From Christensenellaceae bacterium (GTDB lineage: Bacteria; Bacillota; Clostridia; Christensenellales; Christensenellaceae), in the NCBI GenBank assembly GCA_022846035.1, contig AP025580.1:1178001-1242000 (forward strand): a stretch of 64,000 nucleotides of DNA, in the 5' to 3' direction. Each line of letters begins with the position of its first letter. The stretch's first letter is position 1. Shown here one piece after another: positions 1 to 64,000 of the stretch. Below the pieces are notes generated by a model, which searched no databases, was not told the origin of the DNA, and saw only the letters and a program-made list of their open reading frames with translations. The position numbers were made by a program, and so were the translations under genes.

Positions 1-1632
1 CTTTATTTTAAAAAGCCGGAATCGCCTTTTTTGCCGATTTATCCGCTTACGGCAGGCCTTAACCAGAACATGATGCGCAGGTTCGTAAAAGAAGCCTTAT
101 ATAAAACCAGCGTGCAGGAATTGTATTCGTCCGGCTTTTTGCATGAATTCCATATTCCAAATATCAAGCAGGCGCTGCGTGACGTACATTTTCCTGAGGA
201 TATACAGGCAGCCTCTGTGGCACGCGCACGTATCGTGTTTGACGAACTGCTTATTTTTAACCGCATGATGGAACTTCTGGGCGAAGAAAAACGGCAGAAA
301 AGCGCGGCGCGGTTAAGTTCCCCGCAAATACGCAAAGATCCTTTTTTAAGCAAGCTTGCTTTTAAACCGACAAACGCGCAAATACGCGTTATGGATGAGA
401 TCGGAAAAGACTTTATGGGCAGCATGGCCATGAACAGGCTCGTGCAGGGCGATGTGGGAAGCGGGAAAACAATATTGGCTTTCTACGCAATGCACTGCAT
501 GTATGAGGCGGGCCGCCAGAGCGTACTTATGGCGCCTACGGAAATTCTAGCGCAGCAACATTATGAAACCGCCAAAGAGCTGTTTTCTGATCGGGAGATC
601 GCCTGCGTTACCGGAGCCCTGAGCGTAAAAAGCCGAAAGGAGCTTAATCAAAAAATAGAAAGCGGCGCGGTTAAAATTATCATCGGCACACATGCCTTGT
701 TATATGGTGACGTGTACTTTTCCAATTTGGGACTTATTATAACGGATGAGCAACACCGTTTCGGTGTGAAACAGCGCGCGGCGCTCTCAGGCGATAAAAA
801 CGATATTCATACGCTCATTATGTCTGCAACGCCCATTCCGCGTTCCCTGCAGCTTGTACTTTTTGGTAATACGGATATTTCTGTCGTGGACGAGCTGCCG
901 CCCGGACGGACGCCTGTAAAAACATATTTGATCCACCAGAATAAATATAAAGATATGATCGGATTCATCAAAAATGAATTGCATAATAAACGGCAGGCTT
1001 ATATTGTTTGTCCGTTGATCGAGGACAGTGAAAATATGGAAGTAAAATCTGCAAAGCAGGTTTTCAATGAATTGAGACAATACTATGCGGGACATAGCAT
1101 GGCGCTCATTCATGGTAAAATAAAAAATGCCGAAAAGCAGGAAATCATGGAAGCGTTTACCGCAGGCAAAATTGATATACTGGTTTCGACGACGGTCATA
1201 GAGGTCGGTATCAACATTCCCAACGCTACGGTCATGGCGGTGATCAACGCCGAGCGCTTTGGCCTTGCGCAACTGCATCAGCTTCGCGGACGGGTGGGGC
1301 GCGGCTGCGCGCAATCCTATTGCTTTTTAGTATCGGATAATGAGGGAGCTTACGAGCGGCTGCGCGTGCTGACAGGCACAAACGATGGTTTTGAAATTGC
1401 GGAGCAGGATATGCGGCTGCGGGGAACGGGGGATATTCTCGGAACACGCCAGCATGGCGCAAGCAATTTGAAAGCAGCCAATCTGATCGCTGACATCCGG
1501 CAATTAGAACAAACGCGGGACGTTTTGAAAATTATGAAAGCAGCTCCGCAGTTTGAGTCCGAATATAGTGCGGTCACCAAGGCGGCGCAGTCTGAGCTGG
1601 AGCATAAAATGATTGAAATTGCCCTGAATTAG
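1..1632 (+). CDS. recG: ATP-dependent DNA helicase RecG (5' end outside window)
   Basis: RecG is a superfamily 2 helicase that reverses stalled replication forks and branch-migrates recombination intermediates. The reading frame is open from base 1, so the gene begins upstream; 543 residues are visible, against about 680 for the family, so the wedge domain is mostly missing. Visible motifs are the Walker A GDVGSGKT (near base 448), the Walker B DEQHRFG (near base 746), the motif III SATPIPRSL, and the motif VI region QLRGRVGRG. The C-terminal RecG tail is intact. A TTG at base 31 is an internal codon, not the true start. The next gene, hisZ, has its own promoter. Confidence 0.96.
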   Translation, partial: LYFKKPESPFLPIYPLTAGLNQNMMRRFVKEALYKTSVQELYSSGFLHEFHIPNIKQALRDVHFPEDIQAASVARARIVFDELLIFNRMMELLGEEKRQKSAARLSSPQIRKDPFLSKLAFKPTNAQIRVMDEIGKDFMGSMAMNRLVQGDVGSGKTILAFYAMHCMYEAGRQSVLMAPTEILAQQHYETAKELFSDREIACVTGALSVKSRKELNQKIESGAVKIIIGTHALLYGDVYFSNLGLIITDEQHRFGVKQRAALSGDKNDIHTLIMSATPIPRSLQLVLFGNTDISVVDELPPGRTPVKTYLIHQNKYKDMIGFIKNELHNKRQAYIVCPLIEDSENMEVKSAKQVFNELRQYYAGHSMALIHGKIKNAEKQEIMEAFTAGKIDILVSTTVIEVGINIPNATVMAVINAERFGLAQLHQLRGRVGRGCAQSYCFLVSDNEGAYERLRVLTGTNDGFEIAEQDMRLRGTGDILGTRQHGASNLKAANLIADIRQLEQTRDVLKIMKAAPQFESEYSAVTKAAQSELEHKMIEIALN

Positions 1633-1646
1633 TAACAGATATATGC

Positions 1647-1675
1647 TTGACAATGAGTATTACTTGTATTATTAT
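1647..1675 (+). promoter_or_regulatory. Promoter of the histidine operon
   Basis: A consensus -35 TTGACA (1647-1652), a 17-base spacer and a -10 TATTAT (1670-1675) lie between recG and hisZ. Transcription should start near 1682. Confidence 0.8.
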
Positions 1676-1677
1676 AG

Positions 1678-1703
1678 TATCGTAGTAGCGATTTACTACG
1701 ATA
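1678..1703 (+). promoter_or_regulatory. Perfect inverted repeat over the his transcription start (candidate operator)
   Basis: The arms TATCGTAGTA (1678-1687) and TACTACGATA (1694-1703) are exact reverse complements separated by six bases. They start two bases after the -10 box and cover the predicted start site, which is the classic place for a repressor. There is no T-run after it, so it is not a terminator. A TrpR-family HisR/YerC-type repressor is a possible binder (inference). Confidence 0.6.
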
Positions 1704-1725
1704 AATTATTAGGAAGAAGCAGCGA

Positions 1726-2889
1726 ATGAATAAGTTAAAATTGCAGGTGCCGGCAGGATCATGGGATTATCTGCCGGATGAATGCGCGGCCAAGCGCAAG
1801 ATTGAAAACGTAATCAGAAAAGAATTTCTGATGAGCGGCTATCAGGAGATCGAAACGCCGTCTTTTGAGCATTACGAGGTATTCATGCATGACGCGGTAC
1901 CGTATGTGCAGGAAAATATGATTAAGTTCTTCGACCTGCAGGGCAGGATACTTGCATTGCGTCCTGATATAACCGGACCGATCGCGCGTATGGCCGCCAC
2001 CAAATTGTTGAACCGGCAGGAAGTTCTGCGGCTTTGCTATATCCAGAATGCTTATGGGTTTTTCAATCACGGCATTGCGGGAAAGACAGAATTCACGCAG
2101 GCGGGTGTCGAGTTGATCGGCAAAAAAGGAGCGGATGCGGACGCGGAAGTCATCGCCCTTGCGATCAGCGCGCTTCTTGCGTCCGGCGTAGATAAATTTA
2201 AGATTGATATTGGACAGGTAGCCTATTTTAAGGGCTTGATTGTACAGGCGTCGCTCAATGAAGAACAAACGGAAAAGATCCGTTTGATGATTGATACCAA
2301 AAACAACGTGGAATTGGAGTACGAGTTGTCGCGCCTGAATATCTCCGCAGAAACCAAGCGTACTTTGCTTGAACTGGGAAGCCTATTCGGCGGCGAAGAG
2401 GTATTGGCCCGCGCAAAAAAGCTGGCCAAAAACGACCTGTGCATACAGGCGGTGGAGAATATAGAGGAGGTTTACCGTATCCTTTGTGATTTCGGATATA
2501 GAGACTATATTTCGATTGATTTTGGTATTTTGAACAACTTTAATTATTATTCCGGCATTTTATTCCGTGGAATATCCGGAGCCATAGGGACTCCCATTCT
2601 TTCGGGCGGGAGATATGACGACCTGCTGAATGAATTTGGCGTGAATACTCCAGCAACCGGTTTTGCCTTGGGAATCAAAGAGGTGCTGCTTGTGCTCGAG
2701 CAAGGAGGAAAGCTGAGCCGCGAAAACGAAGCGGTAACCGTAGTAAGATGCAGCAGTCAAAACAGGAAAGGCGCTTATGCCTATGTCCAGGAATTGCGTG
2801 CGCAGGGAAAGAAAGCTGTGCTGGAGCTTAATGGCAGCGAATACGACGCGCGAAAATATAATGTAATCGAATTTGACGAAGGGAAATAA
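1726..2889 (+). CDS. hisZ: ATP phosphoribosyltransferase regulatory subunit HisZ
   Basis: HisZ is a catalytically inactive relative of histidyl-tRNA synthetase. It forms a hetero-octamer with short-form HisG and carries the histidine feedback site. The 387-residue protein shows the class II synthetase-like fold: VPAGSWDYLPDE at the N-terminus, a motif 2-like region (ALRPDITGPIARM) and a motif 3-like stretch (GRYDDLLNEFG). The ATG at 1726 follows AGGAAG at 1711. It is the first gene of an eight-gene his operon and lies two bases before hisG. The downstream HisG is the short form that needs HisZ, which supports the call over a true HisS. Confidence 0.93.
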   Translation: MNKLKLQVPAGSWDYLPDECAAKRKIENVIRKEFLMSGYQEIETPSFEHYEVFMHDAVPYVQENMIKFFDLQGRILALRPDITGPIARMAATKLLNRQEVLRLCYIQNAYGFFNHGIAGKTEFTQAGVELIGKKGADADAEVIALAISALLASGVDKFKIDIGQVAYFKGLIVQASLNEEQTEKIRLMIDTKNNVELEYELSRLNISAETKRTLLELGSLFGGEEVLARAKKLAKNDLCIQAVENIEEVYRILCDFGYRDYISIDFGILNNFNYYSGILFRGISGAIGTPILSGGRYDDLLNEFGVNTPATGFALGIKEVLLVLEQGGKLSRENEAVTVVRCSSQNRKGAYAYVQELRAQGKKAVLELNGSEYDARKYNVIEFDEGK

Positions 2890-2891
2890 TA

Positions 2892-3527
2892 ATGGAACTG
2901 ACAATTGCGCTCGCCAAAGGGCGGCTGGCAAAATTTGCGATAGAACTGTTTTCGAAATGCGGTATCGATACTACGGAACTGCGGGAAGACACTCGTAAGC
3001 TTGTAATATCTGACAAAAAGAATGAACTGCGGTTCATATTAGTAAAGCCCTCGGATGTTCCGGTATACGTATACCGTGGCGTTGCCGACATCGGAATTGC
3101 AGGTAAAGATACCCTGCTTGAAGCGGGATTGCCGCTTTACGAAATGCTCGACTTAAAATGCGGAAAGTGCAAGATGTGTGTGGCCGGATACCAGGAAAAA
3201 CTGAAAGACCGCATTACGTCCAGCATTACGCGGGTCGCCACCAAATATCCGCGCGTGGCAAAAATGTATTATAACGAAAAGGGCGAGGACATCGAAATCA
3301 TTAAGCTGAACGGAAGCATCGAACTGGCTCCGATCCTCGATTTAAGCGATGTGATCGTTGATATTGTGGAAAGCGGTACGACAATCCGCGAGAACGGCCT
3401 CTCCATTTTGGAAGAGGTATGCGACATCAGCGCACGCTTGGTGGTTAATCAGGTAAGCCTGAAAACGAAAGCCGAAAAAATACAACCGCTGATCCGCAAA
3501 CTCGATAATGCCTTGGAGGATATGTGA
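2892..3527 (+). CDS. hisG: ATP phosphoribosyltransferase, short form HisG
   Basis: HisG catalyses the first step of histidine synthesis, joining ATP and PRPP to give phosphoribosyl-ATP. At 211 residues it is the short form, which lacks the C-terminal regulatory ACT-like domain and depends on HisZ, encoded immediately upstream. The N-terminal LTIALAKGRL, the ADIGIAGKDTLLE segment and the phosphate-binding IVDIVESGTTIRENGL (about residues 155-170) are typical. Its stop codon is next to the start of hisD, so translation is probably coupled. Confidence 0.95.
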   Translation: MELTIALAKGRLAKFAIELFSKCGIDTTELREDTRKLVISDKKNELRFILVKPSDVPVYVYRGVADIGIAGKDTLLEAGLPLYEMLDLKCGKCKMCVAGYQEKLKDRITSSITRVATKYPRVAKMYYNEKGEDIEIIKLNGSIELAPILDLSDVIVDIVESGTTIRENGLSILEEVCDISARLVVNQVSLKTKAEKIQPLIRKLDNALEDM

Positions 3528-3529
3528 TT

Positions 3530-4813
3530 ATGCTGCCAATTCTTTTTCCGCAAGATACCGATCAACTAAAGAAACGGTTGTTGTTACGCGGCGAAACCGA
3601 TTACACCGCGCAGCAAAAAATTGTGGATGACATTTTGCGCAATATCAAAATGCAGGGGGATGCCGCGCTCTTTGCCTATACGAAAGAATTTGACGGCTTT
3701 GATGTCAATGCGCAGAACCTGCTGGTTACACAGCAGGAGATGGATGAAGCTTTCGCCGAGGTCGATCCAGCCTTGCTTGAGGTTATGCGGGAAGCGGCAA
3801 AAAACATCGAAGCATTCCATAACCGCCAGAAACGCGAAAACTGGTTTATGGAACAAGATGGAAAAATGATCGGGCAGCTTTATATTCCCGTAGAAAATGC
3901 GGGCGTATATGTGCCGGGCGGTAAGGCCGCCTATCCGTCAAGCGTGCTCATGAATATCATCCCGGCGAAATGCGCGGGCGTAAAAAATATTTCGGTTGCG
4001 ACACCTGCCCGTGGCGGTGTCGTTAATCCGGTAACCATTGCAGCGGCAAGGATCGCCGGTGCGGATAAGATCTATAAAATAGGCGGAGCGCAGGCGATTG
4101 CCGCCTTTGCCTATGGCACGCAAACGATCCCACGGATGGATAAGATTACGGGACCGGGCAATATATATGTCGCCTTGGCGAAAAAAAGCATATATGGACA
4201 AGCGGGCATAGATATGATCGCGGGACCGTCCGAGGTGCTGGTGATCGCAGACGATGCGGCCAATGAAAAATACATTGCGGCAGACTTCCTTTCCCAGGCC
4301 GAGCATGACGAAATGGCGGCATGCATCTTAGTAACCGTTTCTGTGCAAAAGGCACAGCGTGTACGCGGCGAGATTCTCAGGCAGGCGGAAGGATTGCCTA
4401 AAAAAGAGATCGTCATGCAATCGCTGGAGCGTTACGGAACCATCATCGTTGCGCGGGATCTTGAGGAAGCGGTCCGGATCTCTAATATGATCGCGCCTGA
4501 GCATCTGGAGATATGCGTAAACGAGCCGCTCACGTTGCTTAGCAAAATCCAAAACGCGGGTTCTATCTTTTTAGGAGAATATTCTCCGGAGCCGTTGGGA
4601 GACTATTTTGCGGGAACGAACCACGTGCTGCCGACCAATAGTACGGCAAGGTTTTCTTCGCCGCTGAATGTCGATGATTTTCAAAAGAAATCCAGTGTGA
4701 TATACTACTCAAAGGAAGAATTTGGAAAAGAATATAAAAAAGTAGTTACCTTTGCAAAGGCGGAAGGACTGGAAGCGCACGCCCGGTCGGCGGCCATACG
4801 TTTCGAAGATTGA
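3530..4813 (+). CDS. hisD: Histidinol dehydrogenase
   Basis: HisD performs the last two steps of histidine synthesis, oxidising L-histidinol to histidine with two NAD+ and a zinc ion. The 427-residue protein has PGGKAAYPSSVLMN, GPGNIYVALAK, AGPSEVLVIAD and the zinc/catalytic region SQAEHDE, followed by APEHLE. A GTG two codons upstream (3524) overlaps the hisG stop. However, the Shine-Dalgarno TGGAGGA (3514-3520) lies only three bases before that GTG and nine before the ATG at 3530, so the ATG is preferred. Confidence 0.95.
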   Translation: MLPILFPQDTDQLKKRLLLRGETDYTAQQKIVDDILRNIKMQGDAALFAYTKEFDGFDVNAQNLLVTQQEMDEAFAEVDPALLEVMREAAKNIEAFHNRQKRENWFMEQDGKMIGQLYIPVENAGVYVPGGKAAYPSSVLMNIIPAKCAGVKNISVATPARGGVVNPVTIAAARIAGADKIYKIGGAQAIAAFAYGTQTIPRMDKITGPGNIYVALAKKSIYGQAGIDMIAGPSEVLVIADDAANEKYIAADFLSQAEHDEMAACILVTVSVQKAQRVRGEILRQAEGLPKKEIVMQSLERYGTIIVARDLEEAVRISNMIAPEHLEICVNEPLTLLSKIQNAGSIFLGEYSPEPLGDYFAGTNHVLPTNSTARFSSPLNVDDFQKKSSVIYYSKEEFGKEYKKVVTFAKAEGLEAHARSAAIRFED

Positions 4814-4826
4814 GGAGAGAACTTTT

Positions 4827-5411
4827 ATGCGGAAAAGCGAAGTCAGCAGAAAGACCAACGAGACGAATATCAATCTCAGGCTGAATCTGGATGGTACGGG
4901 AGAATATACGGTTAACAGCGGCATAGGATTTTTTGATCATATGCTTGCGCTTTTTGCAAAGCATGCGCAAATCGATCTTGAACTGAGTTGCGCAGGAGAT
5001 TTGCATGTGGATGCGCACCATACGGTGGAAGATTGCGGTATTGTGCTGGGGGAGGCCATCAAAAGTGCGCTGGGGGATAAGCGGCAAATAAGGCGTTATG
5101 CAACAAAATTTGTTCCCATGGATGAAACGTTGATGATGGTAAGCCTTGATATTAGCGGACGGCCTTATATCGCCTATAACGTCACTTTCTTACAGGGCAA
5201 AACAGGCGATTTTGACGCAGAACTCAGCGAGGAATTTTTCCGCGCGGTCGCGATGGGGGCTGGTATCACGCTTCACATCAATTTGCAGTATGGCAGCAAT
5301 ACGCACCATATTATCGAAGCGGCTTTTAAGGCTTTTGGGCAAACGCTGCGCGAAGCGGTATCCATCGATTCCGCGCTTAAAGGTGTTTTTTCTACCAAAG
5401 GGGTATTATGA
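4827..5411 (+). CDS. hisB: Imidazoleglycerol-phosphate dehydratase
   Basis: HisB dehydrates imidazole glycerol phosphate to imidazole acetol phosphate. The 194-residue protein is monofunctional, with no fused phosphatase domain. The manganese-binding histidine motifs are visible: GFFDHMLALFAKH, DLHVDAHHTVEDCGI and the second-half repeat GSNTHHIIEAAFKAFG. The frame is open further upstream into hisD, but the Shine-Dalgarno GAGGAG (4812-4817) sets the ATG at 4827, and the family begins at this point. The histidinol-phosphate phosphatase needed by the pathway is not in this operon. Confidence 0.95.
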   Translation: MRKSEVSRKTNETNINLRLNLDGTGEYTVNSGIGFFDHMLALFAKHAQIDLELSCAGDLHVDAHHTVEDCGIVLGEAIKSALGDKRQIRRYATKFVPMDETLMMVSLDISGRPYIAYNVTFLQGKTGDFDAELSEEFFRAVAMGAGITLHINLQYGSNTHHIIEAAFKAFGQTLREAVSIDSALKGVFSTKGVL

Positions 5412-6010
5412 TAGCGATCATTGACTACGGAATGGGTAATTTACGAAGCGTAGAAAAGGCTTTTGCTTTTTTGGGTTACGAGGCCTGTGTTACCGATGAT
5501 GTTGGGAAGATAAGGGATGCCAGTCATCTGGTTTTGCCGGGGGTTGGGGCAATCGCCGACGCGATAGCAAGCCTTAAGGCGCGCGGCCTTATACAGGAGA
5601 TCATTGCCCAGAGCAGATCGGGAAAGCCGTTTTTAGGCATTTGTCTCGGTATGCAGTTATTGTTTGATAAAAGCCTGGAAAACGGCGAACACGAAGCTCT
5701 GGGGCTTATTCCAGGTATTGTAAAACCGTTTGAGAAGGCCGGGCTGAGAATACCGCATATGGGTTGGAATACGCTCGAAACAAAGAAAAGCGGCATGTGG
5801 GAAAGCGGACAAGCCCCTTACGTTTATTTCGTGCATTCCTACCATGCATCCGCAGTACCGGATGAAAACGTAATTGCTACGACTCATTATGGTTACGATT
5901 TTGTATCTGCGGTACAAAAGGACAATATTTATGGACTTCAATTTCATCCGGAAAAAAGCGGTGAAACGGGTCTTGAGATGCTTAATTTATTTGGAGGGTT
6001 GAGGGCATGA
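5408..6010 (+). CDS. hisH: Imidazole glycerol phosphate synthase, glutaminase subunit HisH
   Basis: HisH is the class I glutamine amidotransferase that hydrolyses glutamine and channels ammonia to HisF. The 200-residue protein carries the nucleophile motif GICLGMQLL (cysteine near residue 78) and the His-Glu of the triad in LQFHPEKSG near the C-terminus. The oxyanion-side YFVHSYH is also present. ATGA overlaps join it to hisB upstream and hisA downstream, so it is part of a translationally coupled operon. Confidence 0.95.
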   Translation: MIAIIDYGMGNLRSVEKAFAFLGYEACVTDDVGKIRDASHLVLPGVGAIADAIASLKARGLIQEIIAQSRSGKPFLGICLGMQLLFDKSLENGEHEALGLIPGIVKPFEKAGLRIPHMGWNTLETKKSGMWESGQAPYVYFVHSYHASAVPDENVIATTHYGYDFVSAVQKDNIYGLQFHPEKSGETGLEMLNLFGGLRA

Positions 6011-6720
6011 AAATTTATCCTGCTATCGATATTAAAAACGGTAAGTGCGTCCGCTTAAAGCAGGGCGTGATGGATAGTTCCACGGAATACGGTGATCCGA
6101 TGGAAATGGCGCGGAAATGGGCAGAGAAAGGCGCATACTATTTGCATGTCGTCGATCTGGACGCCGCTTTTGCAGGAGAATTCGTAAACCGTGATATGAT
6201 CACCAAAATTGTCCAGTCGCTTAAAATTCCCGTTCAGGTCGGCGGGGGAATCCGAACGAGAGAAGATATACGGATCCGTCTTGATGAGGTGGGGATTTCG
6301 CGCGTGATTCTCGGAACGGTTGCGGTTGAGGATCCGGAGCTCGTCCAATGGGCCGTGTCCAAATACAAGGACCGTATCGCGGTAGGTATCGACGCCAAGG
6401 ATGGTAAGGTGGCCATCAAGGGATGGGCGGATAAAACGGACATCGATGCGGTCGAGCTTGCGCAGCAGATGCGGAAATTAGGCGTGCGGACGATCATTTA
6501 TACTGATATTTCCAAGGACGGTATGATGAAAGGGCCTGACGTTGAGAATACGGAAAAGATCGTCAAAAAAACATGGGTAAACCTGATCGCTTCCGGCGGG
6601 ATCAGCAGTATTGACGATTTGCAGAGGATTAAGGGAACCGGCGCCTGTGGCTGCATTATTGGCAAGGCGCTCTATGACAATGCCTTTACCCTCGAAGAAG
6701 CGTTGAAGGCGGCGAAGTAA
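6007..6720 (+). CDS. hisA: Phosphoribosyl-formimino-AICAR-ribotide isomerase HisA
   Basis: HisA is a TIM barrel that performs the Amadori rearrangement of ProFAR to PRFAR. It has the two half-barrel phosphate-binding signatures (QVGGGIRTREDI and IASGGISSIDDL) and the catalytic aspartates in YPAIDIKNGKCVRL and YTDISKDGM. Its 237 residues are the usual length. Unlike the dual-function PriA there is no reason from context to expect TrpF activity. It overlaps hisH by four bases and lies three bases before hisF. Confidence 0.95.
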   Translation: MKIYPAIDIKNGKCVRLKQGVMDSSTEYGDPMEMARKWAEKGAYYLHVVDLDAAFAGEFVNRDMITKIVQSLKIPVQVGGGIRTREDIRIRLDEVGISRVILGTVAVEDPELVQWAVSKYKDRIAVGIDAKDGKVAIKGWADKTDIDAVELAQQMRKLGVRTIIYTDISKDGMMKGPDVENTEKIVKKTWVNLIASGGISSIDDLQRIKGTGACGCIIGKALYDNAFTLEEALKAAK

Positions 6721-6723
6721 CCG

Positions 6724-7500
6724 ATGCTTACGAGAAGAATCATTCCATGCCTCGACGTACATGCCGGCAGGGTTGTCAAGGGCGTTAACTTTGTGGACTT
6801 GAAAGATGCTGGCGATCCGGTTGAGATTGCAAAGGCTTACAACGAACAGGGCGCTGACGAGCTGGTTTTTTTGGATATAACAGCTTCCTCGGACGACCGC
6901 GCTATTATGGACGATGTCGTTTCAAGAACGGCCGAGCAGGTTTTTATCCCCTTGACGGTGGGCGGCGGGATTCGCAGCGTTGAGGATTTCAGGCGTATCC
7001 TGAAATGTGGCGCGGATAAAATTTCTGTCAATTCATCCGCAATCAAAAATCCGCAGTTAATAACGGATGCCGCAATGAAATTCGGCAGTCAGTGCGTGGT
7101 GTTGGCGATCGATGCAAAACGCAACAAGGATGGCCGGTTTGAGGTGTTTTTAAACGGCGGGCGCGTGAACACAGGGCTGGACGCGATCGAATGGGCCAGA
7201 CAGGCCACGCGGCTGGGAGCGGGGGAAATCTTGCTCACCAGCATGGACGCGGACGGAACAAAGAATGGCTACGACCTAGAGCTAACCAAGGCGATTTGCG
7301 CGGCTGTCAATGTGCCGGTGATCGCTTCCGGAGGAGCCGGCAGTCTGGATCATTTTGCGGAAGTTATATTGGAGGCGGACGCAAGCGCGGTGCTGGCAGC
7401 TTCGTTGTTTCACTACAGGGAATTGACGATTCGGGAAGTAAAAGAATATTTGAAAGGCAAAAACATTGCCGTTAGGAGTTTAAATGGATATGGAAATTAA
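6724..7500 (+). CDS. hisF: Imidazole glycerol phosphate synthase, cyclase subunit HisF
   Basis: HisF uses ammonia from HisH to convert PRFAR into imidazole glycerol phosphate plus AICAR. The 258-residue TIM barrel shows [15 protein letters not shown] with the first catalytic Asp, [13 protein letters not shown] and [13 protein letters not shown] as phosphate sites, and [13 protein letters not shown] with the second catalytic Asp. Its 3' end overlaps the start of hisIE by 17 bases, indicating translational coupling. Confidence 0.96.
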
Positions 7501-8092
7501 ATTTGGAAAAGATGGGCTTGTTCCTGCGATTGCACAGGACGCGCGTACGGGCGTTGTACTGATGCAGGCATACATGAATCAGGAAGCGTTTAATAAAACG
7601 CTGGAGACAGGTTATGCGCACTATTATTCGCGTTCTCGCCAAAAGCTTTGGAAAAAGGGCGAAACGTCGGGTAATGTACAAAAGGTGGTAAGCGTCCGCC
7701 TCGATTGTGACTGCGACTGCGTGCTTCTTCAAGTGGAGCAGACGGGCGTAGCCTGTCATACGGGCGAGCATTCGTGCTTTTTCAATCTGGTAAAGGAAAA
7801 TGAAAAGATCGCGAATTCTTCTTTGCTGTACGAGCTTTATGATTTGATTGCCGACCGTAAGGTGAATCCCAAAGAGGGCTCTTATACGAATTACCTTTTT
7901 GAGAAAGGGATTGACAAAATCCTCAAAAAGATTGGCGAGGAGAGCGCGGAAGTGATTATCGCGTCCAAAAATCCGGGAACGGATGAATTGCGCTACGAAG
8001 CTGCAGACCTGATGTATCACCTTTTGGTGCTAATGAACGAAAAAGGTCTTTCGCTGACAGAGCTGTTCGGAGAATTACAGGGCAGAAGATAA
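7484..8092 (+). CDS. hisI: Bifunctional phosphoribosyl-AMP cyclohydrolase / phosphoribosyl-ATP pyrophosphatase HisIE
   Basis: This fused enzyme performs the second and third steps of histidine synthesis. The N-terminal HisI half (residues 1-115) has [28 protein letters not shown] and zinc-ligand cysteines in [13 protein letters not shown] and [11 protein letters not shown]. The C-terminal HisE half (about 116-202) has the helical MazG-like fold with [21 protein letters not shown] and [13 protein letters not shown]. The ATG at 7484 follows TAGGAG. It is the last gene of the operon. No terminator hairpin is visible before the tRNA promoter, so some read-through is possible. Confidence 0.95.
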
Positions 8093-8115
8093 TCAGTATT
8101 TTTTTATAAAAATTA

Positions 8116-8144
8116 TTGACATGTAATATCTTTTATAATAAAAT
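8116..8144 (+). promoter_or_regulatory. Promoter of the four-tRNA cluster
   Basis: TTGACA (8116-8121), a 17-base spacer and TAAAAT (8139-8144) precede tRNA-Val. The region is A/T-rich, as is typical of tRNA promoters. Confidence 0.7.
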
Positions 8145-8182
8145 AATACATGCGCTGCTTAAGCAAGTTGGCGTTAATGTGT

Positions 8183-8258
8183 GGGAGTATAGCTCAGCTG
8201 GGAGAGCATCTGCCTTACAAGCAGAGGGTCACAGGTTCGAGCCCTGTTACTCCCACCA
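8183..8258 (+). tRNA. tRNA-Val (anticodon TAC), CCA encoded
   Basis: The acceptor GGGAGTA pairs with TACTCCC, the anticodon loop CTTACAA contains TAC, and the T-loop GTTCGAG is present. The CCA end is encoded. Confidence 0.96.
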
Positions 8259-8268
8259 TTACATTTAT

Positions 8269-8345
8269 GGCCTGGTAGTTCAGTTGGTTAGAACGCTAGC
8301 CTGTCACGCTAGAGGTCGAGAGTTCGAGTCTCTTCCAGGTCGCCA
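8269..8345 (+). tRNA. tRNA-Asp (anticodon GTC), CCA encoded
   Basis: The acceptor GGCCTGG pairs with CCAGGTC (one G-U), the anticodon loop CTGTCAC contains GTC, and the T-loop GTTCGAG is intact. It lies ten bases after tRNA-Val. Confidence 0.96.
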
Positions 8346-8369
8346 TTTTTTCTTTAGTAAGTTTGTTAT

Positions 8370-8444
8370 GCGGGAGTGGCTCAGTGGTAGAGCGTCGCCT
8401 TGCCAAGGCGAATGTCGCGAGTTCGAATCTCGTCTTCCGCTCCA
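8370..8444 (+). tRNA. tRNA-Gly (anticodon GCC), CCA encoded
   Basis: The acceptor GCGGGAG pairs with CTTCCGC, the anticodon loop TTGCCAA contains GCC, and the T-loop is GTTCGAA. It is the third tRNA of the cluster. Confidence 0.96.
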
Positions 8445-8447
8445 TAT

Positions 8448-8521
8448 GGCGCCATAGCCAAGTGGTAAGGCAGGGGCCTGCAAAGCCCTTATCCCCAGTT
8501 CAAATCTGGGTGGCGCCTCCA
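8448..8521 (+). tRNA. tRNA-Cys (anticodon GCA), CCA encoded
   Basis: The acceptor GGCGCCA pairs with TGGCGCC, and the anticodon loop CTGCAAA contains GCA. The U discriminator base and the compact D-loop are typical of tRNA-Cys. It lies three bases after tRNA-Gly. Confidence 0.96.
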
Positions 8522-8531
8522 AGAGCATAAG

Positions 8532-8563
8532 AACCGATTATCTATGAGATAGTCGGTTTTTTT
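8532..8563 (+). terminator. Rho-independent terminator of the tRNA cluster
   Basis: An 11-base stem (AACCGATTATC with GATAGTCGGTT, one G-U pair), a five-base loop and a seven-T run lie just after tRNA-Cys. Confidence 0.9.
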
Positions 8564-8566
8564 GTT

Positions 8567-8593
8567 CTTACAAAAATGTAAGATAATTGTAAG
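8567..8593 (+). promoter_or_regulatory. TGTAAG repeat box upstream of the ABC transporter operon
   Basis: CTTACA (8567-8572) faces TGTAAG (8577-8582), and a second TGTAAG follows exactly 11 bases later (8588-8593). Direct half-sites one helical turn apart are typical for OmpR-family response regulators (family knowledge). The last half-site ends 32 bases before the -10 TATAAT. The same spacing recurs upstream of the 37-codon peptide gene at 11685. Confidence 0.5.
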
Positions 8594-8602
8594 GAAGTTC
8601 GA

Positions 8603-8631
8603 TGGATAATCGTACGTTGAAACGATATAAT
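8603..8631 (+). promoter_or_regulatory. Promoter of the peptide/ABC transporter operon
   Basis: The -10 TATAAT (8626-8631) is perfect; the -35 TGGATA (8603-8608) at 17 bases is weak. A weak -35 with an upstream repeat box suggests activator dependence (inference). Confidence 0.55.
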
Positions 8632-8662
8632 AAAATCATCAAAACAGGAGGAATGGCCTAAA

Positions 8663-8806
8663 ATGAAACGAATCATATTCTTTGGAATCATAGCAGCGAC
8701 GCTGGTCGGTGTGGGACTTTACAGCTTAGTGGTTAAAGTAAGGGATTTTTTCAAAAAAGAAAATACGCTGGACCGTTCCACCGGTTTTTACATCGGAATG
8801 GAGTAA
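8663..8806 (+). CDS. Small membrane peptide (47 residues), unknown function
   Basis: I do not recognise this gene. The ATG at 8663 follows a good Shine-Dalgarno (AGGAGG, 8647-8652). The product starts MKRIIFFGIIAATLVGVG, one predicted membrane helix (about residues 4-24), then a basic stretch with KVRDFFKK and a polar tail ending GFYIGME. The stop lies 13 bases before the ABC ATPase start and the ATPase Shine-Dalgarno sits in that gap, so it is the first gene of the transporter operon. It could be a small accessory subunit, a regulator of the transporter, or a substrate peptide. The short length limits certainty, but the signals are good. Confidence 0.65.
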   Translation: MKRIIFFGIIAATLVGVGLYSLVVKVRDFFKKENTLDRSTGFYIGME

Positions 8807-8819
8807 GCAGGAGGAAAAG

Positions 8820-9587
8820 ATGAACGTATTACTGGATATGAAAAACGTAGAAAAGGTCTACGGAGGCAGAGGAAATATAACCAAAGCGCTGGATAAGGTC
8901 AGTTTTGCAGTCGGCGACGGGGAATTTCTGGGGATCATGGGACCGTCGGGAAGCGGCAAAACAACGCTTTTAAATTGCATCTCAACAATTGATACGGTAA
9001 CAACCGGTCATATTATGATAGATGGAGTTGATATTACAACTTTGAACACCGGAAAGCTGGCAGATTTCAGGCGGGAAAAGCTCGGCTTCATTTTTCAGGA
9101 TTTCAACCTGCTCGATACGCTTTCGGGATACGAAAACATTGCCCTTGCACTGACGATTTGCAACGTGCCATATCCGCAGATCAAGGCACGTATAAAAGAA
9201 GTAGCGGCAACACTTGAGATCAGTGATGTATTAAATAAATATCCATATGAAATGTCAGGCGGCCAAAAACAGCGTGTCGCTGCCGCGCGCGCCATTATTA
9301 CAAAGCCGTCGCTCGTTCTTGCGGATGAACCGACTGGTGCGCTGGATTCCAAATCATCGCGTATGATGCTGGAAAGCTTCGTGGAAATGAATCAAAAAAT
9401 GCAGGCTACTCTCTTAATGGTAACGCACGATGCGTTTGCCGCAAGTTATTGCAGCCGGATCTTATTTCTGCGCGACGGCAAAATTTTTATGGAACTGATC
9501 CGCGGTAATGAAACGCGCAAAGAGTTTTTTGGGAAAATTATCGAAGTGGTATCTCTTTTGGGAGGTGACGTAGCCGATGCTGTGTAA
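8820..9587 (+). CDS. ABC transporter ATP-binding protein, BceA/YxdL/SalX type
   Basis: This is the ATPase of a peptide-antibiotic-type (BceAB family) ABC transporter. The 255-residue protein has the Walker A GPSGSGKTTLL (about residues 41-51), the Q-loop FIFQDFNLLD, the signature MSGGQKQRVAAARA, the Walker B plus D-loop LVLADEPTGALDS, and the H-loop VTHDAF. It overlaps its permease by 11 bases. Family members flip or sequester lipid II-binding peptides, or sense them together with a two-component system. The substrate here cannot be read from sequence. Confidence 0.93.
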   Translation: MNVLLDMKNVEKVYGGRGNITKALDKVSFAVGDGEFLGIMGPSGSGKTTLLNCISTIDTVTTGHIMIDGVDITTLNTGKLADFRREKLGFIFQDFNLLDTLSGYENIALALTICNVPYPQIKARIKEVAATLEISDVLNKYPYEMSGGQKQRVAAARAIITKPSLVLADEPTGALDSKSSRMMLESFVEMNQKMQATLLMVTHDAFAASYCSRILFLRDGKIFMELIRGNETRKEFFGKIIEVVSLLGGDVADAV

Positions 9588-11595
9588 ATTAGCTTTCCGT
9601 AATGTACGTAAAAGTATCGGTGATTATACGGTTTATTTTGTTACGCTGATGTTCGCCGTGATGTTTTTTTATGCTTTCAATTCCTTAGATGCGCAGCAAG
9701 CGGTCATGGACCTCAACGAGAATAAGGCGACTGCAGCGCACATGATGGTCGAAAGCATTAGTGTATTTTCAACTTTTGTCGCGATTACATTGGCGATACT
9801 CATTCTCTATGCAAATAATTTCCTGATTAAGCGCAGAAATAAGGAACTGGGCGTTTATCTCATGCTTGGAATGGGGAAAGGCCGCGTCGCCTCTATTTTT
9901 ATGCTGGAAACATTGATCGTCGGGGTGATCGCCCTTGTCGTCGGACTGCTGCTTGGGGTCTTGTTTTCGCAGGTCATGTCCATCATAACGGCAAATATGT
10001 TCGAAGTTTCCTTAAAGCAGTATGTATTTGTATTTTCGCCCAAAGCGGCGATGCAATCAATTATCTATTTCGGCGTGATCTTCCTGTGCGTCATGATCTT
10101 CAATGCCGCGCGGGTGTCTAAGCAGAAGATTATCAAACTCCTGCATGCCGATACGGAAAATGAAAGGGCAATCGGCAGGAAAACCGGCGTTTCCGTTGTA
10201 TTAACGGTTGCTGGCATCCTCCTGATTATCATCGCCTATTACCTGATCATAAAAGGTATGTTGATCATGTATTTGCCGCTTGTCATGCTGTTTGGTATCC
10301 CTGGAACGTTCTTGCTCTTTGCGGGGCTGGCCGGCTTTACTTATAAAATCGCGTCACACAACAAAAAACGCTACTTTAAAGGGTTGAACCTTTTTGTAAC
10401 GCGCCAGATTACCAGTAAAATCAATTCCACGCATACGTCTGTGGCGCTCGTATGCATCATGTTATTCGTAACGATCACGACTCTTGGCGCGGGCTCGGGC
10501 GTCTCGGGCGCCGTCAATAAAGAAACAACGCGGGAAATCAATTTTGATAGCGAATATTATATGCAGCCGGAAACGGCGGAAGCCGCCGGCGGCGCGATTG
10601 AGGCTCTTAAGGCGTACGGGATTCCCCTGGACAGATTCTATTCACAGATGGCGGAATACACAAGCTACGAAAGCGACGTCGATGTCATGAGTCAATTCGG
10701 AAACTATTTTGACGTAGCGGAGATGCACGAAATGGCGGAGGCCCAGGATGTTACTATGCCCGCTATGGCTGTGCCTGTATCACAGTTCAATAGCCTGCTT
10801 TTGCTGATTGGCCAGGAACCCATTGAGGTATCGGAAGATGAACTGGGAATAGTATTGTATAACCAGTCTATGTATGAGAATTTGCAAAAATTTTCCCAGA
10901 GCGGACAAAAGATACTGTCAAATGAAAAGGAGTACGCGGTTCCCAAAGAACAAATGAGGCTTGCAAACACCCGAATCCAGAGCGCGGCCTCCATATCGCC
11001 CGTCATCCTCGTTTATCCGGATGCAGACGTGATAAATTTCAAACCGGAGCAGGTGACGATCGACGGGCTTTACATCGATGGGCAGCCAAAAGAAGTGACG
11101 GAGCAAGCGGTATGGGATTTCCAGAATGAGCTTAAGCGGGTGAATCCGGACCGCCCATATACGTATTTTACGACCGAACTTACTTCCCAGGATTCCAGTA
11201 TTGGATTGCGCGTGACAATATCCTTTGTCGGTATCTACCTCGGGATCACGTTCCTGGTCACGGCGGCCGTGATACTGGCGTTGCAGCAGTTATCCGCCGC
11301 AAACGACAATAGAAAGCGTTATTCGACGCTCAGAAAGCTGGGAACAGATGAAAAAATGATCAATAAGTCCCTGCTGAAGCAGATTGCTATTTATTTCCTG
11401 ATCCCACTGGCAGTCGCGGCAGTGCATGCTATATTCGGGATCAAAGGGATCATGAGCATGATAAACATGATGTGGTATGAAAGCGTAAACGTTTATATAG
11501 ATGTTTTCATGGGCCTGGGTATTATCGCCGTAATCTACGGTATCTACTTTGCAATCACCTATTTCAGCAGCAAGAAGATCATTCGCGAGAATTAA
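9577..11595 (+). CDS. ABC transporter permease, BceB/FtsX-fold type
   Basis: The 672-residue membrane protein has the BceB layout: an N-terminal helix (about residues 18-38), helices near 58-80, 110-140 and 150-180, a second group near 205-260 and 280-310, then an extracellular domain of about 220 residues (roughly 315-540), and a final FtsX-like set of three helices ending IYFAITYFSSKK. The Shine-Dalgarno GGGAGGTGA lies within the ATPase gene. The large extracellular domain is the part that binds the peptide ligand in BceB (family knowledge). No short intramembrane-sensing BceS-type kinase is adjacent; the nearest kinase has a large extracellular domain. Confidence 0.9.
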   Translation: MLCKLAFRNVRKSIGDYTVYFVTLMFAVMFFYAFNSLDAQQAVMDLNENKATAAHMMVESISVFSTFVAITLAILILYANNFLIKRRNKELGVYLMLGMGKGRVASIFMLETLIVGVIALVVGLLLGVLFSQVMSIITANMFEVSLKQYVFVFSPKAAMQSIIYFGVIFLCVMIFNAARVSKQKIIKLLHADTENERAIGRKTGVSVVLTVAGILLIIIAYYLIIKGMLIMYLPLVMLFGIPGTFLLFAGLAGFTYKIASHNKKRYFKGLNLFVTRQITSKINSTHTSVALVCIMLFVTITTLGAGSGVSGAVNKETTREINFDSEYYMQPETAEAAGGAIEALKAYGIPLDRFYSQMAEYTSYESDVDVMSQFGNYFDVAEMHEMAEAQDVTMPAMAVPVSQFNSLLLLIGQEPIEVSEDELGIVLYNQSMYENLQKFSQSGQKILSNEKEYAVPKEQMRLANTRIQSAASISPVILVYPDADVINFKPEQVTIDGLYIDGQPKEVTEQAVWDFQNELKRVNPDRPYTYFTTELTSQDSSIGLRVTISFVGIYLGITFLVTAAVILALQQLSAANDNRKRYSTLRKLGTDEKMINKSLLKQIAIYFLIPLAVAAVHAIFGIKGIMSMINMMWYESVNVYIDVFMGLGIIAVIYGIYFAITYFSSKKIIREN

Positions 11596-11607
11596 GGAGT
11601 TTGTAAG
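11591..11607 (+). promoter_or_regulatory. Second TAAG/TGTAAG box, upstream of the 37-codon peptide gene
   Basis: ATTAAG (11591-11596) and TGTAAG (11602-11607) are 11 bases apart. TGTAAG ends 32 bases before the TATAAT at 11640, the same geometry as at 8577-8631. The box overlaps the permease stop codon. Confidence 0.5.
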
Positions 11608-11639
11608 AATTTGGATAATGAATATTCATAAATGCTCTT

Positions 11640-11645
11640 TATAAT
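11640..11645 (+). promoter_or_regulatory. -10 box of the 37-codon peptide gene
   Basis: A perfect TATAAT with no recognisable -35 at 16-18 bases, which fits an activated promoter using the box at 11591-11607. Confidence 0.5.
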
Positions 11646-11684
11646 AAAGTATAAACAATATAGTATAAGAGAGGAGTGATTGCA

Positions 11685-11798
11685 TTGAAAAAAATACTAT
11701 ATGCGGCAATGGTTTTTGTAAGCGCGTTTTTCCTTGTAAACGCAGGCGTAACGGAAAACGAAGCCTTGGGAATCATTCCTAACTATTCGGGAGAATAA
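11685..11798 (+). CDS. Small secreted peptide precursor (37 residues), unknown function
   Basis: I do not recognise this gene. A TTG start at 11685 is eight bases after AGGAG (11672-11676); an in-frame GTG at 11676 falls inside the Shine-Dalgarno and is less likely. The product begins MKKILYAAMVFVSAFFLVNA, a textbook signal-peptide shape (two lysines, hydrophobic core, small residues at the end), followed by the acidic 17-residue tail GVTENEALGIIPNYSGE. There is no cysteine, so it is not a thiolactone autoinducer of the usual type. It has its own -10 box and its own terminator, so it is a single-gene transcript between the ABC transporter and the two-component system. A signalling peptide or small cell-surface peptide is possible (inference). 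Confidence 0.6.
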   Translation: MKKILYAAMVFVSAFFLVNAGVTENEALGIIPNYSGE

Positions 11799-11820
11799 GG
11801 TATCTTCGTTGCACAGGACA

Positions 11821-11850
11821 AAAAGCGTTTTCATCGCGAAAACGCTTTTT
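11821..11850 (+). terminator. Rho-independent terminator after the 37-codon peptide gene
   Basis: A perfect 12-base stem (11821-11832 with 11838-11849), a five-base loop, and a T-tract that forms the end of the stem. It separates the peptide gene from the response regulator. Confidence 0.85.
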
Positions 11851-11892
11851 ATATGGCCGGAAATAAATATTACAAATGGAACATATATATGT

Positions 11893-11898
11893 TATAAT
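11893..11898 (+). promoter_or_regulatory. -10 box of the two-component operon
   Basis: TATAAT lies 30 bases before the response regulator ATG. The -35 (TTACAA at 11870-11875) is poor, and the TGTAAG box is absent here. Confidence 0.4.
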
Positions 11899-11928
11899 AA
11901 TTGAAAGTCAGTATAAGGAGTTGTCATT

Positions 11929-12615
11929 ATGGCAAAAAACATATTAATTGTAGATGATGAACCTACTTTGGTCAAGGGACTCCGTTTTAATTTAGAGCAG
12001 CAGGAAGGCTATTCCATCGACGTTGCGTATGACGGCGAGGAAGCTCTTGAAGTTTTCGATCCGGCAAAGCACGATCTCATTTTGCTTGATTTAATGCTTC
12101 CGAAAATGGATGGTATGGAGGTCTGCCAGAAAATACGCAGCACATCCGATGTACCGATCATTATGCTGACGGCGAAAGGCGAGGATATGGATAAAATCAT
12201 GGGGCTTGAATTCGGCGCCGACGATTATATGACAAAGCCTTTTAATATGCTGGAGCTTAAAGCCAGGATCAAAACGATATTCAGGCGGGCGGGCGCGCAG
12301 AAGCCGGCGGGGGATACGCAGACGATCCAGGTCAAGGACATGAAAGTGAATCTTATAAACCGCAGCGTTGAAATCAAAGGCAAGGATATTAACCTGACCG
12401 CAAAGGAGTTTGATCTTCTGAACCTGTTTATTACGAACAAAGGAAAAGTATTCGACAGGAATACGCTGCTTGAAATGGTATGGAAACACCAGGGAGATTT
12501 GCGTACGGTGGACGTGCATATCCGGCGGTTGCGCGAAAAAATCGAACAAAACCCTGCGAAACCCGAATATATCTTAACAAAATGGGGAGTTGGATATTAT
12601 TTTACGAATAAGTAA
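11929..12615 (+). CDS. OmpR/PhoB-family response regulator
   Basis: The 228-residue DNA-binding response regulator has a receiver domain (residues 1-120) with acidic pocket D9-D10, phosphoacceptor D54 (ILLDLMLP), and switch T and K in MLTAKGED and YMTKPF. A winged-helix effector domain (about 130-226) includes LTAKEFDLLNLF and TVDVHIRRLREKIE. The 3' end overlaps the kinase reading frame. It resembles the WalR/YycF branch at the N-terminus, but the neighbours are GerMN lipoproteins rather than walHI, so WalR is not assigned. It is the nearest candidate binder of the TGTAAG boxes (inference). Confidence 0.92.
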   Translation: MAKNILIVDDEPTLVKGLRFNLEQQEGYSIDVAYDGEEALEVFDPAKHDLILLDLMLPKMDGMEVCQKIRSTSDVPIIMLTAKGEDMDKIMGLEFGADDYMTKPFNMLELKARIKTIFRRAGAQKPAGDTQTIQVKDMKVNLINRSVEIKGKDINLTAKEFDLLNLFITNKGKVFDRNTLLEMVWKHQGDLRTVDVHIRRLREKIEQNPAKPEYILTKWGVGYYFTNK

Positions 12616-14044
12616 ATTAATGTACTCGATCCGTTGGCGTTTTGTGATTATCTACCTGATTCTTGTGGGAATCATTTTCGGATTGGTATCCGTAGCTGTT
12701 TCGTCTATGGTAGAGAATTACCTTGTGAAGCGGTATTTGCAGGATGCGGAAACAAGCGCCAACCGTACGGCGGTGCAAATTGCCCCATATCTGAGCGATT
12801 CCGATGCAAACAGTATGTATAATATTGTGGTCAGCAACGGAAACGATATGGGCGGCCGTTTGCTGGTGCTTAACAGTTCGGGTATCGTACAAACGGATAG
12901 TTTTTCTTCCTTAAACGGAGTGAAATTAAACGAACGCGAAGTCAATGATGTTTTGTATGGCCAAAACTCGTCCTCTTACGGCTTTCACCTGATCGATGAC
13001 AGCACAACGGACGATAGTTTTTGGTCTGTTTATTATACCTCGTCGATCATACACAATGGCAAGATCATAGGAGCAGTCCTCTATTCGTCAAGTATCACAG
13101 ACGTAGTAAAGGCGACAAGCCTCCTGCAGTCGCAAACGCTTATCATATTTATTCTGGCCTGCGGCGTAATCATTATATCCAGCATGCTTTCTACGAACTG
13201 GATTACCAATCCGATCAACAAGCTGACGGATGTCGCTGTTAAGATTTCAGCCGGCGACCTTAAGCAGCGCGCCAGGATAAAAGGCAAGGGCGAGATCGCA
13301 GAGCTGGGACAAACCTTTGATATGATGTGCGACAAAATACAAAACCTCGACAAGCAGCGAAGCGAATTTGTATCCGACGCATCGCACGAACTGAAAACGC
13401 CGCTCGCATCCATGAAAATATTAGTGGAATCCCTGCTTTATCAGGACAATGTTCCCGAGGAAGTATACAAGGACTTTTTATCTGATATTAACGGCGAGAT
13501 CGACCGGCTTAACAGTCTGATTACAGATCTGTTATTGCTTTCCAAGATGGACAGCGATATTATGGCGATCAATCTGGAGACGATTAATTTGTCGTCGCTG
13601 GTCAATAAATGTGTAGAGGCACTGCGCCCGATTGCGCAGATGCGCGATATACGTATAACGGAGAACCTGGAAAGCGGCCTTGAGATCGAGTGCGATCCGC
13701 TGAAACTGCGGCAGGCGCTTAACAACTTGATTGAAAATGCAATCAAATACACGCAGGATGGCGGACATGTGCAGGTAAGCAGCAAACGCCGTGGTAATGA
13801 GGTCGCGGTTCAGATCGAGGATGACGGAATCGGCATGAGCGAAGAACACTTACAGCATATTTTTGAGCGCTTTTACCGCGTTGACAAAGCGCGTTCGAGG
13901 GAAACTGGCGGCACAGGTCTCGGGCTCCATATTGTGCGGCGGATCGCCCTCATGCATAATGGCAGAGTAGAAGTGGAAAGCGCGGAAGGACAGGGGTCAA
14001 AATTCACCCTGATTCTGCCTGTCACACAGAAACGGGAAGAATAG
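12590..14044 (+). CDS. Sensor histidine kinase with extracellular sensor domain
   Basis: The 484-residue kinase has TM1 (about residues 18-40), an extracellular sensor of roughly 135 residues, TM2 (about 178-200), a HAMP linker, HisKA with phosphoacceptor His266 (SDASHELKTPLASM), and the HATPase N box (NNLIENAIKYT), G1 (DDGIGM) and G2 (GGTGLGL). The start is uncertain: a TTG at 12590 sits directly after GGGGAG, and an ATG at 12620 lacks a Shine-Dalgarno; both are given as options. The large sensor domain differs from the minimal BceS type, so the ligand is not read through membrane helices alone. It forms an operon with the regulator and probably with the lipoproteins. Confidence 0.92.
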   Translation: MDIILRISKLMYSIRWRFVIIYLILVGIIFGLVSVAVSSMVENYLVKRYLQDAETSANRTAVQIAPYLSDSDANSMYNIVVSNGNDMGGRLLVLNSSGIVQTDSFSSLNGVKLNEREVNDVLYGQNSSSYGFHLIDDSTTDDSFWSVYYTSSIIHNGKIIGAVLYSSSITDVVKATSLLQSQTLIIFILACGVIIISSMLSTNWITNPINKLTDVAVKISAGDLKQRARIKGKGEIAELGQTFDMMCDKIQNLDKQRSEFVSDASHELKTPLASMKILVESLLYQDNVPEEVYKDFLSDINGEIDRLNSLITDLLLLSKMDSDIMAINLETINLSSLVNKCVEALRPIAQMRDIRITENLESGLEIECDPLKLRQALNNLIENAIKYTQDGGHVQVSSKRRGNEVAVQIEDDGIGMSEEHLQHIFERFYRVDKARSRETGGTGLGLHIVRRIALMHNGRVEVESAEGQGSKFTLILPVTQKREE

Positions 14045-14057
14045 GAAGCGTTGTATT

Positions 14058-15023
14058 ATGAAGAGAAAACTGAAAAATACAATCTGTATAGGACTGGCGG
14101 CTATTCTATGTTTGGCTTTTATAGCCTGCGCGCCGGCAGAAGAAGAACCAAGCGCATCTCCGAGCACAGCAGTGCAGATCAATCCTTTGCCTGAAGCGAT
14201 CAGCAAGGATAAAAGCAGCGCGCGGCTTTATTTTGGCTTTATGGACCAACCTTTTTTGGTAGGGGAATCTCATTCCTTTGACGTGCCCATCAATGAAAGC
14301 ATTGAAAATTCGGTCATTCGGGAACTTATTAAGGGGCCGCTTTCCACGCGTACGGATCTACAGGCTGTGATTAATCCTAAAACCACCCTTGTCAGCGTAA
14401 GATCGGAAGGCCAGTCGCTGTTCGTAACGCTTAGCAACGATTTTCTGAAGCCGGTGGATGAAAAGGCCAGCAGCGACACGGCTTATGAAAAAACGCGCCG
14501 CCTGCTTGCGGTCTATTCCATCGTCAATACGCTGATCGAGCAGGGAACATATTCCCGCGTGCAAATCCTGATCGACGACGACGGTATGGGCACCGGACGT
14601 CCATTGACCCTTTCGGAGGCCGGTCTTGACGGCGAAGGAGCGGTAGAAGCACTTGAACGGAATGGCGAGCTCGTCTTAAATGGCGCTAATACGATGCGCG
14701 AGATTATGCAGGCCATTGAAAATAAAGAATGGGGCACGCTTTATAACTATATTGCTTATAAAAATTTATATGGGCAGGATAAGCCGTCGCTTGATGATTT
14801 CCAAAATGAAGTGATTTCCAGCAAGCTGACTATTTCGGACACGGCGATCAGGGATGCCGTTATAGGCAACGACGCCGCCTCTGAAATTATCATGGTGGAT
14901 TATGTGTTAAAGCTGCGTGACGAAGAGGCGAAGACCCTTAACAATATCCCGATTAAACTGATTCAGGAAAACAGTATCTGGAAAATATCGTATACGGTAT
15001 TCAAGAGAAATTTCCTGACTTAA
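14058..15023 (+). CDS. GerMN-domain lipoprotein (single domain)
   Basis: The 321-residue precursor begins with a lipoprotein signal peptide ending LAFIACAP (lipobox cysteine near residue 24). A GerMN (sporulation/germination) domain spans about residues 55-185, with the pattern RLYFGFMDQ, VIRELIKGP, LFVTLSNDFL and YSIVNTLIEQG. The remaining 110 residues resemble a small ligand-binding or NTF2-like region ending WKISYTVFKRNF. It lies 13 bases after the kinase. GerMN lipoproteins next to two-component systems are common in Clostridia, but the role is poorly defined; a cell-envelope sensing partner is possible (inference). Confidence 0.85.
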   Translation: MKRKLKNTICIGLAAILCLAFIACAPAEEEPSASPSTAVQINPLPEAISKDKSSARLYFGFMDQPFLVGESHSFDVPINESIENSVIRELIKGPLSTRTDLQAVINPKTTLVSVRSEGQSLFVTLSNDFLKPVDEKASSDTAYEKTRRLLAVYSIVNTLIEQGTYSRVQILIDDDGMGTGRPLTLSEAGLDGEGAVEALERNGELVLNGANTMREIMQAIENKEWGTLYNYIAYKNLYGQDKPSLDDFQNEVISSKLTISDTAIRDAVIGNDAASEIIMVDYVLKLRDEEAKTLNNIPIKLIQENSIWKISYTVFKRNFLT

Positions 15024-15035
15024 TAAAGGAAAAAC

Positions 15036-16493
15036 ATGAAAAAAATAGCTTGGCTCCTGCTTGCATCGTTGATTTTCCTGACCGGTTGTTCAATGATCAA
15101 AGAGGACGACCCAAATCAAAGTAGCGAATACCAGACATCGCAGCTGATGCAGGAAGTCGACCTGACGCCTTCCATTACCATCAGTCCTGTTTTGTATTTT
15201 TTGGATGAAACGGGAAAGAAACTCTCGGCCGAGACGCGTACGCTTTCGGTACCGCAAAACGAGCGTGCCGAAACGCAGATTATCAAGGCAATGATCGACG
15301 GACCATCTTCGGACATCTTAAAGCCTGTGGTGAACGGTTTTTCACTTGACGGCGTACAATTGCTGCCAGACGTTATTAACGTATATCTCAATCTTGAAGA
15401 TAAAAACAAAGCTGAAAGACAGATTCTTACGGCTAAGCTTGCGATAGCGGCAACTTTATTTGATTTTTCCGGCGTTACTTATGTAAACGTCTATATCAAC
15501 GGCAGCCAGACTGCTTTTCAAAACCTGCCCTCCGGTACCTTGCAGAAATCGAAAAATACATTATCGGAGGACCTGGATAAGTATGAGCGGGAGGCAAGCG
15601 CGCAGACTGCCGCGCTCAATGTCACACTATACTTTCTGGACGCTTCAGAACAATACCTCTTGCCGGAAGTGCGTACCTTAAGTTTTGAGAGCACGCAAAA
15701 GGAAAATATGATTCAGGTGCTCGTGCAGGAAATCATAAGCGGACCGGACGATACTTATAATCATATTCCCGTGGTGGACAAGCTGGTGACGGACGCTTTG
15801 CTCAATTCTGTCACGATTATTCCTGATGAGCAAAACCGTAACATAGCAAAGCTGGATTTTAACAAAATGCCTTTTGCGCAAACACAAACGTATCAGGATG
15901 GCGGAGAAATTACCGCCGCGGCGCTCGCTATGGCCATCACAGGCTTTATACCGGATATTTACGGCATACAGATTACGGTAAATTCTCAGGAACCGCTACT
16001 CCAGGCGGATTCGCGTATCTTTACGGCGTCTGAGTTTTCATCCCTGCTGGGAAATAATATCTTACTTTACCTGCCCAACAGTACCTATACGCTGCTTAGC
16101 AGTGTAAACCGCATGGTGGGGCAGAACAGCGCGGGTTATCCGGCGGAGTTACTGCGGGAACTGATGAAAGGGCCTGCCGCGCAGGACAGCAGTGAAGTGC
16201 AGCCGGCCTTTATTTCCGGAATCACGATGGACGACGTAAACAGCGTTTATCTTGCCGGCGATACTGCCGTTGTAGATTTTAAGGACAGCATCCGTGAGAA
16301 GATGAGCGGTATTTCTGAAAAGAATGAATTTATCATGATATATTCCATCGTGAATACACTGACGAATATCAATAATATCAAACGGGTACAATTTTTGGTC
16401 GATGGCGGACGGGTCGAATATTTGGGTGACGGAAATTTACTGTGTGTGATCGATCCGATCATAAAAAATCCAGGGATTATACGCCTCACATAA
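15036..16493 (+). CDS. GerMN-domain lipoprotein with three GerMN-like repeats
   Basis: The 485-residue precursor has a lipobox FLTGCSMI (Cys near residue 18). Three related units follow, each with a LYFLD/LYLP strand, a loop, and an acidic-to-GP helix: ITISPVLYFLDETGK...KAMIDGP (about 48-90), LNVTLYFLDASEQ...QEIISGP (about 193-240), and NILLYLPNSTYTL...RELMKGP (about 344-385). GerM of Bacillus has two such domains, so three copies in one chain is unusual. It lies 12 bases after the single-domain GerMN gene, suggesting duplication in place. Confidence 0.83.
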   Translation: MKKIAWLLLASLIFLTGCSMIKEDDPNQSSEYQTSQLMQEVDLTPSITISPVLYFLDETGKKLSAETRTLSVPQNERAETQIIKAMIDGPSSDILKPVVNGFSLDGVQLLPDVINVYLNLEDKNKAERQILTAKLAIAATLFDFSGVTYVNVYINGSQTAFQNLPSGTLQKSKNTLSEDLDKYEREASAQTAALNVTLYFLDASEQYLLPEVRTLSFESTQKENMIQVLVQEIISGPDDTYNHIPVVDKLVTDALLNSVTIIPDEQNRNIAKLDFNKMPFAQTQTYQDGGEITAAALAMAITGFIPDIYGIQITVNSQEPLLQADSRIFTASEFSSLLGNNILLYLPNSTYTLLSSVNRMVGQNSAGYPAELLRELMKGPAAQDSSEVQPAFISGITMDDVNSVYLAGDTAVVDFKDSIREKMSGISEKNEFIMIYSIVNTLTNINNIKRVQFLVDGGRVEYLGDGNLLCVIDPIIKNPGIIRLT

Positions 16494-16521
16494 CCTGATA
16501 ACAGAAAGGGCGGGAAACGGT

Positions 16522-17238
16522 TTGAAACTTACGGTATTGGGAAAATACGGTCCTTATCCCCAAAAGGGCGGCGCAACTACTTCCTATCTCATGGAATGTT
16601 GCGGCAAAAGAATTTTGCTGGATGCGGGCAGCGGAAGCCTGTCGCGTTTGCAGGAGTATTGCTCCTTTGACGATCTGGATATGATCATATTGACTCATTT
16701 GCATTCCGATCATTGCGCGGATATGTTCATATTGCGCTATGCTGCGTTAAAACGCCCTATACCGGTTTATCTGCCCGCGACACCCGCAACGGAATACGAC
16801 ATGCTTTCCTCGTGTGAGCGATTTGAAGTGAAAAAAATTTCCGAAGATCTCCAGCTTGTATTTCCTGCCAGGGATATTGTAATTTCCTTTTGCAAGACCC
16901 TGCATCCTGTGGAATGCTATGCTGTAAAAATTTGCTCAGAAGGAAAAACCTTTGTTTTTTCAGGAGATTCCAGATACAGCGAGCGCCTGAGCGCATTTTG
17001 CAGAGGGGCGGATACCGTATTGCTCGACAGTGGTTTTTTGGATGAAGATCAACCCCAAAAAATACTGCCGCATATGACGGTTTCCCAGGCGGCGGAAACG
17101 GCCCGGGAAGCGAATGCAGGACGACTTTTGTTGACGCACGTCAATCCTTCTTATGATGAAGCGGACCTTATGCGGGAGGCAAGCGTAATTTTTCAAAATA
17201 CCCTGATTGTTCAGGAAAAGGCAGAATATACGATTTAA
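16522..17238 (+). CDS. Metallo-beta-lactamase-fold hydrolase, YhfI-like
   Basis: The 238-residue protein has the metal-binding motif ILTHLHSDHCADM (HxHxDH), the downstream histidine in CKTLHPVEC, the aspartate in FVFSGDSRYSE, and a final LLTHVNPSYDE. The pattern fits the YhfI/RNase Z-like branch of single-domain hydrolases. The start is TTG at 16522 after GAAAGGGCGGG. It is ten bases upstream of comEC and probably in the same transcript. The physiological substrate is unknown. Confidence 0.85.
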   Translation: MKLTVLGKYGPYPQKGGATTSYLMECCGKRILLDAGSGSLSRLQEYCSFDDLDMIILTHLHSDHCADMFILRYAALKRPIPVYLPATPATEYDMLSSCERFEVKKISEDLQLVFPARDIVISFCKTLHPVECYAVKICSEGKTFVFSGDSRYSERLSAFCRGADTVLLDSGFLDEDQPQKILPHMTVSQAAETAREANAGRLLLTHVNPSYDEADLMREASVIFQNTLIVQEKAEYTI

Positions 17239-17248
17239 CGGAGCATCT

Positions 17249-18805
17249 ATGAAACGCATATTGAACCAGCGGCCAGTCGTTTTTTTGGCATTTTTTCTGA
17301 TCCTTGGGATTGCGCTTTCCTATTACCTGGAGTTTTCCACGACTTTTTTTCTATTCCTTTTGTGCATCGGCATAGTGCTCTTTCTATGGATGTTTTTCAG
17401 CCGCAACCGGCATATGCTGCTGGCGCTTTATCTGCTCGTCTTTTCGCTCGGCGGGCTTGTTTTCCATATCCAATTTGATATTGATTTTTCAAATCTCTCC
17501 GCAGGGCAAGAGTATACCGTCAACGGCCGTGTATCCGACCGAACGGGCATGAGCTCTAATTTTCATACTTATACATTGGACAGCGTTACCTTAACAGGAG
17601 AGCATGACTTAGGGCAACCATTTGACAAGAAAGTTCTTCTGTATTCGCCGGAAGTCTTGGAATACGGTGACATCGTGACTTTTTCCAGCGAAATCGATCC
17701 GCCGGATACTGCCCGCAATCCCGGCGGTATCGATGAACGCATGTATTTGGCAAGTAAAGGAGCAGGACTGAGTTGTTTTGCCTATGAGGTGCGATCAACG
17801 GGAAACGAGACGGGATGGTACCAACTGCCGCTCATGCTGCGCGAAACGCTGGCGGGGAGGATCGATCAGATCTTTTCGCCGGAAATGGCCCCCATTGCCA
17901 AAGCCATGTTTTTAGGGATAAAGGACGATATTACGCCGGAGATACGCGACGATTTTGCGAAAACGGGAATCGCGCATATTTTAGCGGTATCCGGCTTGCA
18001 CGTGGCAATCGTTTCCTATGCGTTTAACTGGTTGCTGCGAAAGTTGCAGGTCAAAAGAAAAGTCCGCTTTAGTGTCAATATCGCCGTATTGCTTTGCTAT
18101 GCGCTTTTAACGGGATTTGCGCCGTCCATTGTTCGTGCTGTTATCATGATGCTGTTTTTGATCGCGGGGCGATGGATGTTTACAAAACGAGATACGTTGA
18201 CTTTCCTTGCGGCAGCAATAATTTTTACCTTATTATGCAATACGCCGCAGTTGTTTACGGCAGGATTCTTAATGTCATACGGTGTGATGTTCGGGTTGCT
18301 TTGCCTGACACCGCCGCTTATCCGCTTTTTCTCAAGGCTTCGGCTCGACAGAGTAAAACTGGCCGCGCCGCTGGCGACCTCTGTTGGCGCTACGGCTTCT
18401 GTTTTTCCGCTTTCCGCCTATTATTTCAATAACATAGCTCTGGCCGCACCCATCGCTAATTTTTTTGCTATTCCGCTCGCCGGAATCATTATCGCTTTTA
18501 CAGGCCTAGGTTCTATGCTGGCACTTTTTTCCCTTCCGGCAGGACATCTGCTTGCATTCCCGGCAGAACTTGGCCTGCAGGCTCTTACGGGGCTTAATAC
18601 ATGGATTGCCAATACCTCGTTTGGTTTTTTCGAAATTTACGCGTTTCCGGTTTGGGCAGGGATTGCGCTTTTTGCGATTTGGTCTCTTTGCTCCGATTAT
18701 ATCTTTCTTAAGAGAAGAACCAAGGCACTACTAACTGTCGCGCTGGCATATCACTCCTTGTTTTTTGTGGTATCTTTGCTTCTGTTACCGGTGATAAACA
18801 ATTGA
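17249..18805 (+). CDS. comEC: ComEC-type DNA internalisation channel, without C-terminal hydrolase domain
   Basis: ComEC forms the inner-membrane channel for single-stranded DNA uptake. The 518-residue protein has N-terminal helices, an OB-like soluble segment (about residues 70-195, including VNGRVSDRTGM), and the competence domain with FAKTGIAHILAVSGLHVAIV and helices to the end. Family proteins of about 750 residues continue into a metallo-beta-lactamase domain; here a stop intervenes and that domain is read from the next gene, overlapping by TTGA. The ATG at 17249 follows ACGGAG; the upstream open frame is an extension into the hydrolase gene. Confidence 0.9.
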   Translation: MKRILNQRPVVFLAFFLILGIALSYYLEFSTTFFLFLLCIGIVLFLWMFFSRNRHMLLALYLLVFSLGGLVFHIQFDIDFSNLSAGQEYTVNGRVSDRTGMSSNFHTYTLDSVTLTGEHDLGQPFDKKVLLYSPEVLEYGDIVTFSSEIDPPDTARNPGGIDERMYLASKGAGLSCFAYEVRSTGNETGWYQLPLMLRETLAGRIDQIFSPEMAPIAKAMFLGIKDDITPEIRDDFAKTGIAHILAVSGLHVAIVSYAFNWLLRKLQVKRKVRFSVNIAVLLCYALLTGFAPSIVRAVIMMLFLIAGRWMFTKRDTLTFLAAAIIFTLLCNTPQLFTAGFLMSYGVMFGLLCLTPPLIRFFSRLRLDRVKLAAPLATSVGATASVFPLSAYYFNNIALAAPIANFFAIPLAGIIIAFTGLGSMLALFSLPAGHLLAFPAELGLQALTGLNTWIANTSFGFFEIYAFPVWAGIALFAIWSLCSDYIFLKRRTKALLTVALAYHSLFFVVSLLLLPVINN

Positions 18806-19497
18806 AAGCTGTGATTCTGGACGTCGGTACAGGCGATGCGATCCATATTTCGACCGATGGTAAAGAATACCTGATCGATAATGGCGGGAATCTGCAATAT
18901 TCACAAATCAACCAATATGCGGAAAAAAACCGTCTCATTTTTGATGCTGTAATTATTACCAATGACAGGACCAAAAACCTCAAAGGTCTTGCCGATGAAA
19001 GCAGGATTCGTGGGTTGTTCGTACCCGAAAACTACATTGCTAAGGAATATGACGAAGATTTGGCAATGAAATCTTATGCTTTATATGATAAAATAGAATT
19101 ATCGGAGCATGCGTTCCTTGAGATGGTAGGGGATGACGGGAAAAATCTTTCCCTTTTGCTTTACTATTACGGTTCGCCCGTCTGTTTGTTTGCACAAACG
19201 TCTGACGAGACGATTTGGTATGATGGCATTGTTCCGATTGTGAAGCTGGCAAAGGGCGGGGACGGTGAGGCAATAACGGGTGAAAAGCTCAATAGGTGGC
19301 AACCGGCCAACGCAATTATCTCTGTAAAGAAGAACGACAGCAAAGAATTGCCGGACAAGGAAGTACTGCGGTTGCTTGAAAATATGCGGATAAATCCGTG
19401 GATCACCTCAAAGACAGGTGCCGTCACGATTACCTGCGCTCCTGACGGTACGCTCCGTATATCGGCAGAAAAAGACAGGCAGAAGAGGAATACATGA
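18802..19497 (+). CDS. Degenerate ComEC C-terminal metallo-beta-lactamase-like domain as a separate protein
   Basis: The 231-residue protein opens AVILDVGTGDAIHIS and YLIDNGG, which match the start of the ComEC C-terminal domain (LDVGQGD...LIDTG). The following strand reads VIITNDRTKNLKGL where intact domains have S-H-P-D-x-D-H-x-x-G-L, so the HxHxDH ligands are replaced and metal binding is unlikely. The TTG start overlaps the comEC stop (TTGA), suggesting coupled translation and a two-chain ComEC. It precedes holA with an ATGA overlap. A recent stop mutation is unlikely, because a start codon and reading frame are cleanly kept (inference). Confidence 0.78.
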   Translation: MKAVILDVGTGDAIHISTDGKEYLIDNGGNLQYSQINQYAEKNRLIFDAVIITNDRTKNLKGLADESRIRGLFVPENYIAKEYDEDLAMKSYALYDKIELSEHAFLEMVGDDGKNLSLLLYYYGSPVCLFAQTSDETIWYDGIVPIVKLAKGGDGEAITGEKLNRWQPANAIISVKKNDSKELPDKEVLRLLENMRINPWITSKTGAVTITCAPDGTLRISAEKDRQKRNT

Positions 19498-20495
19498 AAC
19501 CAAGCGAAGCTCTGAGACAACTGAAAAGCGGACAGGACAGGAATTTTATTATTCTGAGCGGCGAAGATCATTATTTGAAGCAATATATGTTCCAGCATAT
19601 CATGGATGCTCTGAAAATTGATGTGCCTGAACTCAATTTGTCTATTTTTGAAGAACGGCCGGATCCGCATGCGGTGTTGTGTGCCATGGAAACCCTGCCG
19701 TTTATGAGCGATAAACGGATGACGGTGCTGAAAAGCACGGATATTCTATCCACCCAGGCAGCCGGCGATCTGAGTGCGCCGTATATGACAAGTAAAATGC
19801 CGGCGAGCAATTACTTTTTGATATGGGCTCAGGGCAATGCGGACAAACGCAAGGCCTTTGTCAAATTCGTGATTAAGCAAGGCATGTTTATCGAATGCGC
19901 CGCTATGCAGGATCAGGAGATCTGCTCTTTTATAAGGAACCGCGCTAAGCAGAAAGGGCTTTTGGTTTCTCCCAAAAACGCGCAGATCATCAATGAAATC
20001 GCAGGGGGGGACCTCAGTACGATTGTAAACGAGGTAGACAAGTTATCCTGCGTATGCCAGGGCGAAATTTCGACGGCGGATATTGAAAAGTACGCCATCA
20101 AATCTATGCAATATAATGTATATAAGATACACGACCTGATGGTAAGCGGGCATCCCCAGCTGGCTTACACGCTTATTTGCAAAATGCTTGAGGAGGACAA
20201 TAATCCGATTGGTTTTATTACCTTGCTTTCCAATAATTTTCGCCAGATGCTTGTAGCGCGCGCATGCCGCGACGCAAGATTTCCGGATCATAAAACTATT
20301 TCACATATCATAGAGGCGACGGGAGCCAGAGAGTTTGCGGCGCGCCGCGCACTTGAAAGTTGCAAACCGTTCAGCGCTAAAAAAATACGGGCGGCAATCC
20401 AGAAATTTGCTAAAATGGATTTTGACGCCAAACAGGGTATCGTGGTCTTAAAGACTGATTTGTTTGCACTTCTGGTCGATATTTATCAGTCGTAA
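19494..20495 (+). CDS. holA: DNA polymerase III delta subunit
   Basis: HolA is the clamp-loader subunit that opens the beta ring. The 333-residue protein has the usual AAA+-like N-terminus (NFIILSGEDHYLKQYMFQHI), the middle EVDKLSCVCQG and AIKSMQYNVYKIHDLM, and a helical C-terminal collar domain (LLSNNFRQMLVARACR). The comEC-holA-rpsT neighbourhood is conserved in Firmicutes, which supports the call. It overlaps the preceding gene by ATGA and ends before a bidirectional terminator. Confidence 0.93.
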   Translation: MKPSEALRQLKSGQDRNFIILSGEDHYLKQYMFQHIMDALKIDVPELNLSIFEERPDPHAVLCAMETLPFMSDKRMTVLKSTDILSTQAAGDLSAPYMTSKMPASNYFLIWAQGNADKRKAFVKFVIKQGMFIECAAMQDQEICSFIRNRAKQKGLLVSPKNAQIINEIAGGDLSTIVNEVDKLSCVCQGEISTADIEKYAIKSMQYNVYKIHDLMVSGHPQLAYTLICKMLEEDNNPIGFITLLSNNFRQMLVARACRDARFPDHKTISHIIEATGAREFAARRALESCKPFSAKKIRAAIQKFAKMDFDAKQGIVVLKTDLFALLVDIYQS

Positions 20496-20503
20496 AAACA
20501 TAA

Positions 20504-20530
20504 AAAAACCGATGGGTGAGATCGGTTTTT
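20504..20530. terminator. Bidirectional terminator between holA and rpsT
   Basis: AAAAACCGAT (20504-20513) pairs with ATCGGTTTTT (20521-20530) across a seven-base loop. A and T tracts on both sides serve holA (+) and rpsT (-). Confidence 0.88.
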
Positions 20531-20559
20531 GTCTTTCATATTCAAATGGGGTATCAAAA

Positions 20560-20823
20560 TTACTCAGCCTGGCTGTTTAATTTCTTTGCCAATTGTGCTT
20601 TTACGCGATTTGCTTTATTTTTATGGATCGTGCCTTTTAAAGCAGCCTTGTCCACTGCGCTTACAGCATTCGTATACAACTCTTTTACATTCGCATCCGA
20701 AGCTACTACTGCAGCGTCAAATTTCTTAAGGTCCGTCTTCAGGGCCGATTTAATCATTTTGTTACGCAATGTCTTTGTTGCGATAACCTTTACGCGTTTT
20801 TTAGCAGATTTGATATTAGGCAA
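20560..20823 (-). CDS. rpsT: Small ribosomal subunit protein S20
   Basis: S20 binds 16S rRNA in the bottom of the 30S body. The 87-residue basic protein starts at TTG 20823 to give MPNIKSAKKRV, exactly the family N-terminus. A frame-extending ATG at 20832 is only one base from the Shine-Dalgarno GGGGGTG, whereas the TTG is six bases away, so the TTG is chosen. The lysine/arginine-rich helices and the IHKNKANRVKAQLAKKL tail are typical. It is transcribed against holA. Confidence 0.94.
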   Translation of the reverse strand: MPNIKSAKKRVKVIATKTLRNKMIKSALKTDLKKFDAAVVASDANVKELYTNAVSAVDKAALKGTIHKNKANRVKAQLAKKLNSQAE

Positions 20824-20916
20824 TTCATTCACCCCCGTTATTTTCTAAATTCAACAAATGATATATTATCATATTTGAGCGGCCGTTGCAAGCAATTTTT
20901 ATACTTTTGTCGCATC

Positions 20917-20945
20917 TTTACTATATTTATACATTGTATTATAAT
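20917..20945 (+). promoter_or_regulatory. Promoter of murI
   Basis: TTTACT (20917-20922), a 17-base spacer and TATAAT (20940-20945) lie 45 bases before the murI ATG. Confidence 0.6.
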
Positions 20946-20990
20946 AAATAACAGACGCGATGATATTGAATATTTTTTTAGGATGAGAGT

Positions 20991-21773
20991 ATGCGGCAAA
21001 ACGAATTGGCAATTGGCATGTATGATTCAGGCGTAGGCGGTATAAGTGTGCTTTGTGAAACAATAAAGCGTCTTCCGCATGAGCATTACATTTATTATGG
21101 AGACAGCGCCAACGCGCCCTACGGGACCAAGTCGGAAGAAGAGATCAAGGAGCTGTCCCTAAAATGCGGAGAGTTTCTTTTTCATAAGGGAGTCAAAATG
21201 ATCGTAATCGCCTGTAATACCGCGACCAGCATTGTGGTACAGACCATGCGTGAGCGTTACAATATCCCCATTATCAGTATCGAGCCCGCTGTCAAGCCGG
21301 CCATGGAGAACCGCAGGCAGGGGAAGATCCTTGTACTCGCGACGCCTGCAACTTTAAAGCAGAAGCGTTACCATACCTTGCTCGACACTTTACAGGCACA
21401 GGATATTGTGATCAATGTGGAATGCGCCGGTCTCGCGGAGCTGATCGAAAAAGGAAATGTGAACGCCCCGCATATCAAAGCTTATCTGCATGATAAACTG
21501 GCTGCGTATCGCGGGCAGGAAATTGACGGTATCGTTATTGGCTGCACGCATTATTCTTTCGTCGCGGACAAAATAAAAGATATTGCCCTCAAATGGTTTC
21601 CCAAACCGTGCGGTATATATGACGGACGGTTTGGAACCGCAAAGCATATCGAGCATGTTCTTGCCAGTAATCATTTGCTTCATCCGCCAAACGGAGAGGT
21701 ACCGATAGAATTTTTTACTTCAGGAAGCAGCGACCAAACCTCTATATACAGGCGTTTTTTAGAGATGCTCTAA
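20991..21773 (+). CDS. murI: Glutamate racemase
   Basis: MurI makes D-glutamate for peptidoglycan. The 260-residue protein shows the N-terminal IGMYDSGVGGISVL, the first catalytic cysteine in IACNTATSIV (about residue 75), the second in VIGCTHYSF (about residue 186), and the phosphate/carboxylate-binding YGDSANAPYGTKS. The length matches the family. It is single in its transcript, with its own promoter, and lies upstream of the nrdJ regulatory region. Confidence 0.95.
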   Translation: MRQNELAIGMYDSGVGGISVLCETIKRLPHEHYIYYGDSANAPYGTKSEEEIKELSLKCGEFLFHKGVKMIVIACNTATSIVVQTMRERYNIPIISIEPAVKPAMENRRQGKILVLATPATLKQKRYHTLLDTLQAQDIVINVECAGLAELIEKGNVNAPHIKAYLHDKLAAYRGQEIDGIVIGCTHYSFVADKIKDIALKWFPKPCGIYDGRFGTAKHIEHVLASNHLLHPPNGEVPIEFFTSGSSDQTSIYRRFLEML

Positions 21774-21823
21774 AATATTTCCAAAAAGTAATAAAAAGGT
21801 CTGGTATTTTTCGCGTCTTCGGT

Positions 21824-21839
21824 GTACTATATATGGTGT
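21824..21839 (+). promoter_or_regulatory. NrdR-like box 1 upstream of nrdJ
   Basis: GTACTATATATGGTGT matches the palindromic NrdR consensus ACACTATATATAGTGT at 13 of 16 positions. Confidence 0.65.
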
Positions 21840-21855
21840 TATGAATTCATTCAAA

Positions 21856-21871
21856 ATACTAAATATATTGC
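21856..21871 (+). promoter_or_regulatory. NrdR-like box 2 upstream of nrdJ
   Basis: ATACTAAATATATTGC matches the NrdR consensus at 12 of 16 positions. It starts 32 bases after box 1, about three helical turns, the usual tandem arrangement for NrdR (family knowledge). It lies just before the Shine-Dalgarno GGAGG (21874-21878). Confidence 0.65.
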
Positions 21872-21886
21872 ACGGAGGCTTTTTCT

Positions 21887-24127
21887 ATGTTTAGCAAAAA
21901 TGCGGAAACTGTTCTTGAAAGACGTTATTTAAAGAAAGATAAGGACGGTAAACCGATTGAGAAACCGGACGATCTTCTAAAGCGCGTAGCGCATGCGATA
22001 GCGGAAGCGGACCAAGAGTTTGATGTGGAGGCCGATATTCGAAAAACACAGGATGTGTTTTATCAGATGATGGCTGATTTGCGCTTTATGCCAAATTCAC
22101 CAACCCTGATGAATGCCGGACGGGAGCTGGGGCAGCTATCGGCATGTTTTGTTTTGCCGGTTGCCGATAGCATGGAGGACATCTTTGACGCGGTGAAAAA
22201 CGCTGCGCTTATCCACAAGAGCGGCGGCGGCACTGGTTTTTCCTTTACCCGCCTGCGCGGAGCGGGAGCGGCGGTAAATTCGACGGGCGGCGTTGCGAGC
22301 GGTCCGGTAAGCTTTATGAAAGTCTTTAACGCTGCCACGGAAGCGGTAAAGCAGGGCGGTACGCGCCGTGGCGCCAACATGGGCATCCTGCGCATCGATC
22401 ATCCCGATATTATGGACTTTATCCAGTGCAAAAAGAATACGACGGAAATTACCAATTTCAATATCAGCGTGGGCATTACCGAAGAATTTATGCAGGCCGT
22501 GCGTGACAAGCGGGACTATTCTTTGGTTGATCCGCACACAAAACAGGAAGTCAAAAAGCTGTATGCGCCGGATGTATACGCCCTGATCGTTAAAATGGCA
22601 TGGACCAACGGCGAACCGGGAATCGTTTTCCTCGACCGCATTAACAGGGACAATCCGGTGCCCAAACTGGGCGAGGTCGAGAGTACGAATCCGTGCGGGG
22701 AACAGCCTTTGCTGCCCTATGAAAGCTGTAATCTCGGTTCCATTAATTTGAACGCCCTGATGGTGAAAAAAGGCGATGGATATGAGCTTGACTATGATCT
22801 GTTTTTGGAGACGATAAGAGACGCCGTCCATTTCCTTGACAATGTTATCACCGTCAACAATTATCCTCTGGAGCAGATTCGCGAGATGACCCTTTCCACG
22901 CGTAAGATCGGTCTTGGGCTTATGGGATTTGCCGATATTCTTTATAAGCTGAAAATTCCTTATAATTCCCAGTCTGCAATTGATTTGGCGGAAAAAATCA
23001 TGAAATTCCTGCGGGATAACGCGCGGGAGATGTCCTGTGAACTGGCAAAACAGCGCGGCACTTTCCCGACGTATGATGAAAGCATCTTTAAAGGGCAGGG
23101 GCTTGTGCAGCGCAATGCGACAGTAACGACGATCGCTCCTACCGGAACCATCTCCATCATCTGCAACGCTTCGTCCGGAATCGAGCCTGTGTTCGGGCTA
23201 TCGTATATCCGCAATGTCATGGATAACGATGAGCTTTTGGAAGTACATCCGTATTTCGAAGAGGTTATGAAGCAGCGTGGATTGTATTCAAAGGAATTGA
23301 TGTCCAAAATTGCTTCCGAGGGAACGATTGCGCATATTGAGGAAATCCCGCAGGATATTAGGGATATTTTTGTGACAGCGCATGATATTAGCCCTGAATC
23401 GCATGTGCGCATGCAGGCGGCGTTCCAGAAATATACGGACAACGCGGTATCCAAGACGGTCAATTTCCCGCGTGAAGCCACACAGGACGACGTGCGCAAG
23501 GTATATGATCTCGCGTATGACCTAGGCCTTAAGGGCGTGACGATTTATCGCGACGGTTCGCGCGACGCGCAGGTCCTTAATATCGGCAAGGTAAACAAAA
23601 AGGAAAACGACGGCGCGGACGCGGCTGCGGTCCTCGACGAAGCTATCGGAAACGTTGTGGCGCCGCGCTCACGGCCGGAGGTTACGCAAGGGATCACGCA
23701 AAAGGTAAAAATCGGCTGCGGGAACCTTTATATTACCGTTAACTACGACGAAAACGGTATTTGCGAGGTATTTACAAATCTTGGCCGGGCAGGCGGCTGT
23801 CCTTCCCAGTCCGAGGCGACAAGCCGATTGATTTCCACTGCTCTTCGTTCCGGTATGGACGTGGATTCTATCGTGGAACAACTGCGTGGGATTCGCTGCC
23901 ATTCGACGCTTAGAAAGGGTGGCGACGTCAAAGTGCTGTCGTGTCCGGACGCCATCGGCAGGGTTTTGCAGACGGTTGCTAAGATGCAGGATGCGAAAAT
24001 CGCACCGCTTATGCAGGAAGACGAAAAATCTCAGGATGATACGAAATGTCCGGAGTGCGGCAAGCCGCTTGATTTTGAAGGAGGCTGTAATATCTGCCGC
24101 TCATGCGGGTACTCCAAATGCGGCTGA
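21887..24127 (+). CDS. nrdJ: Adenosylcobalamin-dependent (class II) ribonucleotide reductase
   Basis: NrdJ reduces ribonucleotides to deoxyribonucleotides with a B12-derived thiyl radical and needs no oxygen. The 746-residue protein has an N-terminal ATP-cone-free start, the catalytic core with RFMPNSPTLMNAG, GTRRGANMGILRIDHPDI and NPCGEQPLLPYESCNLGS (about 268-285), ATVTTIAPTGTISII, then a TSCPD domain from about residue 603 (GCGNLYITVNYDENG...CHSTLRKGGD...LSCPDAIGRVL). A C-terminal zinc ribbon follows (CPEC...CRSC). It is expressed from a region with two NrdR-like boxes. Confidence 0.96.
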   Translation: MFSKNAETVLERRYLKKDKDGKPIEKPDDLLKRVAHAIAEADQEFDVEADIRKTQDVFYQMMADLRFMPNSPTLMNAGRELGQLSACFVLPVADSMEDIFDAVKNAALIHKSGGGTGFSFTRLRGAGAAVNSTGGVASGPVSFMKVFNAATEAVKQGGTRRGANMGILRIDHPDIMDFIQCKKNTTEITNFNISVGITEEFMQAVRDKRDYSLVDPHTKQEVKKLYAPDVYALIVKMAWTNGEPGIVFLDRINRDNPVPKLGEVESTNPCGEQPLLPYESCNLGSINLNALMVKKGDGYELDYDLFLETIRDAVHFLDNVITVNNYPLEQIREMTLSTRKIGLGLMGFADILYKLKIPYNSQSAIDLAEKIMKFLRDNAREMSCELAKQRGTFPTYDESIFKGQGLVQRNATVTTIAPTGTISIICNASSGIEPVFGLSYIRNVMDNDELLEVHPYFEEVMKQRGLYSKELMSKIASEGTIAHIEEIPQDIRDIFVTAHDISPESHVRMQAAFQKYTDNAVSKTVNFPREATQDDVRKVYDLAYDLGLKGVTIYRDGSRDAQVLNIGKVNKKENDGADAAAVLDEAIGNVVAPRSRPEVTQGITQKVKIGCGNLYITVNYDENGICEVFTNLGRAGGCPSQSEATSRLISTALRSGMDVDSIVEQLRGIRCHSTLRKGGDVKVLSCPDAIGRVLQTVAKMQDAKIAPLMQEDEKSQDDTKCPECGKPLDFEGGCNICRSCGYSKCG

Positions 24128-24142
24128 TCTGATAATAAGCAT

Positions 24143-24172
24143 AAAAGGGGGCGGGCAATCTGCCCCTTTTTC
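24143..24172 (+). terminator. Terminator after nrdJ
   Basis: AAAAGGGG (24143-24150) pairs with CCCCTTTT (24163-24170), with a G/C-rich inner part and a T tail, 16 bases after the nrdJ stop. Confidence 0.8.
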
Positions 24173-24197
24173 TATAGATTTTAAAGCCGTTTTACAT

Positions 24198-24203
24198 TAT
24201 AAT
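24198..24203 (+). promoter_or_regulatory. -10 box of miaB placed at the start codon
   Basis: A perfect TATAAT ends seven bases before the miaB ATG (24211) and no Shine-Dalgarno precedes that ATG. The predicted start of transcription falls at or next to the A of ATG. The -35 is weak. Confidence 0.45.
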
Positions 24204-24210
24204 AATAAGC

Positions 24211-25566
24211 ATGAAGAATGAACAATTGCTAAAAGAATATATATTGGCGGGCGGCCTTACTTATTATGTGATTACGTATGGCTGCCAGATGAACGAGCAC
24301 GAATCTGAAAAAATCTCAGGTATTCTCGAGGAATTGGGCTTTAAGGCAGCTGCGGAAAAGGAAAGCGCCGATTTTATTTTGTTTAACACCTGCTGTGTCC
24401 GTGAGAACGCGGAGCACAAAACTTTCGGTAATGTGGGAGCAATCCGGAAGCTGAAAGATGAGAATCCTCATTTGATGGTTGCGGTGTGCGGCTGTATGAT
24501 GCAGCAGGAAGAACTTGCGCAAAAACTCCGGCAGACCTTTTCCTTTGTCGATATTATTTTCGGAACCCATAATATTCACCTGCTTTCAGAGATGGTGGGG
24601 GAGTGTCTTCTGCATAAACATCGCGTTTTTGCCGTTTGCGAAGACGATTGCTCTATCCATGAAAACGTACCTGTCAAGCGGCATTCATGGCCTCTTGCCT
24701 CTGTAAATATTATGTATGGCTGCAACAATTTCTGCACTTACTGTATTGTTCCTTATGTGCGTGGCAGAGAAAAATCGCGCAGCGCAGAAAAAGTTTTGCA
24801 TGAGGTGCATATGCTTGAGCAAAAAGGGTATCAGGAGATCATGCTTTTGGGGCAGAATGTAAATTCATATGATGGCGGCGATACTGATTTTGCAGATCTC
24901 CTGCAATTGATTTGCACCGAGACATCCATTCCGTGCATTCGCTTCATGACCTCTCATCCCAAGGATTTATCAGATAAACTGATCGATGTCATGGCCTTGC
25001 AACCGCGTATCTGCCGGCACCTGCATCTGCCGGTACAATCGGGAAGCACGAAAATACTGGCGGCCATGAACCGCCGTTATACGCGGGAGCAATACCTGGC
25101 GCTCCTTACCAAGATACGGACAAAAATTCCGGAAATTGCTTTGACTACGGATGTGATCGTAGGATTTCCGGGCGAAACGGACGATGACTTTGAAGAAACC
25201 ATGTCGCTTCTAAGGCAGGTGCGTTATGATTCCGCCTTTACTTTCGTCTATTCCAAGCGCAGCGGCACCAAGGCTGCGGAAATGCCGAATGAGGTTGACA
25301 AGCAGACGCAAAAAGAGCGCATTATGAAGCTGGTGGCGTTACAAAATGAGATCACCGAAGAAAAAAACAGGGAATACGTGGGCAAGGTGGTTTCTGTTCT
25401 TGCCGAGGGGATAAGCACGCGTGATCCAAACCATGTATGCGGGCGCACAAGCACCGGAAAAATGGTCAATTTTGCCGGAAGCAGGGATATGGTCGGGCAG
25501 TTTTATGAGGTAGAGGTTACGCAGGGCAAGAAAACAACATTATTTGGGCGCATTACGCAGGAGTAG
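24211..25566 (+). CDS. miaB: tRNA-2-methylthio-N6-dimethylallyladenosine synthase MiaB
   Basis: MiaB is a radical-SAM methylthiotransferase that modifies A37 of tRNAs reading UNN codons. The 451-residue protein has the N-terminal 4Fe-4S domain cysteines (TYGCQMNEHES, FNTCCVREN, VCGCMMQQE), the radical SAM CxxxCxxC in GCNNFCTYCIVPYVRGRE (about residues 170-185), HLPVQSGSTKIL, and a C-terminal TRAM domain (VVSVLAEGISTRD). Its substrate-modifying partner miaA lies 4.4 kb downstream in the same direction. The N-terminal extension found in Bacillus homologues is absent. Confidence 0.94.
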   Translation: MKNEQLLKEYILAGGLTYYVITYGCQMNEHESEKISGILEELGFKAAAEKESADFILFNTCCVRENAEHKTFGNVGAIRKLKDENPHLMVAVCGCMMQQEELAQKLRQTFSFVDIIFGTHNIHLLSEMVGECLLHKHRVFAVCEDDCSIHENVPVKRHSWPLASVNIMYGCNNFCTYCIVPYVRGREKSRSAEKVLHEVHMLEQKGYQEIMLLGQNVNSYDGGDTDFADLLQLICTETSIPCIRFMTSHPKDLSDKLIDVMALQPRICRHLHLPVQSGSTKILAAMNRRYTREQYLALLTKIRTKIPEIALTTDVIVGFPGETDDDFEETMSLLRQVRYDSAFTFVYSKRSGTKAAEMPNEVDKQTQKERIMKLVALQNEITEEKNREYVGKVVSVLAEGISTRDPNHVCGRTSTGKMVNFAGSRDMVGQFYEVEVTQGKKTTLFGRITQE

Positions 25567-25577
25567 TTAAAAAATTT

Positions 25578-28166
25578 ATGGCACAGCTAACGCCAATGAT
25601 GCAGCAATATCTGGATCTGAAAGAAGAATACGCGGATTGTATTCTTATGTTTCGTTTGGGCGATTTTTACGAGATGTTCTTTGACGACGCAATCCTTGTC
25701 TCCAAGGAATTGGAACTAGTGCTGACAGGACGGGACTGCGGCCTGCCTGAGCGGGCGCCGATGTGCGGCGTTCCGCACCATGCAGTGGATGCGTATATGG
25801 CAAAGCTTGTTGCCAACGGCCATAAGGTCGCCATCTGTGACCAGCTCGAAGATCCCAGGGCCGCCAAGGGAATCGTCAAACGCGGGATTACCCGTGTGGT
25901 GACGCCGGGAACTGTGGTCGAAACTTCCATGCTGCAGGAAAACGAAAACAGTTATATCTTGAGCGTATTTTTTGGCGGGCAGGAAATCGGCCTTTGCTAC
26001 TGCGACGTATCCACAGGCGAATTTGTCGTTTTGCAAACGGAGGATGACGCCGCGCTTTTGAACGAGATGACGCGCCTGAATCCACAAGAGATCATCGTTG
26101 CCGATTCCCATGCGGGGAGGCTCTTAAAACTTACGGAAAAATCTCGATTTAAGCACGCTTTTGTCAATCCGTATTTTGACTGGGCTTTTGAGGAGCAAAC
26201 CGCCCAAAAGGCGCTCCTCAGTCATTTCAGGGTCAAATCCTTAAACGGGTTCGGCTGCGTGGAATTAAACGACGCTATCTGCGCGGCAGGCGCGCTCATG
26301 CAATACTTAAAAGATACGCAGAAAAACACCCTGCTGCACATCACACATATCAAAACGCTCAAGGAAACGTCCTATATGGTGCTTGACCCGAATACGCGCC
26401 GCAACCTTGAACTGACGCAGACACTTATGGAGGGATCCAAAAAAGGTTCTCTGCTGTGGTTGCTTGACCAGACAAAAACGGCCATGGGAGCCCGTTTGCT
26501 CAAAAAATTTATTTTGCAGCCGTTGAAAACTCTGGATGAAATCAACGCGCGCCTGGACGCGGTATCTGAAATCAAAGATGATTTGTACCTGCGCAATTCG
26601 CTGTCCGACTATTTAAACGGTATTTATGATTTGGAGCGCATTATCACGAGGATTTCCTACGGTACGATCGACGCCAAGGATTGCCTTTCGCTGAAGTCTT
26701 CGGTTGCCGCCTTGCCGTATTTGAAAGGTATCCTGGCGGAAGCTTCAAGTCCTCTTCTTCAGGATTTGTATGAGAATCTGGACGACCTTGCCGATATTCA
26801 CGAACTCCTTGAGCGGGCGATCAGCGAGGATGCTCCCGTGGGTATTATGGATGGAAACATCATAAAGCGCGGTTATCATAAAAAAATCGACGAGCTGATC
26901 GAAGCCTCGGTTAACGGCAAAAACTGGCTGGTGGAGTTGGAATCCAAAGAGCGCGAGGAGACGGGGATCAAAAACCTGAAAATCCGTTATAATAAAGTGT
27001 TCGGCTACTATATCGAGGTTACAAAGTCTTATCTTTCCCAGGTACCGTACCGCTATTTGCGCAAACAGACGCTTGCCAACTGCGAACGCTATATTACCGA
27101 AGAATTAAAGGAAATGGAGGATACCATTCTTGGTGCGGAGGAAAAGCGTAACGCGCTTGAATATCAGGTTTTCCTCGAAATACGGGACCGGCTGGCGCGG
27201 GATGTAGCACGTATGCAGGGATGTGCCCAGCGCATTGCTCTGCTGGATGTTCTGCAATCCCTGGCGTCCGTTGCCTATGATAATAATTACGTCCGTCCGC
27301 AAATGACAAGCGACGGTTCACTATACATCAAAAACGGACGGCATCCGGTGGTGGAAAGCATTCTGAAGCAGGAATTTGTGCCAAACGACGCGGCGCTCGA
27401 CCACAAGGAAAACAATATGCTGCTCATTACCGGTCCCAATATGGCCGGAAAAAGCACATATATGCGCCAGGTTGGGCTTATTGTCCTGATGGCGCATATG
27501 GGAAGCTTTGTTCCTGCGGACGAGGCGCGGCTTTGCCTTGTGGACCGCGTATTTACACGCGTAGGAGCATCGGACGATCTTGCCTCCGGACAAAGTACGT
27601 TTATGGTGGAAATGAACGAATTGGCTAATATCCTCAATAACGCGACGCAAAACAGCCTGCTTATTCTGGACGAGATCGGCAGGGGTACCAGCACGACGGA
27701 CGGGCTTTCCATTGCCTGGGCGAGCGTGGAGTATATCTTGCAGAAGCTGCATGCCAAAACTTTATTTGCCACGCATTATCATGAGCTGGTGGAGCTGGAA
27801 AATATGTTTGACGGTATCAGAAATTATTCCGTAGCGGTCAAAGAACTGGGCAGCGATATTATTTTTCTTCATAAGATTGTGAAAGGCGGTACTGACAGGA
27901 GCTTTGGCATCGAAGTCGCTAAGCTTGCAGGACTTCCGCAGCAAGTTATTCAGAGGGCCGGCGTTTTTTTGAGTCAGCTTCAGAATTATGAAATGTCTAT
28001 CGCAGGGGAGGAACCCGAAGCGGCAGGCAAAGTCAGCGAAGACTCTCCCGCCGCGAGCTTGCCGGATAGCGTGCAAAAAATAAAAGAAATGAACGTCGAT
28101 ACCCTGACGCCTATCGAAGCGCTCAATTTGGTTTATAAAATAAGAAAAGAGCTTGACCATGAGTAA
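25578..28166 (+). CDS. mutS: DNA mismatch repair protein MutS
   Basis: MutS recognises mismatches. The 862-residue protein has the mismatch-binding domain I (RLGDFYEMFFDDA, the F-x-E motif), the connector, the lever and clamp helices, and the ATPase with Walker A GPNMAGKSTYMRQ (about residues 617-629) and Walker B LLILDEIGRGTSTTDG. The C-terminal helix-turn-helix dimerisation region is present. It starts 11 bases after miaB and overlaps mutL by eight bases. Confidence 0.96.
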   Translation: MAQLTPMMQQYLDLKEEYADCILMFRLGDFYEMFFDDAILVSKELELVLTGRDCGLPERAPMCGVPHHAVDAYMAKLVANGHKVAICDQLEDPRAAKGIVKRGITRVVTPGTVVETSMLQENENSYILSVFFGGQEIGLCYCDVSTGEFVVLQTEDDAALLNEMTRLNPQEIIVADSHAGRLLKLTEKSRFKHAFVNPYFDWAFEEQTAQKALLSHFRVKSLNGFGCVELNDAICAAGALMQYLKDTQKNTLLHITHIKTLKETSYMVLDPNTRRNLELTQTLMEGSKKGSLLWLLDQTKTAMGARLLKKFILQPLKTLDEINARLDAVSEIKDDLYLRNSLSDYLNGIYDLERIITRISYGTIDAKDCLSLKSSVAALPYLKGILAEASSPLLQDLYENLDDLADIHELLERAISEDAPVGIMDGNIIKRGYHKKIDELIEASVNGKNWLVELESKEREETGIKNLKIRYNKVFGYYIEVTKSYLSQVPYRYLRKQTLANCERYITEELKEMEDTILGAEEKRNALEYQVFLEIRDRLARDVARMQGCAQRIALLDVLQSLASVAYDNNYVRPQMTSDGSLYIKNGRHPVVESILKQEFVPNDAALDHKENNMLLITGPNMAGKSTYMRQVGLIVLMAHMGSFVPADEARLCLVDRVFTRVGASDDLASGQSTFMVEMNELANILNNATQNSLLILDEIGRGTSTTDGLSIAWASVEYILQKLHAKTLFATHYHELVELENMFDGIRNYSVAVKELGSDIIFLHKIVKGGTDRSFGIEVAKLAGLPQQVIQRAGVFLSQLQNYEMSIAGEEPEAAGKVSEDSPAASLPDSVQKIKEMNVDTLTPIEALNLVYKIRKELDHE

Positions 28167-30003
28167 CCGCATCCATGTCCTGGATAAAACCGTATACGCC
28201 AGAATTGCGGCGGGAGAGGTCGTCGTTAATCCCGCCGCCGTCGTCAAAGAGCTGATGGAAAATTCCATAGACGCAGGAGCTTCTTCTGTTACCGTGGAGA
28301 TCACGGATGGGGGAAAATCACTGATCCGCGTTACGGACAACGGTTCGGGTATTATCAGAGAGGATGTGCCTCTGGCGATTCAGAAGCACGCGACCAGTAA
28401 AATAGAAAATGTACATGATTTGGACAGGATCGGAACGCTCGGTTTTCGTGGGGAAGCCCTTTCCAGTATGGCCGCCGTTTCGCGCCTTACCATCAGTACG
28501 CGCGCCGCGGACCAGACAGAAGGCACCGTGCTTACGGTAAACGGGGAAAATGCGCCGGAAATACGCGAGGCAGGCCTGCCGGAGGGTACGACTGTACGCG
28601 TTGAGAATCTTTTTTATAATATTCCCGCTCGCCAGAAATTTTTGAAAAACACGGCGCGGGAAACGACAAACGTTACTTCTGTCGTTTCCAAATTGATTTT
28701 TTCCAAACCGCATATTTCCGTTAAATATATCAGCAATGGAAAACTCATATACCACAGTCCCGGCAACGGCGAGTTAAAGGACGCGCTGATGACTGTGTAT
28801 GGCAAGGAGATCGCCCATAAGGTGAGGCCTGTAGAATATACTGCCGAAAACGCCTGTATTTCCGGTTATATTTCGCAGCCCTCTTTCCTGTATAAAAGCA
28901 CGCATCATATCTGCCTGTTTGTAAACGGGCGGCTAGTTCGTTCGCAAAGCCTGCAGGCTGCTATCCTGCGCGGTTATGGAGAGCGTTTGCTGCGCGGGCA
29001 TTATCCCTTTGCCGTGTTGCATATCAATATTCCGTTCTCTAAAGCTGATGTCAACGTTCATCCCAATAAATTGCAGGTCATGCTGTATGAGGAAGAGCAG
29101 GTCATGATAGCGATGGAACATGCCGTGAAAAATGCGCTTGCAGAGACTTTGCCGCCGGCCATCAATCTGAATGTAAAAGCGTCGTCCGACCTCAAAAGCG
29201 CGCCGAGCCCAGCAAATAGTTCGGTTAACGAGGAGACCGTAACCGATTATCCGGCGTTCCGGCCGGCGGAAAAATTGTATCGCCAGCCTGTAAAGGACGC
29301 TGCGCAGCGTCCGGATAGTATGATGCCGGTAAAATATGACCAGGCGGAAGATTTTGACCGCTTGATCGAAGGTGTGAAATCGTTTCACACACAGACGCAG
29401 GAGCAAATGGAAATCGAAGATGTGCGCAAATTGTGCGATTACCACATTATCGGCCAGGCCTGGAATACATTTTTAATCATTGAAAGCGGGCAGAATCTTT
29501 ACCTGATCGATCAGCATGCTGCGCACGAACGCATTAATTTCGAGCGTATGAAACAGCAGGCGGCGCAGGGAAGTGTCGCATCGCAGGCATTAATGATGCC
29601 GTATGCTCTCACGTGTTCTTCTGAAGATTATACATTGCTTACTCAAAACGAAACGCTGCTCAAAGACCTTGGATTTGATTTTGAAGAATTTGGCGCGCTG
29701 TCCCTAAAATTTAATGCTTTTCCCGCGCAAATAAACCGCAGCAACGCCGATAAATTAATCGAAGATATTCTTTACGAGTTGCGTAATTCGCGCAGCGATA
29801 TTCTTTTACTGCGTGACCAAATCATACGCGCATCCTGCCGGTATAGTATCAAGGCGGGTTACCAGCTTTCGGATGAACAGATCGCAGAGCTCATGAAAGA
29901 GATCACGCAGCTTGACGCAATTCCGCATTGTCCGCATGGCCGGCCGATCGCGGTTGTGCTCACCAAAAACGATTTGCAAAAAGGGTTCAAGAGAATCGTA
30001 TGA
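28159..30003 (+). CDS. mutL: DNA mismatch repair protein MutL
   Basis: MutL is a GHKL ATPase that links mismatch recognition to strand removal. The 614-residue protein has ELMENSIDAGA, VTDNGSGI, GFRGEALSSM and the DVNVHPNK motif in the N-terminal half. The C-terminal half has the endonuclease motif DQHAAHERINFE and CPHGRPIAV, so it is the nicking type found in bacteria without MutH. The ATG at 28159 overlaps the mutS stop; a TTG two codons upstream is less likely. Confidence 0.95.
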   Translation: MSNRIHVLDKTVYARIAAGEVVVNPAAVVKELMENSIDAGASSVTVEITDGGKSLIRVTDNGSGIIREDVPLAIQKHATSKIENVHDLDRIGTLGFRGEALSSMAAVSRLTISTRAADQTEGTVLTVNGENAPEIREAGLPEGTTVRVENLFYNIPARQKFLKNTARETTNVTSVVSKLIFSKPHISVKYISNGKLIYHSPGNGELKDALMTVYGKEIAHKVRPVEYTAENACISGYISQPSFLYKSTHHICLFVNGRLVRSQSLQAAILRGYGERLLRGHYPFAVLHINIPFSKADVNVHPNKLQVMLYEEEQVMIAMEHAVKNALAETLPPAINLNVKASSDLKSAPSPANSSVNEETVTDYPAFRPAEKLYRQPVKDAAQRPDSMMPVKYDQAEDFDRLIEGVKSFHTQTQEQMEIEDVRKLCDYHIIGQAWNTFLIIESGQNLYLIDQHAAHERINFERMKQQAAQGSVASQALMMPYALTCSSEDYTLLTQNETLLKDLGFDFEEFGALSLKFNAFPAQINRSNADKLIEDILYELRNSRSDILLLRDQIIRASCRYSIKAGYQLSDEQIAELMKEITQLDAIPHCPHGRPIAVVLTKNDLQKGFKRIV

Positions 30004-30902
30004 AAAAAAAGGTGTATATTATACTCGGGCCGACCGCATCCGGAAAAACGGCGGTGGCAATCGAGCTTGCAAAAAAACTGAACGGCGAAATCGTTTCGGC
30101 GGATTCGATGCAGATCTATAAAGGAATGGACATCGGCACGGCCAAACCTTCCATAAAAGAGCGGCAGGGGATACCTCACCATTTATTTGACATAGCAGAG
30201 CCGGATGAAGCCTATTCCGTCGCTATGTTTCAGCAAGCGGCCAAAGCCTGCATCGAAGATATTATCATCCGTGGAAAGGTGCCCATTGTCGCGGGCGGAA
30301 CCGGATTATATCTAAACGCCCTGACATATGACCTGGATTTTACCGAAACCTCTCAAGATTCCGCCTTTCGCGAGGAATTGATGCAAAAAGATGCGCTTAT
30401 ACTGCATGACATGTTATCAAAGCAGGACGCGCAGGCAGCCATGCGTATCCATCCCCATGATAAAAAGCGGATCGTGCGCCGTCTGGAAATACTAAAAAAC
30501 GAGGGCGGCGCAAAGGATTACGTATTTCGCAGACCAAACGAAGCTTATCAGTTTATTATGGCGGGACTGACAACAGACCGCGCGGTCTTATATGAACGTA
30601 TCAACCGCCGCGTGGATGGGATGGTGGAGCAAGGTTTGGTTGAAGAGGTCAAGGCATTGGCGCAAACGTATACCAACGCTTCAACGTCTATGCAGGCCAT
30701 CGGTTACAAAGAACTGCTTTGTTATTTGCAGGGGAACGACACGCTGGATGACGCGGTAGAAAAAATCAAGCGCAATTCGCGCCGCTATGCCAAACGGCAG
30801 TGGATATGGTTTAAGCGCGATGATCGTATCGTTTGGTACGATACGGCTGCATATGAAAACAACGCCGCCGCTATTGCGCAGGCGATTATACATCAGCAAT
30901 GA
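30000..30902 (+). CDS. miaA: tRNA dimethylallyltransferase MiaA
   Basis: MiaA transfers dimethylallyl to A37 of tRNA, the step before MiaB. The 300-residue protein has the P-loop LGPTASGKTAVA (about residues 8-19), the substrate aspartate in SADSMQIYKGMDIGTAKP, and PIVAGGTGLYLNAL, plus a C-terminal KRQWIWFKRD. The ATG overlaps the mutL stop (ATGA). The open frame extending upstream inside mutL is not used. Confidence 0.95.
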   Translation: MKKKVYIILGPTASGKTAVAIELAKKLNGEIVSADSMQIYKGMDIGTAKPSIKERQGIPHHLFDIAEPDEAYSVAMFQQAAKACIEDIIIRGKVPIVAGGTGLYLNALTYDLDFTETSQDSAFREELMQKDALILHDMLSKQDAQAAMRIHPHDKKRIVRRLEILKNEGGAKDYVFRRPNEAYQFIMAGLTTDRAVLYERINRRVDGMVEQGLVEEVKALAQTYTNASTSMQAIGYKELLCYLQGNDTLDDAVEKIKRNSRRYAKRQWIWFKRDDRIVWYDTAAYENNAAAIAQAIIHQQ

Positions 30903-30921
30903 GGCAAGGTTGGGGATTTTT

Positions 30922-32193
30922 ATGGATTTGAAACAATATATCTGCGAACATTTTAAAATTGACGGGCACCTTATTGATTTTGTGGAAGATTGTGAACGGG
31001 ATGTCGCCCATGTTTTTTGTACGTTTGAACAGATTGCCCAGGCCAATCAATTTAAGGTATTGGATGCTTTCCAGAAAAACGGCGTATCCGCGAGGCATTT
31101 TTTTGCATCTACCGGTTACGGTTACGGGGACGAGGGGCGGGAAAAGCTATGCAGCGTCTTTGCAGACGCTTTTGACGCGCAAGCGGCGATCGTATCGCCC
31201 ATGCTCATGAGCGGTACGCATGCGATTTCTACCGCCTTATTCGGTTTGCTACGCCCCGGCGACACGTTGTTTTCCCTCACGGGGGAGCCGTATGATACGC
31301 TTCTTTCTACACTGCGCGGGGCGAGCGGCAGTCTTTGTGAATACGATATTTCGTTTGATAGTGTTCCTTTGCATGCAAATGGTACAATAAACTTAGAGGC
31401 CGCCGCCGCTAAAATAAAGCAAAATGAAACGATAAAGGTCGTTTATTTCCAGCGTTCCACCGGCTACGAGATTCGTCCCGCGTTTACCACGGATTACCTG
31501 GCTGGCATTATCGAACGCATAAAACAGGAGTTTCCTGATAAAATCGTCATGGTCGATAACTGTTATGGGGAATTTGTATGCTTAGACGAGCCGACAGCCC
31601 GCGGCGCAGACGTTATAGCAGGCTCTTTGATCAAAAATCCGGGCGGCGGTCTCGCGCCGACAGGCGGTTATATTGCGGGCAGACAGGAATTGATCGACAA
31701 AATTGCCGGACGTTTTTCCGCGCCGGGGATCGGTACGGAAATCGGCTCCTATGCTTTTGGTTATCAGCAATTTTATCAGGGCTTTTTTATGGCACCGCAT
31801 ACCGTGTGTCAGGCGCTTAAGGGCGTTTGTCTCGCATCGCGCGTATTCGAACGCTTAGGATATGCTTCCCAACCTGCATTTGACGCCGTGCGCGGCGATA
31901 TTACGCAATCTATCATTTTTGGCAGCGAACAGCCTTTAACGGACTTTGTACGCGGCATACAGCGCGCTTCGGCTATTGACGGCAATGTTGTGCCTTACGC
32001 ATGGGATATGCCCGGATATGAGGATAAGGTCATCATGGCGGCGGGCACCTTTGTGCATGGGGCCTCCTCAGAGCTTACGGCAGACGCGCCTATCCGCGAG
32101 CCGTATGCGGCTTATTTGCAGGGCGCGCTCACTTATGAACATGCAAAATTAGGCATTTTATATGCCCTGCAAAACATGAATATCCGGTTATAA
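30922..32193 (+). CDS. ynbB: PLP-dependent methionine gamma-lyase-like protein, YnbB/aluminium-resistance family
   Basis: The 423-residue protein belongs to the PLP fold type I family named after aluminium resistance (YnbB). Visible are STGYGYGDEGREKL, SPMLMSGTHAIS, YFQRSTGYEIRP, MVDNCYGEF, and the probable PLP lysine in AGSLIKNPGGGLAPTGGY. Placement right after miaA is typical in Firmicutes. An in-frame TTG at 30910 (MGIF...) is an alternative start; neither has a strong Shine-Dalgarno. The substrate is unproven in the family; a cystathionine/methionine lyase-like reaction is expected. Confidence 0.88.
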   Translation: MDLKQYICEHFKIDGHLIDFVEDCERDVAHVFCTFEQIAQANQFKVLDAFQKNGVSARHFFASTGYGYGDEGREKLCSVFADAFDAQAAIVSPMLMSGTHAISTALFGLLRPGDTLFSLTGEPYDTLLSTLRGASGSLCEYDISFDSVPLHANGTINLEAAAAKIKQNETIKVVYFQRSTGYEIRPAFTTDYLAGIIERIKQEFPDKIVMVDNCYGEFVCLDEPTARGADVIAGSLIKNPGGGLAPTGGYIAGRQELIDKIAGRFSAPGIGTEIGSYAFGYQQFYQGFFMAPHTVCQALKGVCLASRVFERLGYASQPAFDAVRGDITQSIIFGSEQPLTDFVRGIQRASAIDGNVVPYAWDMPGYEDKVIMAAGTFVHGASSELTADAPIREPYAAYLQGALTYEHAKLGILYALQNMNIRL

Positions 32194-32201
32194 AAAGGAG
32201 A

Positions 32202-33257
32202 TTATTTGCGCAGTTTAACCGCTTTAGAGGCGCGTTTCCGGTTATTTTCGGACATAGCGGCATAATGCTTGCGCGTGGTATTGACATCTTTATGGCCAAG
32301 CACGTCCGCCACAAGGTAAATATCGCCGGTTTCATCGTAAAGCATAGTGCCGTAGGTACTGCGCAGCTTATGCGGGGATATTTTTTTCAACGGACTTACG
32401 ATGCGCGCGTACTTTTTAACCATTAATTCCACGCTTCTTACCGATAAGCGGTTTCCCTGCATGGACAGGAAAAGTGGGGAAGAGAGTTCATAATTTCCCT
32501 GGTTTTTCCGTTCATTCAAATAGGCGCTTAACGCCTGCGCGGTTTCATCGTCAAAATATAGCATCACCTGGTTTCCGCCCTTGCGCGTCACTGTGAAGCA
32601 AGCGTTTTTGAAATCAATATCCGATATATTAAGCGATACCAGTTCCGATACGCGGATACCTGTCGTTAAAAATAATGTCAGGATGGCCAAATCGCGCGTG
32701 GAGTTTTTTTTATGATATTGTTTTTGCTTTTCCGTCAGTTTTGCGCCGCTTTCTACCGCGTCCAACAAATCAGCAACTTCGTCTGCTTCCAAACGTATGA
32801 TTGCTTTTTCATGTAATTTCGGCGTATCCAGAAGCTGGCATACGTTTTGCTCTAAAACGCCTTTTTTATAATAATGTTTAAAAAACGAACGCAGGCAGGC
32901 AACTTTTCTTGCTTTGCCGCGCTCATGATTCGAAATAAATTTTTCATCGTCGCCAGAGGAGGTATACAAATTAAGATAATCGAGAAAGAGATATAAATCA
33001 TCGACCGTGATGGATTTTAAATCCTCCTGTGTGATTTCTGCAGCCGTCTTATTTGCAAAGCGCGGAAGTTCCTTTACAAGAAATTGAAAAAAGATCCGCA
33101 GGTCCGCCGCGTAATTCACGCGCGTTAAGACCGTTGAATTATTTTCCATCGCAATAAAAAAGCTCGTCGTAAACGAAGGCAGCTCACGCATGATCCCACG
33201 CAGCTTCATCGTCATTTTCTGATTCAAATCCTGGTGATAATTCGAAGAATCCGCCAT
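32202..33257 (-). CDS. Tyrosine-type site-specific recombinase (XerC/D-like)
   Basis: The 351-residue protein has an N-terminal core-binding domain (residues 10-150, with FQFLVKELPRF) and a catalytic domain (about 165-345). All catalytic residues are visible: Arg in TTGIRVSELVSL, Lys in TRKGGNQ, His and Arg in HKLRSTYGT, His in LGHKDVNTT, and the Tyr nucleophile in RKHYAAM. The ATG at 33257 is eight bases after GAGG; an upstream open extension is not used. It stands alone with its own strong promoter and no phage genes around, so it may act on the chromosome (dif-type, inversion or local recombination). Its 3' end is only eight bases from ynbB. Confidence 0.9.
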   Translation of the reverse strand: MADSSNYHQDLNQKMTMKLRGIMRELPSFTTSFFIAMENNSTVLTRVNYAADLRIFFQFLVKELPRFANKTAAEITQEDLKSITVDDLYLFLDYLNLYTSSGDDEKFISNHERGKARKVACLRSFFKHYYKKGVLEQNVCQLLDTPKLHEKAIIRLEADEVADLLDAVESGAKLTEKQKQYHKKNSTRDLAILTLFLTTGIRVSELVSLNISDIDFKNACFTVTRKGGNQVMLYFDDETAQALSAYLNERKNQGNYELSSPLFLSMQGNRLSVRSVELMVKKYARIVSPLKKISPHKLRSTYGTMLYDETGDIYLVADVLGHKDVNTTRKHYAAMSENNRKRASKAVKLRK

Positions 33258-33301
33258 AACCAAAACCTCGCAAATTCCGCATAACAATACGGTTTGTACA
33301 T

Positions 33302-33330
33302 ATTATAGCATACGTTGTTCGCAATGGCAA
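33302..33330 (-). promoter_or_regulatory. Promoter of the tyrosine recombinase gene
   Basis: On the minus strand: TTGCCA (33325-33330), a 17-base spacer and an extended -10 TGCTATAAT (hexamer 33302-33307). A TTCGCAA copy lies inside the spacer (33318-33324). Confidence 0.75.
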
Positions 33331-33331
33331 C

Positions 33332-33365
33332 AACTATTCGCAAAACTTGTGTTTTGCGAATAGTT
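33332..33365. repeat. Perfect 15-base inverted repeat upstream of the recombinase promoter
   Basis: AACTATTCGCAAAAC (33332-33346) and its exact reverse complement (33351-33365) are separated by TTGT. It directly abuts the -35 box. There is no T-run on either side, so a terminator is unlikely. The element TTCGCAA occurs three times in 43 bases (33318, 33337, and inverted at 33354). Read as 11-base arms around a six-base centre (33335-33362) it has the shape of a tyrosine-recombinase core site (inference). Confidence 0.6.
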
Positions 33366-33394
33366 TTAAGGCATTTCCTATCCTCTTCTTTACC

Positions 33395-33841
33395 TTATGC
33401 TTTCGTATTCTTTTTGATTTGCCCGCGTGCGAGCTTATCGCACAAATTGTTCATTTCATCATCCGCATGTCCTTTGACCTTGTACCATTTAACGAAATGA
33501 TCCTTAGTGGCGTTTAAAAGCTGCTTCCACAGGTCCTGGTTTTCCACCGGTTTTTTAGAAGCCGTAATCCAGCCGTTGTTTTGCCATGCGATGATCCAGC
33601 CCTTATCAAATGCATTATGAATATAGGCGCTGTCCGTATAGACCTTAACGCTGCATTTTTCCTTTAACGCCAAAAGTCCCTGAAGCGCCGCCATAAGCTC
33701 CATGCGGTTATTGGTCGTATCCGGCATAAAACCGGATAACTCTTTTTTGTTTCCCTTATAATCCAGAACGCAAGCCCAGCCGCCCGGACCCGGATTGCCA
33801 GAGCAGGCTCCGTCGCAATAGATGATTACTTCTTTCAGCAT
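33395..33841 (-). CDS. rnhA: Ribonuclease HI
   Basis: RNase HI cuts RNA in RNA-DNA hybrids. The 148-residue protein has the catalytic carboxylates in IYCDGACSGNPGPGG (Asp), NNRMELMAAL (Glu), YTDSAYIHNAF (Asp) and GHADDEMNNLCDKLA (Asp). The ATG at 33841 is nine bases after GAGGGA; an in-frame GTG at 33847 is only three bases after it and is less likely. It follows proC by 17 bases on the same strand. Confidence 0.94.
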   Translation of the reverse strand: MLKEVIIYCDGACSGNPGPGGWACVLDYKGNKKELSGFMPDTTNNRMELMAALQGLLALKEKCSVKVYTDSAYIHNAFDKGWIIAWQNNGWITASKKPVENQDLWKQLLNATKDHFVKWYKVKGHADDEMNNLCDKLARGQIKKNTKA

Positions 33842-33858
33842 TTCCACAATTCCCTCGC

Positions 33859-34641
33859 TTATTTCGAGAGTTCTTCTGATTTTCTAACGCATGCGTCGAC
33901 CGCCCATTCAATGATGCCGCGCGTATCGTTTAAATCGAATACTTTCATCGCTTCAATCGTCGTACCGCCCGGCGAACAGACGTTATGGATAAGCTGCGAG
34001 GGCGTATCCCCCGTTTGCTTCAGCATCGCGCAGGCGCCTTCAAAGGTTTGGATAGCAAGCCGCAGAGAAACGTCGTTCGGTATTCCATGCTTGACTCCCG
34101 CTTTCGCCAGTGCGTCGATAAACATATAAACGTAGGCCGGTCCGCTTCCGGAAACACCTGTGACAGCGTCCATCAGGCTCCCATCGACAAATTCAACGAT
34201 TCCCAGCGATTTGAATATGCCGGTGATATAATCTGCTTCTTCCGGTGTGAAGTCATTTGGGCTCTGGATGCAAATCGCGCCCTTGGCGCAAAGAAGCGGC
34301 GTATTGGGCATAATACGCATAATGCGGGCGTCTACCCGGAGCAGTGAACGTAATTTTTCGTCCGTCACCCCTGCCGCGATGGATACGAAAGCCTTGCCGC
34401 TTGTCTTAATCTCCGGAAGAATTTCCGGTATGATATTTGGTTTGACGCAGAGAAAAAGAATGTCTGCCACATCTGCAAGCTCGTCAATACTGTCGCATAG
34501 CGTAACGTTTTCAAAGGCCTGCGCCTTGTAGCGATCCTTATCATATACGAATATATCCGCTTCACCCGCCTGCTGCATGCCCTTTATGATCGCAGTCGCC
34601 ATATTGCCGCAGCCGATAAAACCCGTCCTGAACTGTCCCAA
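33859..34641 (-). CDS. proC: Pyrroline-5-carboxylate reductase
   Basis: ProC makes proline from pyrroline-5-carboxylate using NAD(P)H. The 260-residue protein has the Rossmann motif GFIGCGNMATAIIKG and the signature VTGVSGSGPAYVYMFIDAL, with a C-terminal VCSPGGTTIEAM. The frame opens at a TTG that lies inside the Shine-Dalgarno GGAGG; the TTG at 34641, eight bases further on, gives the family N-terminus and is chosen. proB and proA are not in view. Confidence 0.93.
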   Translation of the reverse strand: MGQFRTGFIGCGNMATAIIKGMQQAGEADIFVYDKDRYKAQAFENVTLCDSIDELADVADILFLCVKPNIIPEILPEIKTSGKAFVSIAAGVTDEKLRSLLRVDARIMRIMPNTPLLCAKGAICIQSPNDFTPEEADYITGIFKSLGIVEFVDGSLMDAVTGVSGSGPAYVYMFIDALAKAGVKHGIPNDVSLRLAIQTFEGACAMLKQTGDTPSQLIHNVCSPGGTTIEAMKVFDLNDTRGIIEWAVDACVRKSEELSK

Positions 34642-34689
34642 TGTATTCGCCTCCAAATTTTCTATTCACTTTATTATAATGCACAAATG

Positions 34690-34720
34690 AAAAAATCACC
34701 AGCAAAGACTGATGATTTTT
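34690..34720 (-). terminator. Terminator after tRNA-Trp
   Basis: On the minus strand AAAATCATCAG pairs with CTGGTGATTTT (one G-U) around a six-base loop, followed by T residues, directly after the tRNA. Confidence 0.85.
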
Positions 34721-34723
34721 AAA

Positions 34724-34797
34724 TGGCAGGGGTAGAAGGACTCGAACCCTCAAGGACGGTTTTGGAGACCGTAATGTTACCATTACATCATACCCCT
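34724..34797 (-). tRNA. tRNA-Trp (anticodon CCA), CCA encoded
   Basis: On the minus strand the acceptor AGGGGTA pairs with TACCCCT, the anticodon loop CTCCAAA contains CCA, the T-loop is GTTCGAG, and the discriminator base is G. It lies between its own promoter and terminator. Confidence 0.96.
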
Positions 34798-34819
34798 ACT
34801 TATAAAAGCAACGTATTAA

Positions 34820-34848
34820 ATTATAAACGAAAACGGGAATTCCGTCAA
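34820..34848 (-). promoter_or_regulatory. Promoter of tRNA-Trp
   Basis: Minus strand TTGACG (34843-34848), a 17-base spacer and TATAAT (34820-34825). It starts 22 bases after the upstream deacetylase gene. Confidence 0.8.
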
Positions 34849-34869
34849 TGCCTTTATAAGCAAAAACCA

Positions 34870-35715
34870 TTACCAGTGATTCTTGATTTTACTTAGAACA
34901 TCGTTTTTAAATGCATCGATGCGCCGTGAGATAAATTCGCCTGGATCGGCGTCCGATGCCATCAATTCTGTAATATCCATACCGTAGGCGGCTTCCTCTA
35001 CTCTGTCGACGCCATGTGATGCAAGAAAGGTTGCATTTGCACGGCGCCGCCCAATCGCGGCCAAATCATACCGCTTGCCGCCGCAGATTTGTGAATCGAA
35101 CACGCCCAATACGGCATTTGCAATATTGGGATGCATTGCCGTATCAAAGATAAGCTTGTCCTCATCATTAAGCCAGTCAAGACTGCGCCATACTTCCATA
35201 GCATAAACTTTTTCAGGTTTTACGTCGTCCGGTATGTTTCTGAGCGCAAAAATCGTCCGCAAGGCCGTGGAAACATGCGTTTCGTGGCGATCCGCCAAAT
35301 TATGGGTCAGTACGATTTTCGGCTTGCATACAAGCAGGATCTTAATAATATCTCCTGTCAAATCGTGTTGTTCTGGATCCTTTACCTGTCCACTTGTATA
35401 TCCAAGTTGTATCTGCATGGAATAACCGCCTACGATCGCCGCGTTGTTTTGCTCGCGCATACGGAGCAAGCGCATCTGCTCATTGGTATATTCGCTGTAA
35501 AGCCCTGAACGCGGCGAACCTGCACCGTCTGTAGCGATTACGCTGGTAAACCATTCGTCTTCTTTTCCATAGCACTCGCCAATCGCGTGATAGGCCATAA
35601 TCTCCGTATCATCCTGATGCGCAGCAATACAAAGCATTGTGGTACGGGCAAGGGCTTCTTTAGGCTCCGCATGGTCTGGGACCATAACCTGTGCATTCTG
35701 ATTGAATAAATCCAT
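34870..35715 (-). CDS. PIG-L/LmbE-family N-acetylglucosamine-type deacetylase
   Basis: PIG-L enzymes are zinc hydrolases that remove N-acetyl groups from sugars. The 281-residue protein has the metal motif AHQDDTE (residues 32-38; family AHPDD, with Gln in place of Pro), ATDGAGSPRSG, and THNLADRHETHVSTA for the second part of the zinc site. No signal peptide, so it is cytoplasmic. It is the last gene of a tight five-gene operon; the gap to the dehydrogenase gene is 19 bases. The sugar substrate is unknown, and a bacillithiol role is not supported because no partner bsh genes are near. Confidence 0.85.
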   Translation of the reverse strand: MDLFNQNAQVMVPDHAEPKEALARTTMLCIAAHQDDTEIMAYHAIGECYGKEDEWFTSVIATDGAGSPRSGLYSEYTNEQMRLLRMREQNNAAIVGGYSMQIQLGYTSGQVKDPEQHDLTGDIIKILLVCKPKIVLTHNLADRHETHVSTALRTIFALRNIPDDVKPEKVYAMEVWRSLDWLNDEDKLIFDTAMHPNIANAVLGVFDSQICGGKRYDLAAIGRRRANATFLASHGVDRVEEAAYGMDITELMASDADPGEFISRRIDAFKNDVLSKIKNHW

Positions 35716-35734
35716 TTCTATTGCACCTTCTTAC

Positions 35735-36730
35735 TTAAAATGTGATAATTTTTCCTGTTTCCAATGATTGTTCGATACCCGAAACGATCTCTAGTACATT
35801 CCTGGATTCGCATACCGGAATCGGAGCTTCCGTTTTCCGCCGGATGGCACTGACATATGCCCGCACCTCCTCTTCAAAGGGATCGGGCTGAGGTACATCC
35901 ATCCTGGCCGGCTCACCGTCTTCGGGATAATACATAAGGTTTGCTGCCTGATTGCCGTCCTTAATATTAAATCCTGCGACAAAACGGTAATCAAGTGTGC
36001 CTTTGTCTCCGCATACGCGAAGTTCTATCGTGAAAGGATGTCCGCCTTTCATATCCATAGACGCTTCGCATACCGCTTTAAGGCCGTTTTTCCATTTTAG
36101 GTTAGAAGCGACATGGTTCCAGCAGCCGCTTTCGCTCTTAAATCCAACAGCATATACGCTCTTTGGCATTCCGAAGAGACTATATAAATAATCAATATCG
36201 TGAATATGGAGGTCATATAGTCCCCCGCCGCTCTTTTTCGGATCGGTATGCCAGGAAGACCAGTTTGGATGTTGCGCCAGGCGCGTTTCATAAATCATCC
36301 GCAACCTGCCGATTTTGTCCTCATGCAGCATGTTTTTTACCTGCACAAATTCCGGCCACCAGCGTACCGCCTGCGCCACCATGAAATAAACGCCGTTTAA
36401 ACGGCATGCCTGCGCCATGCGGTCAAAAGAATCAAGCGAAAGCGTAACAGGCTTTTCGCATAATACATTTATTTTTGCCTGCGCCGCCCTGATCACGTAT
36501 TTTTCATGCAGGAAAGTTGGAAGCGCCACGATTACAAGATCAGGACTCTCGTTTGCCACCATCTGCTCAAAAGACGGATACCAGGTACAACCCGCTTCTT
36601 GCGCTGCTTTTCTTCCGCGTGCCTCGTCCATTTCCACGATTGCCGCAAGCTTTACACCGTCGATATTGCGAATAGCTTTCGCGTGTGAACTGCCAATGAA
36701 TCCTGTCCCCAGAATCACGATACGAAACAT
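35735..36730 (-). CDS. Gfo/Idh/MocA-family NAD(P)-dependent sugar dehydrogenase
   Basis: The 331-residue protein has the N-terminal Rossmann motif IVILGTGFIGSSHAKAI, the family motif CEKPVTLSLD (EKP lysine near residue 93), and the C-terminal alpha/beta domain with GGGLYDLHIHDIDYLYSLFG. Family members oxidise sugars or glycosides at a ring hydroxyl. The ATG at 36730 is nine bases after AGG; the upstream open extension is not supported. It is four bases after the epimerase gene. Relatives in gut bacteria oxidise the 3-hydroxyl of glycosides before cleavage, which is one possible role here (inference). Confidence 0.88.
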   Translation of the reverse strand: MFRIVILGTGFIGSSHAKAIRNIDGVKLAAIVEMDEARGRKAAQEAGCTWYPSFEQMVANESPDLVIVALPTFLHEKYVIRAAQAKINVLCEKPVTLSLDSFDRMAQACRLNGVYFMVAQAVRWWPEFVQVKNMLHEDKIGRLRMIYETRLAQHPNWSSWHTDPKKSGGGLYDLHIHDIDYLYSLFGMPKSVYAVGFKSESGCWNHVASNLKWKNGLKAVCEASMDMKGGHPFTIELRVCGDKGTLDYRFVAGFNIKDGNQAANLMYYPEDGEPARMDVPQPDPFEEEVRAYVSAIRRKTEAPIPVCESRNVLEIVSGIEQSLETGKIITF

Positions 36731-36734
36731 ACTT

Positions 36735-37592
36735 TTATACCTGCCTTTCCGCCAAAAACCGGACTGCATGAGCGAGATCCTCCGCAGGGTCATTCCCCAC
36801 TTCCCGCTCGATGGTCAAAAAACCGTCATATCCGACGTCCCTGAGCGCATGCAGGTAAGCGTCGAAATCAACGGCTCCCTCTCCAAGCGGGGTCTCCAGG
36901 AAGTATTCCTTTAAATTCATATCGTCAATACCGCCCTGCGCAAAATAATCATATATCACCTGAGGATCGGTTTTCTTAAGCATGACACCGTCCTTAGCAT
37001 GCGTATGTACGATATAGTCCTGAAGCTCATAGACTCCTTGCACAGGATCGCAGCCAGTTACCATCACCAGGTTTGCGGGATCATAGTTTACACAAAATCC
37101 CTTGCTGCCGACGTCCTCCAGAAAGGCCCGCAGCACGGCCGGACTTTCCGGTCCCGTTTCCACCGCAAAGGCGGCGTCCATGCTTTGCGCAAATGCACCC
37201 AGCTCCCGGCAGGCGTCAAGTAACACCGCGTAGCGCTCAGAAGCGTTATCCTTTGGAACCACGCCGATATGCGTCGTGACTATATTACACGCCAGTTCCT
37301 TTGCAAGTTCTATGATTCGTTTCGACTTTTCAATCTTTGCCGGATTTTCTTCTTTTTTTGTAAATCCGTGGCCGCCGAGATCGCCGCAGATCGCAGCGAT
37401 TACCATACCGTGTGAGGTAATTCGGTCAAGAATATCCCGTTTTCGCTCAGGAGTAAGGTTCTCGGGCTTTATTTCCCCGTCCACCGCATAAGCCTGCACG
37501 CCCTGAACATGCAATGCTGCCGCAGCTTCAATGGCATGGTCGATTTCCAGCCGGAAAGAATCCAGCATAACACCCGTCCGAAACCGTTTCAT
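36735..37592 (-). CDS. Sugar phosphate isomerase/epimerase-family TIM-barrel protein
   Basis: The 285-residue protein has the xylose isomerase-like/AP endonuclease 2 fold: GVMLDSFRLEIDHAIEAAAALHVQGVQAY, IAAICGDLGGHGFT, VTTHIGVVP, FAVETGPESP, VNYDPANL, YIVHTHAKDGV and a final GFLTIEREVG. The conserved Glu, Asp, His and Glu metal ligands are present. Start at ATG 37592, set by GGAG seven bases upstream. It forms part of the five-gene operon and is likely to act with the adjacent Gfo/Idh/MocA dehydrogenase on a sugar. Confidence 0.85.
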   Translation of the reverse strand: MKRFRTGVMLDSFRLEIDHAIEAAAALHVQGVQAYAVDGEIKPENLTPERKRDILDRITSHGMVIAAICGDLGGHGFTKKEENPAKIEKSKRIIELAKELACNIVTTHIGVVPKDNASERYAVLLDACRELGAFAQSMDAAFAVETGPESPAVLRAFLEDVGSKGFCVNYDPANLVMVTGCDPVQGVYELQDYIVHTHAKDGVMLKKTDPQVIYDYFAQGGIDDMNLKEYFLETPLGEGAVDFDAYLHALRDVGYDGFLTIEREVGNDPAEDLAHAVRFLAERQV

Positions 37593-37611
37593 ATCCTGCT
37601 CCATTCCTATT

Positions 37612-39723
37612 CTAACGCAATTGTCCAAGCACATCTATCGGCATGTTGTTCATAACCGCGTGATTGGGGTTCATGAGCAGTTCCCCGTCTACATTAAGCC
37701 CCAATGCCGCGCCTTCTGTCACCGCGGCGTTCAGGTTACGCGGGCGCACCGCATCGCCTGCCGTAAGCACCTTGATACCCGCTTTTGTGAGTTCTTCAAA
37801 AAGCCCCGTGTTGGAACGGGTATGGCAGCTTACAACCGTGTCGATCGCCAAAGTGGTTTTATTGAAGTCTTTATCTTCAATCACGACTTCCCCATCGCGG
37901 ATTTCATATACATTTGAACTTTCGATCACATTGACCGGATATTTGAACGGCTTTGAATCCAGCGCTTCCGCATCTTCCTGCGCAAAACGTTTTCGCAATA
38001 CGTACATATGGATCACTTCCACACTCGATCCAAACTCGCGGTTCGGGGTCACCACCGTAACCTGTTTGCCGATTGAAGCCAAAAATGCCGCCGTATCCAC
38101 TGCTGCATAGTGGTCTCCCCATACGAGGACTTTCTCCCCTGTTTTTACATTCTTACGGTTACCGGGATTATATTCACAATTGACCTTTGGACAGGCGATC
38201 ACTTCTTCGAAGCCTAGAACGTTTTCTGATTTTCCGAAAACCTGCGGCACATACGAGGATGCGCCCGTTGCATTGAGCACAATATCATATTCTCTAAGCT
38301 GCTCGACCGTGGGCTGCGTATTTAACCTGACCTCGACCTTAAGCTCGCTGATCTGGTTACGGATCCAGTCCGCGTACCATTTCATTTTTTCTTTTCCCGG
38401 AACCAGGCAACATCCGAGGATCGCGCCGCCCAGCTCTCCCGTTTTTTCGAACAACGTTACCTTATGCCCGCGTACCGTAGCGATGCGCGCTGCTTCCATA
38501 CCGGCAGGACCGCCGCCCACGACTGCAATGTTAGCGGGCGTATTTGTCTTGCCCATATTATCGAATATCTCGTTTCCACATGCCGGATTAATGGCGCAGC
38601 CAATTTCTTTTTTGGCCATCATCGACTCCTGCCAGCAGCCTGTGAGGCAGGAAATACAACGGCGTATCTCCTTGGTTTTTCCATAATATGCCTTAACCGG
38701 CCAATATGGATCCGCTAAGATCTGGCGGGAAAGACCTACCATATCCGTTTTGCCTTCTTCCACCAACTTGTCGCAAAATTCCGGATTACGCAGGGAATGA
38801 CTGTTGATCACAGGAATTTGAACCACTTTTTTAATCGCTTCCGATGCGTAAGCCGTCCATCCCTCCGGATAGTACATCGGATCAAACCCTGCGCCTGGGC
38901 TTTCCTGCACACACTGACTTAAATCCAGCGCCGCTACGCCCGCTTGTTCAAAAGTTTTCGCGACCATCAAGCTTTCTTCCAGCTCACGGCCGCCGGGTAC
39001 CCATTCATCCACTGAATACCGCACCAAAACAGGAAAATCCTTGCCGCATTTTTTGTGAATCTGATCGATAATCGCCAGCGGGAAACGCATGCGGTTTTCA
39101 AAACTGCCGCCAAAACGGTCGATACGGCGGTTGAGCAATGGGCTCATAAATTGTGAAATCAGGTATCCGTGAGCCGCGTGCAGCTCGACGGCATCAAAAC
39201 CCGCCTGTTTTACGCGCCAGGCTGCCTCCGAAAATTTGTCAACCATTTCCAGGACTTCTTCCGTCGCCATCGCGCGCACGGGTTTACCCTTTTCCTCGGC
39301 ATTTTCATAAACGATCTCGTGTCCTGCCGACCACGGCAGCTTGATTACCATATCATTCGTGGACATCGTGTTATAACGCGGGATTGCGCACTGGCGGCCC
39401 GGATGCTGCAATTGAACGGCGCACTTTGCTCCGTAACGGTGCATACTGGCGGCCAGCCTGGTAAGCCCGGGGATATAGTTATCCGCGTCCGCTACAAAAC
39501 AGGTAACGGTGGGGCGTCCTGTTTTGGAATCAGGCGTTGTCGCCCCGACGATGATAAATCCAGTTCCGCCTTTCGCGATCTCGCCGTGATGATGCAAATC
39601 CCGCTCGCTCACCGAGCCGTCCGCGTTGGACGAGCTAATATCCGTCGGAACATGCACAATACGGTTGGGCACTTCAAAATTCCCTATTTTTATCGGCTGA
39701 AATAAATGTTCAAAATGTTTCAT
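37612..39723 (-). CDS. Old Yellow Enzyme-type NADH:flavin oxidoreductase with FeS and FAD domains (dienoyl-CoA reductase/BaiCD-like)
   Basis: The 703-residue protein has three parts. An FMN TIM barrel (residues 1-340) has VQLQHPGRQC and the active-site region AAHGYLISQF. A 4Fe-4S site has Cys356, 359, 363 and 376 (CISCLTGC...C). A FAD/NAD(P) domain contains VVGGGPAGME (about 401-410). This is the layout of 2,4-dienoyl-CoA reductase, trimethylamine dehydrogenase and the bile-acid BaiCD and isoflavone-reductase enzymes of gut anaerobes (family knowledge). The substrate is probably an unsaturated carbonyl compound, but it cannot be decided from sequence. Gap to the upstream gene is 28 bases. Confidence 0.88.
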   Translation of the reverse strand: MKHFEHLFQPIKIGNFEVPNRIVHVPTDISSSNADGSVSERDLHHHGEIAKGGTGFIIVGATTPDSKTGRPTVTCFVADADNYIPGLTRLAASMHRYGAKCAVQLQHPGRQCAIPRYNTMSTNDMVIKLPWSAGHEIVYENAEEKGKPVRAMATEEVLEMVDKFSEAAWRVKQAGFDAVELHAAHGYLISQFMSPLLNRRIDRFGGSFENRMRFPLAIIDQIHKKCGKDFPVLVRYSVDEWVPGGRELEESLMVAKTFEQAGVAALDLSQCVQESPGAGFDPMYYPEGWTAYASEAIKKVVQIPVINSHSLRNPEFCDKLVEEGKTDMVGLSRQILADPYWPVKAYYGKTKEIRRCISCLTGCWQESMMAKKEIGCAINPACGNEIFDNMGKTNTPANIAVVGGGPAGMEAARIATVRGHKVTLFEKTGELGGAILGCCLVPGKEKMKWYADWIRNQISELKVEVRLNTQPTVEQLREYDIVLNATGASSYVPQVFGKSENVLGFEEVIACPKVNCEYNPGNRKNVKTGEKVLVWGDHYAAVDTAAFLASIGKQVTVVTPNREFGSSVEVIHMYVLRKRFAQEDAEALDSKPFKYPVNVIESSNVYEIRDGEVVIEDKDFNKTTLAIDTVVSCHTRSNTGLFEELTKAGIKVLTAGDAVRPRNLNAAVTEGAALGLNVDGELLMNPNHAVMNNMPIDVLGQLR

Positions 39724-39751
39724 AATATTTCCCTTCTTTCACAATTCTTCG

Positions 39752-40579
39752 TTACAGAACGATGCCAAAATGTTCGTAGAGAGCTTTATCATATTCTTCC
39801 CTGGTATAGGCGCGGCAGGCAATCACTCCGTCAGGAGTAAAACGGCGGAATTCCGGAACCATTTTTCCATTGTCATCCAATACCTCAGTCATTGTATTAC
39901 GGCCTTTCTTGGTGCGGATATACACCATCGTGATATTTTTAAAGATAGAATCCGGATGAGTTACACACCAATGATTGGGCATTTCAAAATCGATCGGGAA
40001 CTGCGGATCTTCGGTAAAAGAATAAATCCGGTTCCACTCTCCCTTGTGCATTCCCTGAACCAACCATCCCAAGGCCGGATGGCGAATCATGCGGTAGTCT
40101 TCGCCATCAATATTTTGTATGGTATCCGCTTCGATCAAAATTGGCCACACAGGAGCCTGTACGCCCACGCCTACGTCGCAGATATAGTTTTTCCCATCAA
40201 GCGCCACGCGGGCAATCCTGTGCCGCCTCATGGGCATTTCCAAGGGTTCTCCCTCAAGGTACCGCCCATAATATTCCACGACATCAAAGCCGAGCCTGCG
40301 GAGCAGCCAGGCGAAGAGTCCGTTTAGCTCAAAGCAATACCCGCCTCTTCTCCGGTTCACGATTTTATCATAAATATCCGGCAGGCTGACGGAGATGTAT
40401 TTTCCGGCCCGAATATCGAGATCTTCATAAGGAACGGAATATACATGCGCTTTTTGAAGTCCTTTCAGGGTTTCCATATTCGGCTCAAGCGGCCCGCAAT
40501 ACCCGATCCTGTCAAGATAGCCCTGCACCTTAAGGCCCTCGGCATCATCATTGAAGTATTTCTTTAACTCATCTGCCAT
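39752..40579 (-). CDS. Arylamine N-acetyltransferase-family protein
   Basis: NAT enzymes acetylate aromatic amines and hydrazines from acetyl-CoA. The 275-residue protein has the catalytic triad Cys82 (RRGGYCFELN), His120 (MRRHRIARV) and Asp135 (ICDVGVGV) in the usual order. The ATG at 40579 follows AGGA. It is the first gene of an AraC-adjacent operon. The C-terminal third is divergent, so the acyl donor and acceptor are unknown, and an amide or ester-bond-forming role on an aglycone is also possible. Confidence 0.88.
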   Translation of the reverse strand: MADELKKYFNDDAEGLKVQGYLDRIGYCGPLEPNMETLKGLQKAHVYSVPYEDLDIRAGKYISVSLPDIYDKIVNRRRGGYCFELNGLFAWLLRRLGFDVVEYYGRYLEGEPLEMPMRRHRIARVALDGKNYICDVGVGVQAPVWPILIEADTIQNIDGEDYRMIRHPALGWLVQGMHKGEWNRIYSFTEDPQFPIDFEMPNHWCVTHPDSIFKNITMVYIRTKKGRNTMTEVLDDNGKMVPEFRRFTPDGVIACRAYTREEYDKALYEHFGIVL

Positions 40580-40607
40580 ATTCAATTCCTTTCTAAAAAT
40601 CAATATG

Positions 40608-40619
40608 TATCACGTGATA
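40608..40619. promoter_or_regulatory. 12-base palindrome downstream of the five-gene operon promoter
   Basis: TATCACGTGATA is a perfect palindrome between the -10 (40645-40650, TATAAT on the minus strand) and the NAT gene, at about +22 to +33 of the predicted transcript. It could be an operator. Confidence 0.4.
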
Positions 40620-40644
40620 TATGAATACTGCTTAGTCTATTCTC

Positions 40645-40650
40645 ATTATA
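40645..40650 (-). promoter_or_regulatory. -10 box of the five-gene operon
   Basis: Minus-strand TATAAT with no good -35; the preceding sequence is the terminator of the araC-like gene. Activation by the neighbouring AraC protein would fit (inference). Confidence 0.4.
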
Positions 40651-40651
40651 C

Positions 40652-40683
40652 AAAAAAGGAGTGTTTCTAAACAATAACACTCC
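40652..40683 (-). terminator. Terminator after the AraC-like regulator
   Basis: Minus-strand GGAGTGTT pairs with AACACTCC around a ten-base loop, followed by six T residues, 26 bases after the regulator stop. Confidence 0.85.
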
Positions 40684-40709
40684 CGCCGCATATATTATCA
40701 TTTATATTG

Positions 40710-41585
40710 TCATTTTTGATACTTTACCTGGTTGATATTGCGGTATTCCGCAGGCGACATAAAAACAAATTTGTGAAACACCTTATAAAACTGGTTCATA
40801 TTGGTATAGCCGGATAAATTAGCAATTGTATTGATACTGTCGTCCGTTGTCAAAAGTAGCTTTTTCGCCTTGGTTAAACGCAGGAAAGTAATATATTCCT
40901 TAAAAGGCATGCGCATTGTCTCTTTAAAAAGGCTACGGAAAGAAGATTCGCTCATATGCAATATACCCGCGACCTCTTGTACGGTAATTGCTTCGTCGAA
41001 ATGCTGGTTGATATAAGCCACGGCATCGGATACCTTTGCGTGCCGTATACTGTCTGGCGTGTAGTATTCTTTATATGTTTGCTGATAATGCCGCATTAAA
41101 AGCGCCAGTATTTTTTTAAGCTGCGCATCCAGTTCGTGCCGATAGGCCGTTTCCCTCTGGTTCCATGTTTCGCGCAGGGCCAGAATTTCCTTTCCGATCT
41201 CCCGCGCAATCGGCAGATCATGTTTGATCCGGTTTTCAAAGGTTTTTGTATTATAATAAAATGGGTACAGGTATTCAAAATCAAACTGCCTGCTGCCGGG
41301 CGCGGCAACTAGCGCGGGCAGGAAAATAACAAAAATATAATCCGTCTGTTCATCAGGCTCGGAAATCGCTACATGGTTTTCGAAATCGCTGACGATAAAA
41401 ATATCTCCCGCATGAACCGTGTATTCCCTGTTGGTGAAAATGAACCTGCCGCTTCCGCCCGTGCACAGCACGATCTGCAAATAGTTATGCCAGTGTATTC
41501 TTTCGTGGTCGCCTTTAGTAACGAAATCCAGAACGCTCAAGGGAAATTCCGGATCCATTTCATAATTCCAAAAGAAACTGCTCAA
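40710..41585 (-). CDS. AraC-family transcriptional regulator with cupin sensor domain
   Basis: The 291-residue protein has an N-terminal cupin-like domain (residues 20-130: HWHNYLQIVLCTGG, YTVHAGDIFIVSDFENHVA) and a C-terminal AraC double helix-turn-helix (about 190-288: ITVQEVAGILHMSESSFRSLFKE and SINTIANLSGYTNMNQFYKVFHKF). The start is TTG at 41585, nine bases after GGAG. It is transcribed in the same direction as, and just upstream of, the five-gene operon but separated by a terminator, so it is likely its local regulator (inference). Confidence 0.9.
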   Translation of the reverse strand: MSSFFWNYEMDPEFPLSVLDFVTKGDHERIHWHNYLQIVLCTGGSGRFIFTNREYTVHAGDIFIVSDFENHVAISEPDEQTDYIFVIFLPALVAAPGSRQFDFEYLYPFYYNTKTFENRIKHDLPIAREIGKEILALRETWNQRETAYRHELDAQLKKILALLMRHYQQTYKEYYTPDSIRHAKVSDAVAYINQHFDEAITVQEVAGILHMSESSFRSLFKETMRMPFKEYITFLRLTKAKKLLLTTDDSINTIANLSGYTNMNQFYKVFHKFVFMSPAEYRNINQVKYQK

Positions 41586-41619
41586 AGGAGTTTACTCCCG
41601 TTCCAAAAGTATTTATTCC

Positions 41620-41648
41620 ATCATAACACGTTTGAAAAACAGATACAA
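41620..41648 (-). promoter_or_regulatory. Promoter of the AraC-like regulator
   Basis: Minus strand extended -10 TGTTATGAT (hexamer 41620-41625) with TTGTAT (41643-41648) at 17 bases; the -35 is poor. Confidence 0.4.
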
Positions 41649-41662
41649 AACATTTTAAACTT

Positions 41663-41690
41663 AAAAAGCATCGCTTCTGCGATGCTTTTT
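41663..41690 (-). terminator. Terminator after citrate synthase
   Basis: AAAAAGCATCGC (41663-41674) and GCGATGCTTTTT (41679-41690) form a perfect 12-base stem with a TTCT loop in the + reading, 13 bases after the gltA stop; T-tracts exist on both strands. Confidence 0.88.
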
Positions 41691-41703
41691 AGGGAATTTA
41701 ATC

Positions 41704-43068
41704 CTATCGTTCTGCCAACGGCACATAATCCCTTGCTTCCTGGATATTCTTGTAAGCCGGACGGATAATTTTACCCGCATTGGAAAGCTCTTCGATACGG
41801 TGCGCGCTCCAGCCTGCAATACGCGCAATGGCAAAGATGGGCGTAAATAGCTCTGTCGGCAACTTTAACATGCTGTATACAAATCCACTGTAAAAGTCCA
41901 CGTTCGCGCTGACGCCCTTATAGATCTTTCTTTCCTTGGCAATAACCTCGGGCGCGAGACGCTCCACCAGCGTGTAGAGCTGGAATTCTTTGGAAAGGCC
42001 TTTTTCTTCCGAGAGATTCTGCACAAAACTCTTGAATATATCTGCGCGCGGGTCGGAAAGAGAGTAGACCGCATGTCCCATACCGTATATAAGGCCTGCC
42101 TTATCGAACGCTTGCTTGTTGAGCAGCTTGGCCAGGTAATCCTTTACTTCGCTTTCGCTGGTCCAGTCAGTAAGGTTTTTCTTCATATCCTCAATCATCT
42201 GCACAACCTTGATATTGGCGCCACCATGCTTAGGCCCTTTCAAAGAACCCAGCGAAGCGGCCACGGACGAATAGGTGTCCGTACCGGACGAGGAAACCAC
42301 ATGCGTCGTAAAGGTCGAATTGTTACCGCCGCCATGCTCTGCGTGCAGAACCAGCGAAACGTCTAGGATATGCGCTTCAAGCTCCGTATATTTGCTGTCC
42401 GGACGCAGAAGATGCAGAATATTTTCTGCAGTGGAAAGTTCCGGATCCGGAACATGGATAAACAGGCTTTGTCCGTCATGATAGTGCCGGTATGCCTGGT
42501 ATCCGTAAACAGAGAAGAGCGGAAACAGCGCGATCATCTGCAAAGACTGACGCAAAACGTTGGGGATCGAAATATCGTTTGCCTTTTCGTCGTAAGCATA
42601 AAGCGTCAGGACGCTGCGGGCAAGCGTATTCATCATATCAGCGCTGGGCGCTTTCATAATAATGTCGCGCACAAAATTTGTAGGCAGCGTACGGTAATGC
42701 GCAAGAAGCTTCTGAAAATCCGAAAGCTGTGCTTTATCCGGCATATCGCCCGTCAAGAGCAAATATACCACTTCTTCAAAGCCGAAGCGTTTTTCCTGTA
42801 TAAATCCCTTGACAATATCCTTAATATTAATTCCACGGTAAAAAAGCTTACCTTCGCAAGGAACCAATTCATCCCCTTCCCTAATAAAGGACTGTATGTC
42901 GGAAATACGGGTAAGGCCCGCAAGCACGCCTTGTCCGCTTAAGTCGCGCAGACCGCGTTTCACCTGATACTTTGTATATAATTCCGGATTGATCGCTCCT
43001 GTTTGCATAATTTTTTCTGTCAAGCCATAGATCTCCGGTGTAATATCTGAAATACGGCTATTTTCCAT
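41704..43068 (-). CDS. gltA: Citrate synthase (Si-type)
   Basis: This enzyme condenses oxaloacetate and acetyl-CoA to citrate, or propionyl-CoA for a 2-methylcitrate relative. The 454-residue protein has the catalytic histidines in LHAEHGGGNNSTF and GMGHAVYSLSDPR and the GPKHGGAN region, plus the C-terminal arginine-containing helix AGWSAHRIEEL. Shine-Dalgarno AAGGAGG before the ATG at 43068. It sits 220 bases downstream of the malic enzyme gene, separated by a terminator, so it is a separate transcript. No aconitase or isocitrate dehydrogenase is in view. Confidence 0.93.
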   Translation of the reverse strand: MENSRISDITPEIYGLTEKIMQTGAINPELYTKYQVKRGLRDLSGQGVLAGLTRISDIQSFIREGDELVPCEGKLFYRGINIKDIVKGFIQEKRFGFEEVVYLLLTGDMPDKAQLSDFQKLLAHYRTLPTNFVRDIIMKAPSADMMNTLARSVLTLYAYDEKANDISIPNVLRQSLQMIALFPLFSVYGYQAYRHYHDGQSLFIHVPDPELSTAENILHLLRPDSKYTELEAHILDVSLVLHAEHGGGNNSTFTTHVVSSSGTDTYSSVAASLGSLKGPKHGGANIKVVQMIEDMKKNLTDWTSESEVKDYLAKLLNKQAFDKAGLIYGMGHAVYSLSDPRADIFKSFVQNLSEEKGLSKEFQLYTLVERLAPEVIAKERKIYKGVSANVDFYSGFVYSMLKLPTELFTPIFAIARIAGWSAHRIEELSNAGKIIRPAYKNIQEARDYVPLAER

Positions 43069-43104
43069 TCCATAATCCTCCTTCTTTTTCGTAAAATGTA
43101 GTTG

Positions 43105-43117
43105 ACACTTCCAGTGT
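43105..43117. repeat. Short inverted repeat in the gltA leader region
   Basis: ACACT and AGTGT are separated by three bases, 37 bases before the gltA ATG. Low information; the 223-base gap otherwise holds only the malic enzyme terminator and A/T-rich sequence. Confidence 0.25.
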
Positions 43118-43244
43118 TTAGAGATACAATTGCATATGGTACAAGGCGTACCGGAAACAATCCCCTAAAAATGCTTATTTATTCATTATACATCAAATTG
43201 CGTGTTATGTAACGCTTTTTTATTGTTTCATTAAAAAAATAAGT

Positions 43245-43271
43245 AAAAAACCGCTTTATTAAGCGGTTTTT
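43245..43271 (-). terminator. Terminator after malic enzyme
   Basis: AAAACCGCTT pairs with AAGCGGTTTT across a TATT loop with A/T tracts on both sides, 20 bases after the malic enzyme stop. Confidence 0.87.
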
Positions 43272-43291
43272 CTTGTTATCCTAAAAGATGG

Positions 43292-44464
43292 TCAGATACG
43301 ACTTACGCCGGACTTTCTGGCCGCTTCCGCTACTGCTTTGGCAACAGCAGGCGCAACACGGGTATCAAACGGTGAAGGAATAATGTATTCCTCATTCAGA
43401 TCATCCTCTGTGATCAAACCAGCAATGGCGTAGGATGCCGCTATTTTCATATCGTCGTTGATGTCGCTTGCGCGAACATCCAGCGCTCCACGGAAGATTC
43501 CAGGGAATGCCAGGACATTATTGATCTGGTTAGGAAAATCGCTCCGCCCTGTGCCGATGATTGCAGCGCCAGCCGCTTTCGCGATGTCAGGCATAATCTC
43601 AGGCGTCGGATTGGCCATCGGAAACAGAATAGGCTTCTCGGCCATCGATTTGACCATTTCTTCTGTAACCGTGCCCGGCGCGGAAACACCGATAAATACA
43701 TCCGCCCCCTTAAGCATGTCTTCCAGGCTTCCTTTTTTCATCATCAGGTTAGAAATTTCAGCCATTTCCTGTTTTTCCGCATTGAGACCGTCGCGTCCTT
43801 TATAGATCGCGCCCTGCCTGTCGCACATCACCACGTCTTTCAGCCCCATCGCCATAAGTAGCTTGATAATGGCAATACCTGCGGCGCCGGCGCCTGATGT
43901 GACTACGCTGATGTCATTGATTTCCTTGCCAACCAACTTAAGCGCGTTGATAAGCGCGGCCAGCGTAACAACCGCCGTACCATGCTGGTCGTCGTGGAAA
44001 ATTGGAATATCACAGATTTCTTTCAGGCGGCGCTCAATTTCAAAACAGCGTGGCGCGCTAATATCTTCGAGATTTACTCCGCCGAAGCTGCCTGCTAAGA
44101 GCGCGACCGTATTTACGATTTCATCAACATCCTTGCTGCGCACGCAAAGCGGGAATGCATCCACATCGCCAAATGTCTTGAACAGAACGCACTTTCCTTC
44201 CATAACCGGCATGCCAGCCTCCGGTCCAATATCTCCAAGTCCCAGTACCGCCGTACCATCCGTCACTACCGCTACCAGATTATGACGGCGGGTATATTCA
44301 TAAGAAAGATTTACATCCTCAGAGATTTTCAGGCACGGCTCCGCAACGCCTGGCGTATATGCAATCGAAAGATCTTCCTTATCCTTTAAAGGCGCCCTGC
44401 TGATTACTTCTATTTTGCCTTTCCAATCCGCATGCGCTTTTAATGCTTTTTCCTTGATATCCAT
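43292..44464 (-). CDS. NAD(P)-dependent malic enzyme
   Basis: Malic enzyme oxidatively decarboxylates malate to pyruvate. The 390-residue short bacterial form has SIAYTPGVAEPCLKI (catalytic Tyr), GDIGPEAGMPVMEGK, the catalytic Lys in GKCVLFKTFG, FHDDQHGTAVVTLAAL with metal-binding Asp, and the Rossmann VVTSGAGAAGIAIIKLL. It is two bases after the malate/lactate dehydrogenase-family gene and uses GAGGAGG in that gene's 3' end as Shine-Dalgarno, so it is translationally coupled. Together they interconvert malate, oxaloacetate and pyruvate. Confidence 0.93.
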   Translation of the reverse strand: MDIKEKALKAHADWKGKIEVISRAPLKDKEDLSIAYTPGVAEPCLKISEDVNLSYEYTRRHNLVAVVTDGTAVLGLGDIGPEAGMPVMEGKCVLFKTFGDVDAFPLCVRSKDVDEIVNTVALLAGSFGGVNLEDISAPRCFEIERRLKEICDIPIFHDDQHGTAVVTLAALINALKLVGKEINDISVVTSGAGAAGIAIIKLLMAMGLKDVVMCDRQGAIYKGRDGLNAEKQEMAEISNLMMKKGSLEDMLKGADVFIGVSAPGTVTEEMVKSMAEKPILFPMANPTPEIMPDIAKAAGAAIIGTGRSDFPNQINNVLAFPGIFRGALDVRASDINDDMKIAASYAIAGLITEDDLNEEYIIPSPFDTRVAPAVAKAVAEAARKSGVSRI

Positions 44465-44466
44465 GA

Positions 44467-45432
44467 TTATTTTGCCTCCTCTTCAAGAATTAAAATCGCT
44501 TTGTCTAAAAATGTTTTCATAGTCTGCGCGGAATGTCGCAGTTCTTCCATTTCCTCGGAAGAAATATGCAGGTCGATCACCTGCTTAACGCCCTCATAGG
44601 TCACGATACACGGAAGACTGATCGCAACGTCGCTGATACCATGATAGGGTTCATCTAAAACATGAGAAACAGGAAGTACGGTATGTTCGTCTTCTAGAAT
44701 AGAAGCAACAACGCGCGCAACGGACATCGCTACGCCGTAGAAAGTCGCTCCCTTTAAATTGATTACTTCGGCGCCGGCGTCCCTTGTCTTTACAAAGATC
44801 TCTTCACGGTCCAAAATCTTGTTAAAATCTTTGCAATATTCATCGATACGCTCACCGGCAATCGTAATGCTGGACCAGATCGGGACCTGCGTATCGCCGT
44901 GTTCGCCGAGAATATAAGCGTTAATATCGCGGATATCCGTATCGAAGTGCTTGCTCAGCAAATAACGGAAACGGGACGTATCGAGCATGGTTCCCGAACC
45001 GATTACCTGCGCTGCCGGCAGGCCGGACGCCATGCGCGCCACATATGTAAGCACATCCACCGGATTCGAAACGACGAGAATAATCATATCTTTATTATAT
45101 TGTGTAATTTGCTTGGCAATATCATACATGACCTTGACATTCGTCTGCGCCAGTTCAAGTCTTGTTTGTCCGGGCTTACGCGCAATTCCTGCCGTCACGA
45201 TTACAATTGAAGCATCTTTGCAATCCTCATATGTTCCGCGTTTGATAGACAACTGGCGGAAGAACGCGATACCATGGTTCATATCGAGCACATTGCCCTC
45301 GGCTCTGCCTTCATCGACGTCAATGAGGACGATATCCGAGCTCAGCCTTTTGAGCATAAGCGTGTAAGCGATAGTAACGCCTACATTACCGGAACCGATT
45401 ACTACAATTTTGTCTTTCGCTTTTGTTCTCAT
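44467..45432 (-). CDS. Lactate/malate dehydrogenase family enzyme, probably malate dehydrogenase
   Basis: The 321-residue NAD-dependent protein has the Rossmann VIGSGNVGVTIAY, the catalytic Arg154 (LDTSRFRYLL) and His178 (GEHGDTQVP). The substrate loop reads AGIARKPGQTR: Arg85 occupies the place of the lactate dehydrogenase glutamine (NQKPGETR), and arginine there is the malate dehydrogenase signature. The rest of the chain resembles L-lactate dehydrogenases of Firmicutes. Malic enzyme follows in the operon and citrate synthase is nearby, supporting malate/oxaloacetate. It could still be annotated as L-lactate dehydrogenase by similarity. Confidence 0.85.
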   Translation of the reverse strand: MRTKAKDKIVVIGSGNVGVTIAYTLMLKRLSSDIVLIDVDEGRAEGNVLDMNHGIAFFRQLSIKRGTYEDCKDASIVIVTAGIARKPGQTRLELAQTNVKVMYDIAKQITQYNKDMIILVVSNPVDVLTYVARMASGLPAAQVIGSGTMLDTSRFRYLLSKHFDTDIRDINAYILGEHGDTQVPIWSSITIAGERIDEYCKDFNKILDREEIFVKTRDAGAEVINLKGATFYGVAMSVARVVASILEDEHTVLPVSHVLDEPYHGISDVAISLPCIVTYEGVKQVIDLHISSEEMEELRHSAQTMKTFLDKAILILEEEAK

Positions 45433-45507
45433 GTTTTATACCTTCTTAAAATTATAAAATATTGTAAAAAAGAAGGAAAATGCCTTTTCCCCCTTTTTCC
45501 TACAAAT

Positions 45508-45527
45508 GGTAATTTTCGAAAATTCCC
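45508..45527. promoter_or_regulatory. Palindrome over the start of the mdh-malic enzyme transcript (candidate operator)
   Basis: AATTTTCGAAAATT (45511-45524) is a perfect 14-base palindrome flanked by GGT and CCC. On the minus strand it begins about two bases after the predicted start site. Confidence 0.5.
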
Positions 45528-45535
45528 ACACATAT

Positions 45536-45564
45536 ATTATATAACCAAATTTTGCAAATAGCAA
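45536..45564 (-). promoter_or_regulatory. Promoter of the mdh-malic enzyme operon
   Basis: Minus strand TTGCTA (45559-45564), a 17-base spacer and TATAAT (45536-45541). Confidence 0.6.
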
Positions 45565-45566
45565 AT

Positions 45567-46283
45567 TTATTTTAATTGAGAAAAAACTTTCCCTATTTTA
45601 TCCGCAATGAGCAAATCAGCACGCGCATCATAGTCGGTAGGAGCCTTATTAATCAACACAAGCCTGTTGCCGCTATAATATTCAATTAACCCGGCCGCCG
45701 GATAAACCACCAGCGACGTGCCTCCAACAATAAGCATGTCCGCTTGCTCAATAGCTTTCACAGCTCCTTCGATCGTACTGCCCAAAAGCGATTCCCCGTA
45801 AAGCACAACGTCCGGTTTAATCACACCGCCGCATGTGCAGCGCGCAACTCCCCTGCTCGTTAATATTTCCTGTGCGGTATAGCTTTTTCCACAGTTCATA
45901 CAGTAATTTCGGTGTACGGAGCCGTGCAGCTCATAAACAGTTTTTGAATCGGCCATCTGATGTAGTCCGTCTATATTTTGTGTAACGACAGCTCTCAGCT
46001 TTCCCAGTTTTTCCAGGTCTGCCAGCTTTTTATGCGCGGGATTGGGAAGCGCGTCAAGCTTCAACATTTTGTCGCGGTAAAACTCATAGAATTCCTCCGT
46101 ATGCGATAAAAAGAAATCGTGACTTAAAATCGTTTCCGGCGGATACCGGTATTTATGGTGGTAAAGGCCGTCCACACTGCGAAAATCCGGAATTCCGCTC
46201 TCCGTAGATACTCCCGCGCCGCCAAAAAAGACGATATTTTGACTGCTGTCGATCATCTCCTGTAATGCGCGTACTTCATCCAT
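45567..46283 (-). CDS. cobB: NAD-dependent protein deacylase, sirtuin family (CobB-like)
   Basis: Sirtuins remove acyl groups from lysines using NAD+. The 238-residue protein has GGAGVSTESGIPDFRS (residues about 20-35), VTQNIDGLHQMA, HGSVHRNYCMNCGKSY and RCTCGG, giving four zinc cysteines, and GGTSLVVYPA. No extension is present. The acyl specificity is not clear: a YxxR desuccinylase pattern is not obvious. The ATG at 46283 follows AAAAGGGG. Confidence 0.92.
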   Translation of the reverse strand: MDEVRALQEMIDSSQNIVFFGGAGVSTESGIPDFRSVDGLYHHKYRYPPETILSHDFFLSHTEEFYEFYRDKMLKLDALPNPAHKKLADLEKLGKLRAVVTQNIDGLHQMADSKTVYELHGSVHRNYCMNCGKSYTAQEILTSRGVARCTCGGVIKPDVVLYGESLLGSTIEGAVKAIEQADMLIVGGTSLVVYPAAGLIEYYSGNRLVLINKAPTDYDARADLLIADKIGKVFSQLK

Positions 46284-46311
46284 ATTCTCTTTCCCCTTTT
46301 AATAAAATTGA

Positions 46312-46340
46312 TTGCCCCGCAATGGTAAATGTGTTACTAT
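46312..46340 (+). promoter_or_regulatory. Promoter of the EamA transporter gene
   Basis: TTGCCC (46312-46317), a 17-base spacer and TACTAT (46335-46340), 42 bases before the ATG. Confidence 0.5.
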
Positions 46341-46381
46341 AAATTCTGTTTGTAAATCAGCAGCAAGGAAAGGACGTCATC

Positions 46382-47272
46382 ATGCGGCATACAACTGTAA
46401 AATACGATCTCATGCTGCTTATCGTAGCGGTCTTCTGGGGCACCGGATTTATCGCTACCAAATTTGTGCAGGACAACGGCATGACGTCGGCGATGATAGT
46501 GGCGCTGCGTATGCTTTTTGCCGCACTTTTTATTCTGTTGCTATCTTTTCGCCAAATCAAAGCTTTAACAAAGCTTCAGGTCCGGCACGGCGTAATCGCG
46601 GGCCTGTTCATGGGCGTGGGATTTCTGCTGCAGACGGTCGGCATGCAATATACGCTTGTTTCCAATAACGCTTTTCTCACAACCACGAATGTTATCTTTG
46701 TACCCTTTATTAGTTGGCTTCTTCTGAAAAAACGCCCGCCGCTTAAAACCTTTATATCTGTCGCGATTGGTTTTTTAGGCATTTCCATCCTGACACGTGC
46801 CTTTGATACCAGTATTGCCTTTAACCTGGGCGATATTCTTTCCCTACTATGCGCCGTTTCTTACGCGTGCCAAATCGCTTATATCGGCTTTGCTGCCAAG
46901 GAATCAGAAGCCGCGTCCTTTTCTTTCGTACAGATCAGCGTTACCGGAGCGATTGCCTTTGCGTATTTCTTGCTGTTTGAACATGCGCAGATTGGCAATA
47001 TCGCGCAATTAGGCGTTTCGGTATGGGCCACCGTTTACCTCGGGGTCGTATGCACCGCGATCCCTTACTGGCTGGAATGCACCGCGCAAAAATATATCCC
47101 GCCTGCCCGCTCCGCGTTGATTTTATCCCTCGAGGGCTTGTTTGCCAGCATTTGTTCCGTCCTGCTCGGTTACGAGACCTTAAGCTGGTCGCTTATCGCC
47201 GGCGGCGCGGTTATCATGGCCTCTATCCTGATTCTGGAGATCAATATCCGTAAAAGAAAGCTTCTTCAATAG
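46382..47272 (+). CDS. EamA-family (DMT) membrane transporter
   Basis: The 296-residue protein has about ten membrane helices in two EamA repeats (roughly residues 8-140 and 150-285), with the family motifs VAVFWGTGFIATKFV, MLFAALFILLL, SNNAFLTTTNVIFVPF and a second-half VCTAIPYWLECTAQKYIPPARSALILSLEGLFA. It is expected to move metabolites or amino acids across the membrane; the substrate is unknown. Its stop overlaps the converging cinA stop region by seven bases. Confidence 0.9.
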   Translation: MRHTTVKYDLMLLIVAVFWGTGFIATKFVQDNGMTSAMIVALRMLFAALFILLLSFRQIKALTKLQVRHGVIAGLFMGVGFLLQTVGMQYTLVSNNAFLTTTNVIFVPFISWLLLKKRPPLKTFISVAIGFLGISILTRAFDTSIAFNLGDILSLLCAVSYACQIAYIGFAAKESEAASFSFVQISVTGAIAFAYFLLFEHAQIGNIAQLGVSVWATVYLGVVCTAIPYWLECTAQKYIPPARSALILSLEGLFASICSVLLGYETLSWSLIAGGAVIMASILILEINIRKRKLLQ

Positions 47273-48513
47273 GATTTTAATGCCATTAATATCATTTGCA
47301 AAACATACTGCGACGTCATATGGCGGATATGCTCACGATCGTCCACCCTGCCGCGCTGTAAATTCAGCTTGACCGTTTTCTTAACCTTATCACTGTCAAT
47401 AGCGATATAAACAAGGCCGACCGGCTTTTCTTCACTTCCGCCGCCGGGACCCGCGATGCCTGTTGTGGACACGCCAATATCCGCCCCCGAAAGTTTCCTT
47501 ATTCCGCTCGCCATCTCCGCTGCTGTCTGTTCGGAAACCGCGCCGTACTTGTCAAGCGTTTCCGAAGCTACATGCAGGACCGATTCTTTGATCTCATTCG
47601 AATAAGAGCACACGCCGCAGCCAAATACCCCACTTGCACCTGGTACCTGGGTGATTCTCTGTGAAACCAATCCGCCTGTGCAGCTTTCTGCGGTGGCAAC
47701 CGTCAAATTCTTTTCCATAAGCGCCTGCACAACCGCCGTTTGCAGGTCGGGCACGTCGATGCCGTAAATATACTGTCCAAGAATATCCTTAATCTGTTGT
47801 ACTACCGGAGCGATTCGTTTTTCGCATTCTTCCTTTGTGTCGCCTGCGGCAGTGACGCGCAGTGTGACCTCCGCCGTCTTGGCATATGGCGCTATTGTAG
47901 GATTGGTACTGTTTTTCATCAAATCATAAAGGATGTCCTCAACCTGAGATTCACCTACGCCAAACAGCCGCAGGTTGTGCGATACCAGTACCTTATCCGA
48001 AAATCCCATCAGGTACGGCACAACGCTTTCGTCAAACATCGGCTTCATTTCGGATGGCGGGCCGGGCAGCAGGATCGCCGTTTTTCCGTTCTCGCTGACC
48101 GCAAGCCCCGGCGCCGTTCCGTGCGCGTTGGGAAAAATCGTCGCGCCGACGGGCATCATCGCCTGCTTCTTATTGTTTTCCGTCATCGGACGATCGATCT
48201 TTTTAAAAAAGGTTTCGATACTCAAAAGCGATTCTTCGTCCATTTGCATCGCTTTATGAAAATATTCCGCTACCGTTTCCTTTGTAAGATCATCGTACGT
48301 CGGCCCCAGCCCGCCCGTCATGACGACTATATCGGCACGCGAAAAGGCCAGGTTTAGGCTCGTTTTCAACCTGTCGTTGTTATCGCCGACCACGCTCTGA
48401 TAATAAACGTCGATACCGATATTGGCAAGTTCCTTGGCAATATAAGCCGCATTGGTATTGATAATATCGCCCAGCAAGAGTTCCGTTCCCACACATAAAA
48501 TTTCAGCTTTCAT
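47266..48513 (-). CDS. cinA: CinA: MoaB-like domain plus nicotinamide-nucleotide amidase
   Basis: The 415-residue protein has the N-terminal molybdopterin-binding-like domain (ILCVGTELLLGDIINTNAAYIAKEL; GGLGPTYDDLTKETVAEY; LPGPPSEMKPMF) and the C-terminal PncC amidase domain (ATAESCTGGLVSQRI with the catalytic Ser; GIAGPGGGSEEKPVGLVYIA). It salvages nicotinamide mononucleotide and is linked to competence in some bacteria (family knowledge). Shine-Dalgarno AAGGAAG before ATG 48513. It overlaps the end of the converging EamA gene, with no terminator between. Confidence 0.94.
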   Translation of the reverse strand: MKAEILCVGTELLLGDIINTNAAYIAKELANIGIDVYYQSVVGDNNDRLKTSLNLAFSRADIVVMTGGLGPTYDDLTKETVAEYFHKAMQMDEESLLSIETFFKKIDRPMTENNKKQAMMPVGATIFPNAHGTAPGLAVSENGKTAILLPGPPSEMKPMFDESVVPYLMGFSDKVLVSHNLRLFGVGESQVEDILYDLMKNSTNPTIAPYAKTAEVTLRVTAAGDTKEECEKRIAPVVQQIKDILGQYIYGIDVPDLQTAVVQALMEKNLTVATAESCTGGLVSQRITQVPGASGVFGCGVCSYSNEIKESVLHVASETLDKYGAVSEQTAAEMASGIRKLSGADIGVSTTGIAGPGGGSEEKPVGLVYIAIDSDKVKKTVKLNLQRGRVDDREHIRHMTSQYVLQMILMALKSY

Positions 48514-48540
48514 ATTTGTACTTCCTTTGATTGAAAATTT

Positions 48541-49458
48541 TTATCCATAAATGATTTGACCGATTTTACGGTAAAAACCACTTTTATATAATCCATACTT
48601 TTTGAGCAAGCGAGCACGTTCAAGCTTGCCGCGCTGTCCCAGGCTCATAAACGTCTCAATCAACTCTTTCTGTTCCTCATTGAGCATATCACAATAGACA
48701 TTCAAAAAAGCTCCTGCCTGTTTGTAAGTATCCAGGATAGACTGTCTGATACCGCCGGTATTGGCCAGCTTTTGTTTGAAATAGGACGCGCTTTTTACAT
48801 CCTTAGCCCCAACCTCGTTGGCGCTGTGCTGGCGGTAATGAATGCGGTTTGGCGCGACGATAATATGACCGAACGCGGCAGCCGCAAGGCCTATCCACCA
48901 GTCGTGCATAAGGGCGTCAGCGCTGCTTCTGATAAGCTTTGCAAGCGCACGGTTAAAGAGCATTGTGCAGCCCGTGATATTGTTCTGCGGCAGTAGCTGA
49001 TGAAAATACAGGCGCTGAGGGTCTAGTTTTTGCAAAGCGAACAATGACGGATGCAGCACATTCCCCTGATCATCCACGACCACAAGGTCCGAATGCGCTA
49101 GCATAGGACCATTCCCAAGATCGTCCTGCGCTCCTTGAAGCGCCTGTATTGTAAGACTAATTTTATCCGGAAGCCAAATATCGTCCTGATCACAAAACAT
49201 GATATAATCCGCTTGCGCGTGCTCGAGCAGGCAAAAAAAGTTGTCTTTCGCGCTGCCCGTAGGCACTTTATTATCAAGGACGATAAAACGCTCCGCATAT
49301 TTGTCCGCATAGCCGTTTAAAATTTCCTGGGTGTTGTCCGAGGATCCGTCGTCGCGCGCCAGAACCCTGAAATCTTGATAATTCTGGGCAAAGAGCGAAT
49401 CGATTTGCTCGCGTAAATATTTTTCGCCGTTATAGGTAGCAAGAAGAATATCAATCAT
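48541..49458 (-). CDS. Glycosyltransferase family 2 (rhamnosyltransferase-like)
   Basis: The 305-residue protein has the GT2 start IDILLATYNGEKYLREQIDSL, the nucleotide-binding ARDDGSSDNTQEIL, the DxD-like metal motif in MFCDQDDIWLPDK, and the acceptor region HDWWIGLAAAAFG. It likely adds a sugar to a cell-wall or exopolysaccharide; no other polysaccharide genes are near. The ATG at 49458 is six bases after AGGA. It is upstream of cinA on the same strand, 27 bases away. Confidence 0.9.
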   Translation of the reverse strand: MIDILLATYNGEKYLREQIDSLFAQNYQDFRVLARDDGSSDNTQEILNGYADKYAERFIVLDNKVPTGSAKDNFFCLLEHAQADYIMFCDQDDIWLPDKISLTIQALQGAQDDLGNGPMLAHSDLVVVDDQGNVLHPSLFALQKLDPQRLYFHQLLPQNNITGCTMLFNRALAKLIRSSADALMHDWWIGLAAAAFGHIIVAPNRIHYRQHSANEVGAKDVKSASYFKQKLANTGGIRQSILDTYKQAGAFLNVYCDMLNEEQKELIETFMSLGQRGKLERARLLKKYGLYKSGFYRKIGQIIYG

Positions 49459-49514
49459 ACGGGTTCCTTTCATGTGCGCCACATTTCCTTACTAATTTAG
49501 CACGATTGCCCGCA

Positions 49515-49540
49515 AAAAAAAAGAGCCGAAGCTCTTTTTT
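49515..49540 (-). terminator. Terminator after rubrerythrin
   Basis: AAAAAAGAGC pairs with GCTCTTTTTT around CGAA, with A/T tracts on both sides, between rubrerythrin and the glycosyltransferase. Confidence 0.85.
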
Positions 49541-49551
49541 ATTGTAATGCA

Positions 49552-50097
49552 TCAATAATTGTCTTCCTTTAACTGGAAATATGCTCTCGGATGCTGGCAA
49601 ACCGGACATTTTTCCGGCGCGGCCTTTGATTTCTGGATATGACCGCAATTATAGCACTGCCACAAAACTTCCGTATCTCTTTCAAATACGATCCCCTCTT
49701 CGATATTCGAGAGCAGCTTTTTGTATCTTGCTTCATGCTCGCTCTCAACCTTACCTGCGCCACGGAACTCGCGTGCAATATCCGTAAACCCTTCTTCTTC
49801 TGCAATTTCTGCAAAGGAAGGATACATCTCCGTCGTTTCATAATGCTCGCCGGCTGCGGCGTCCTTTAAGTTTGTCATGGTGTCCGGAATCTTGTTGTCA
49901 GGATGAAGCCACTTGAACCAAAGTTTCGCATGCTCTTTTTCGTTTGCCGAAGTCTCTGCAAAAATGTTGGAAATCTGCACATATCCATCCTTTTTAGCCT
50001 GGGATGAATAATACAAGTACTTCATATGCGCCATAGATTCCCCCGCAAACGCATCCTGCAAACATTTTTCTGTTTTCGTTCCTTTTAAATCTTTCAT
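49552..50097 (-). CDS. Rubrerythrin
   Basis: Rubrerythrin is a non-haem diiron peroxidase of anaerobes. The 181-residue protein has an N-terminal ferritin-like diiron domain (residues 1-135, with FAGESMAHMKY, ETSANEKEHAKLW, EIAEEEGF and VESEHEARY giving the Glu/His ligands) and a C-terminal rubredoxin domain with two CxxC pairs (CYNCGH and CPVCQHP). AGGAGG lies three bases before an ATG at 50103 and nine before the ATG at 50097; the latter is preferred. The open frame upstream into purB is a shadow. Confidence 0.94.
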   Translation of the reverse strand: MKDLKGTKTEKCLQDAFAGESMAHMKYLYYSSQAKKDGYVQISNIFAETSANEKEHAKLWFKWLHPDNKIPDTMTNLKDAAAGEHYETTEMYPSFAEIAEEEGFTDIAREFRGAGKVESEHEARYKKLLSNIEEGIVFERDTEVLWQCYNCGHIQKSKAAPEKCPVCQHPRAYFQLKEDNY

Positions 50098-50176
50098 ACT
50101 CATATACCTCCTAATATTGGATATGTTTTCATGAACCTTTAATATAATTAAACAAACCTCTGCAAAATAAACATTT

Positions 50177-51607
50177 TTATACGCTAACTTCCCCATGCAT
50201 AGCAAGTTTTCCTTTGAAACATTCGAGGATCGGGTCTGCCTCCGCGCGGATAAAATCATCCACCTGCTTATCGGCAAGCCCTATAAAATTTCGGGGATCC
50301 ATAATTGAATCAATTTCTTCCGGACTCATATGGAACGCGGGGTCTTCCTTGATCAGATCAATAAGATTATTGCTCTTCCCTTCCTCTTTGACTCTTCTTC
50401 CCGCCATCATGGAATATTCGCGTATCTTCTCATGTAACTCCTGCCTGTCTCCGCCGCGTTTTACGGCATCCATCAAAATCGTCTCCGTAGCCATAAAAGG
50501 CAACTCTTCATTGATTCGTTTTTCAATGACCTTGGGATATACCACCATGCCGCTCGTAACGTTGAGATAGATATTGAGGATTGCATCAAGGGCCAGGAAG
50601 CCCTGAGGAATCACCAATCGTTTGTTTGCGCTGTCGTCGAGCGTTCTCTCAAACCACTGCGTAGACGCCGTTATCGCCGGACTGGACGCCAGGCTTATAA
50701 TATACCGCGCCAGCGAGCAAATGCGCTCCGAACGCATCGGATTACGTTTATAAGCCATTGCAGACGAGCCGATCTGCTTTTTGCCAAACGGTTCTTCCAC
50801 TTCCTTTAAATTTTGCAAAAGACGCAGGTCGTTGGCAAATTTGTATGCGCTTTGCGCAATGCTGGATAAAAGGTCCACCACTATGCTGTCAAATTTACGC
50901 GGATAGGTTTGACCCGTTACGGCAAATACCTTGCTGTAGCCCATTTTTTTGGCGACCTTTTGCTCCAATTCCCTGACTTTTTTTGCGTCTCCTTCAAAAA
51001 GTGTCAGAAAGCTGGCCTGCGTACCTGTCGTACCCTTTACGCCGCGCAGCCTGATCTGTGATTTTACAAACTGCAACTGTTCATAGTCCATCACAAGATC
51101 CTGCATCCAGAGCGTCGCGCGTTTGCCGACTGTCGTCAGTTGAGCCGGCTGGTAATGCGTAAAGCCGAGCGTGGGCATATCTTTATATTGCAGTGCAAAC
51201 TCTTTTAAGCGTGCAATGACATTAACAAGTTTAAGCTCAATTGCCCTGATTGCATGGTCCATGACGATAATATCCGTATTGTCACCTACAAAACAGCTGG
51301 TCGCGCCGAGATGAATAATCCCTTTTGCGCTCGGGCATTGCATGCCGTACGCATATACATGGGACATTACATCATGCCGAACTTCCTTTTCGCGTGCTTC
51401 CGCTACGTCGTAATTGATGTCTTCCGCATGTTCTTTCAGCTCTGCAATCTGCTCTTTGGTGATGGGCAGGCCCATTTCGCTTTCCGCTTCCGCGAGGGCG
51501 ATCCACAATCTGCGCCATGTTTTGAATTTCATATCGTCCGAAAAAATATGCGACATTTCCCTGCTTGCATATCTCGTGATCAAAGGATTTTCATAAACGT
51601 CTCTCAT
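50177..51607 (-). CDS. purB: Adenylosuccinate lyase
   Basis: PurB cleaves adenylosuccinate and SAICAR in purine synthesis. The 476-residue protein has the aspartase/fumarase superfamily signature GSSAMAYKRNPMRSE (about residues 285-300), the early HLGATSCFVGDNTD, TLGFTHYQPAQ, and the C-terminal REYSMMAGRRVKEEG. The ATG at 51607 is used. No other purine genes are next to it. It is between rny (upstream, terminated) and rubrerythrin. Confidence 0.95.
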   Translation of the reverse strand: MRDVYENPLITRYASREMSHIFSDDMKFKTWRRLWIALAEAESEMGLPITKEQIAELKEHAEDINYDVAEAREKEVRHDVMSHVYAYGMQCPSAKGIIHLGATSCFVGDNTDIIVMDHAIRAIELKLVNVIARLKEFALQYKDMPTLGFTHYQPAQLTTVGKRATLWMQDLVMDYEQLQFVKSQIRLRGVKGTTGTQASFLTLFEGDAKKVRELEQKVAKKMGYSKVFAVTGQTYPRKFDSIVVDLLSSIAQSAYKFANDLRLLQNLKEVEEPFGKKQIGSSAMAYKRNPMRSERICSLARYIISLASSPAITASTQWFERTLDDSANKRLVIPQGFLALDAILNIYLNVTSGMVVYPKVIEKRINEELPFMATETILMDAVKRGGDRQELHEKIREYSMMAGRRVKEEGKSNNLIDLIKEDPAFHMSPEEIDSIMDPRNFIGLADKQVDDFIRAEADPILECFKGKLAMHGEVSV

Positions 51608-51646
51608 GTTTTTACCGCCTTATTCCATTAAAATTGAATACACTTT

Positions 51647-51675
51647 ATTTTATAGCTTTTTGGAGCTGTTTTCAA
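51647..51675 (-). promoter_or_regulatory. Promoter of purB
   Basis: Minus strand TTGAAA (51670-51675), a 17-base spacer and TAAAAT (51647-51652). Confidence 0.6.
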
Positions 51676-51682
51676 GAAAGAA

Positions 51683-51708
51683 AAAGGAGCAGGTTTTCCT
51701 GCTCCTTT
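51683..51708 (-). terminator. Terminator after rny
   Basis: AAAGGAGCAGG (51683-51693) and CCTGCTCCTTT (51698-51708) form a perfect 11-base stem with a TTTT loop, eight bases after the rny stop. Confidence 0.9.
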
Positions 51709-51715
51709 CTATTTG

Positions 51716-53257
51716 TTACTTTGCGTAATCTGTCGTTCTTGTTTCCCGAATCACGTTTACTTTGATCTGTCCCGGGTAATCAAGTTCAGATTCGATTTTC
51801 TTAACGATATCTCTTGCTATCAGAGTCGTTCCCGCGTCGTCGATCTCCTCCGGCTTGACAATAATTCTGATCTCTCTGCCAGCCTGAATTGCATAAGACT
51901 TATCGACGCCTGCAAATGAATTTGCAATCTCCTCGAGATTTTCAAGACGTTTTATGTAATTTTCCAAAGATTCCCTTCTCGCGCCCGGCCTTGCGGCAGA
52001 AATCGCATCGGCAGCCTGTACCAGAACGGCTTCCACCGTCTTGGGTTCCACGTCGCCATGATGTGCAGCAATCGCATTGATGATGTCTGCATTTTCTTTA
52101 TATTTCTTTGCAAGATCCGCGCCGATCTGGATATGCGGTCCTTCTACTTCATGGTCAACGGCTTTACCGATGTCATGCAGCAGACCCGCCCGTTTGGCAA
52201 ACTTAGCGTTTGCGCCGATCTCAGCAGCCATAAGAGAAGCCAAATGCGCCACTTCAATCGAATGTTTCAATACGTTTTGTCCATAGCTGGTACGGTATTT
52301 CAGTCTCCCCAAAAGCCTTACCAGTTCCGGATGCAGGGAATGGATCCCGACATCAAAGACGGCTTGTTCGCCGGCTTCCTTGATCTGTGTTTCCACTTCT
52401 TTCTGCGCTTTATGCACCATTTCCTCGATACGCGCGGGATGAATTCTCCCGTCCACGATCAATTTTTCCAGTGCAATCCTGGCAACCTCACGCCTCACCG
52501 GATCAAAACCGGAAAGGATGACTGCCTCGGGTGTGTCGTCGATGATCAGGTCAATCCCCGTCGCTGTTTCCAACGTACGGATATTACGTCCCTCACGTCC
52601 GATGATTCTTCCTTTCATTTCATCGTTGGGAAGGTTTACAACGGAAACCGTGCTCTCTGCAACATGATCGGCGGCACATTTTTGTATTGCCAGCGAAAGA
52701 ATGTTCCTTGCCTTTTTATCGGCTTCATCTTTCGCTTTTTGCTCAATATCACGCAGCATGACCGCCATATCGTGCCTTGCCTCGTGCTCAACCTTTTCAA
52801 GCAGCAATCCCTTAGCTTCGTCGATTGTCATGCCGGAGATATGCTCCAATTGTTCCAGTTGTTGAGCATGCACTGCAGCCAAATCATCTTTGGCTTTCGT
52901 AATTTCCCTGTTCTTCTTGTTTACCTGCTCTTCTTTTTGTTCAATGCTTTCTAACTTTTTGTCTAGCAGTTCTTCTCTTTGTACTAATCTTTTTTCAATC
53001 TTGGTAATTTCATTACGTCTCTCTCGTGATTCCTTGTCAAATTCGCTACGCAGTTTGTGAACTTCTTCCTGAGCCTCGAGTACCGTTTCTTTTCTGATGA
53101 CTTCCGCGCGTTTCTGCGCTTCATCGATCAGCTTTTTAACGGAATCCTCGGCGCGGCCGATTTTCGATTCGGCTATATTACGTCTGTATAAGTAACCTAC
53201 AATAAGTCCGATAACCAGTCCGCCTACGCCTACAAGGATAGGAATAAGCCATTCCAC
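51716..53257 (-). CDS. rny: Ribonuclease Y
   Basis: RNase Y is the membrane-anchored endoribonuclease that starts mRNA decay in Gram-positive bacteria. The 513-residue protein has an N-terminal membrane helix ([20 protein letters not shown]), a long coiled coil (about residues 25-200), a KH domain ([21 protein letters not shown]), and an HD domain with [13 protein letters not shown]. It has its own promoter and terminator. Confidence 0.96.
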
Positions 53258-53353
53258 TTAGCAAATTCACCTCCTGTTCTTCTAAATTCTTCCAATTCAT
53301 TTTTTTGTTTTTAACGGTAAATAGTCAAAAAAACACAAATTTACCCTAACAAT

Positions 53354-53382
53354 ATTGTATCTTTATTTAGCATGAATGTCAA
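53354..53382 (-). promoter_or_regulatory. Promoter of rny
   Basis: Minus strand TTGACA (53377-53382), a 17-base spacer and TACAAT (53354-53359). The -35 overlaps the stop codon of the upstream YhiN-like gene. Confidence 0.8.
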
Positions 53383-54611
53383 TCAAATACACTGCTGCCG
53401 GCAAGGAATCCTGTCGAAAAAGCAATTTGCAGGTTAAATCCGCCGGTTTGCGCATGGACATCGATGATTTCCCCCGCAAAATACAGGTTTTTCACGATTT
53501 TGCTCTCCATCGTCGAGGGATTGATCTCGCGGGTGTTCACGCCGCCCGCCGTAATAATTCCTTCTTCGACCGGACGCGTATCCGCAATTTTAATTGAGAA
53601 ATGTTTAAGGCCGTGGCATAAGCGCGCGCGTTCTTCCCTAGTGATGGAATGGACGGCTTTATTTTCGTCCAATCTGGTTTCACGCAAAAAAGGATAAATA
53701 GTCTTTTGCGGCAACAGGCTGGTCATTACGTTTTTTAGCTGCTTGTTTTGATTTGCCTCAAATTCGCGCAGCAGGCGCGCGTCCAGCTTCTCCTCATGAA
53801 GCGCCGGCTTAAAATCAATTTCCGCCCGCAGGTCAAGCGGTTGTTTTTGATGGTCGATATAATTGCTTGCTGAAAGGACGACAGGGCCGGAAATACCAAA
53901 ATGGGTAAAAAGCATTTCACCCTGTTCCTCATAGATCTTTTTATTATTCTGGAACAAGGTAAAACCAACGTTTTTCAATGTTAAACCCTGCATTTTTGGG
54001 CATATATTGTGCGCATCCTCCAACGGAATCAGCGCGGGCACAGGCGGCAGCACCGTATGGCCGAAACTCTCTGCGAATCGGTATCCGTCGCCTGTCGAAC
54101 CGGTCAGCGGATAAGATTTCCCACCCGTTGCCAATATAAGGGCAGATGTCTTTATCTGCTCCCCATCTTTTAACGCTATATCGAATACATCCCCCACCTT
54201 ATCAATTGTAACCACATCCGCTTGCAGCATACGCTTTACGCCTGCTTCACGCAGCATTTTTTCAAGTGTGCGGATAACATCCTGCGATCTGTCGCTGAGC
54301 GGAAAAACACGGCCGCCGCGCTCCACCTTTGTCCGCAGGCCGTATTTCCCCAAAAGTTCAATCAGACTGGCGTTGGAAAAGGCGTACAGCGCGCTCATCA
54401 GGAACTTGCTGTTTCTGGAAATGTGCATAAAAAAATCGCTGATGTCACAATCGTTGGTAATATTACAGCGCCCTTTTCCGGTAATAAATAATTTTTTGCC
54501 GACCTTTTCATTCTTCTCAACCAGAATCGTCTGAATGCCGCGCATCGCGGCAGCATACGCCGCCATCATCCCCGCCGCGCCGCCGCCTACGACAATTAAA
54601 TCATTCGCCAT
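53379..54611 (-). CDS. FAD-dependent flavoprotein, HI0933/YhiN family
   Basis: The 410-residue protein has the N-terminal FAD motif LIVVGGGAAGMMAAYAA, GKKLFITGKGRCNITND, LILATGGKSYPLTGSTGDGY and the C-terminal IITAGGVNTREINPSTMESK plus VHAQTGGFNLQIAFSTG. The family is conserved but its substrate is not defined. The ATG at 54611 follows GAGGA; the open frame upstream is a shadow. Its start overlaps the end of the RpiR gene by 11 bases, so the two are co-expressed. Confidence 0.9.
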   Translation of the reverse strand: MANDLIVVGGGAAGMMAAYAAAMRGIQTILVEKNEKVGKKLFITGKGRCNITNDCDISDFFMHISRNSKFLMSALYAFSNASLIELLGKYGLRTKVERGGRVFPLSDRSQDVIRTLEKMLREAGVKRMLQADVVTIDKVGDVFDIALKDGEQIKTSALILATGGKSYPLTGSTGDGYRFAESFGHTVLPPVPALIPLEDAHNICPKMQGLTLKNVGFTLFQNNKKIYEEQGEMLFTHFGISGPVVLSASNYIDHQKQPLDLRAEIDFKPALHEEKLDARLLREFEANQNKQLKNVMTSLLPQKTIYPFLRETRLDENKAVHSITREERARLCHGLKHFSIKIADTRPVEEGIITAGGVNTREINPSTMESKIVKNLYFAGEIIDVHAQTGGFNLQIAFSTGFLAGSSVFD

Positions 54612-55494
54612 AAATATCCTCGTCCGTGATCTGCGCGTCAAGCTCTTTGGTCGCGTATACATCGTTCAACTGCCAAAGCTCCTCCAGCCTGTTGAAATTA
54701 GAAAACAGCACTTCTTTCTTGCGCAGGCCGAGCATAATGATCAATAAGTTGATCACCGCCAGCGGCGCAACGAAAGAATCGACAAAGGAGTTCATATAAC
54801 TCTTTGCCGTCAGGGTATAATCCGCGATCTGCGCCGGTGGAGCCGCTTCGTTATCGGTAATTGCGATCACCTTGCAACCACTGTTCTTCAGGTAGTTCAT
54901 CCCCTCGATCGTTCTCATCGAATAGCGCGGAAAGCTGATGGCGATAGCCACGTCGTTTTCATCTGCGCTTAGTATCTGATTGAAAATATCGCTGCCGTCA
55001 AAACGGATCAATTTGATATTCTCATTCATGTAATTCATATAATAATGCAGGAATTCCGCAAGCGGTCCGCTGGAGCGCGTTCCCAGAATATAAATTTTGC
55101 GGGCTTTATCGATGCTATCAACGATTTGCTCGATATTTTGTGTGTCGATGTGTTCCCGCGTAACGCGCAGATTATTGATGTCCGTCTTAAAGGATGCGTT
55201 AATAACTTCCTCGGAAGTGAGCCCTTCCATTAAATTAAGCCGTTGCGCCGTCGTCAGCTTGGTCTGAATCACTTCCTGCAAATCTTTTTGCAGTTTTGGA
55301 TAACCATCGTATCCCAAAGCATAGGCAAAACGTACGACCGTCGATTCGCTTACGCCTACGAGACCGCTTAAAGTAGCCGCCGTCATAAACGCCGCTTTAT
55401 CGTATTCTTTCAATATATAATCCGCTATCAGCTTCTGACCTTTGGACATTTTCGCATAGCCATTGTTGATGCGGTCCATAACATTATGATTCAT
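54601..55494 (-). CDS. MurR/RpiR-family transcriptional regulator (HTH plus SIS)
   Basis: The 297-residue protein has an N-terminal RpiR helix-turn-helix (residues 1-80, with ATLSGLVGVSESTVVRFAYALGYDGYPKLQK) and a C-terminal SIS sugar-phosphate-binding domain (about 125-250, with YILGTRSSGPLAEF and VAIAISFPRYSMRT). ATG 55494 follows GGAGG; an upstream ATG overlaps that Shine-Dalgarno. The effector sugar phosphate is not known and no sugar operon is adjacent. Confidence 0.9.
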   Translation of the reverse strand: MNHNVMDRINNGYAKMSKGQKLIADYILKEYDKAAFMTAATLSGLVGVSESTVVRFAYALGYDGYPKLQKDLQEVIQTKLTTAQRLNLMEGLTSEEVINASFKTDINNLRVTREHIDTQNIEQIVDSIDKARKIYILGTRSSGPLAEFLHYYMNYMNENIKLIRFDGSDIFNQILSADENDVAIAISFPRYSMRTIEGMNYLKNSGCKVIAITDNEAAPPAQIADYTLTAKSYMNSFVDSFVAPLAVINLLIIMLGLRKKEVLFSNFNRLEELWQLNDVYATKELDAQITDEDIYGE

Positions 55495-55527
55495 AACTGC
55501 CTCCATGCAGGTGGAAATGATAGTTAC

Positions 55528-55556
55528 ATTATATCAAACAGCATCTAAAAATGCAA
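55528..55556 (-). promoter_or_regulatory. Promoter of the RpiR-like regulator
   Basis: Minus strand TTGCAT (55551-55556), a 17-base spacer and TATAAT (55528-55533); the -35 overlaps the end of surE. Confidence 0.7.
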
Positions 55557-56342
55557 TTTTAATTTTTCTATCCTGCATTTCGTATCATCCATCTCTTGCG
55601 AGGCCGTTACGTTCCACGTCAGAGGCGTCACCGTAATAAAGCCTTGCATAAGCCAATAAATATCCGTAGCGTTTTCCTTATTATAATCGCATTCTGTCAA
55701 CCTGCCGCACGGCCAGTAGTAGGTGCGTCCAAAGGGATCTGTCCTTTTTTCGTAGTCGTCCCCATAGTTGCTTATTCCCTGTGGACATATCTTGATTCCT
55801 GCAACTTTATCGTTTACACATGCAGGAAAATTGATATTGTAAATATATTCCCGCAAATGCTCCGTTCCCAATTGTCCGATGAGCTGCGCTGACCGTTTTG
55901 CTGAAGCGTCAAACAATACTTCACGCTGCGGCATTGTTGCACCCAGCATTTGCTGTGAGAACGCCACCGCCGGATATCCCAGCATACAAGCTTCCATCGC
56001 CGCATTTACCGTACCGGAATAGGCAATGTCCGTACCCATATTTGCGCCGATGTTGATTCCCGATAATACCAGGTCCGTCTTGCGGTGCATAATTTCATAC
56101 GTGCCCAGCTTTACACAATCTGTCGGCGTTCCCGATGTGGCATATACCGCGCAATTCGAATAGCCCTCTATGTTCATTTTTCGGATAGTAAGCGGCCTGT
56201 CCATCGTCATGGACCGTCCGCAGGAACTCCGCTCGCGATCCGGAGCGACAACTGTAACGTCATGCTCTTTTGCAAACTCGTTTGCCAGCGCCATGATCCC
56301 AGGCGCATATACGCCGTCGTCGTTTGTAATCAATATTCTCAT
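55545..56342 (-). CDS. surE: 5'/3'-nucleotidase SurE
   Basis: SurE is a metal-dependent nucleoside monophosphatase with survival roles. The 265-residue protein has ILITNDDGVYAPGI (metal Asp-Asp), APDRERSSCGRSMT, SGTPTDCVKLG, and the signature SGINIGANMGTDIAYSGTVNAA. The C-terminal TDIYWLMQGFITVTPLTW is also present. It lies 100 bases downstream of the oxaloacetate decarboxylase operon. Confidence 0.95.
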   Translation of the reverse strand: MRILITNDDGVYAPGIMALANEFAKEHDVTVVAPDRERSSCGRSMTMDRPLTIRKMNIEGYSNCAVYATSGTPTDCVKLGTYEIMHRKTDLVLSGINIGANMGTDIAYSGTVNAAMEACMLGYPAVAFSQQMLGATMPQREVLFDASAKRSAQLIGQLGTEHLREYIYNINFPACVNDKVAGIKICPQGISNYGDDYEKRTDPFGRTYYWPCGRLTECDYNKENATDIYWLMQGFITVTPLTWNVTASQEMDDTKCRIEKLKLHF

Positions 56343-56397
56343 AGTAACCTGTCCTTTCCGCTTTTCAGCGTATCATAACAAGCAAAAAAATGCCAGT

Positions 56398-56428
56398 AAA
56401 AAAGCAGGGAACATTTCCCTGCTTTTTA
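56398..56428 (-). terminator. Terminator at the end of the decarboxylase operon
   Basis: AAAAAGCAGGGAA and its complement TTCCCTGCTTTTT form a stem with a short loop between surE and the oadA-like gene. Confidence 0.85.
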
Positions 56429-56443
56429 TAAACTATTATATCC

Positions 56444-57841
56444 TTAAACCGGATGGATCATATTTTCCTTATCCAGCATATCGGAATCCAGCTTATATTG
56501 GTGCGCGCGGCGGAACTCAAAGAATTTGGGCGCAATCTGCGGGAACATTGCATAGGTTACAATATCTTCCTCCTGTTCCATCCATCCCTTGACCTCTTCC
56601 CTGTACTTATCCATCTCCGGCGGCAGCAGGTCTGCCGGACGAACCGTTATTACCTCGTCGTCTCCAATGCATTTTTTACGCACTTCTTCGTTAACCGGCG
56701 CGGGCAAACGTCCATACTCTCCACGCAGCATCGCCTTGGATTCTTTTGTCACCATCTTATAGCGCTCGCCGGACAGGACATTCAGTACTGCCTGCGTTCC
56801 TACAATCTGGCTGGTCGGTGTAACAAGCGGCGGATAGCCGAAATCTTCCCTCACGCGCGGCACTTCTGCAAGCACATCCATCAGCTTATCTTCCGCACCC
56901 GCCTGCTTTAACTGGCTGATGAGGTTGGAAAGCATTCCGCCCGGCACCTGGTAAAGCAGCGTATTGATGTCGATCCCTAAAACTTTAGGATCAAGGAATC
57001 CGTCCGCTTTCAGCCGGTCCGCAACTTTCGTAAAATACTTGGCCGCTTCCGTAAGCTTTCCAAGATCCAATCCGGTATCATATTCCGTGCCTTTCAAAGT
57101 AGCGACAAGGGATTCCGTCGCGGGCTGCGACGTTCCGTTCGCAAGCGGCGACAGCGCAGTGTCGACAATATCAACGCCGGCTTCAATCGCTTTTAAATAG
57201 GTCATATCGCCTACGCCGCTCGTATTATGCGTATGCAGGTGGATCGGAACCTTAATATGTTTTTTCAGCGCCGAAACGAGGTTATAAGCTTCGTACGGCA
57301 GGAGCAGGTTCGCCATATCCTTGATACAAATGGATTTTGCCCCCATCTTCTCAAGCTCCTGCCCAAGCTCGACGAAATAATCGAACGTATGCACAGGGCT
57401 GGTCGTATACGACAGCGCTACCTCCGGCCATCCGCCGTAACGGTTGGTACTCTCAATAGACTGTCTTAGGTTACGCGTATCATTGAGCGCATCGAAAATA
57501 CGGATCACGTCGATACCATTTTCGCACGCTTTCTTTACAAAGAAGTCCACAACATCGTCCGCATAATGTTTATAACCGAGCAGATTTTGGCCGCGCAGCA
57601 GCATTTGCAGCTTGGTGTTGGGCATTGCCTTTCTTAACTTACGCAGTCTTTCCCACGGGTCTTCATTCAAAAAACGCAGGCAGGAGTCAAACGTCGCGCC
57701 ACCCCAGCATTCGATTGACCAATATCCGATACTGTCCATCAGCGGCGCGATCGGAAGCATTTCCTCCGTCGTCATGCGCGTAGCAGCCTGCGACTGATGC
57801 GCGTCACGCATGATGGTATCCATAATATTTACTTTTGCCAT
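56444..57841 (-). CDS. oadA: Oxaloacetate decarboxylase alpha / pyruvate carboxylase subunit B-type carboxyltransferase
   Basis: This 465-residue protein is the carboxyltransferase that moves CO2 between oxaloacetate and biotin. It has the TIM-barrel start IMDTIMRDAHQSQAATRM with the metal/oxaloacetate site, the probable carbamylated Lys in CIKDMANLLLP, the metal HTHNTSGVGDMTYLKA, and the PycB helical domain (AAKYFTKVADRLKADGFLDPKV). It has no biotinyl domain; the carrier is the separate gene at 59065. It is the last gene of a five-gene operon. Pyruvate carboxylase subunit B is an alternative name for the same domain. Confidence 0.9.
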   Translation of the reverse strand: MAKVNIMDTIMRDAHQSQAATRMTTEEMLPIAPLMDSIGYWSIECWGGATFDSCLRFLNEDPWERLRKLRKAMPNTKLQMLLRGQNLLGYKHYADDVVDFFVKKACENGIDVIRIFDALNDTRNLRQSIESTNRYGGWPEVALSYTTSPVHTFDYFVELGQELEKMGAKSICIKDMANLLLPYEAYNLVSALKKHIKVPIHLHTHNTSGVGDMTYLKAIEAGVDIVDTALSPLANGTSQPATESLVATLKGTEYDTGLDLGKLTEAAKYFTKVADRLKADGFLDPKVLGIDINTLLYQVPGGMLSNLISQLKQAGAEDKLMDVLAEVPRVREDFGYPPLVTPTSQIVGTQAVLNVLSGERYKMVTKESKAMLRGEYGRLPAPVNEEVRKKCIGDDEVITVRPADLLPPEMDKYREEVKGWMEQEEDIVTYAMFPQIAPKFFEFRRAHQYKLDSDMLDKENMIHPV

Positions 57842-57857
57842 AATTAATCCTCCTTAA

Positions 57858-59030
57858 CTAAGCGAACAGCGACAAGAGCACGCCCGCCGCTACCGCGCTG
57901 CCGATAACTCCCGCGACATTTGGTCCCATTGCGTGCATCAGCAGGAAGTTGCTCGGGTTCTCTGCCTGTCCCACTTTCTGGGATACACGCGCAGCCATCG
58001 GAACCGCAGAAACGCCTGCCGAACCGATAAGCGGATTGATTTTACCTTTTGAAAGCTTGCACATAAGCTTGCCCAGAAGAACGCCGCCAATCGTACCGAA
58101 ACAAAAGGCGATGACGCCCAGTCCAATGATAAGCAGCGTATCCGGCTTCAAGAATGTCGAACCTATCGTTGTAGCGCCAACGGATACGCCCAGGAATATC
58201 GTTACAATATTCATCAGTTCGTTTTGCGCTGTGTTGGACAGCCGGTCCACAACGCCGGATTCGCGCATCAGGTTGCCGAGCATCAGCATACCCACAAGCG
58301 GCGCGGCCGCCGGAACGATCAGGGATACGAAAATCGTAACTGCGATCGGAAAAATAATCTTTTCGCGCTTGGAAACGTGCCGCAGTTGTTCCATCTTGAT
58401 CGCGCGTTCTTTTTTGGTCGTAAACAACTTCATAAACGGCGGCTGTATGACCGGTACAAGCGCCATATAAGTGTACGCCGCAACCGCGATCGGTCCTAGG
58501 AACTTAGGCGCCAGTTGCGAGGTAACAAAAATCGCCGTCGGACCGTCCGCGCCGCCGATGATACCGATCGATGCCGCAACGTTGGGATCAAACCCGACCA
58601 AAAGCGCAAGGATAAACGCGAGGAAAATACCAAGCTGCGCCGCCGCGCCCATAAACAAGCTCTTCGGGTTTGCAATCAGCGGACCGAAGTCCGTCATCGC
58701 GCCGACACCCAGGAATATAAGCGGCGGATATATCCCAAGCTTAACGCCCAGATACAGATAATCGAGCAGACCGGCCGTGCCGGAGAAATTTCCCCAGTCC
58801 ACATGTCCGTCCGCGAATAATTCCGCATGATACATACCCGCCATCGGCAAATTGGTAAGCAGCATACCAAACGCGATGGGGAGCAATAGCAACGGCTCGA
58901 ATTTTTTCACGATCGCCAGATAGATGAGCACACATGCCACGCCTATCATTACCCACTGTTGCCAGTCGGTAGCATTAAAAAATCCGGTCGATTGCACAAA
59001 TTTCATAAGAGTATCGCCAAAGCTACTCAA
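57858..59030 (-). CDS. oadB: Sodium ion-translocating decarboxylase beta subunit
   Basis: The 390-residue membrane protein decarboxylates carboxybiotin and pumps sodium ions outward. It has about nine to eleven helices, the conserved [19 protein letters not shown], the family motif [21 protein letters not shown] (Asp in GADGPT), and [25 protein letters not shown]. The same subunit serves oxaloacetate, methylmalonyl-CoA and glutaconyl-CoA decarboxylases, so its partners decide the substrate. It lies 16 bases upstream of oadA. Confidence 0.93.
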
Positions 59031-59064
59031 AACAAATCAACCTCCTTTTCGATGTTCGGATCGT

Positions 59065-59481
59065 TTAGCCGATGACTACAAGAAGGTCTCCTGTTTCCAC
59101 ACTGGCTCCTTTTGCAACACCAACGGATTTTACCGTTCCGGCGCTGGGCGACATGATCTCATTTTCCATTTTCATCGCTTCCAGGATCATCAGAATATCG
59201 CCTTCTTTTACGCTTTGCCCAACCGTGACGTTAACATCAAGGATTGTTCCGGGCATTGGCGCAGAAACGCTCACTCCATCTGCCGGCGCCGCCGCAGGGG
59301 CCGCAACGGGAGCGGGCGCAGGCTGTTGTTGCTGCACAGGCGCCGCCGGAGTTGGTGCTGCGGGAGCGGGCGCCGCTTGCTGTACAGGAGCAGCCGGTGC
59401 TGCTGACGGAGCGCTGCCGCTGACTTCTTCAACTTCCACATTATAGGAATTTCCGTTTACATTAATCAAAAACTTACGCAT
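59065..59481 (-). CDS. Biotin carboxyl carrier protein of the membrane decarboxylase
   Basis: The 138-residue protein has an N-terminal RKFLINVNGNSYNVEVEEV strand region, an Ala/Pro/Gln-rich flexible linker (about residues 24-65), and a C-terminal biotinyl domain with the attachment motif LEAMKMENEI. The single biotin carrier must serve both carboxyltransferases in the operon. The repetitive A-P-rich codons create a long antisense open frame, which is not a gene. Confidence 0.92.
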   Translation of the reverse strand: MRKFLINVNGNSYNVEVEEVSGSAPSAAPAAPVQQAAPAPAAPTPAAPVQQQQPAPAPVAAPAAAPADGVSVSAPMPGTILDVNVTVGQSVKEGDILMILEAMKMENEIMSPSAGTVKSVGVAKGASVETGDLLVVIG

Positions 59482-59508
59482 AGTATTTTACCTCCGAAAA
59501 AATCAAAC

Positions 59509-59880
59509 TTACCAATTTGTTAACTGAGACTGCCTTCCGGCCCTGCCCCATGCCGTTCTGCCGTTTACTTTCTTGTAGGAGCGAATAACAAAAGGCGTAG
59601 CGACGCCGTCCGCTTTCTCGCTTTCCATCGCCGCGGCAACAGCCGCCGTAAGGACAGCCAATAATTCGTCATCCTGCATTACTACCGTGGGAGCTGGCGG
59701 CATCGGCTTTATTTCTTTAGTCGATACAACTGTTTCCTTTTTACGTTCCTTTAGGATCGCGGACATGATTACCATAATTACGATAATCAGGGCCAGACAA
59801 AGGAACACTACGATCAGTCCAAGGGCGATTGTCTGTCCGCCCATAGCAAGGTCCTGTCCAATCGTCATTTCGTTACCCAT
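59509..59880 (-). CDS. OadG/MmdD-type small membrane subunit of the decarboxylase
   Basis: The 123-residue protein has one membrane helix (about residues 16-40: IALGLIVVFLCLALIIVIMVIMSAI), then a basic segment and a proline-rich stretch (IKPMPPAPTVVM). This is the layout of the gamma/delta subunit that docks the carboxyltransferase on the beta subunit. The C-terminal third, with VIRSYKKVNGRTAWGRAGRQ, matches the methylmalonyl-CoA decarboxylase delta subunit pattern. Position between the carboxyltransferase and the carrier supports this. Confidence 0.82.
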   Translation of the reverse strand: MGNEMTIGQDLAMGGQTIALGLIVVFLCLALIIVIMVIMSAILKERKKETVVSTKEIKPMPPAPTVVMQDDELLAVLTAAVAAAMESEKADGVATPFVIRSYKKVNGRTAWGRAGRQSQLTNW

Positions 59881-59895
59881 AACTGTTCCCCCCGC

Positions 59896-61401
59896 TTATA
59901 ATGGCAGTATGCCGTGCTTTTTAGGCAGCGTTTCCTCACGCTTGGAAATCACCATTTCAAGCGATGCGATCAGAATCTGCCGTGTGTGTGCAGGTTCGAT
60001 GATGTCGTCAATCGCCCCCTGCTCCGCAGCCTGCCACGGGTTGGCATATTCGTCCAGATATTTCTCGATCATCTGCCGCTTAGCGGTAATTCCGTCTACC
60101 GCATTTGCAATCTCATCTTCATACAGTAAGAGCGCGCCGGTTTCCGCGGACATTGCAGAAATCTGTGCTGTAGGCCATGCATATACCATATCCGCTCCAA
60201 GTTCTTTGGGGCACATAATGGCAAAACCGTCGCCGATTGCCTTTCCTGTAATTACATTCAGTTTTGGCATTCCCGATTGCGCGTATGCGCTTAAAAGCTG
60301 CGCCAAATCACAAAGCAGCGTTCCCTGTTCCTGTTCTATGTCGACAGCCGAACTGTCGCAGTCCGTGAATGTAATGGTCGGAATATTGTAAGCGTCCAAA
60401 AAGCTTAAAAAACGCGCCGCTTTCTTCGCAGCCCTAGTCGTCAATTGCGGCGTATTATTCGCCACAAAACCGCAAACATTCCCATTCAGCCGGCCAAATG
60501 CTGTAATGATTTCGGGGGCAAATTCCGCTTGATATTCAAGCACGTCGCCATTATCCGCAACAGAGCGGATCAAAGCGGGCATGTCCACACTATCTTCGCC
60601 GAAAGGCAACTGGCGGTTAAGATCGTCCGCGCTTAATTCATAAGGCGCATCGTCTAAATTATTGGATGGCAGGAATGACAGCAATTTTTTAAGCGTGGCC
60701 GCGCATTGCATTTCGTCGTCACACAAGAATTGAGAAATCCCTGTATTTTTATTATGGTTTTTTGCCCCGAAAGAAATGGTTCCGTTAAGCTCTTTGCCTG
60801 TGGCCGAGGCATAAACCTGCGGGCCATATAAGGCGAGTTCGGAAATCCCCTCGATCATCAACGTGAAATCGGTAAGCGTCGCAATATAGGCGGACGTTCC
60901 AATACACGGACCCGCCACCACCGAGATCGTCGGAATAACGCCGGAAATGTCATTTAACTTTTTGAGCACTTCCGTCACCGCGCCGACGGCCGCTACGCCC
61001 TCTGAAACCCTCGCGCCGCCGGAATCCAAAATCCCAATCGCCGGCACACCGTTTTTGGCTGCCATATCCAAAGTTTTTAGAACCTTTGAAGCGTGTGCAG
61101 AAGAAAACGATCCTTTGAGAACCGTATAGTCCTGTGCGAAAACAAACACCGGCCTGTCTGCGATCGTTCCATAACCGCAAACAACTCCTTCGCCCGTCTC
61201 GCTGACAGCTTCAAACCCCGGTGTCGTGTAGGTGCGTTTGAGAAACTTTTCAATTTCGACAAAGCTTCCCTGATCAAGTAAAGCGCCGATTCTCTCACGC
61301 GCAGTCTTTTTTCCTGCATTGTGCTGGGCGAGAATCTGCTGCTGTCCGCCGCCCAAAAGAGCGTCGGCGTTCTTTTTCTTAAGCTCTTCCAGCTTGCTCA
61401 T
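59896..61401 (-). CDS. Carboxyl transferase, PccB/MmdA (12S) type
   Basis: The 501-residue protein is a crotonase-fold carboxyltransferase acting on an acyl-CoA thioester. N-terminal TARERIGALLDQGSFVEIEKF, the oxyanion glycines in ILDSGGARVSEGVAAVG, and a C-terminal VIGKAIGDGFAIM, YAWPTAQISAMS and ETLPKKHGILPL identify the family (methylmalonyl-CoA decarboxylase alpha, propionyl-CoA carboxylase beta, transcarboxylase 12S). The central region is divergent (for example GALLLYEDEI), so the acyl-CoA is uncertain. It is the first gene of the operon, whose other genes are a pump subunit, a biotin carrier and an OadA-type transferase. Confidence 0.87.
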   Translation of the reverse strand: MSKLEELKKKNADALLGGGQQQILAQHNAGKKTARERIGALLDQGSFVEIEKFLKRTYTTPGFEAVSETGEGVVCGYGTIADRPVFVFAQDYTVLKGSFSSAHASKVLKTLDMAAKNGVPAIGILDSGGARVSEGVAAVGAVTEVLKKLNDISGVIPTISVVAGPCIGTSAYIATLTDFTLMIEGISELALYGPQVYASATGKELNGTISFGAKNHNKNTGISQFLCDDEMQCAATLKKLLSFLPSNNLDDAPYELSADDLNRQLPFGEDSVDMPALIRSVADNGDVLEYQAEFAPEIITAFGRLNGNVCGFVANNTPQLTTRAAKKAARFLSFLDAYNIPTITFTDCDSSAVDIEQEQGTLLCDLAQLLSAYAQSGMPKLNVITGKAIGDGFAIMCPKELGADMVYAWPTAQISAMSAETGALLLYEDEIANAVDGITAKRQMIEKYLDEYANPWQAAEQGAIDDIIEPAHTRQILIASLEMVISKREETLPKKHGILPL

Positions 61402-61483
61402 TATGATACCTCCATATAAATATTAGGAAACCAACGATAAAACGCAATTCTGCGTAAACATCAATGGCATCTGTTTTATAAAA

Positions 61484-61499
61484 ATAACCGGATGGTTAT
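61484..61499. promoter_or_regulatory. Inverted repeat upstream of the decarboxylase operon
   Basis: ATAACC and GGTTAT are separated by four bases, between a TTGATC and A/T-rich -10-like sequence on the minus strand. The promoter itself is not clear. The rest of the 182-base gap is A/T-rich with no gene seen. Confidence 0.3.
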
Positions 61500-61583
61500 C
61501 GATCAACTTTTTACAAAAGAATAAAATTCTCCCCTATATTAAATATATTCAACATTTTACCCTTGCATCCCTGCAAAAAATTT

Positions 61584-62303
61584 TCAGAGTTTTAAAGCTT
61601 TTTTCAAATATTGCAATTCATCCTGCGTCAGGTGGCGATATTTTCCTTTCTTTAAATTTCCCAGGCCAATGTCGCCGATACCGACTCTTTTTAGGTAACA
61701 CACGTTTTTCTCAATCGCTGCGAACATGCGTCTTAGCTGCCTGTTTTTCCCCTCGCCGATCACGCACAGAATCTCGCTGCGCGCCGGCGTCGCCGAAAGA
61801 ATTTTAAAAAACGCCGGCGCCGTTTTATAGCCGTCGTCAAGTACAACACCCTTTGCCAGCCTCTCTGTATCTTCTTCACTCACCATACCGTCCACAACGG
61901 CAAGATATTTCTTTTGCATGTTATGTCTGGGATGCGTAAGCTTGTTTGTCATCTCGCCGTCATTCGTTAGAATCAATAAGCCCTCTGTCGTAAAATCCAG
62001 ACGTCCGACCGGATACAGTCGTTCTTTGATGTCGCTGATATAACGCATCACAGTTGGTCTGCCATTTTCGTCATGGCAGGTGGAAACGCAGCCTGCGGGT
62101 TTGTTCAGCATGATATAGATCTTCTGCTGCTTGAGCCGCACAGGTTTATTCATATACTTGACTTGATCCTTGTCCGGATTGACAATGAATCCCATTTCGC
62201 GTACCGTAACGCCGTTGACCTCAACCCTGCCCGCCGCAATATACTCTTCAGCCTTACGCCGCGATGCAATGCCCGCTTCCGCCAAAAACTTCTGTAGTCT
62301 CAT
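61584..62303 (-). CDS. rRNA pseudouridine synthase, RsuA/RluB/E/F family
   Basis: The 239-residue protein has an N-terminal S4 domain (residues 1-60: RLQKFLAEAGIASRRKAEEYIAAGRVEVNG), the catalytic region GRLDFTTEGLLILTNDGE (Asp nucleophile), and RQLRRMFAAI plus VCYLKRVGIGDI near the C-terminus. It converts a specific uridine of 16S or 23S rRNA to pseudouridine; in Firmicutes the gene next to scpB is usually RluB. The ATG at 62303 follows AAGGAGA. A terminator lies between it and scpB. Confidence 0.9.
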   Translation of the reverse strand: MRLQKFLAEAGIASRRKAEEYIAAGRVEVNGVTVREMGFIVNPDKDQVKYMNKPVRLKQQKIYIMLNKPAGCVSTCHDENGRPTVMRYISDIKERLYPVGRLDFTTEGLLILTNDGEMTNKLTHPRHNMQKKYLAVVDGMVSEEDTERLAKGVVLDDGYKTAPAFFKILSATPARSEILCVIGEGKNRQLRRMFAAIEKNVCYLKRVGIGDIGLGNLKKGKYRHLTQDELQYLKKALKL

Positions 62304-62313
62304 TTTATCTCCT

Positions 62314-62342
62314 TAAAAAAACAGCCTAGAGTATAAGGCTGT
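62314..62342 (-). terminator. Terminator overlapping the scpB stop codon
   Basis: On the minus strand ACAGCC (62337-62342) and GGCTGT (62321-62326) pair around a ten-base loop and are followed by seven T residues. The 5' arm is inside the last codons of scpB. The pseudouridine synthase starts immediately downstream, so this could act as an attenuator. Confidence 0.7.
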
Positions 62343-62889
62343 CCTCATCCGTTTCTTCCGTATCCTTTTCTTCCAACGCTTCGAAATCAATTTTAGGCAA
62401 CTCATCCAGGGATGAAATACCAAAGTGCCTTAAAAATTCATCTGTTGTCGCCAGAAGCGCCGGACGCCCCAGGGTATCCTTGCGTCCGATCACTTTCACC
62501 AGTCCCTTTTCACTGAGCGTCGCCACTGCGTAATTGGAACGCACTCCCCTGATTTCGTCAATTTCCGCGCGTGTAACCGGCTGCTTGTATGCTATAATGC
62601 TCAGCGTCTCCATCACCGAAGCCGAAAGAGACGTTCTTTCTTCCGGCGCCAATAGCTCTTTTACCATGTCTCCATATTTCTGATTGGTGCACAATTGAAC
62701 CTTGTCGCCTATCCGTACGAGCAGGATTCCTTCCTCACGCCGCTTGCAATCCTCTATGATTTCCTGGACCGCAATATCCAGTTCGTCGGTATCCATTTCA
62801 AAAAGCTGCGCGAACACACACAGCTCTACCGCGTCTCCCGACACAAATAAACTTGAAAAAATAGCGCCTTTTATTTCTGCTTTTGTCAA
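62326..62889 (-). CDS. scpB: Chromosome segregation and condensation protein ScpB
   Basis: ScpB binds ScpA and the SMC head to condense and segregate chromosomes. The 187-residue protein has two winged-helix domains: residues 1-85 (IKGAIFSSLFVSGDAVE, CTNQKYGDMVKELL) and 90-165 (LSASVMETLSIIAYKQPVTRAEIDEIRGV, LIKV...GRPALLATT). It overlaps scpA by four bases. The C-terminal acidic tail DTEETDEDSLIL is typical. Confidence 0.94.
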   Translation of the reverse strand: MTKAEIKGAIFSSLFVSGDAVELCVFAQLFEMDTDELDIAVQEIIEDCKRREEGILLVRIGDKVQLCTNQKYGDMVKELLAPEERTSLSASVMETLSIIAYKQPVTRAEIDEIRGVRSNYAVATLSEKGLVKVIGRKDTLGRPALLATTDEFLRHFGISSLDELPKIDFEALEEKDTEETDEDSLIL

Positions 62890-63632
62890 CTCGCTATCCC
62901 TCCGTTTTGATATTCCAGCATGATGTCTTCAAAGGCTTTTTTTTGCCGGATGACAATCTTGCCGACATGCCACAGCTCCAGTAAAGCGATAAACGTAACC
63001 GCGATTTCCATGTGCGAAGCCTGTTCTTCAAACAGCGAAAAAAAATATACCCTTTTTTCCTGCTTAAGCCGGTTGAGGATTTTTTTCTTCTGGACACGAA
63101 TGCTAAACGTATCCTGCTGGATTTCAACTTTCCGGTATTGCTCCTCTTCCTCGGATTTCTTTCTGTTTTTTAACAACTCCAGAAAGGCCAGATAGAGCAC
63201 GTCTGTATCCGCGCCGTCAATTACCACTTCCTGGGAGAGATCGAAAAGTTCTTCCGGAAGTTTGTAATAAACCTGCTTTGATTGCTTTTCGAGATCAGAA
63301 AGCTTCTGCCCGAGTTCCTTATACATTTTATATGCGCGCAGCCGCTCAATCAACTCTGTCTCCGGATCCACAAAATCCTCGTCTTCAAGTTCCTCGCGCT
63401 TGGCGGGCAACAGTGCGCGCGATTTAATGTACAACAGCGTAGCCGCCATATTCAAAAACTCGCTCGCGCGGTCCATATCGATTTCTTCGATCTGTTCCAT
63501 ATAAACGAGATATTGCTCCGTAATTTGCGAAACAAAAATATCTTGTAAATCTATTTTTGCTTTGCCAACCAGGTGGAGCAACAAATCCAGCGGACCCTCA
63601 AATTGCGCAAGCCTGACGGTATATTCTTCCAT
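62886..63632 (-). CDS. scpA: Chromosome segregation and condensation protein ScpA
   Basis: ScpA is the kleisin that bridges SMC heads. The 248-residue protein has the N-terminal FEGPLDLLLHLVGKAKIDLQDIF, EFLNMAATLLYIKSRALLP, an acidic linker, and a C-terminal winged helix (VTFIALLELWHVGKIVIRQ). It starts nine bases after the site-2 protease gene and overlaps scpB by four bases, the usual Firmicutes order. Confidence 0.95.
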   Translation of the reverse strand: MEEYTVRLAQFEGPLDLLLHLVGKAKIDLQDIFVSQITEQYLVYMEQIEEIDMDRASEFLNMAATLLYIKSRALLPAKREELEDEDFVDPETELIERLRAYKMYKELGQKLSDLEKQSKQVYYKLPEELFDLSQEVVIDGADTDVLYLAFLELLKNRKKSEEEEQYRKVEIQQDTFSIRVQKKKILNRLKQEKRVYFFSLFEEQASHMEIAVTFIALLELWHVGKIVIRQKKAFEDIMLEYQNGGIAS

Positions 63633-63641
63633 AGCCGCCCC

Positions 63642-64000
63642 TTAGAATCCGCTGAATAGCAATGCCTTATAGAATCCCTCCACAGCTGGCTGGGTCATAG
63701 GCATAAATGTATTGAACAACTGCGTATAACAGCCCATCAACCACGAAGAGAAAGCTCCAAGTATCATTCCTGTTATGCCTGTGAGGATCAGTATCAGTAA
63801 GATGATGAAGCCGTAGCGCTGCAATACATTGATAACTCCCTGCGCTTTGTATGGCAAAAAGCTACTCAAAAACTGAAAACCATCAAGCGGCGGGATCGGG
63901 ATCAGGTTGAAAATCCCCAGCGTAATATTCAGTATGATGATATTCCAAATGATATTGATGAATATCTCATTTTGGATATTCAAACCAAATACCACGATAT
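63642..64000 (-). CDS. Site-2 protease-family membrane metallopeptidase (M50), C-terminal part
   Basis: The frame is open to the right edge of the window, so the N-terminus with the HExxH site is missing; about 119 residues are seen. The second metal-ligand motif of the M50 family is present as NLIPIPPLDGFQFL (Asp in the LDG loop), with membrane helices before and after it (WNIIILNITLGIF; IILLILILTGITGMILGAF). This branch (YwhC-like) commonly precedes scpA in Firmicutes. Its substrates are not known. Confidence 0.88.
   Translation of the reverse strand, partial: IVVFGLNIQNEIFINIIWNIIILNITLGIFNLIPIPPLDGFQFLSSFLPYKAQGVINVLQRYGFIILLILILTGITGMILGAFSSWLMGCYTQLFNTFMPMTQPAVEGFYKALLFSGF

Follow-up and report, generated by a model that had tools for sequence, protein, structure and literature searches.

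A conserved promoter box ties two small peptide genes to a Bce-type transporter module in Christensenella

Bce-type modules are a main defence of the Bacillota against lantibiotics and bacitracin. To our knowledge, micro-protein accessories have been described for only a few of these modules, and their mode of action is unclear. We analyzed a window of 64,000 nucleotides (the whole stretch of DNA under study) from a Christensenella genome, G000, and compared its bceAB locus (Table 1) with the other five of the six Christensenella genomes and with G012, a 72%-complete genome of the sister genus g5. The bceB product matches PF02687 and the solved BceB structure 7tcg (E = 1.3e-31), is related also to the solved PsdB, and shares 72 to 82% identity with its counterparts in all five congeners. 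Its ten hydrophobic segments, with a gap at 306-551 between the seventh and eighth, are those of an FtsX-type permease with a large extracellular domain at that position. A cognate bceR-bceS pair is present elsewhere in G000, near 1.308-1.310 Mb of contig C1 and about 120 kb from the bceAB genes of the window. Its kinase is of the intramembrane type, with a hydrophobic N-terminal stretch, in which a simple scan called only one segment, and no extracellular domain. BceS relatives of at least 59% identity occur in all six genus genomes, and in four of them (G001, G002, G003 and G005) bceS stands immediately before bceA. From these sequence features we read the locus as a BceRS-AB-type transporter module, with a predicted role in resistance and signalling.

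Table 1. Features of the bceAB locus and its downstream neighbours, in window positions.
Feature	Position	Strand	Remarks
Bce-type box CTTACA-N4-TGTAAG-N5-TGTAAG	8567..8593	+	Inverted repeat plus third half-site; at bceA in 6/6 genus genomes, at the two-peptide operon in 4
bce operon promoter	8603..8631	+	Weak -35 TGGATA 8603-8608, 17-nt spacer, -10 TATAAT 8626-8631
47-codon single-TM peptide	8663..8806	+	Short tail after TM helix; relatives by profile A1
bceA, ATPase of Bce-type transporter	8820..9587	+	PF00005; 80-92% identity to five congeners
bceB, FtsX-type permease	9577..11595	+	10 predicted TM; 244-residue stretch between TM7 and TM8
Second box TAAG-N5-TGTAAG	11593..11607	+	Overlaps bceB stop codon; counterpart at peptide in 6/6 genus genomes
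-10 of peptide promoter	11640..11645	+	Perfect TATAAT
37-codon peptide, TTG start	11685..11798	+	Lys-Lys at N-terminus; TM or signal segment at 4-20; tail of 17 residues
Stable hairpin, 3' arm rich in T; probable terminator of the peptide gene	11820..11850	+	-14.9 kcal/mol, z -4.95
MtrA/WalR-like OmpR-family response regulator	11929..12615	+	Candidate alternative activator of peptide promoter; below curated cut-offs of 25 models listed
Histidine kinase, HAMP + HisKA + HATPase	12590..14044	+	Two TM with region between; presumed partner of regulator

Both small reading frames are present as an earlier note on this DNA had described them, and so are the TAAG half-sites, the two in each box having starts 11 bases apart and the box ending 32 bases before a perfect TATAAT. 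The full arrangement, TAAG-N5-TGTAAG-N32-TATAAT, was matched twice in the window and in none of 100 shuffles; without the -10 element, the two window matches compare with a shuffle mean of 0.06. A looser form, TAAG-N5-YGTAAG-N30..34-TATANT, matched the 2.77-Mb G000 genome at exactly these two sites. Across eight genomes this looser form gave 15 matches, against one in the reversed control, and these comprised all six bceA promoters and all six 37-codon-peptide promoters of the genus, the peptide promoter of G012, and two sites without conserved context, one in G004 before a GTPase gene (presumably a ychF relative) and one in G009 before an unrelated large frame. Within the genus, 12 of 13 matches thus stood at bceA or the peptide gene, the thirteenth being the GTPase site. 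The -10 element lies 32 to 33 nt from the box at 6/6 bceA promoters and 7/7 peptide promoters, with an equal-scoring candidate at 43 nt in G012. The shuffle and genome-wide counts rule out a chance origin of the boxes. The proposal that one conserved box type precedes both genes, each of them with a link to a Bce-type transporter, is supported.

When the -10 element was left out, the direct-repeat pattern gave 17 matches in the six genus genomes, where its reversed control gave 19. Ten of these 17 stand at bceA or the peptide gene, the other seven being unexamined. Searched across the order, the box was found at 51 places in 46 of 396 genomes, compared with 32 places in the control (our own count). 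Outside the genus there were 41 such places, of which 23 were examined; the bare pattern is noisy, since a BceA-like ATPase lay directly downstream in only six of the 23.

The direct-repeat part of the first box spans 8579-8593. An inverted half-site, CTTACA at 8567-8572, had been overlooked in the first reading of this DNA. The published consensus for Bce-like promoters is AnnTTACnAnnnnGTnAG, and the inverted part of the bceA box fits it from its TTAC onwards (PMC10858260); the transporter genes are preceded by a Bce-type box. In four of the six species this box lies directly 3' of bceS. The pattern TTAC-N5-YGTAA-N7-GTAA matched the six genus genomes ten times, at six bceA promoters and four two-peptide operons and nowhere else (reversed control, three matches); since the pattern was derived from sites already seen, only its absence elsewhere is independent. 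No inverted half-site is present in the second box.

We also examined how far each peptide gene is kept in relatives. Loss of the small frames or of the TAAG pairs in relatives would, according to the earlier note, refute its proposal. The 37-codon gene and both boxes are kept throughout the genus and withstand this check, the 47-codon gene only in part. Profile A1 matched the G000 47-codon peptide at E = 4.7e-19, with that sequence itself a row of the profile, and found one convincing relative in each genus genome; weak matches at E 1 within the genus lay inside large frames and were dropped. Among 396 genomes of the order, eight matched, namely the six of the genus and two that were dropped as short matches inside large frames. 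The peptide gene stands ahead of bceA intact in G000 and frameshifted in G004. In the other four species its relative lies in a separate two-peptide operon, together with a second copy of the 37-codon family and under a box of the same kind. The -10 elements of these operons are weak and their spacing is not kept, the best candidate standing 37 nt from the box in G002 and likewise in G003, 37 or 32 nt in G001 and 32 nt in G005. The membrane peptides range from about 47 to 57 residues, and that of G000 is only 23 to 30% identical to its relatives.

The 37-codon peptide, for which GTG at 11676 is an alternative start, is encoded in all six genus genomes. Over the six linked copies, pN/pS is 0.34 for the coding frame, compared with 0.81 and 1.76 for the two alternative frames, indicating that this frame is under frame-specific purifying selection. 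At E 0.01, its profile matched 12 of the 396 order genomes: the six of the genus, G012, G009, and four that were dropped as short matches inside other frames. The G009 match is a frameshifted remnant; that in G012 is convincing, and there the direct-repeat box is kept as well. No BceB was found in the 72%-complete G012, where the BceS search returned generic kinase-domain matches only. A scan of GTDB r220 contigs gave four loci, all in Christensenella, with low sensitivity because it used one short search pattern. In four of the six species a lone BceA paralogue, bceA2, follows the peptide gene by 9 to 23 bp. A separate transcript for the 37-codon gene had been suggested. Since the stop codon of bceB is overlapped by the second box, and the terminator scan listed nothing terminator-like from bceB to the peptide gene, transcripts begun at the bce promoter probably read through into it. 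Of the terminator proposed to follow the gene, a stable hairpin is indeed present, and the consensus terminator scan did not call it.

Several described systems resemble this locus. It shares with BceRSAB and PsdRSAB modules the permease topology, the ATPase, a kinase without extracellular domain and the box TTACnAnnnnGTnAG, and differs from them in that bceRS is unlinked from bceAB in G000 and that the apparent regulon is widened by micro-peptides and, in four species, by the lone BceA paralogue. In Staphylococcus aureus, vraH is located after vraDE, whereas here the peptide gene lies before bceA or is paired with a second peptide gene in another operon. VraDEH likewise combines its Bce-type transporter with an accessory membrane protein of very small size; VraH is described as small and membrane-spanning, has a C-terminus of positive charge, interacts with VraD when VraE is present, and is reported to matter for gallidermin, not for nisin or bacitracin (PMC5786555). 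The membrane peptides are VraH-like in being small and having a single TM segment and a basic C-terminal tail, with a net charge of +4 to +8 in four species, compared with +1 in G000, where the tail is shorter and weakly basic. By eye, the VraH motif YYKRREEKGK is absent from the five intact aligned membrane peptides. In YsaDCB of Lactococcus lactis and YxdLM-YxeA of Bacillus subtilis, a small signal-sequence protein is encoded with a Bce-type transporter, and YsaD is apparently dispensable for resistance and has opposite signalling effects in two transporters (PMC7438565). The 37-codon peptide has a signal-like N-terminus (cleavage putative) and its gene is linked to a transporter; it differs from YsaD and YxeA in having only 37 residues and its own promoter. 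YsaD is placed in TIGR01655, a family that neither peptide family here matches: a search of NCBIfam with the G000 and G002 peptides gave no match to it at E up to 1, assuming that this release includes the model. Pfam and NCBIfam searches with the two window peptides and two from G002 gave no significant match, and assignment to any Pfam or NCBIfam family was rejected. Literature searches confined to open-access papers brought up, at the level of title and abstract, no account of such Christensenella peptides. The earlier statement that no described system has such a layout was nevertheless too strong, given how close VraDEH (PMC5786555) and YsaDCB/YxdLM-YxeA (PMC7438565) come; helper peptides are known elsewhere, and it is these peptide families and their arrangement that look new.

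Given that both peptide genes carry the same conserved DNA signal as the pump, they probably encode small defence helpers. We put at about even the chance that both act as micro-protein accessories to a BceRS-AB module for sensing and detoxifying antimicrobial peptides, comparable to VraH or YsaD/YxeA. A lipid-II-cycle peptide antibiotic would load BceAB, the transporter would activate BceS, and phosphorylated BceR would bind the box and induce bceAB and the peptides together. The larger peptide has a single TM helix and, behind it, a tail that is mostly basic; it would probably lie N-out/C-in. The 37-residue peptide would lie N-in, its short tail, cleaved or not, being outside. Both would sit in the membrane with BceAB and BceS, adjusting transport or signalling in the manner of VraH on VraDE and, as has been proposed, of YsaD on YsaCB, and the lone BceA paralogue of four species may swap with BceA on BceB. 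Against this explanation we count the lack of an inverted half-site at the peptide promoter, the persistence of peptide and box in G012, and the fact that the 47-codon peptide leads bceA in two species only, in one of them with a broken frame. We also count against it the weak and unevenly spaced -10 of the two-peptide operons, the low identity and weakly basic tail of the G000 membrane peptide, the lack of a match to any known accessory family among the four peptides tested, and the mildness of the VraH and YsaD precedents. A more specific and clearly less probable version, which we hold tentatively, is that the two peptides, as a membrane module particular to the genus, add a further layer of sensing or gating to the Bce detoxification complex. 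Such a module could be encoded by an operon of its own or within that of bceAB, or be coupled to bceA2, whose product would swap onto the transporter. Two peptide families without significant family match can be tied to one module by a conserved promoter code in six genomes of a gut genus, which yields a small testable gene set and a natural experiment comprising a separate operon, a fused operon and a lone-ATPase operon.

BceRS is a likelier activator at the bceA box than the neighbouring MtrA/WalR-like regulator, since the inverted part fits the Bce consensus and the box follows bceS directly in four species. The proposal that the nearby OmpR-family regulator activates both genes is disfavoured by these same features, by the BceA-like gene that follows the box in other families of the order (6 of 23 places examined) and by the lack of a wide regulon. 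At the peptide's own promoter the neighbour remains a candidate, because the G012 box survives there with neither BceB nor a clear BceS detected. Less probable than the accessory-protein explanation, though the likeliest of its rivals, is a division of labour in which BceR would control bceAB through the inverted box and the adjacent regulator would use the direct-repeat box to control the 37-codon peptide. That peptide would then serve cell-wall homeostasis or feed back on the neighbouring kinase, whose inter-TM region could sense. WalR-type boxes are direct repeats, TGTWAH-N5-TGTWAH, and only direct repeats are found at the peptide promoter; moreover, the regulator gene adjoins the peptide or peptide-bceA2 unit in five of six species. 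The adjacent regulator and kinase resemble those of both MtrAB-LpqB and WalRK and are likewise followed by Germane-domain proteins, but the regulator scores below the equivalog cut-offs for YycF (255.9 against 340) and MtrA (231.5 against 300), and its action on the boxes is putative. In G005 the same box is present and the regulator is not adjacent within the 12 kb examined, the box-to--10 geometry at the peptide is the same as at bceA, and the last base of TGTAAG departs from the WalR consensus. Regulators of the WalR/MtrA type are master regulators with a wide regulon, and such a regulator fits poorly because the direct-repeat box shows none in the counts above, where seven of 17 matches were unexamined.

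The remaining explanations concern the peptides themselves. That the 37-codon gene encodes a cleaved, secreted 17-residue signal or surface peptide seems unlikely to us. The Lys-Lys N-terminus, the hydrophobic core, a V-x-A preceding Gly in nine of the 11 copies and a tail that conserves much of E-x-E-A-L-x-I-I-P-D-Y agree with export and processing, but Thr occupies position -1 in the other two copies and conservation of the membrane part equals or exceeds that of the tail (mean column identity 0.83 versus 0.73, six linked copies), which makes the processed tail of the earlier note doubtful; nor was a peptide-receptor gene noticed next to the peptide gene. Less probable still is that the peptides are a transporter substrate, bacteriocin or decoy, for example an exposed tail titrating cationic antimicrobial peptides; apparent co-regulation with the transporter and a tail net charge of -3 in G000 would suit this, yet the charge ranges from -4 to +1 over the 11 copies, no maturation genes were noticed, and the established targets of Bce-type transporters are exogenous antibiotics. 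We give the least credence to a reading in which the 47-codon frame would serve the bce operon solely as an attenuator, a leader acting in cis. It does separate the promoter from bceA in G000 and, with a frameshift, in G004, but a mere leader was rejected because four species encode its relatives in an operon away from bceA. In those species bceA has no such leader, and the membrane peptides of G002 and G003 differ with a pN/pS of 0.32.

The two boxes described in the earlier note are present: the pattern TAAG-N5-TGTAAG-N32-TATAAT matches the window twice and 100 shuffles not once, and a chance origin of the two boxes is ruled out. A looser pattern has only these two matches in the whole genome (G000, 2.77 Mb, one contig). 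Over eight genomes it finds 15 places, compared with one for the reversed pattern, namely bceA and the 37-codon peptide in all six Christensenella genomes (G000 and congeners G001-G005), the peptide of G012, a sister-genus genome, and two sites whose context is not conserved. A -10 candidate lies 32-33 nt 3' of the box in 7/7 peptide promoters and 6/6 bceA promoters; at the G012 peptide a second candidate at 43 nt scores equally. TTAAGAA between box and -10 is common to five peptide promoters (G001, G002, G003, G005 and G012).

The bceA box, CTTACA-N4-TGTAAG-N5-YGTAAG, agrees from its TTAC onward with the consensus AnnTTACnAnnnnGTnAG that excerpts of PMC10858260 give for Bce-like promoters of L. 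paracasei. The 37-codon promoter carries the direct repeat only. For the strict direct repeat GTAAG-N5-YGTAAG, the six genomes give 17 matches versus 19 in the control, 10 of the 17 lying at bceA (six) or the 37-codon peptide (four); the boxes of this peptide in G000 and G004 start TTAAG and are therefore missed. All ten genus matches to the inverted-plus-direct pattern lie at bceA (six) or a two-peptide operon (four), against three for the reversed control; as the pattern was derived from such sites, the independent part of this result is that it occurs nowhere else in the genus. Outside the genus, a BceA-like ATPase lies 3' of the box at 6 of 23 places examined. The bceA promoter of G009, also outside the genus (L011), has the inverted repeat without the GTAAG third half-site.

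The earlier note suggested the nearby OmpR-family regulator as a possible common activator. We instead prefer BceR for both the bceA and the 37-codon peptide promoters, given the linkage of bceS to bceA, the fit to the Bce-like consensus, the BceA-like genes outside the genus, the shared -10 spacing and the direct-repeat counts. Four congeners (G001, G002, G003 and G005) have bceS directly 5' of bceA with the box between; in G000 and G004, bceRS lies away from bceA, adjoining apparently the same upstream two-component system. Against BceR stands G012, which keeps peptide and box although, in a genome 72% complete, BceB was not detected and BceS gave generic kinase domains as its best matches.

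This part of the window runs from tRNA genes through hairpin, box 1, 47-codon gene, bceA, bceB and box 2 to the 37-codon gene, followed by a hairpin, response regulator, histidine kinase and two Germane-domain proteins. The arrangement of these last four genes resembles that of actinobacterial MtrAB-LpqB.

Positions of features in the window and at other loci (L numbers)
Feature	Sequence	Position	Remark
tRNA-Val, -Asp, -Gly, -Cys	window	8183-8521	first in feature order
Hairpin then T	window	8529-8561	between tRNA genes and box 1
Box 1	window	8567-8593	
47-codon gene	window	8663-8806	
Box 2	window	11593-11607	
37-codon gene	window	11685-11798	
Response regulator, HAMP kinase, two Germane-domain (GerMN) proteins	window	11929-16493	consecutive
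bceA2, coupled to 37-codon peptide in four species	L044	8129-8896	
	L046	2978-3745	
	L047, L048 (reverse strand)		
Encapsulin and cargo-candidate genes	L054	3667-4850	
Distant Bce-like ATPase and permease pair and nearby BceS-like kinase stretch, G000	L061; L050	C1:1701876-1702808 (L061)	

Of the 10 hydrophobic segments of the permease, the seventh and eighth are separated by 244 residues. The protein matches FtsX as well as solved BceB and PsdB, and has orthologues in 5/5 congeners (72-82% identity). Close to the second, distant pair in G000 (25% identity to the window permease) is a BceS-like kinase stretch that contains a single in-frame TGA.

The 37-codon peptide has 11 intact copies, one each in G000, G004 and G012 and two each in G001, G002, G003 and G005. 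In the latter four, one copy ends 9-23 bp 5' of the lone bceA paralogue bceA2, which has a Walker A motif and no permease gene 3' of it, and the other lies 3' of the membrane peptide. In G000 and G004 the peptide gene lies between bceB and the regulator, where bceA2 is absent. For six linked copies, pN/pS is 0.34 in the peptide's own frame; the two alternative frames give 0.81 and 1.76. As for possible cleavage of the peptide, V-x-A precedes Gly in 9/11 copies; the other two have V-T-T. bceA2 is more divergent among the four species (65-83% identity) than bceA (92-95%), and sister-genus genome G009 (C23, L114) holds a frameshifted remnant of the peptide gene.

A five-sequence profile finds one convincing membrane-peptide copy per genus genome. 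Four species have it at the head of a two-peptide operon, which carries an inverted box of its own and a weak -10 at variable spacing (best candidates: 37 nt in G002 and G003, 37 and 32 tied in G001, 32 in G005). In G000 it leads the bceA operon; at the same place in G004 the frame is shifted near its start, either genuinely or through an assembly error. The G000 peptide is only 23-30% similar to the others, and its E-value is not independent because it was among the profile's inputs; its connection to them is supported by box type, the N-terminus MK-x-I-x-F-x2-II-x2-T and the single copy per genome. In G001, G002 and G003 (L043, L041, L042) the two-peptide operon lies 3' of an encapsulin gene (Linocin_M18, E 4.8e-72; Pfam, G001 genes only) and a small ferritin-like/COQ7-like cargo candidate, the G002 and G003 genes being near-identical by reading to those of G001; G005 retains the two peptide genes, with no encapsulin frame in the 10 kb read.

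What the sequence establishes is a common promoter code, conservation of the frames, and the presence in one genome of both a Bce-type transporter and a bceRS pair. Antibiotic stress would co-induce transporter and peptides, both peptides would reside in the membrane, and they may serve as accessories of BceAB or BceS. The proposed topology follows charge, namely the basic tail after the membrane-peptide helix (+4 to +8 in four species, +1 in G000) and the Lys-Lys ahead of the 37-residue helix (once Lys-Arg, once Arg-Lys). In excerpts of PMC5786555, the VraDE system includes the small membrane protein VraH, which is reported to matter for gallidermin and not for nisin or bacitracin. Those of PMC7438565 describe YsaD, encoded in the ysaDCB operon, as a secreted peptide assigned to TIGR01655, with properties common to YxeA, proposed to modulate signal relay and largely dispensable for resistance. 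The present peptides match neither VraH nor YsaD/YxeA by motif or family. The peptide system probably works like theirs, though we claim no membership of those families.
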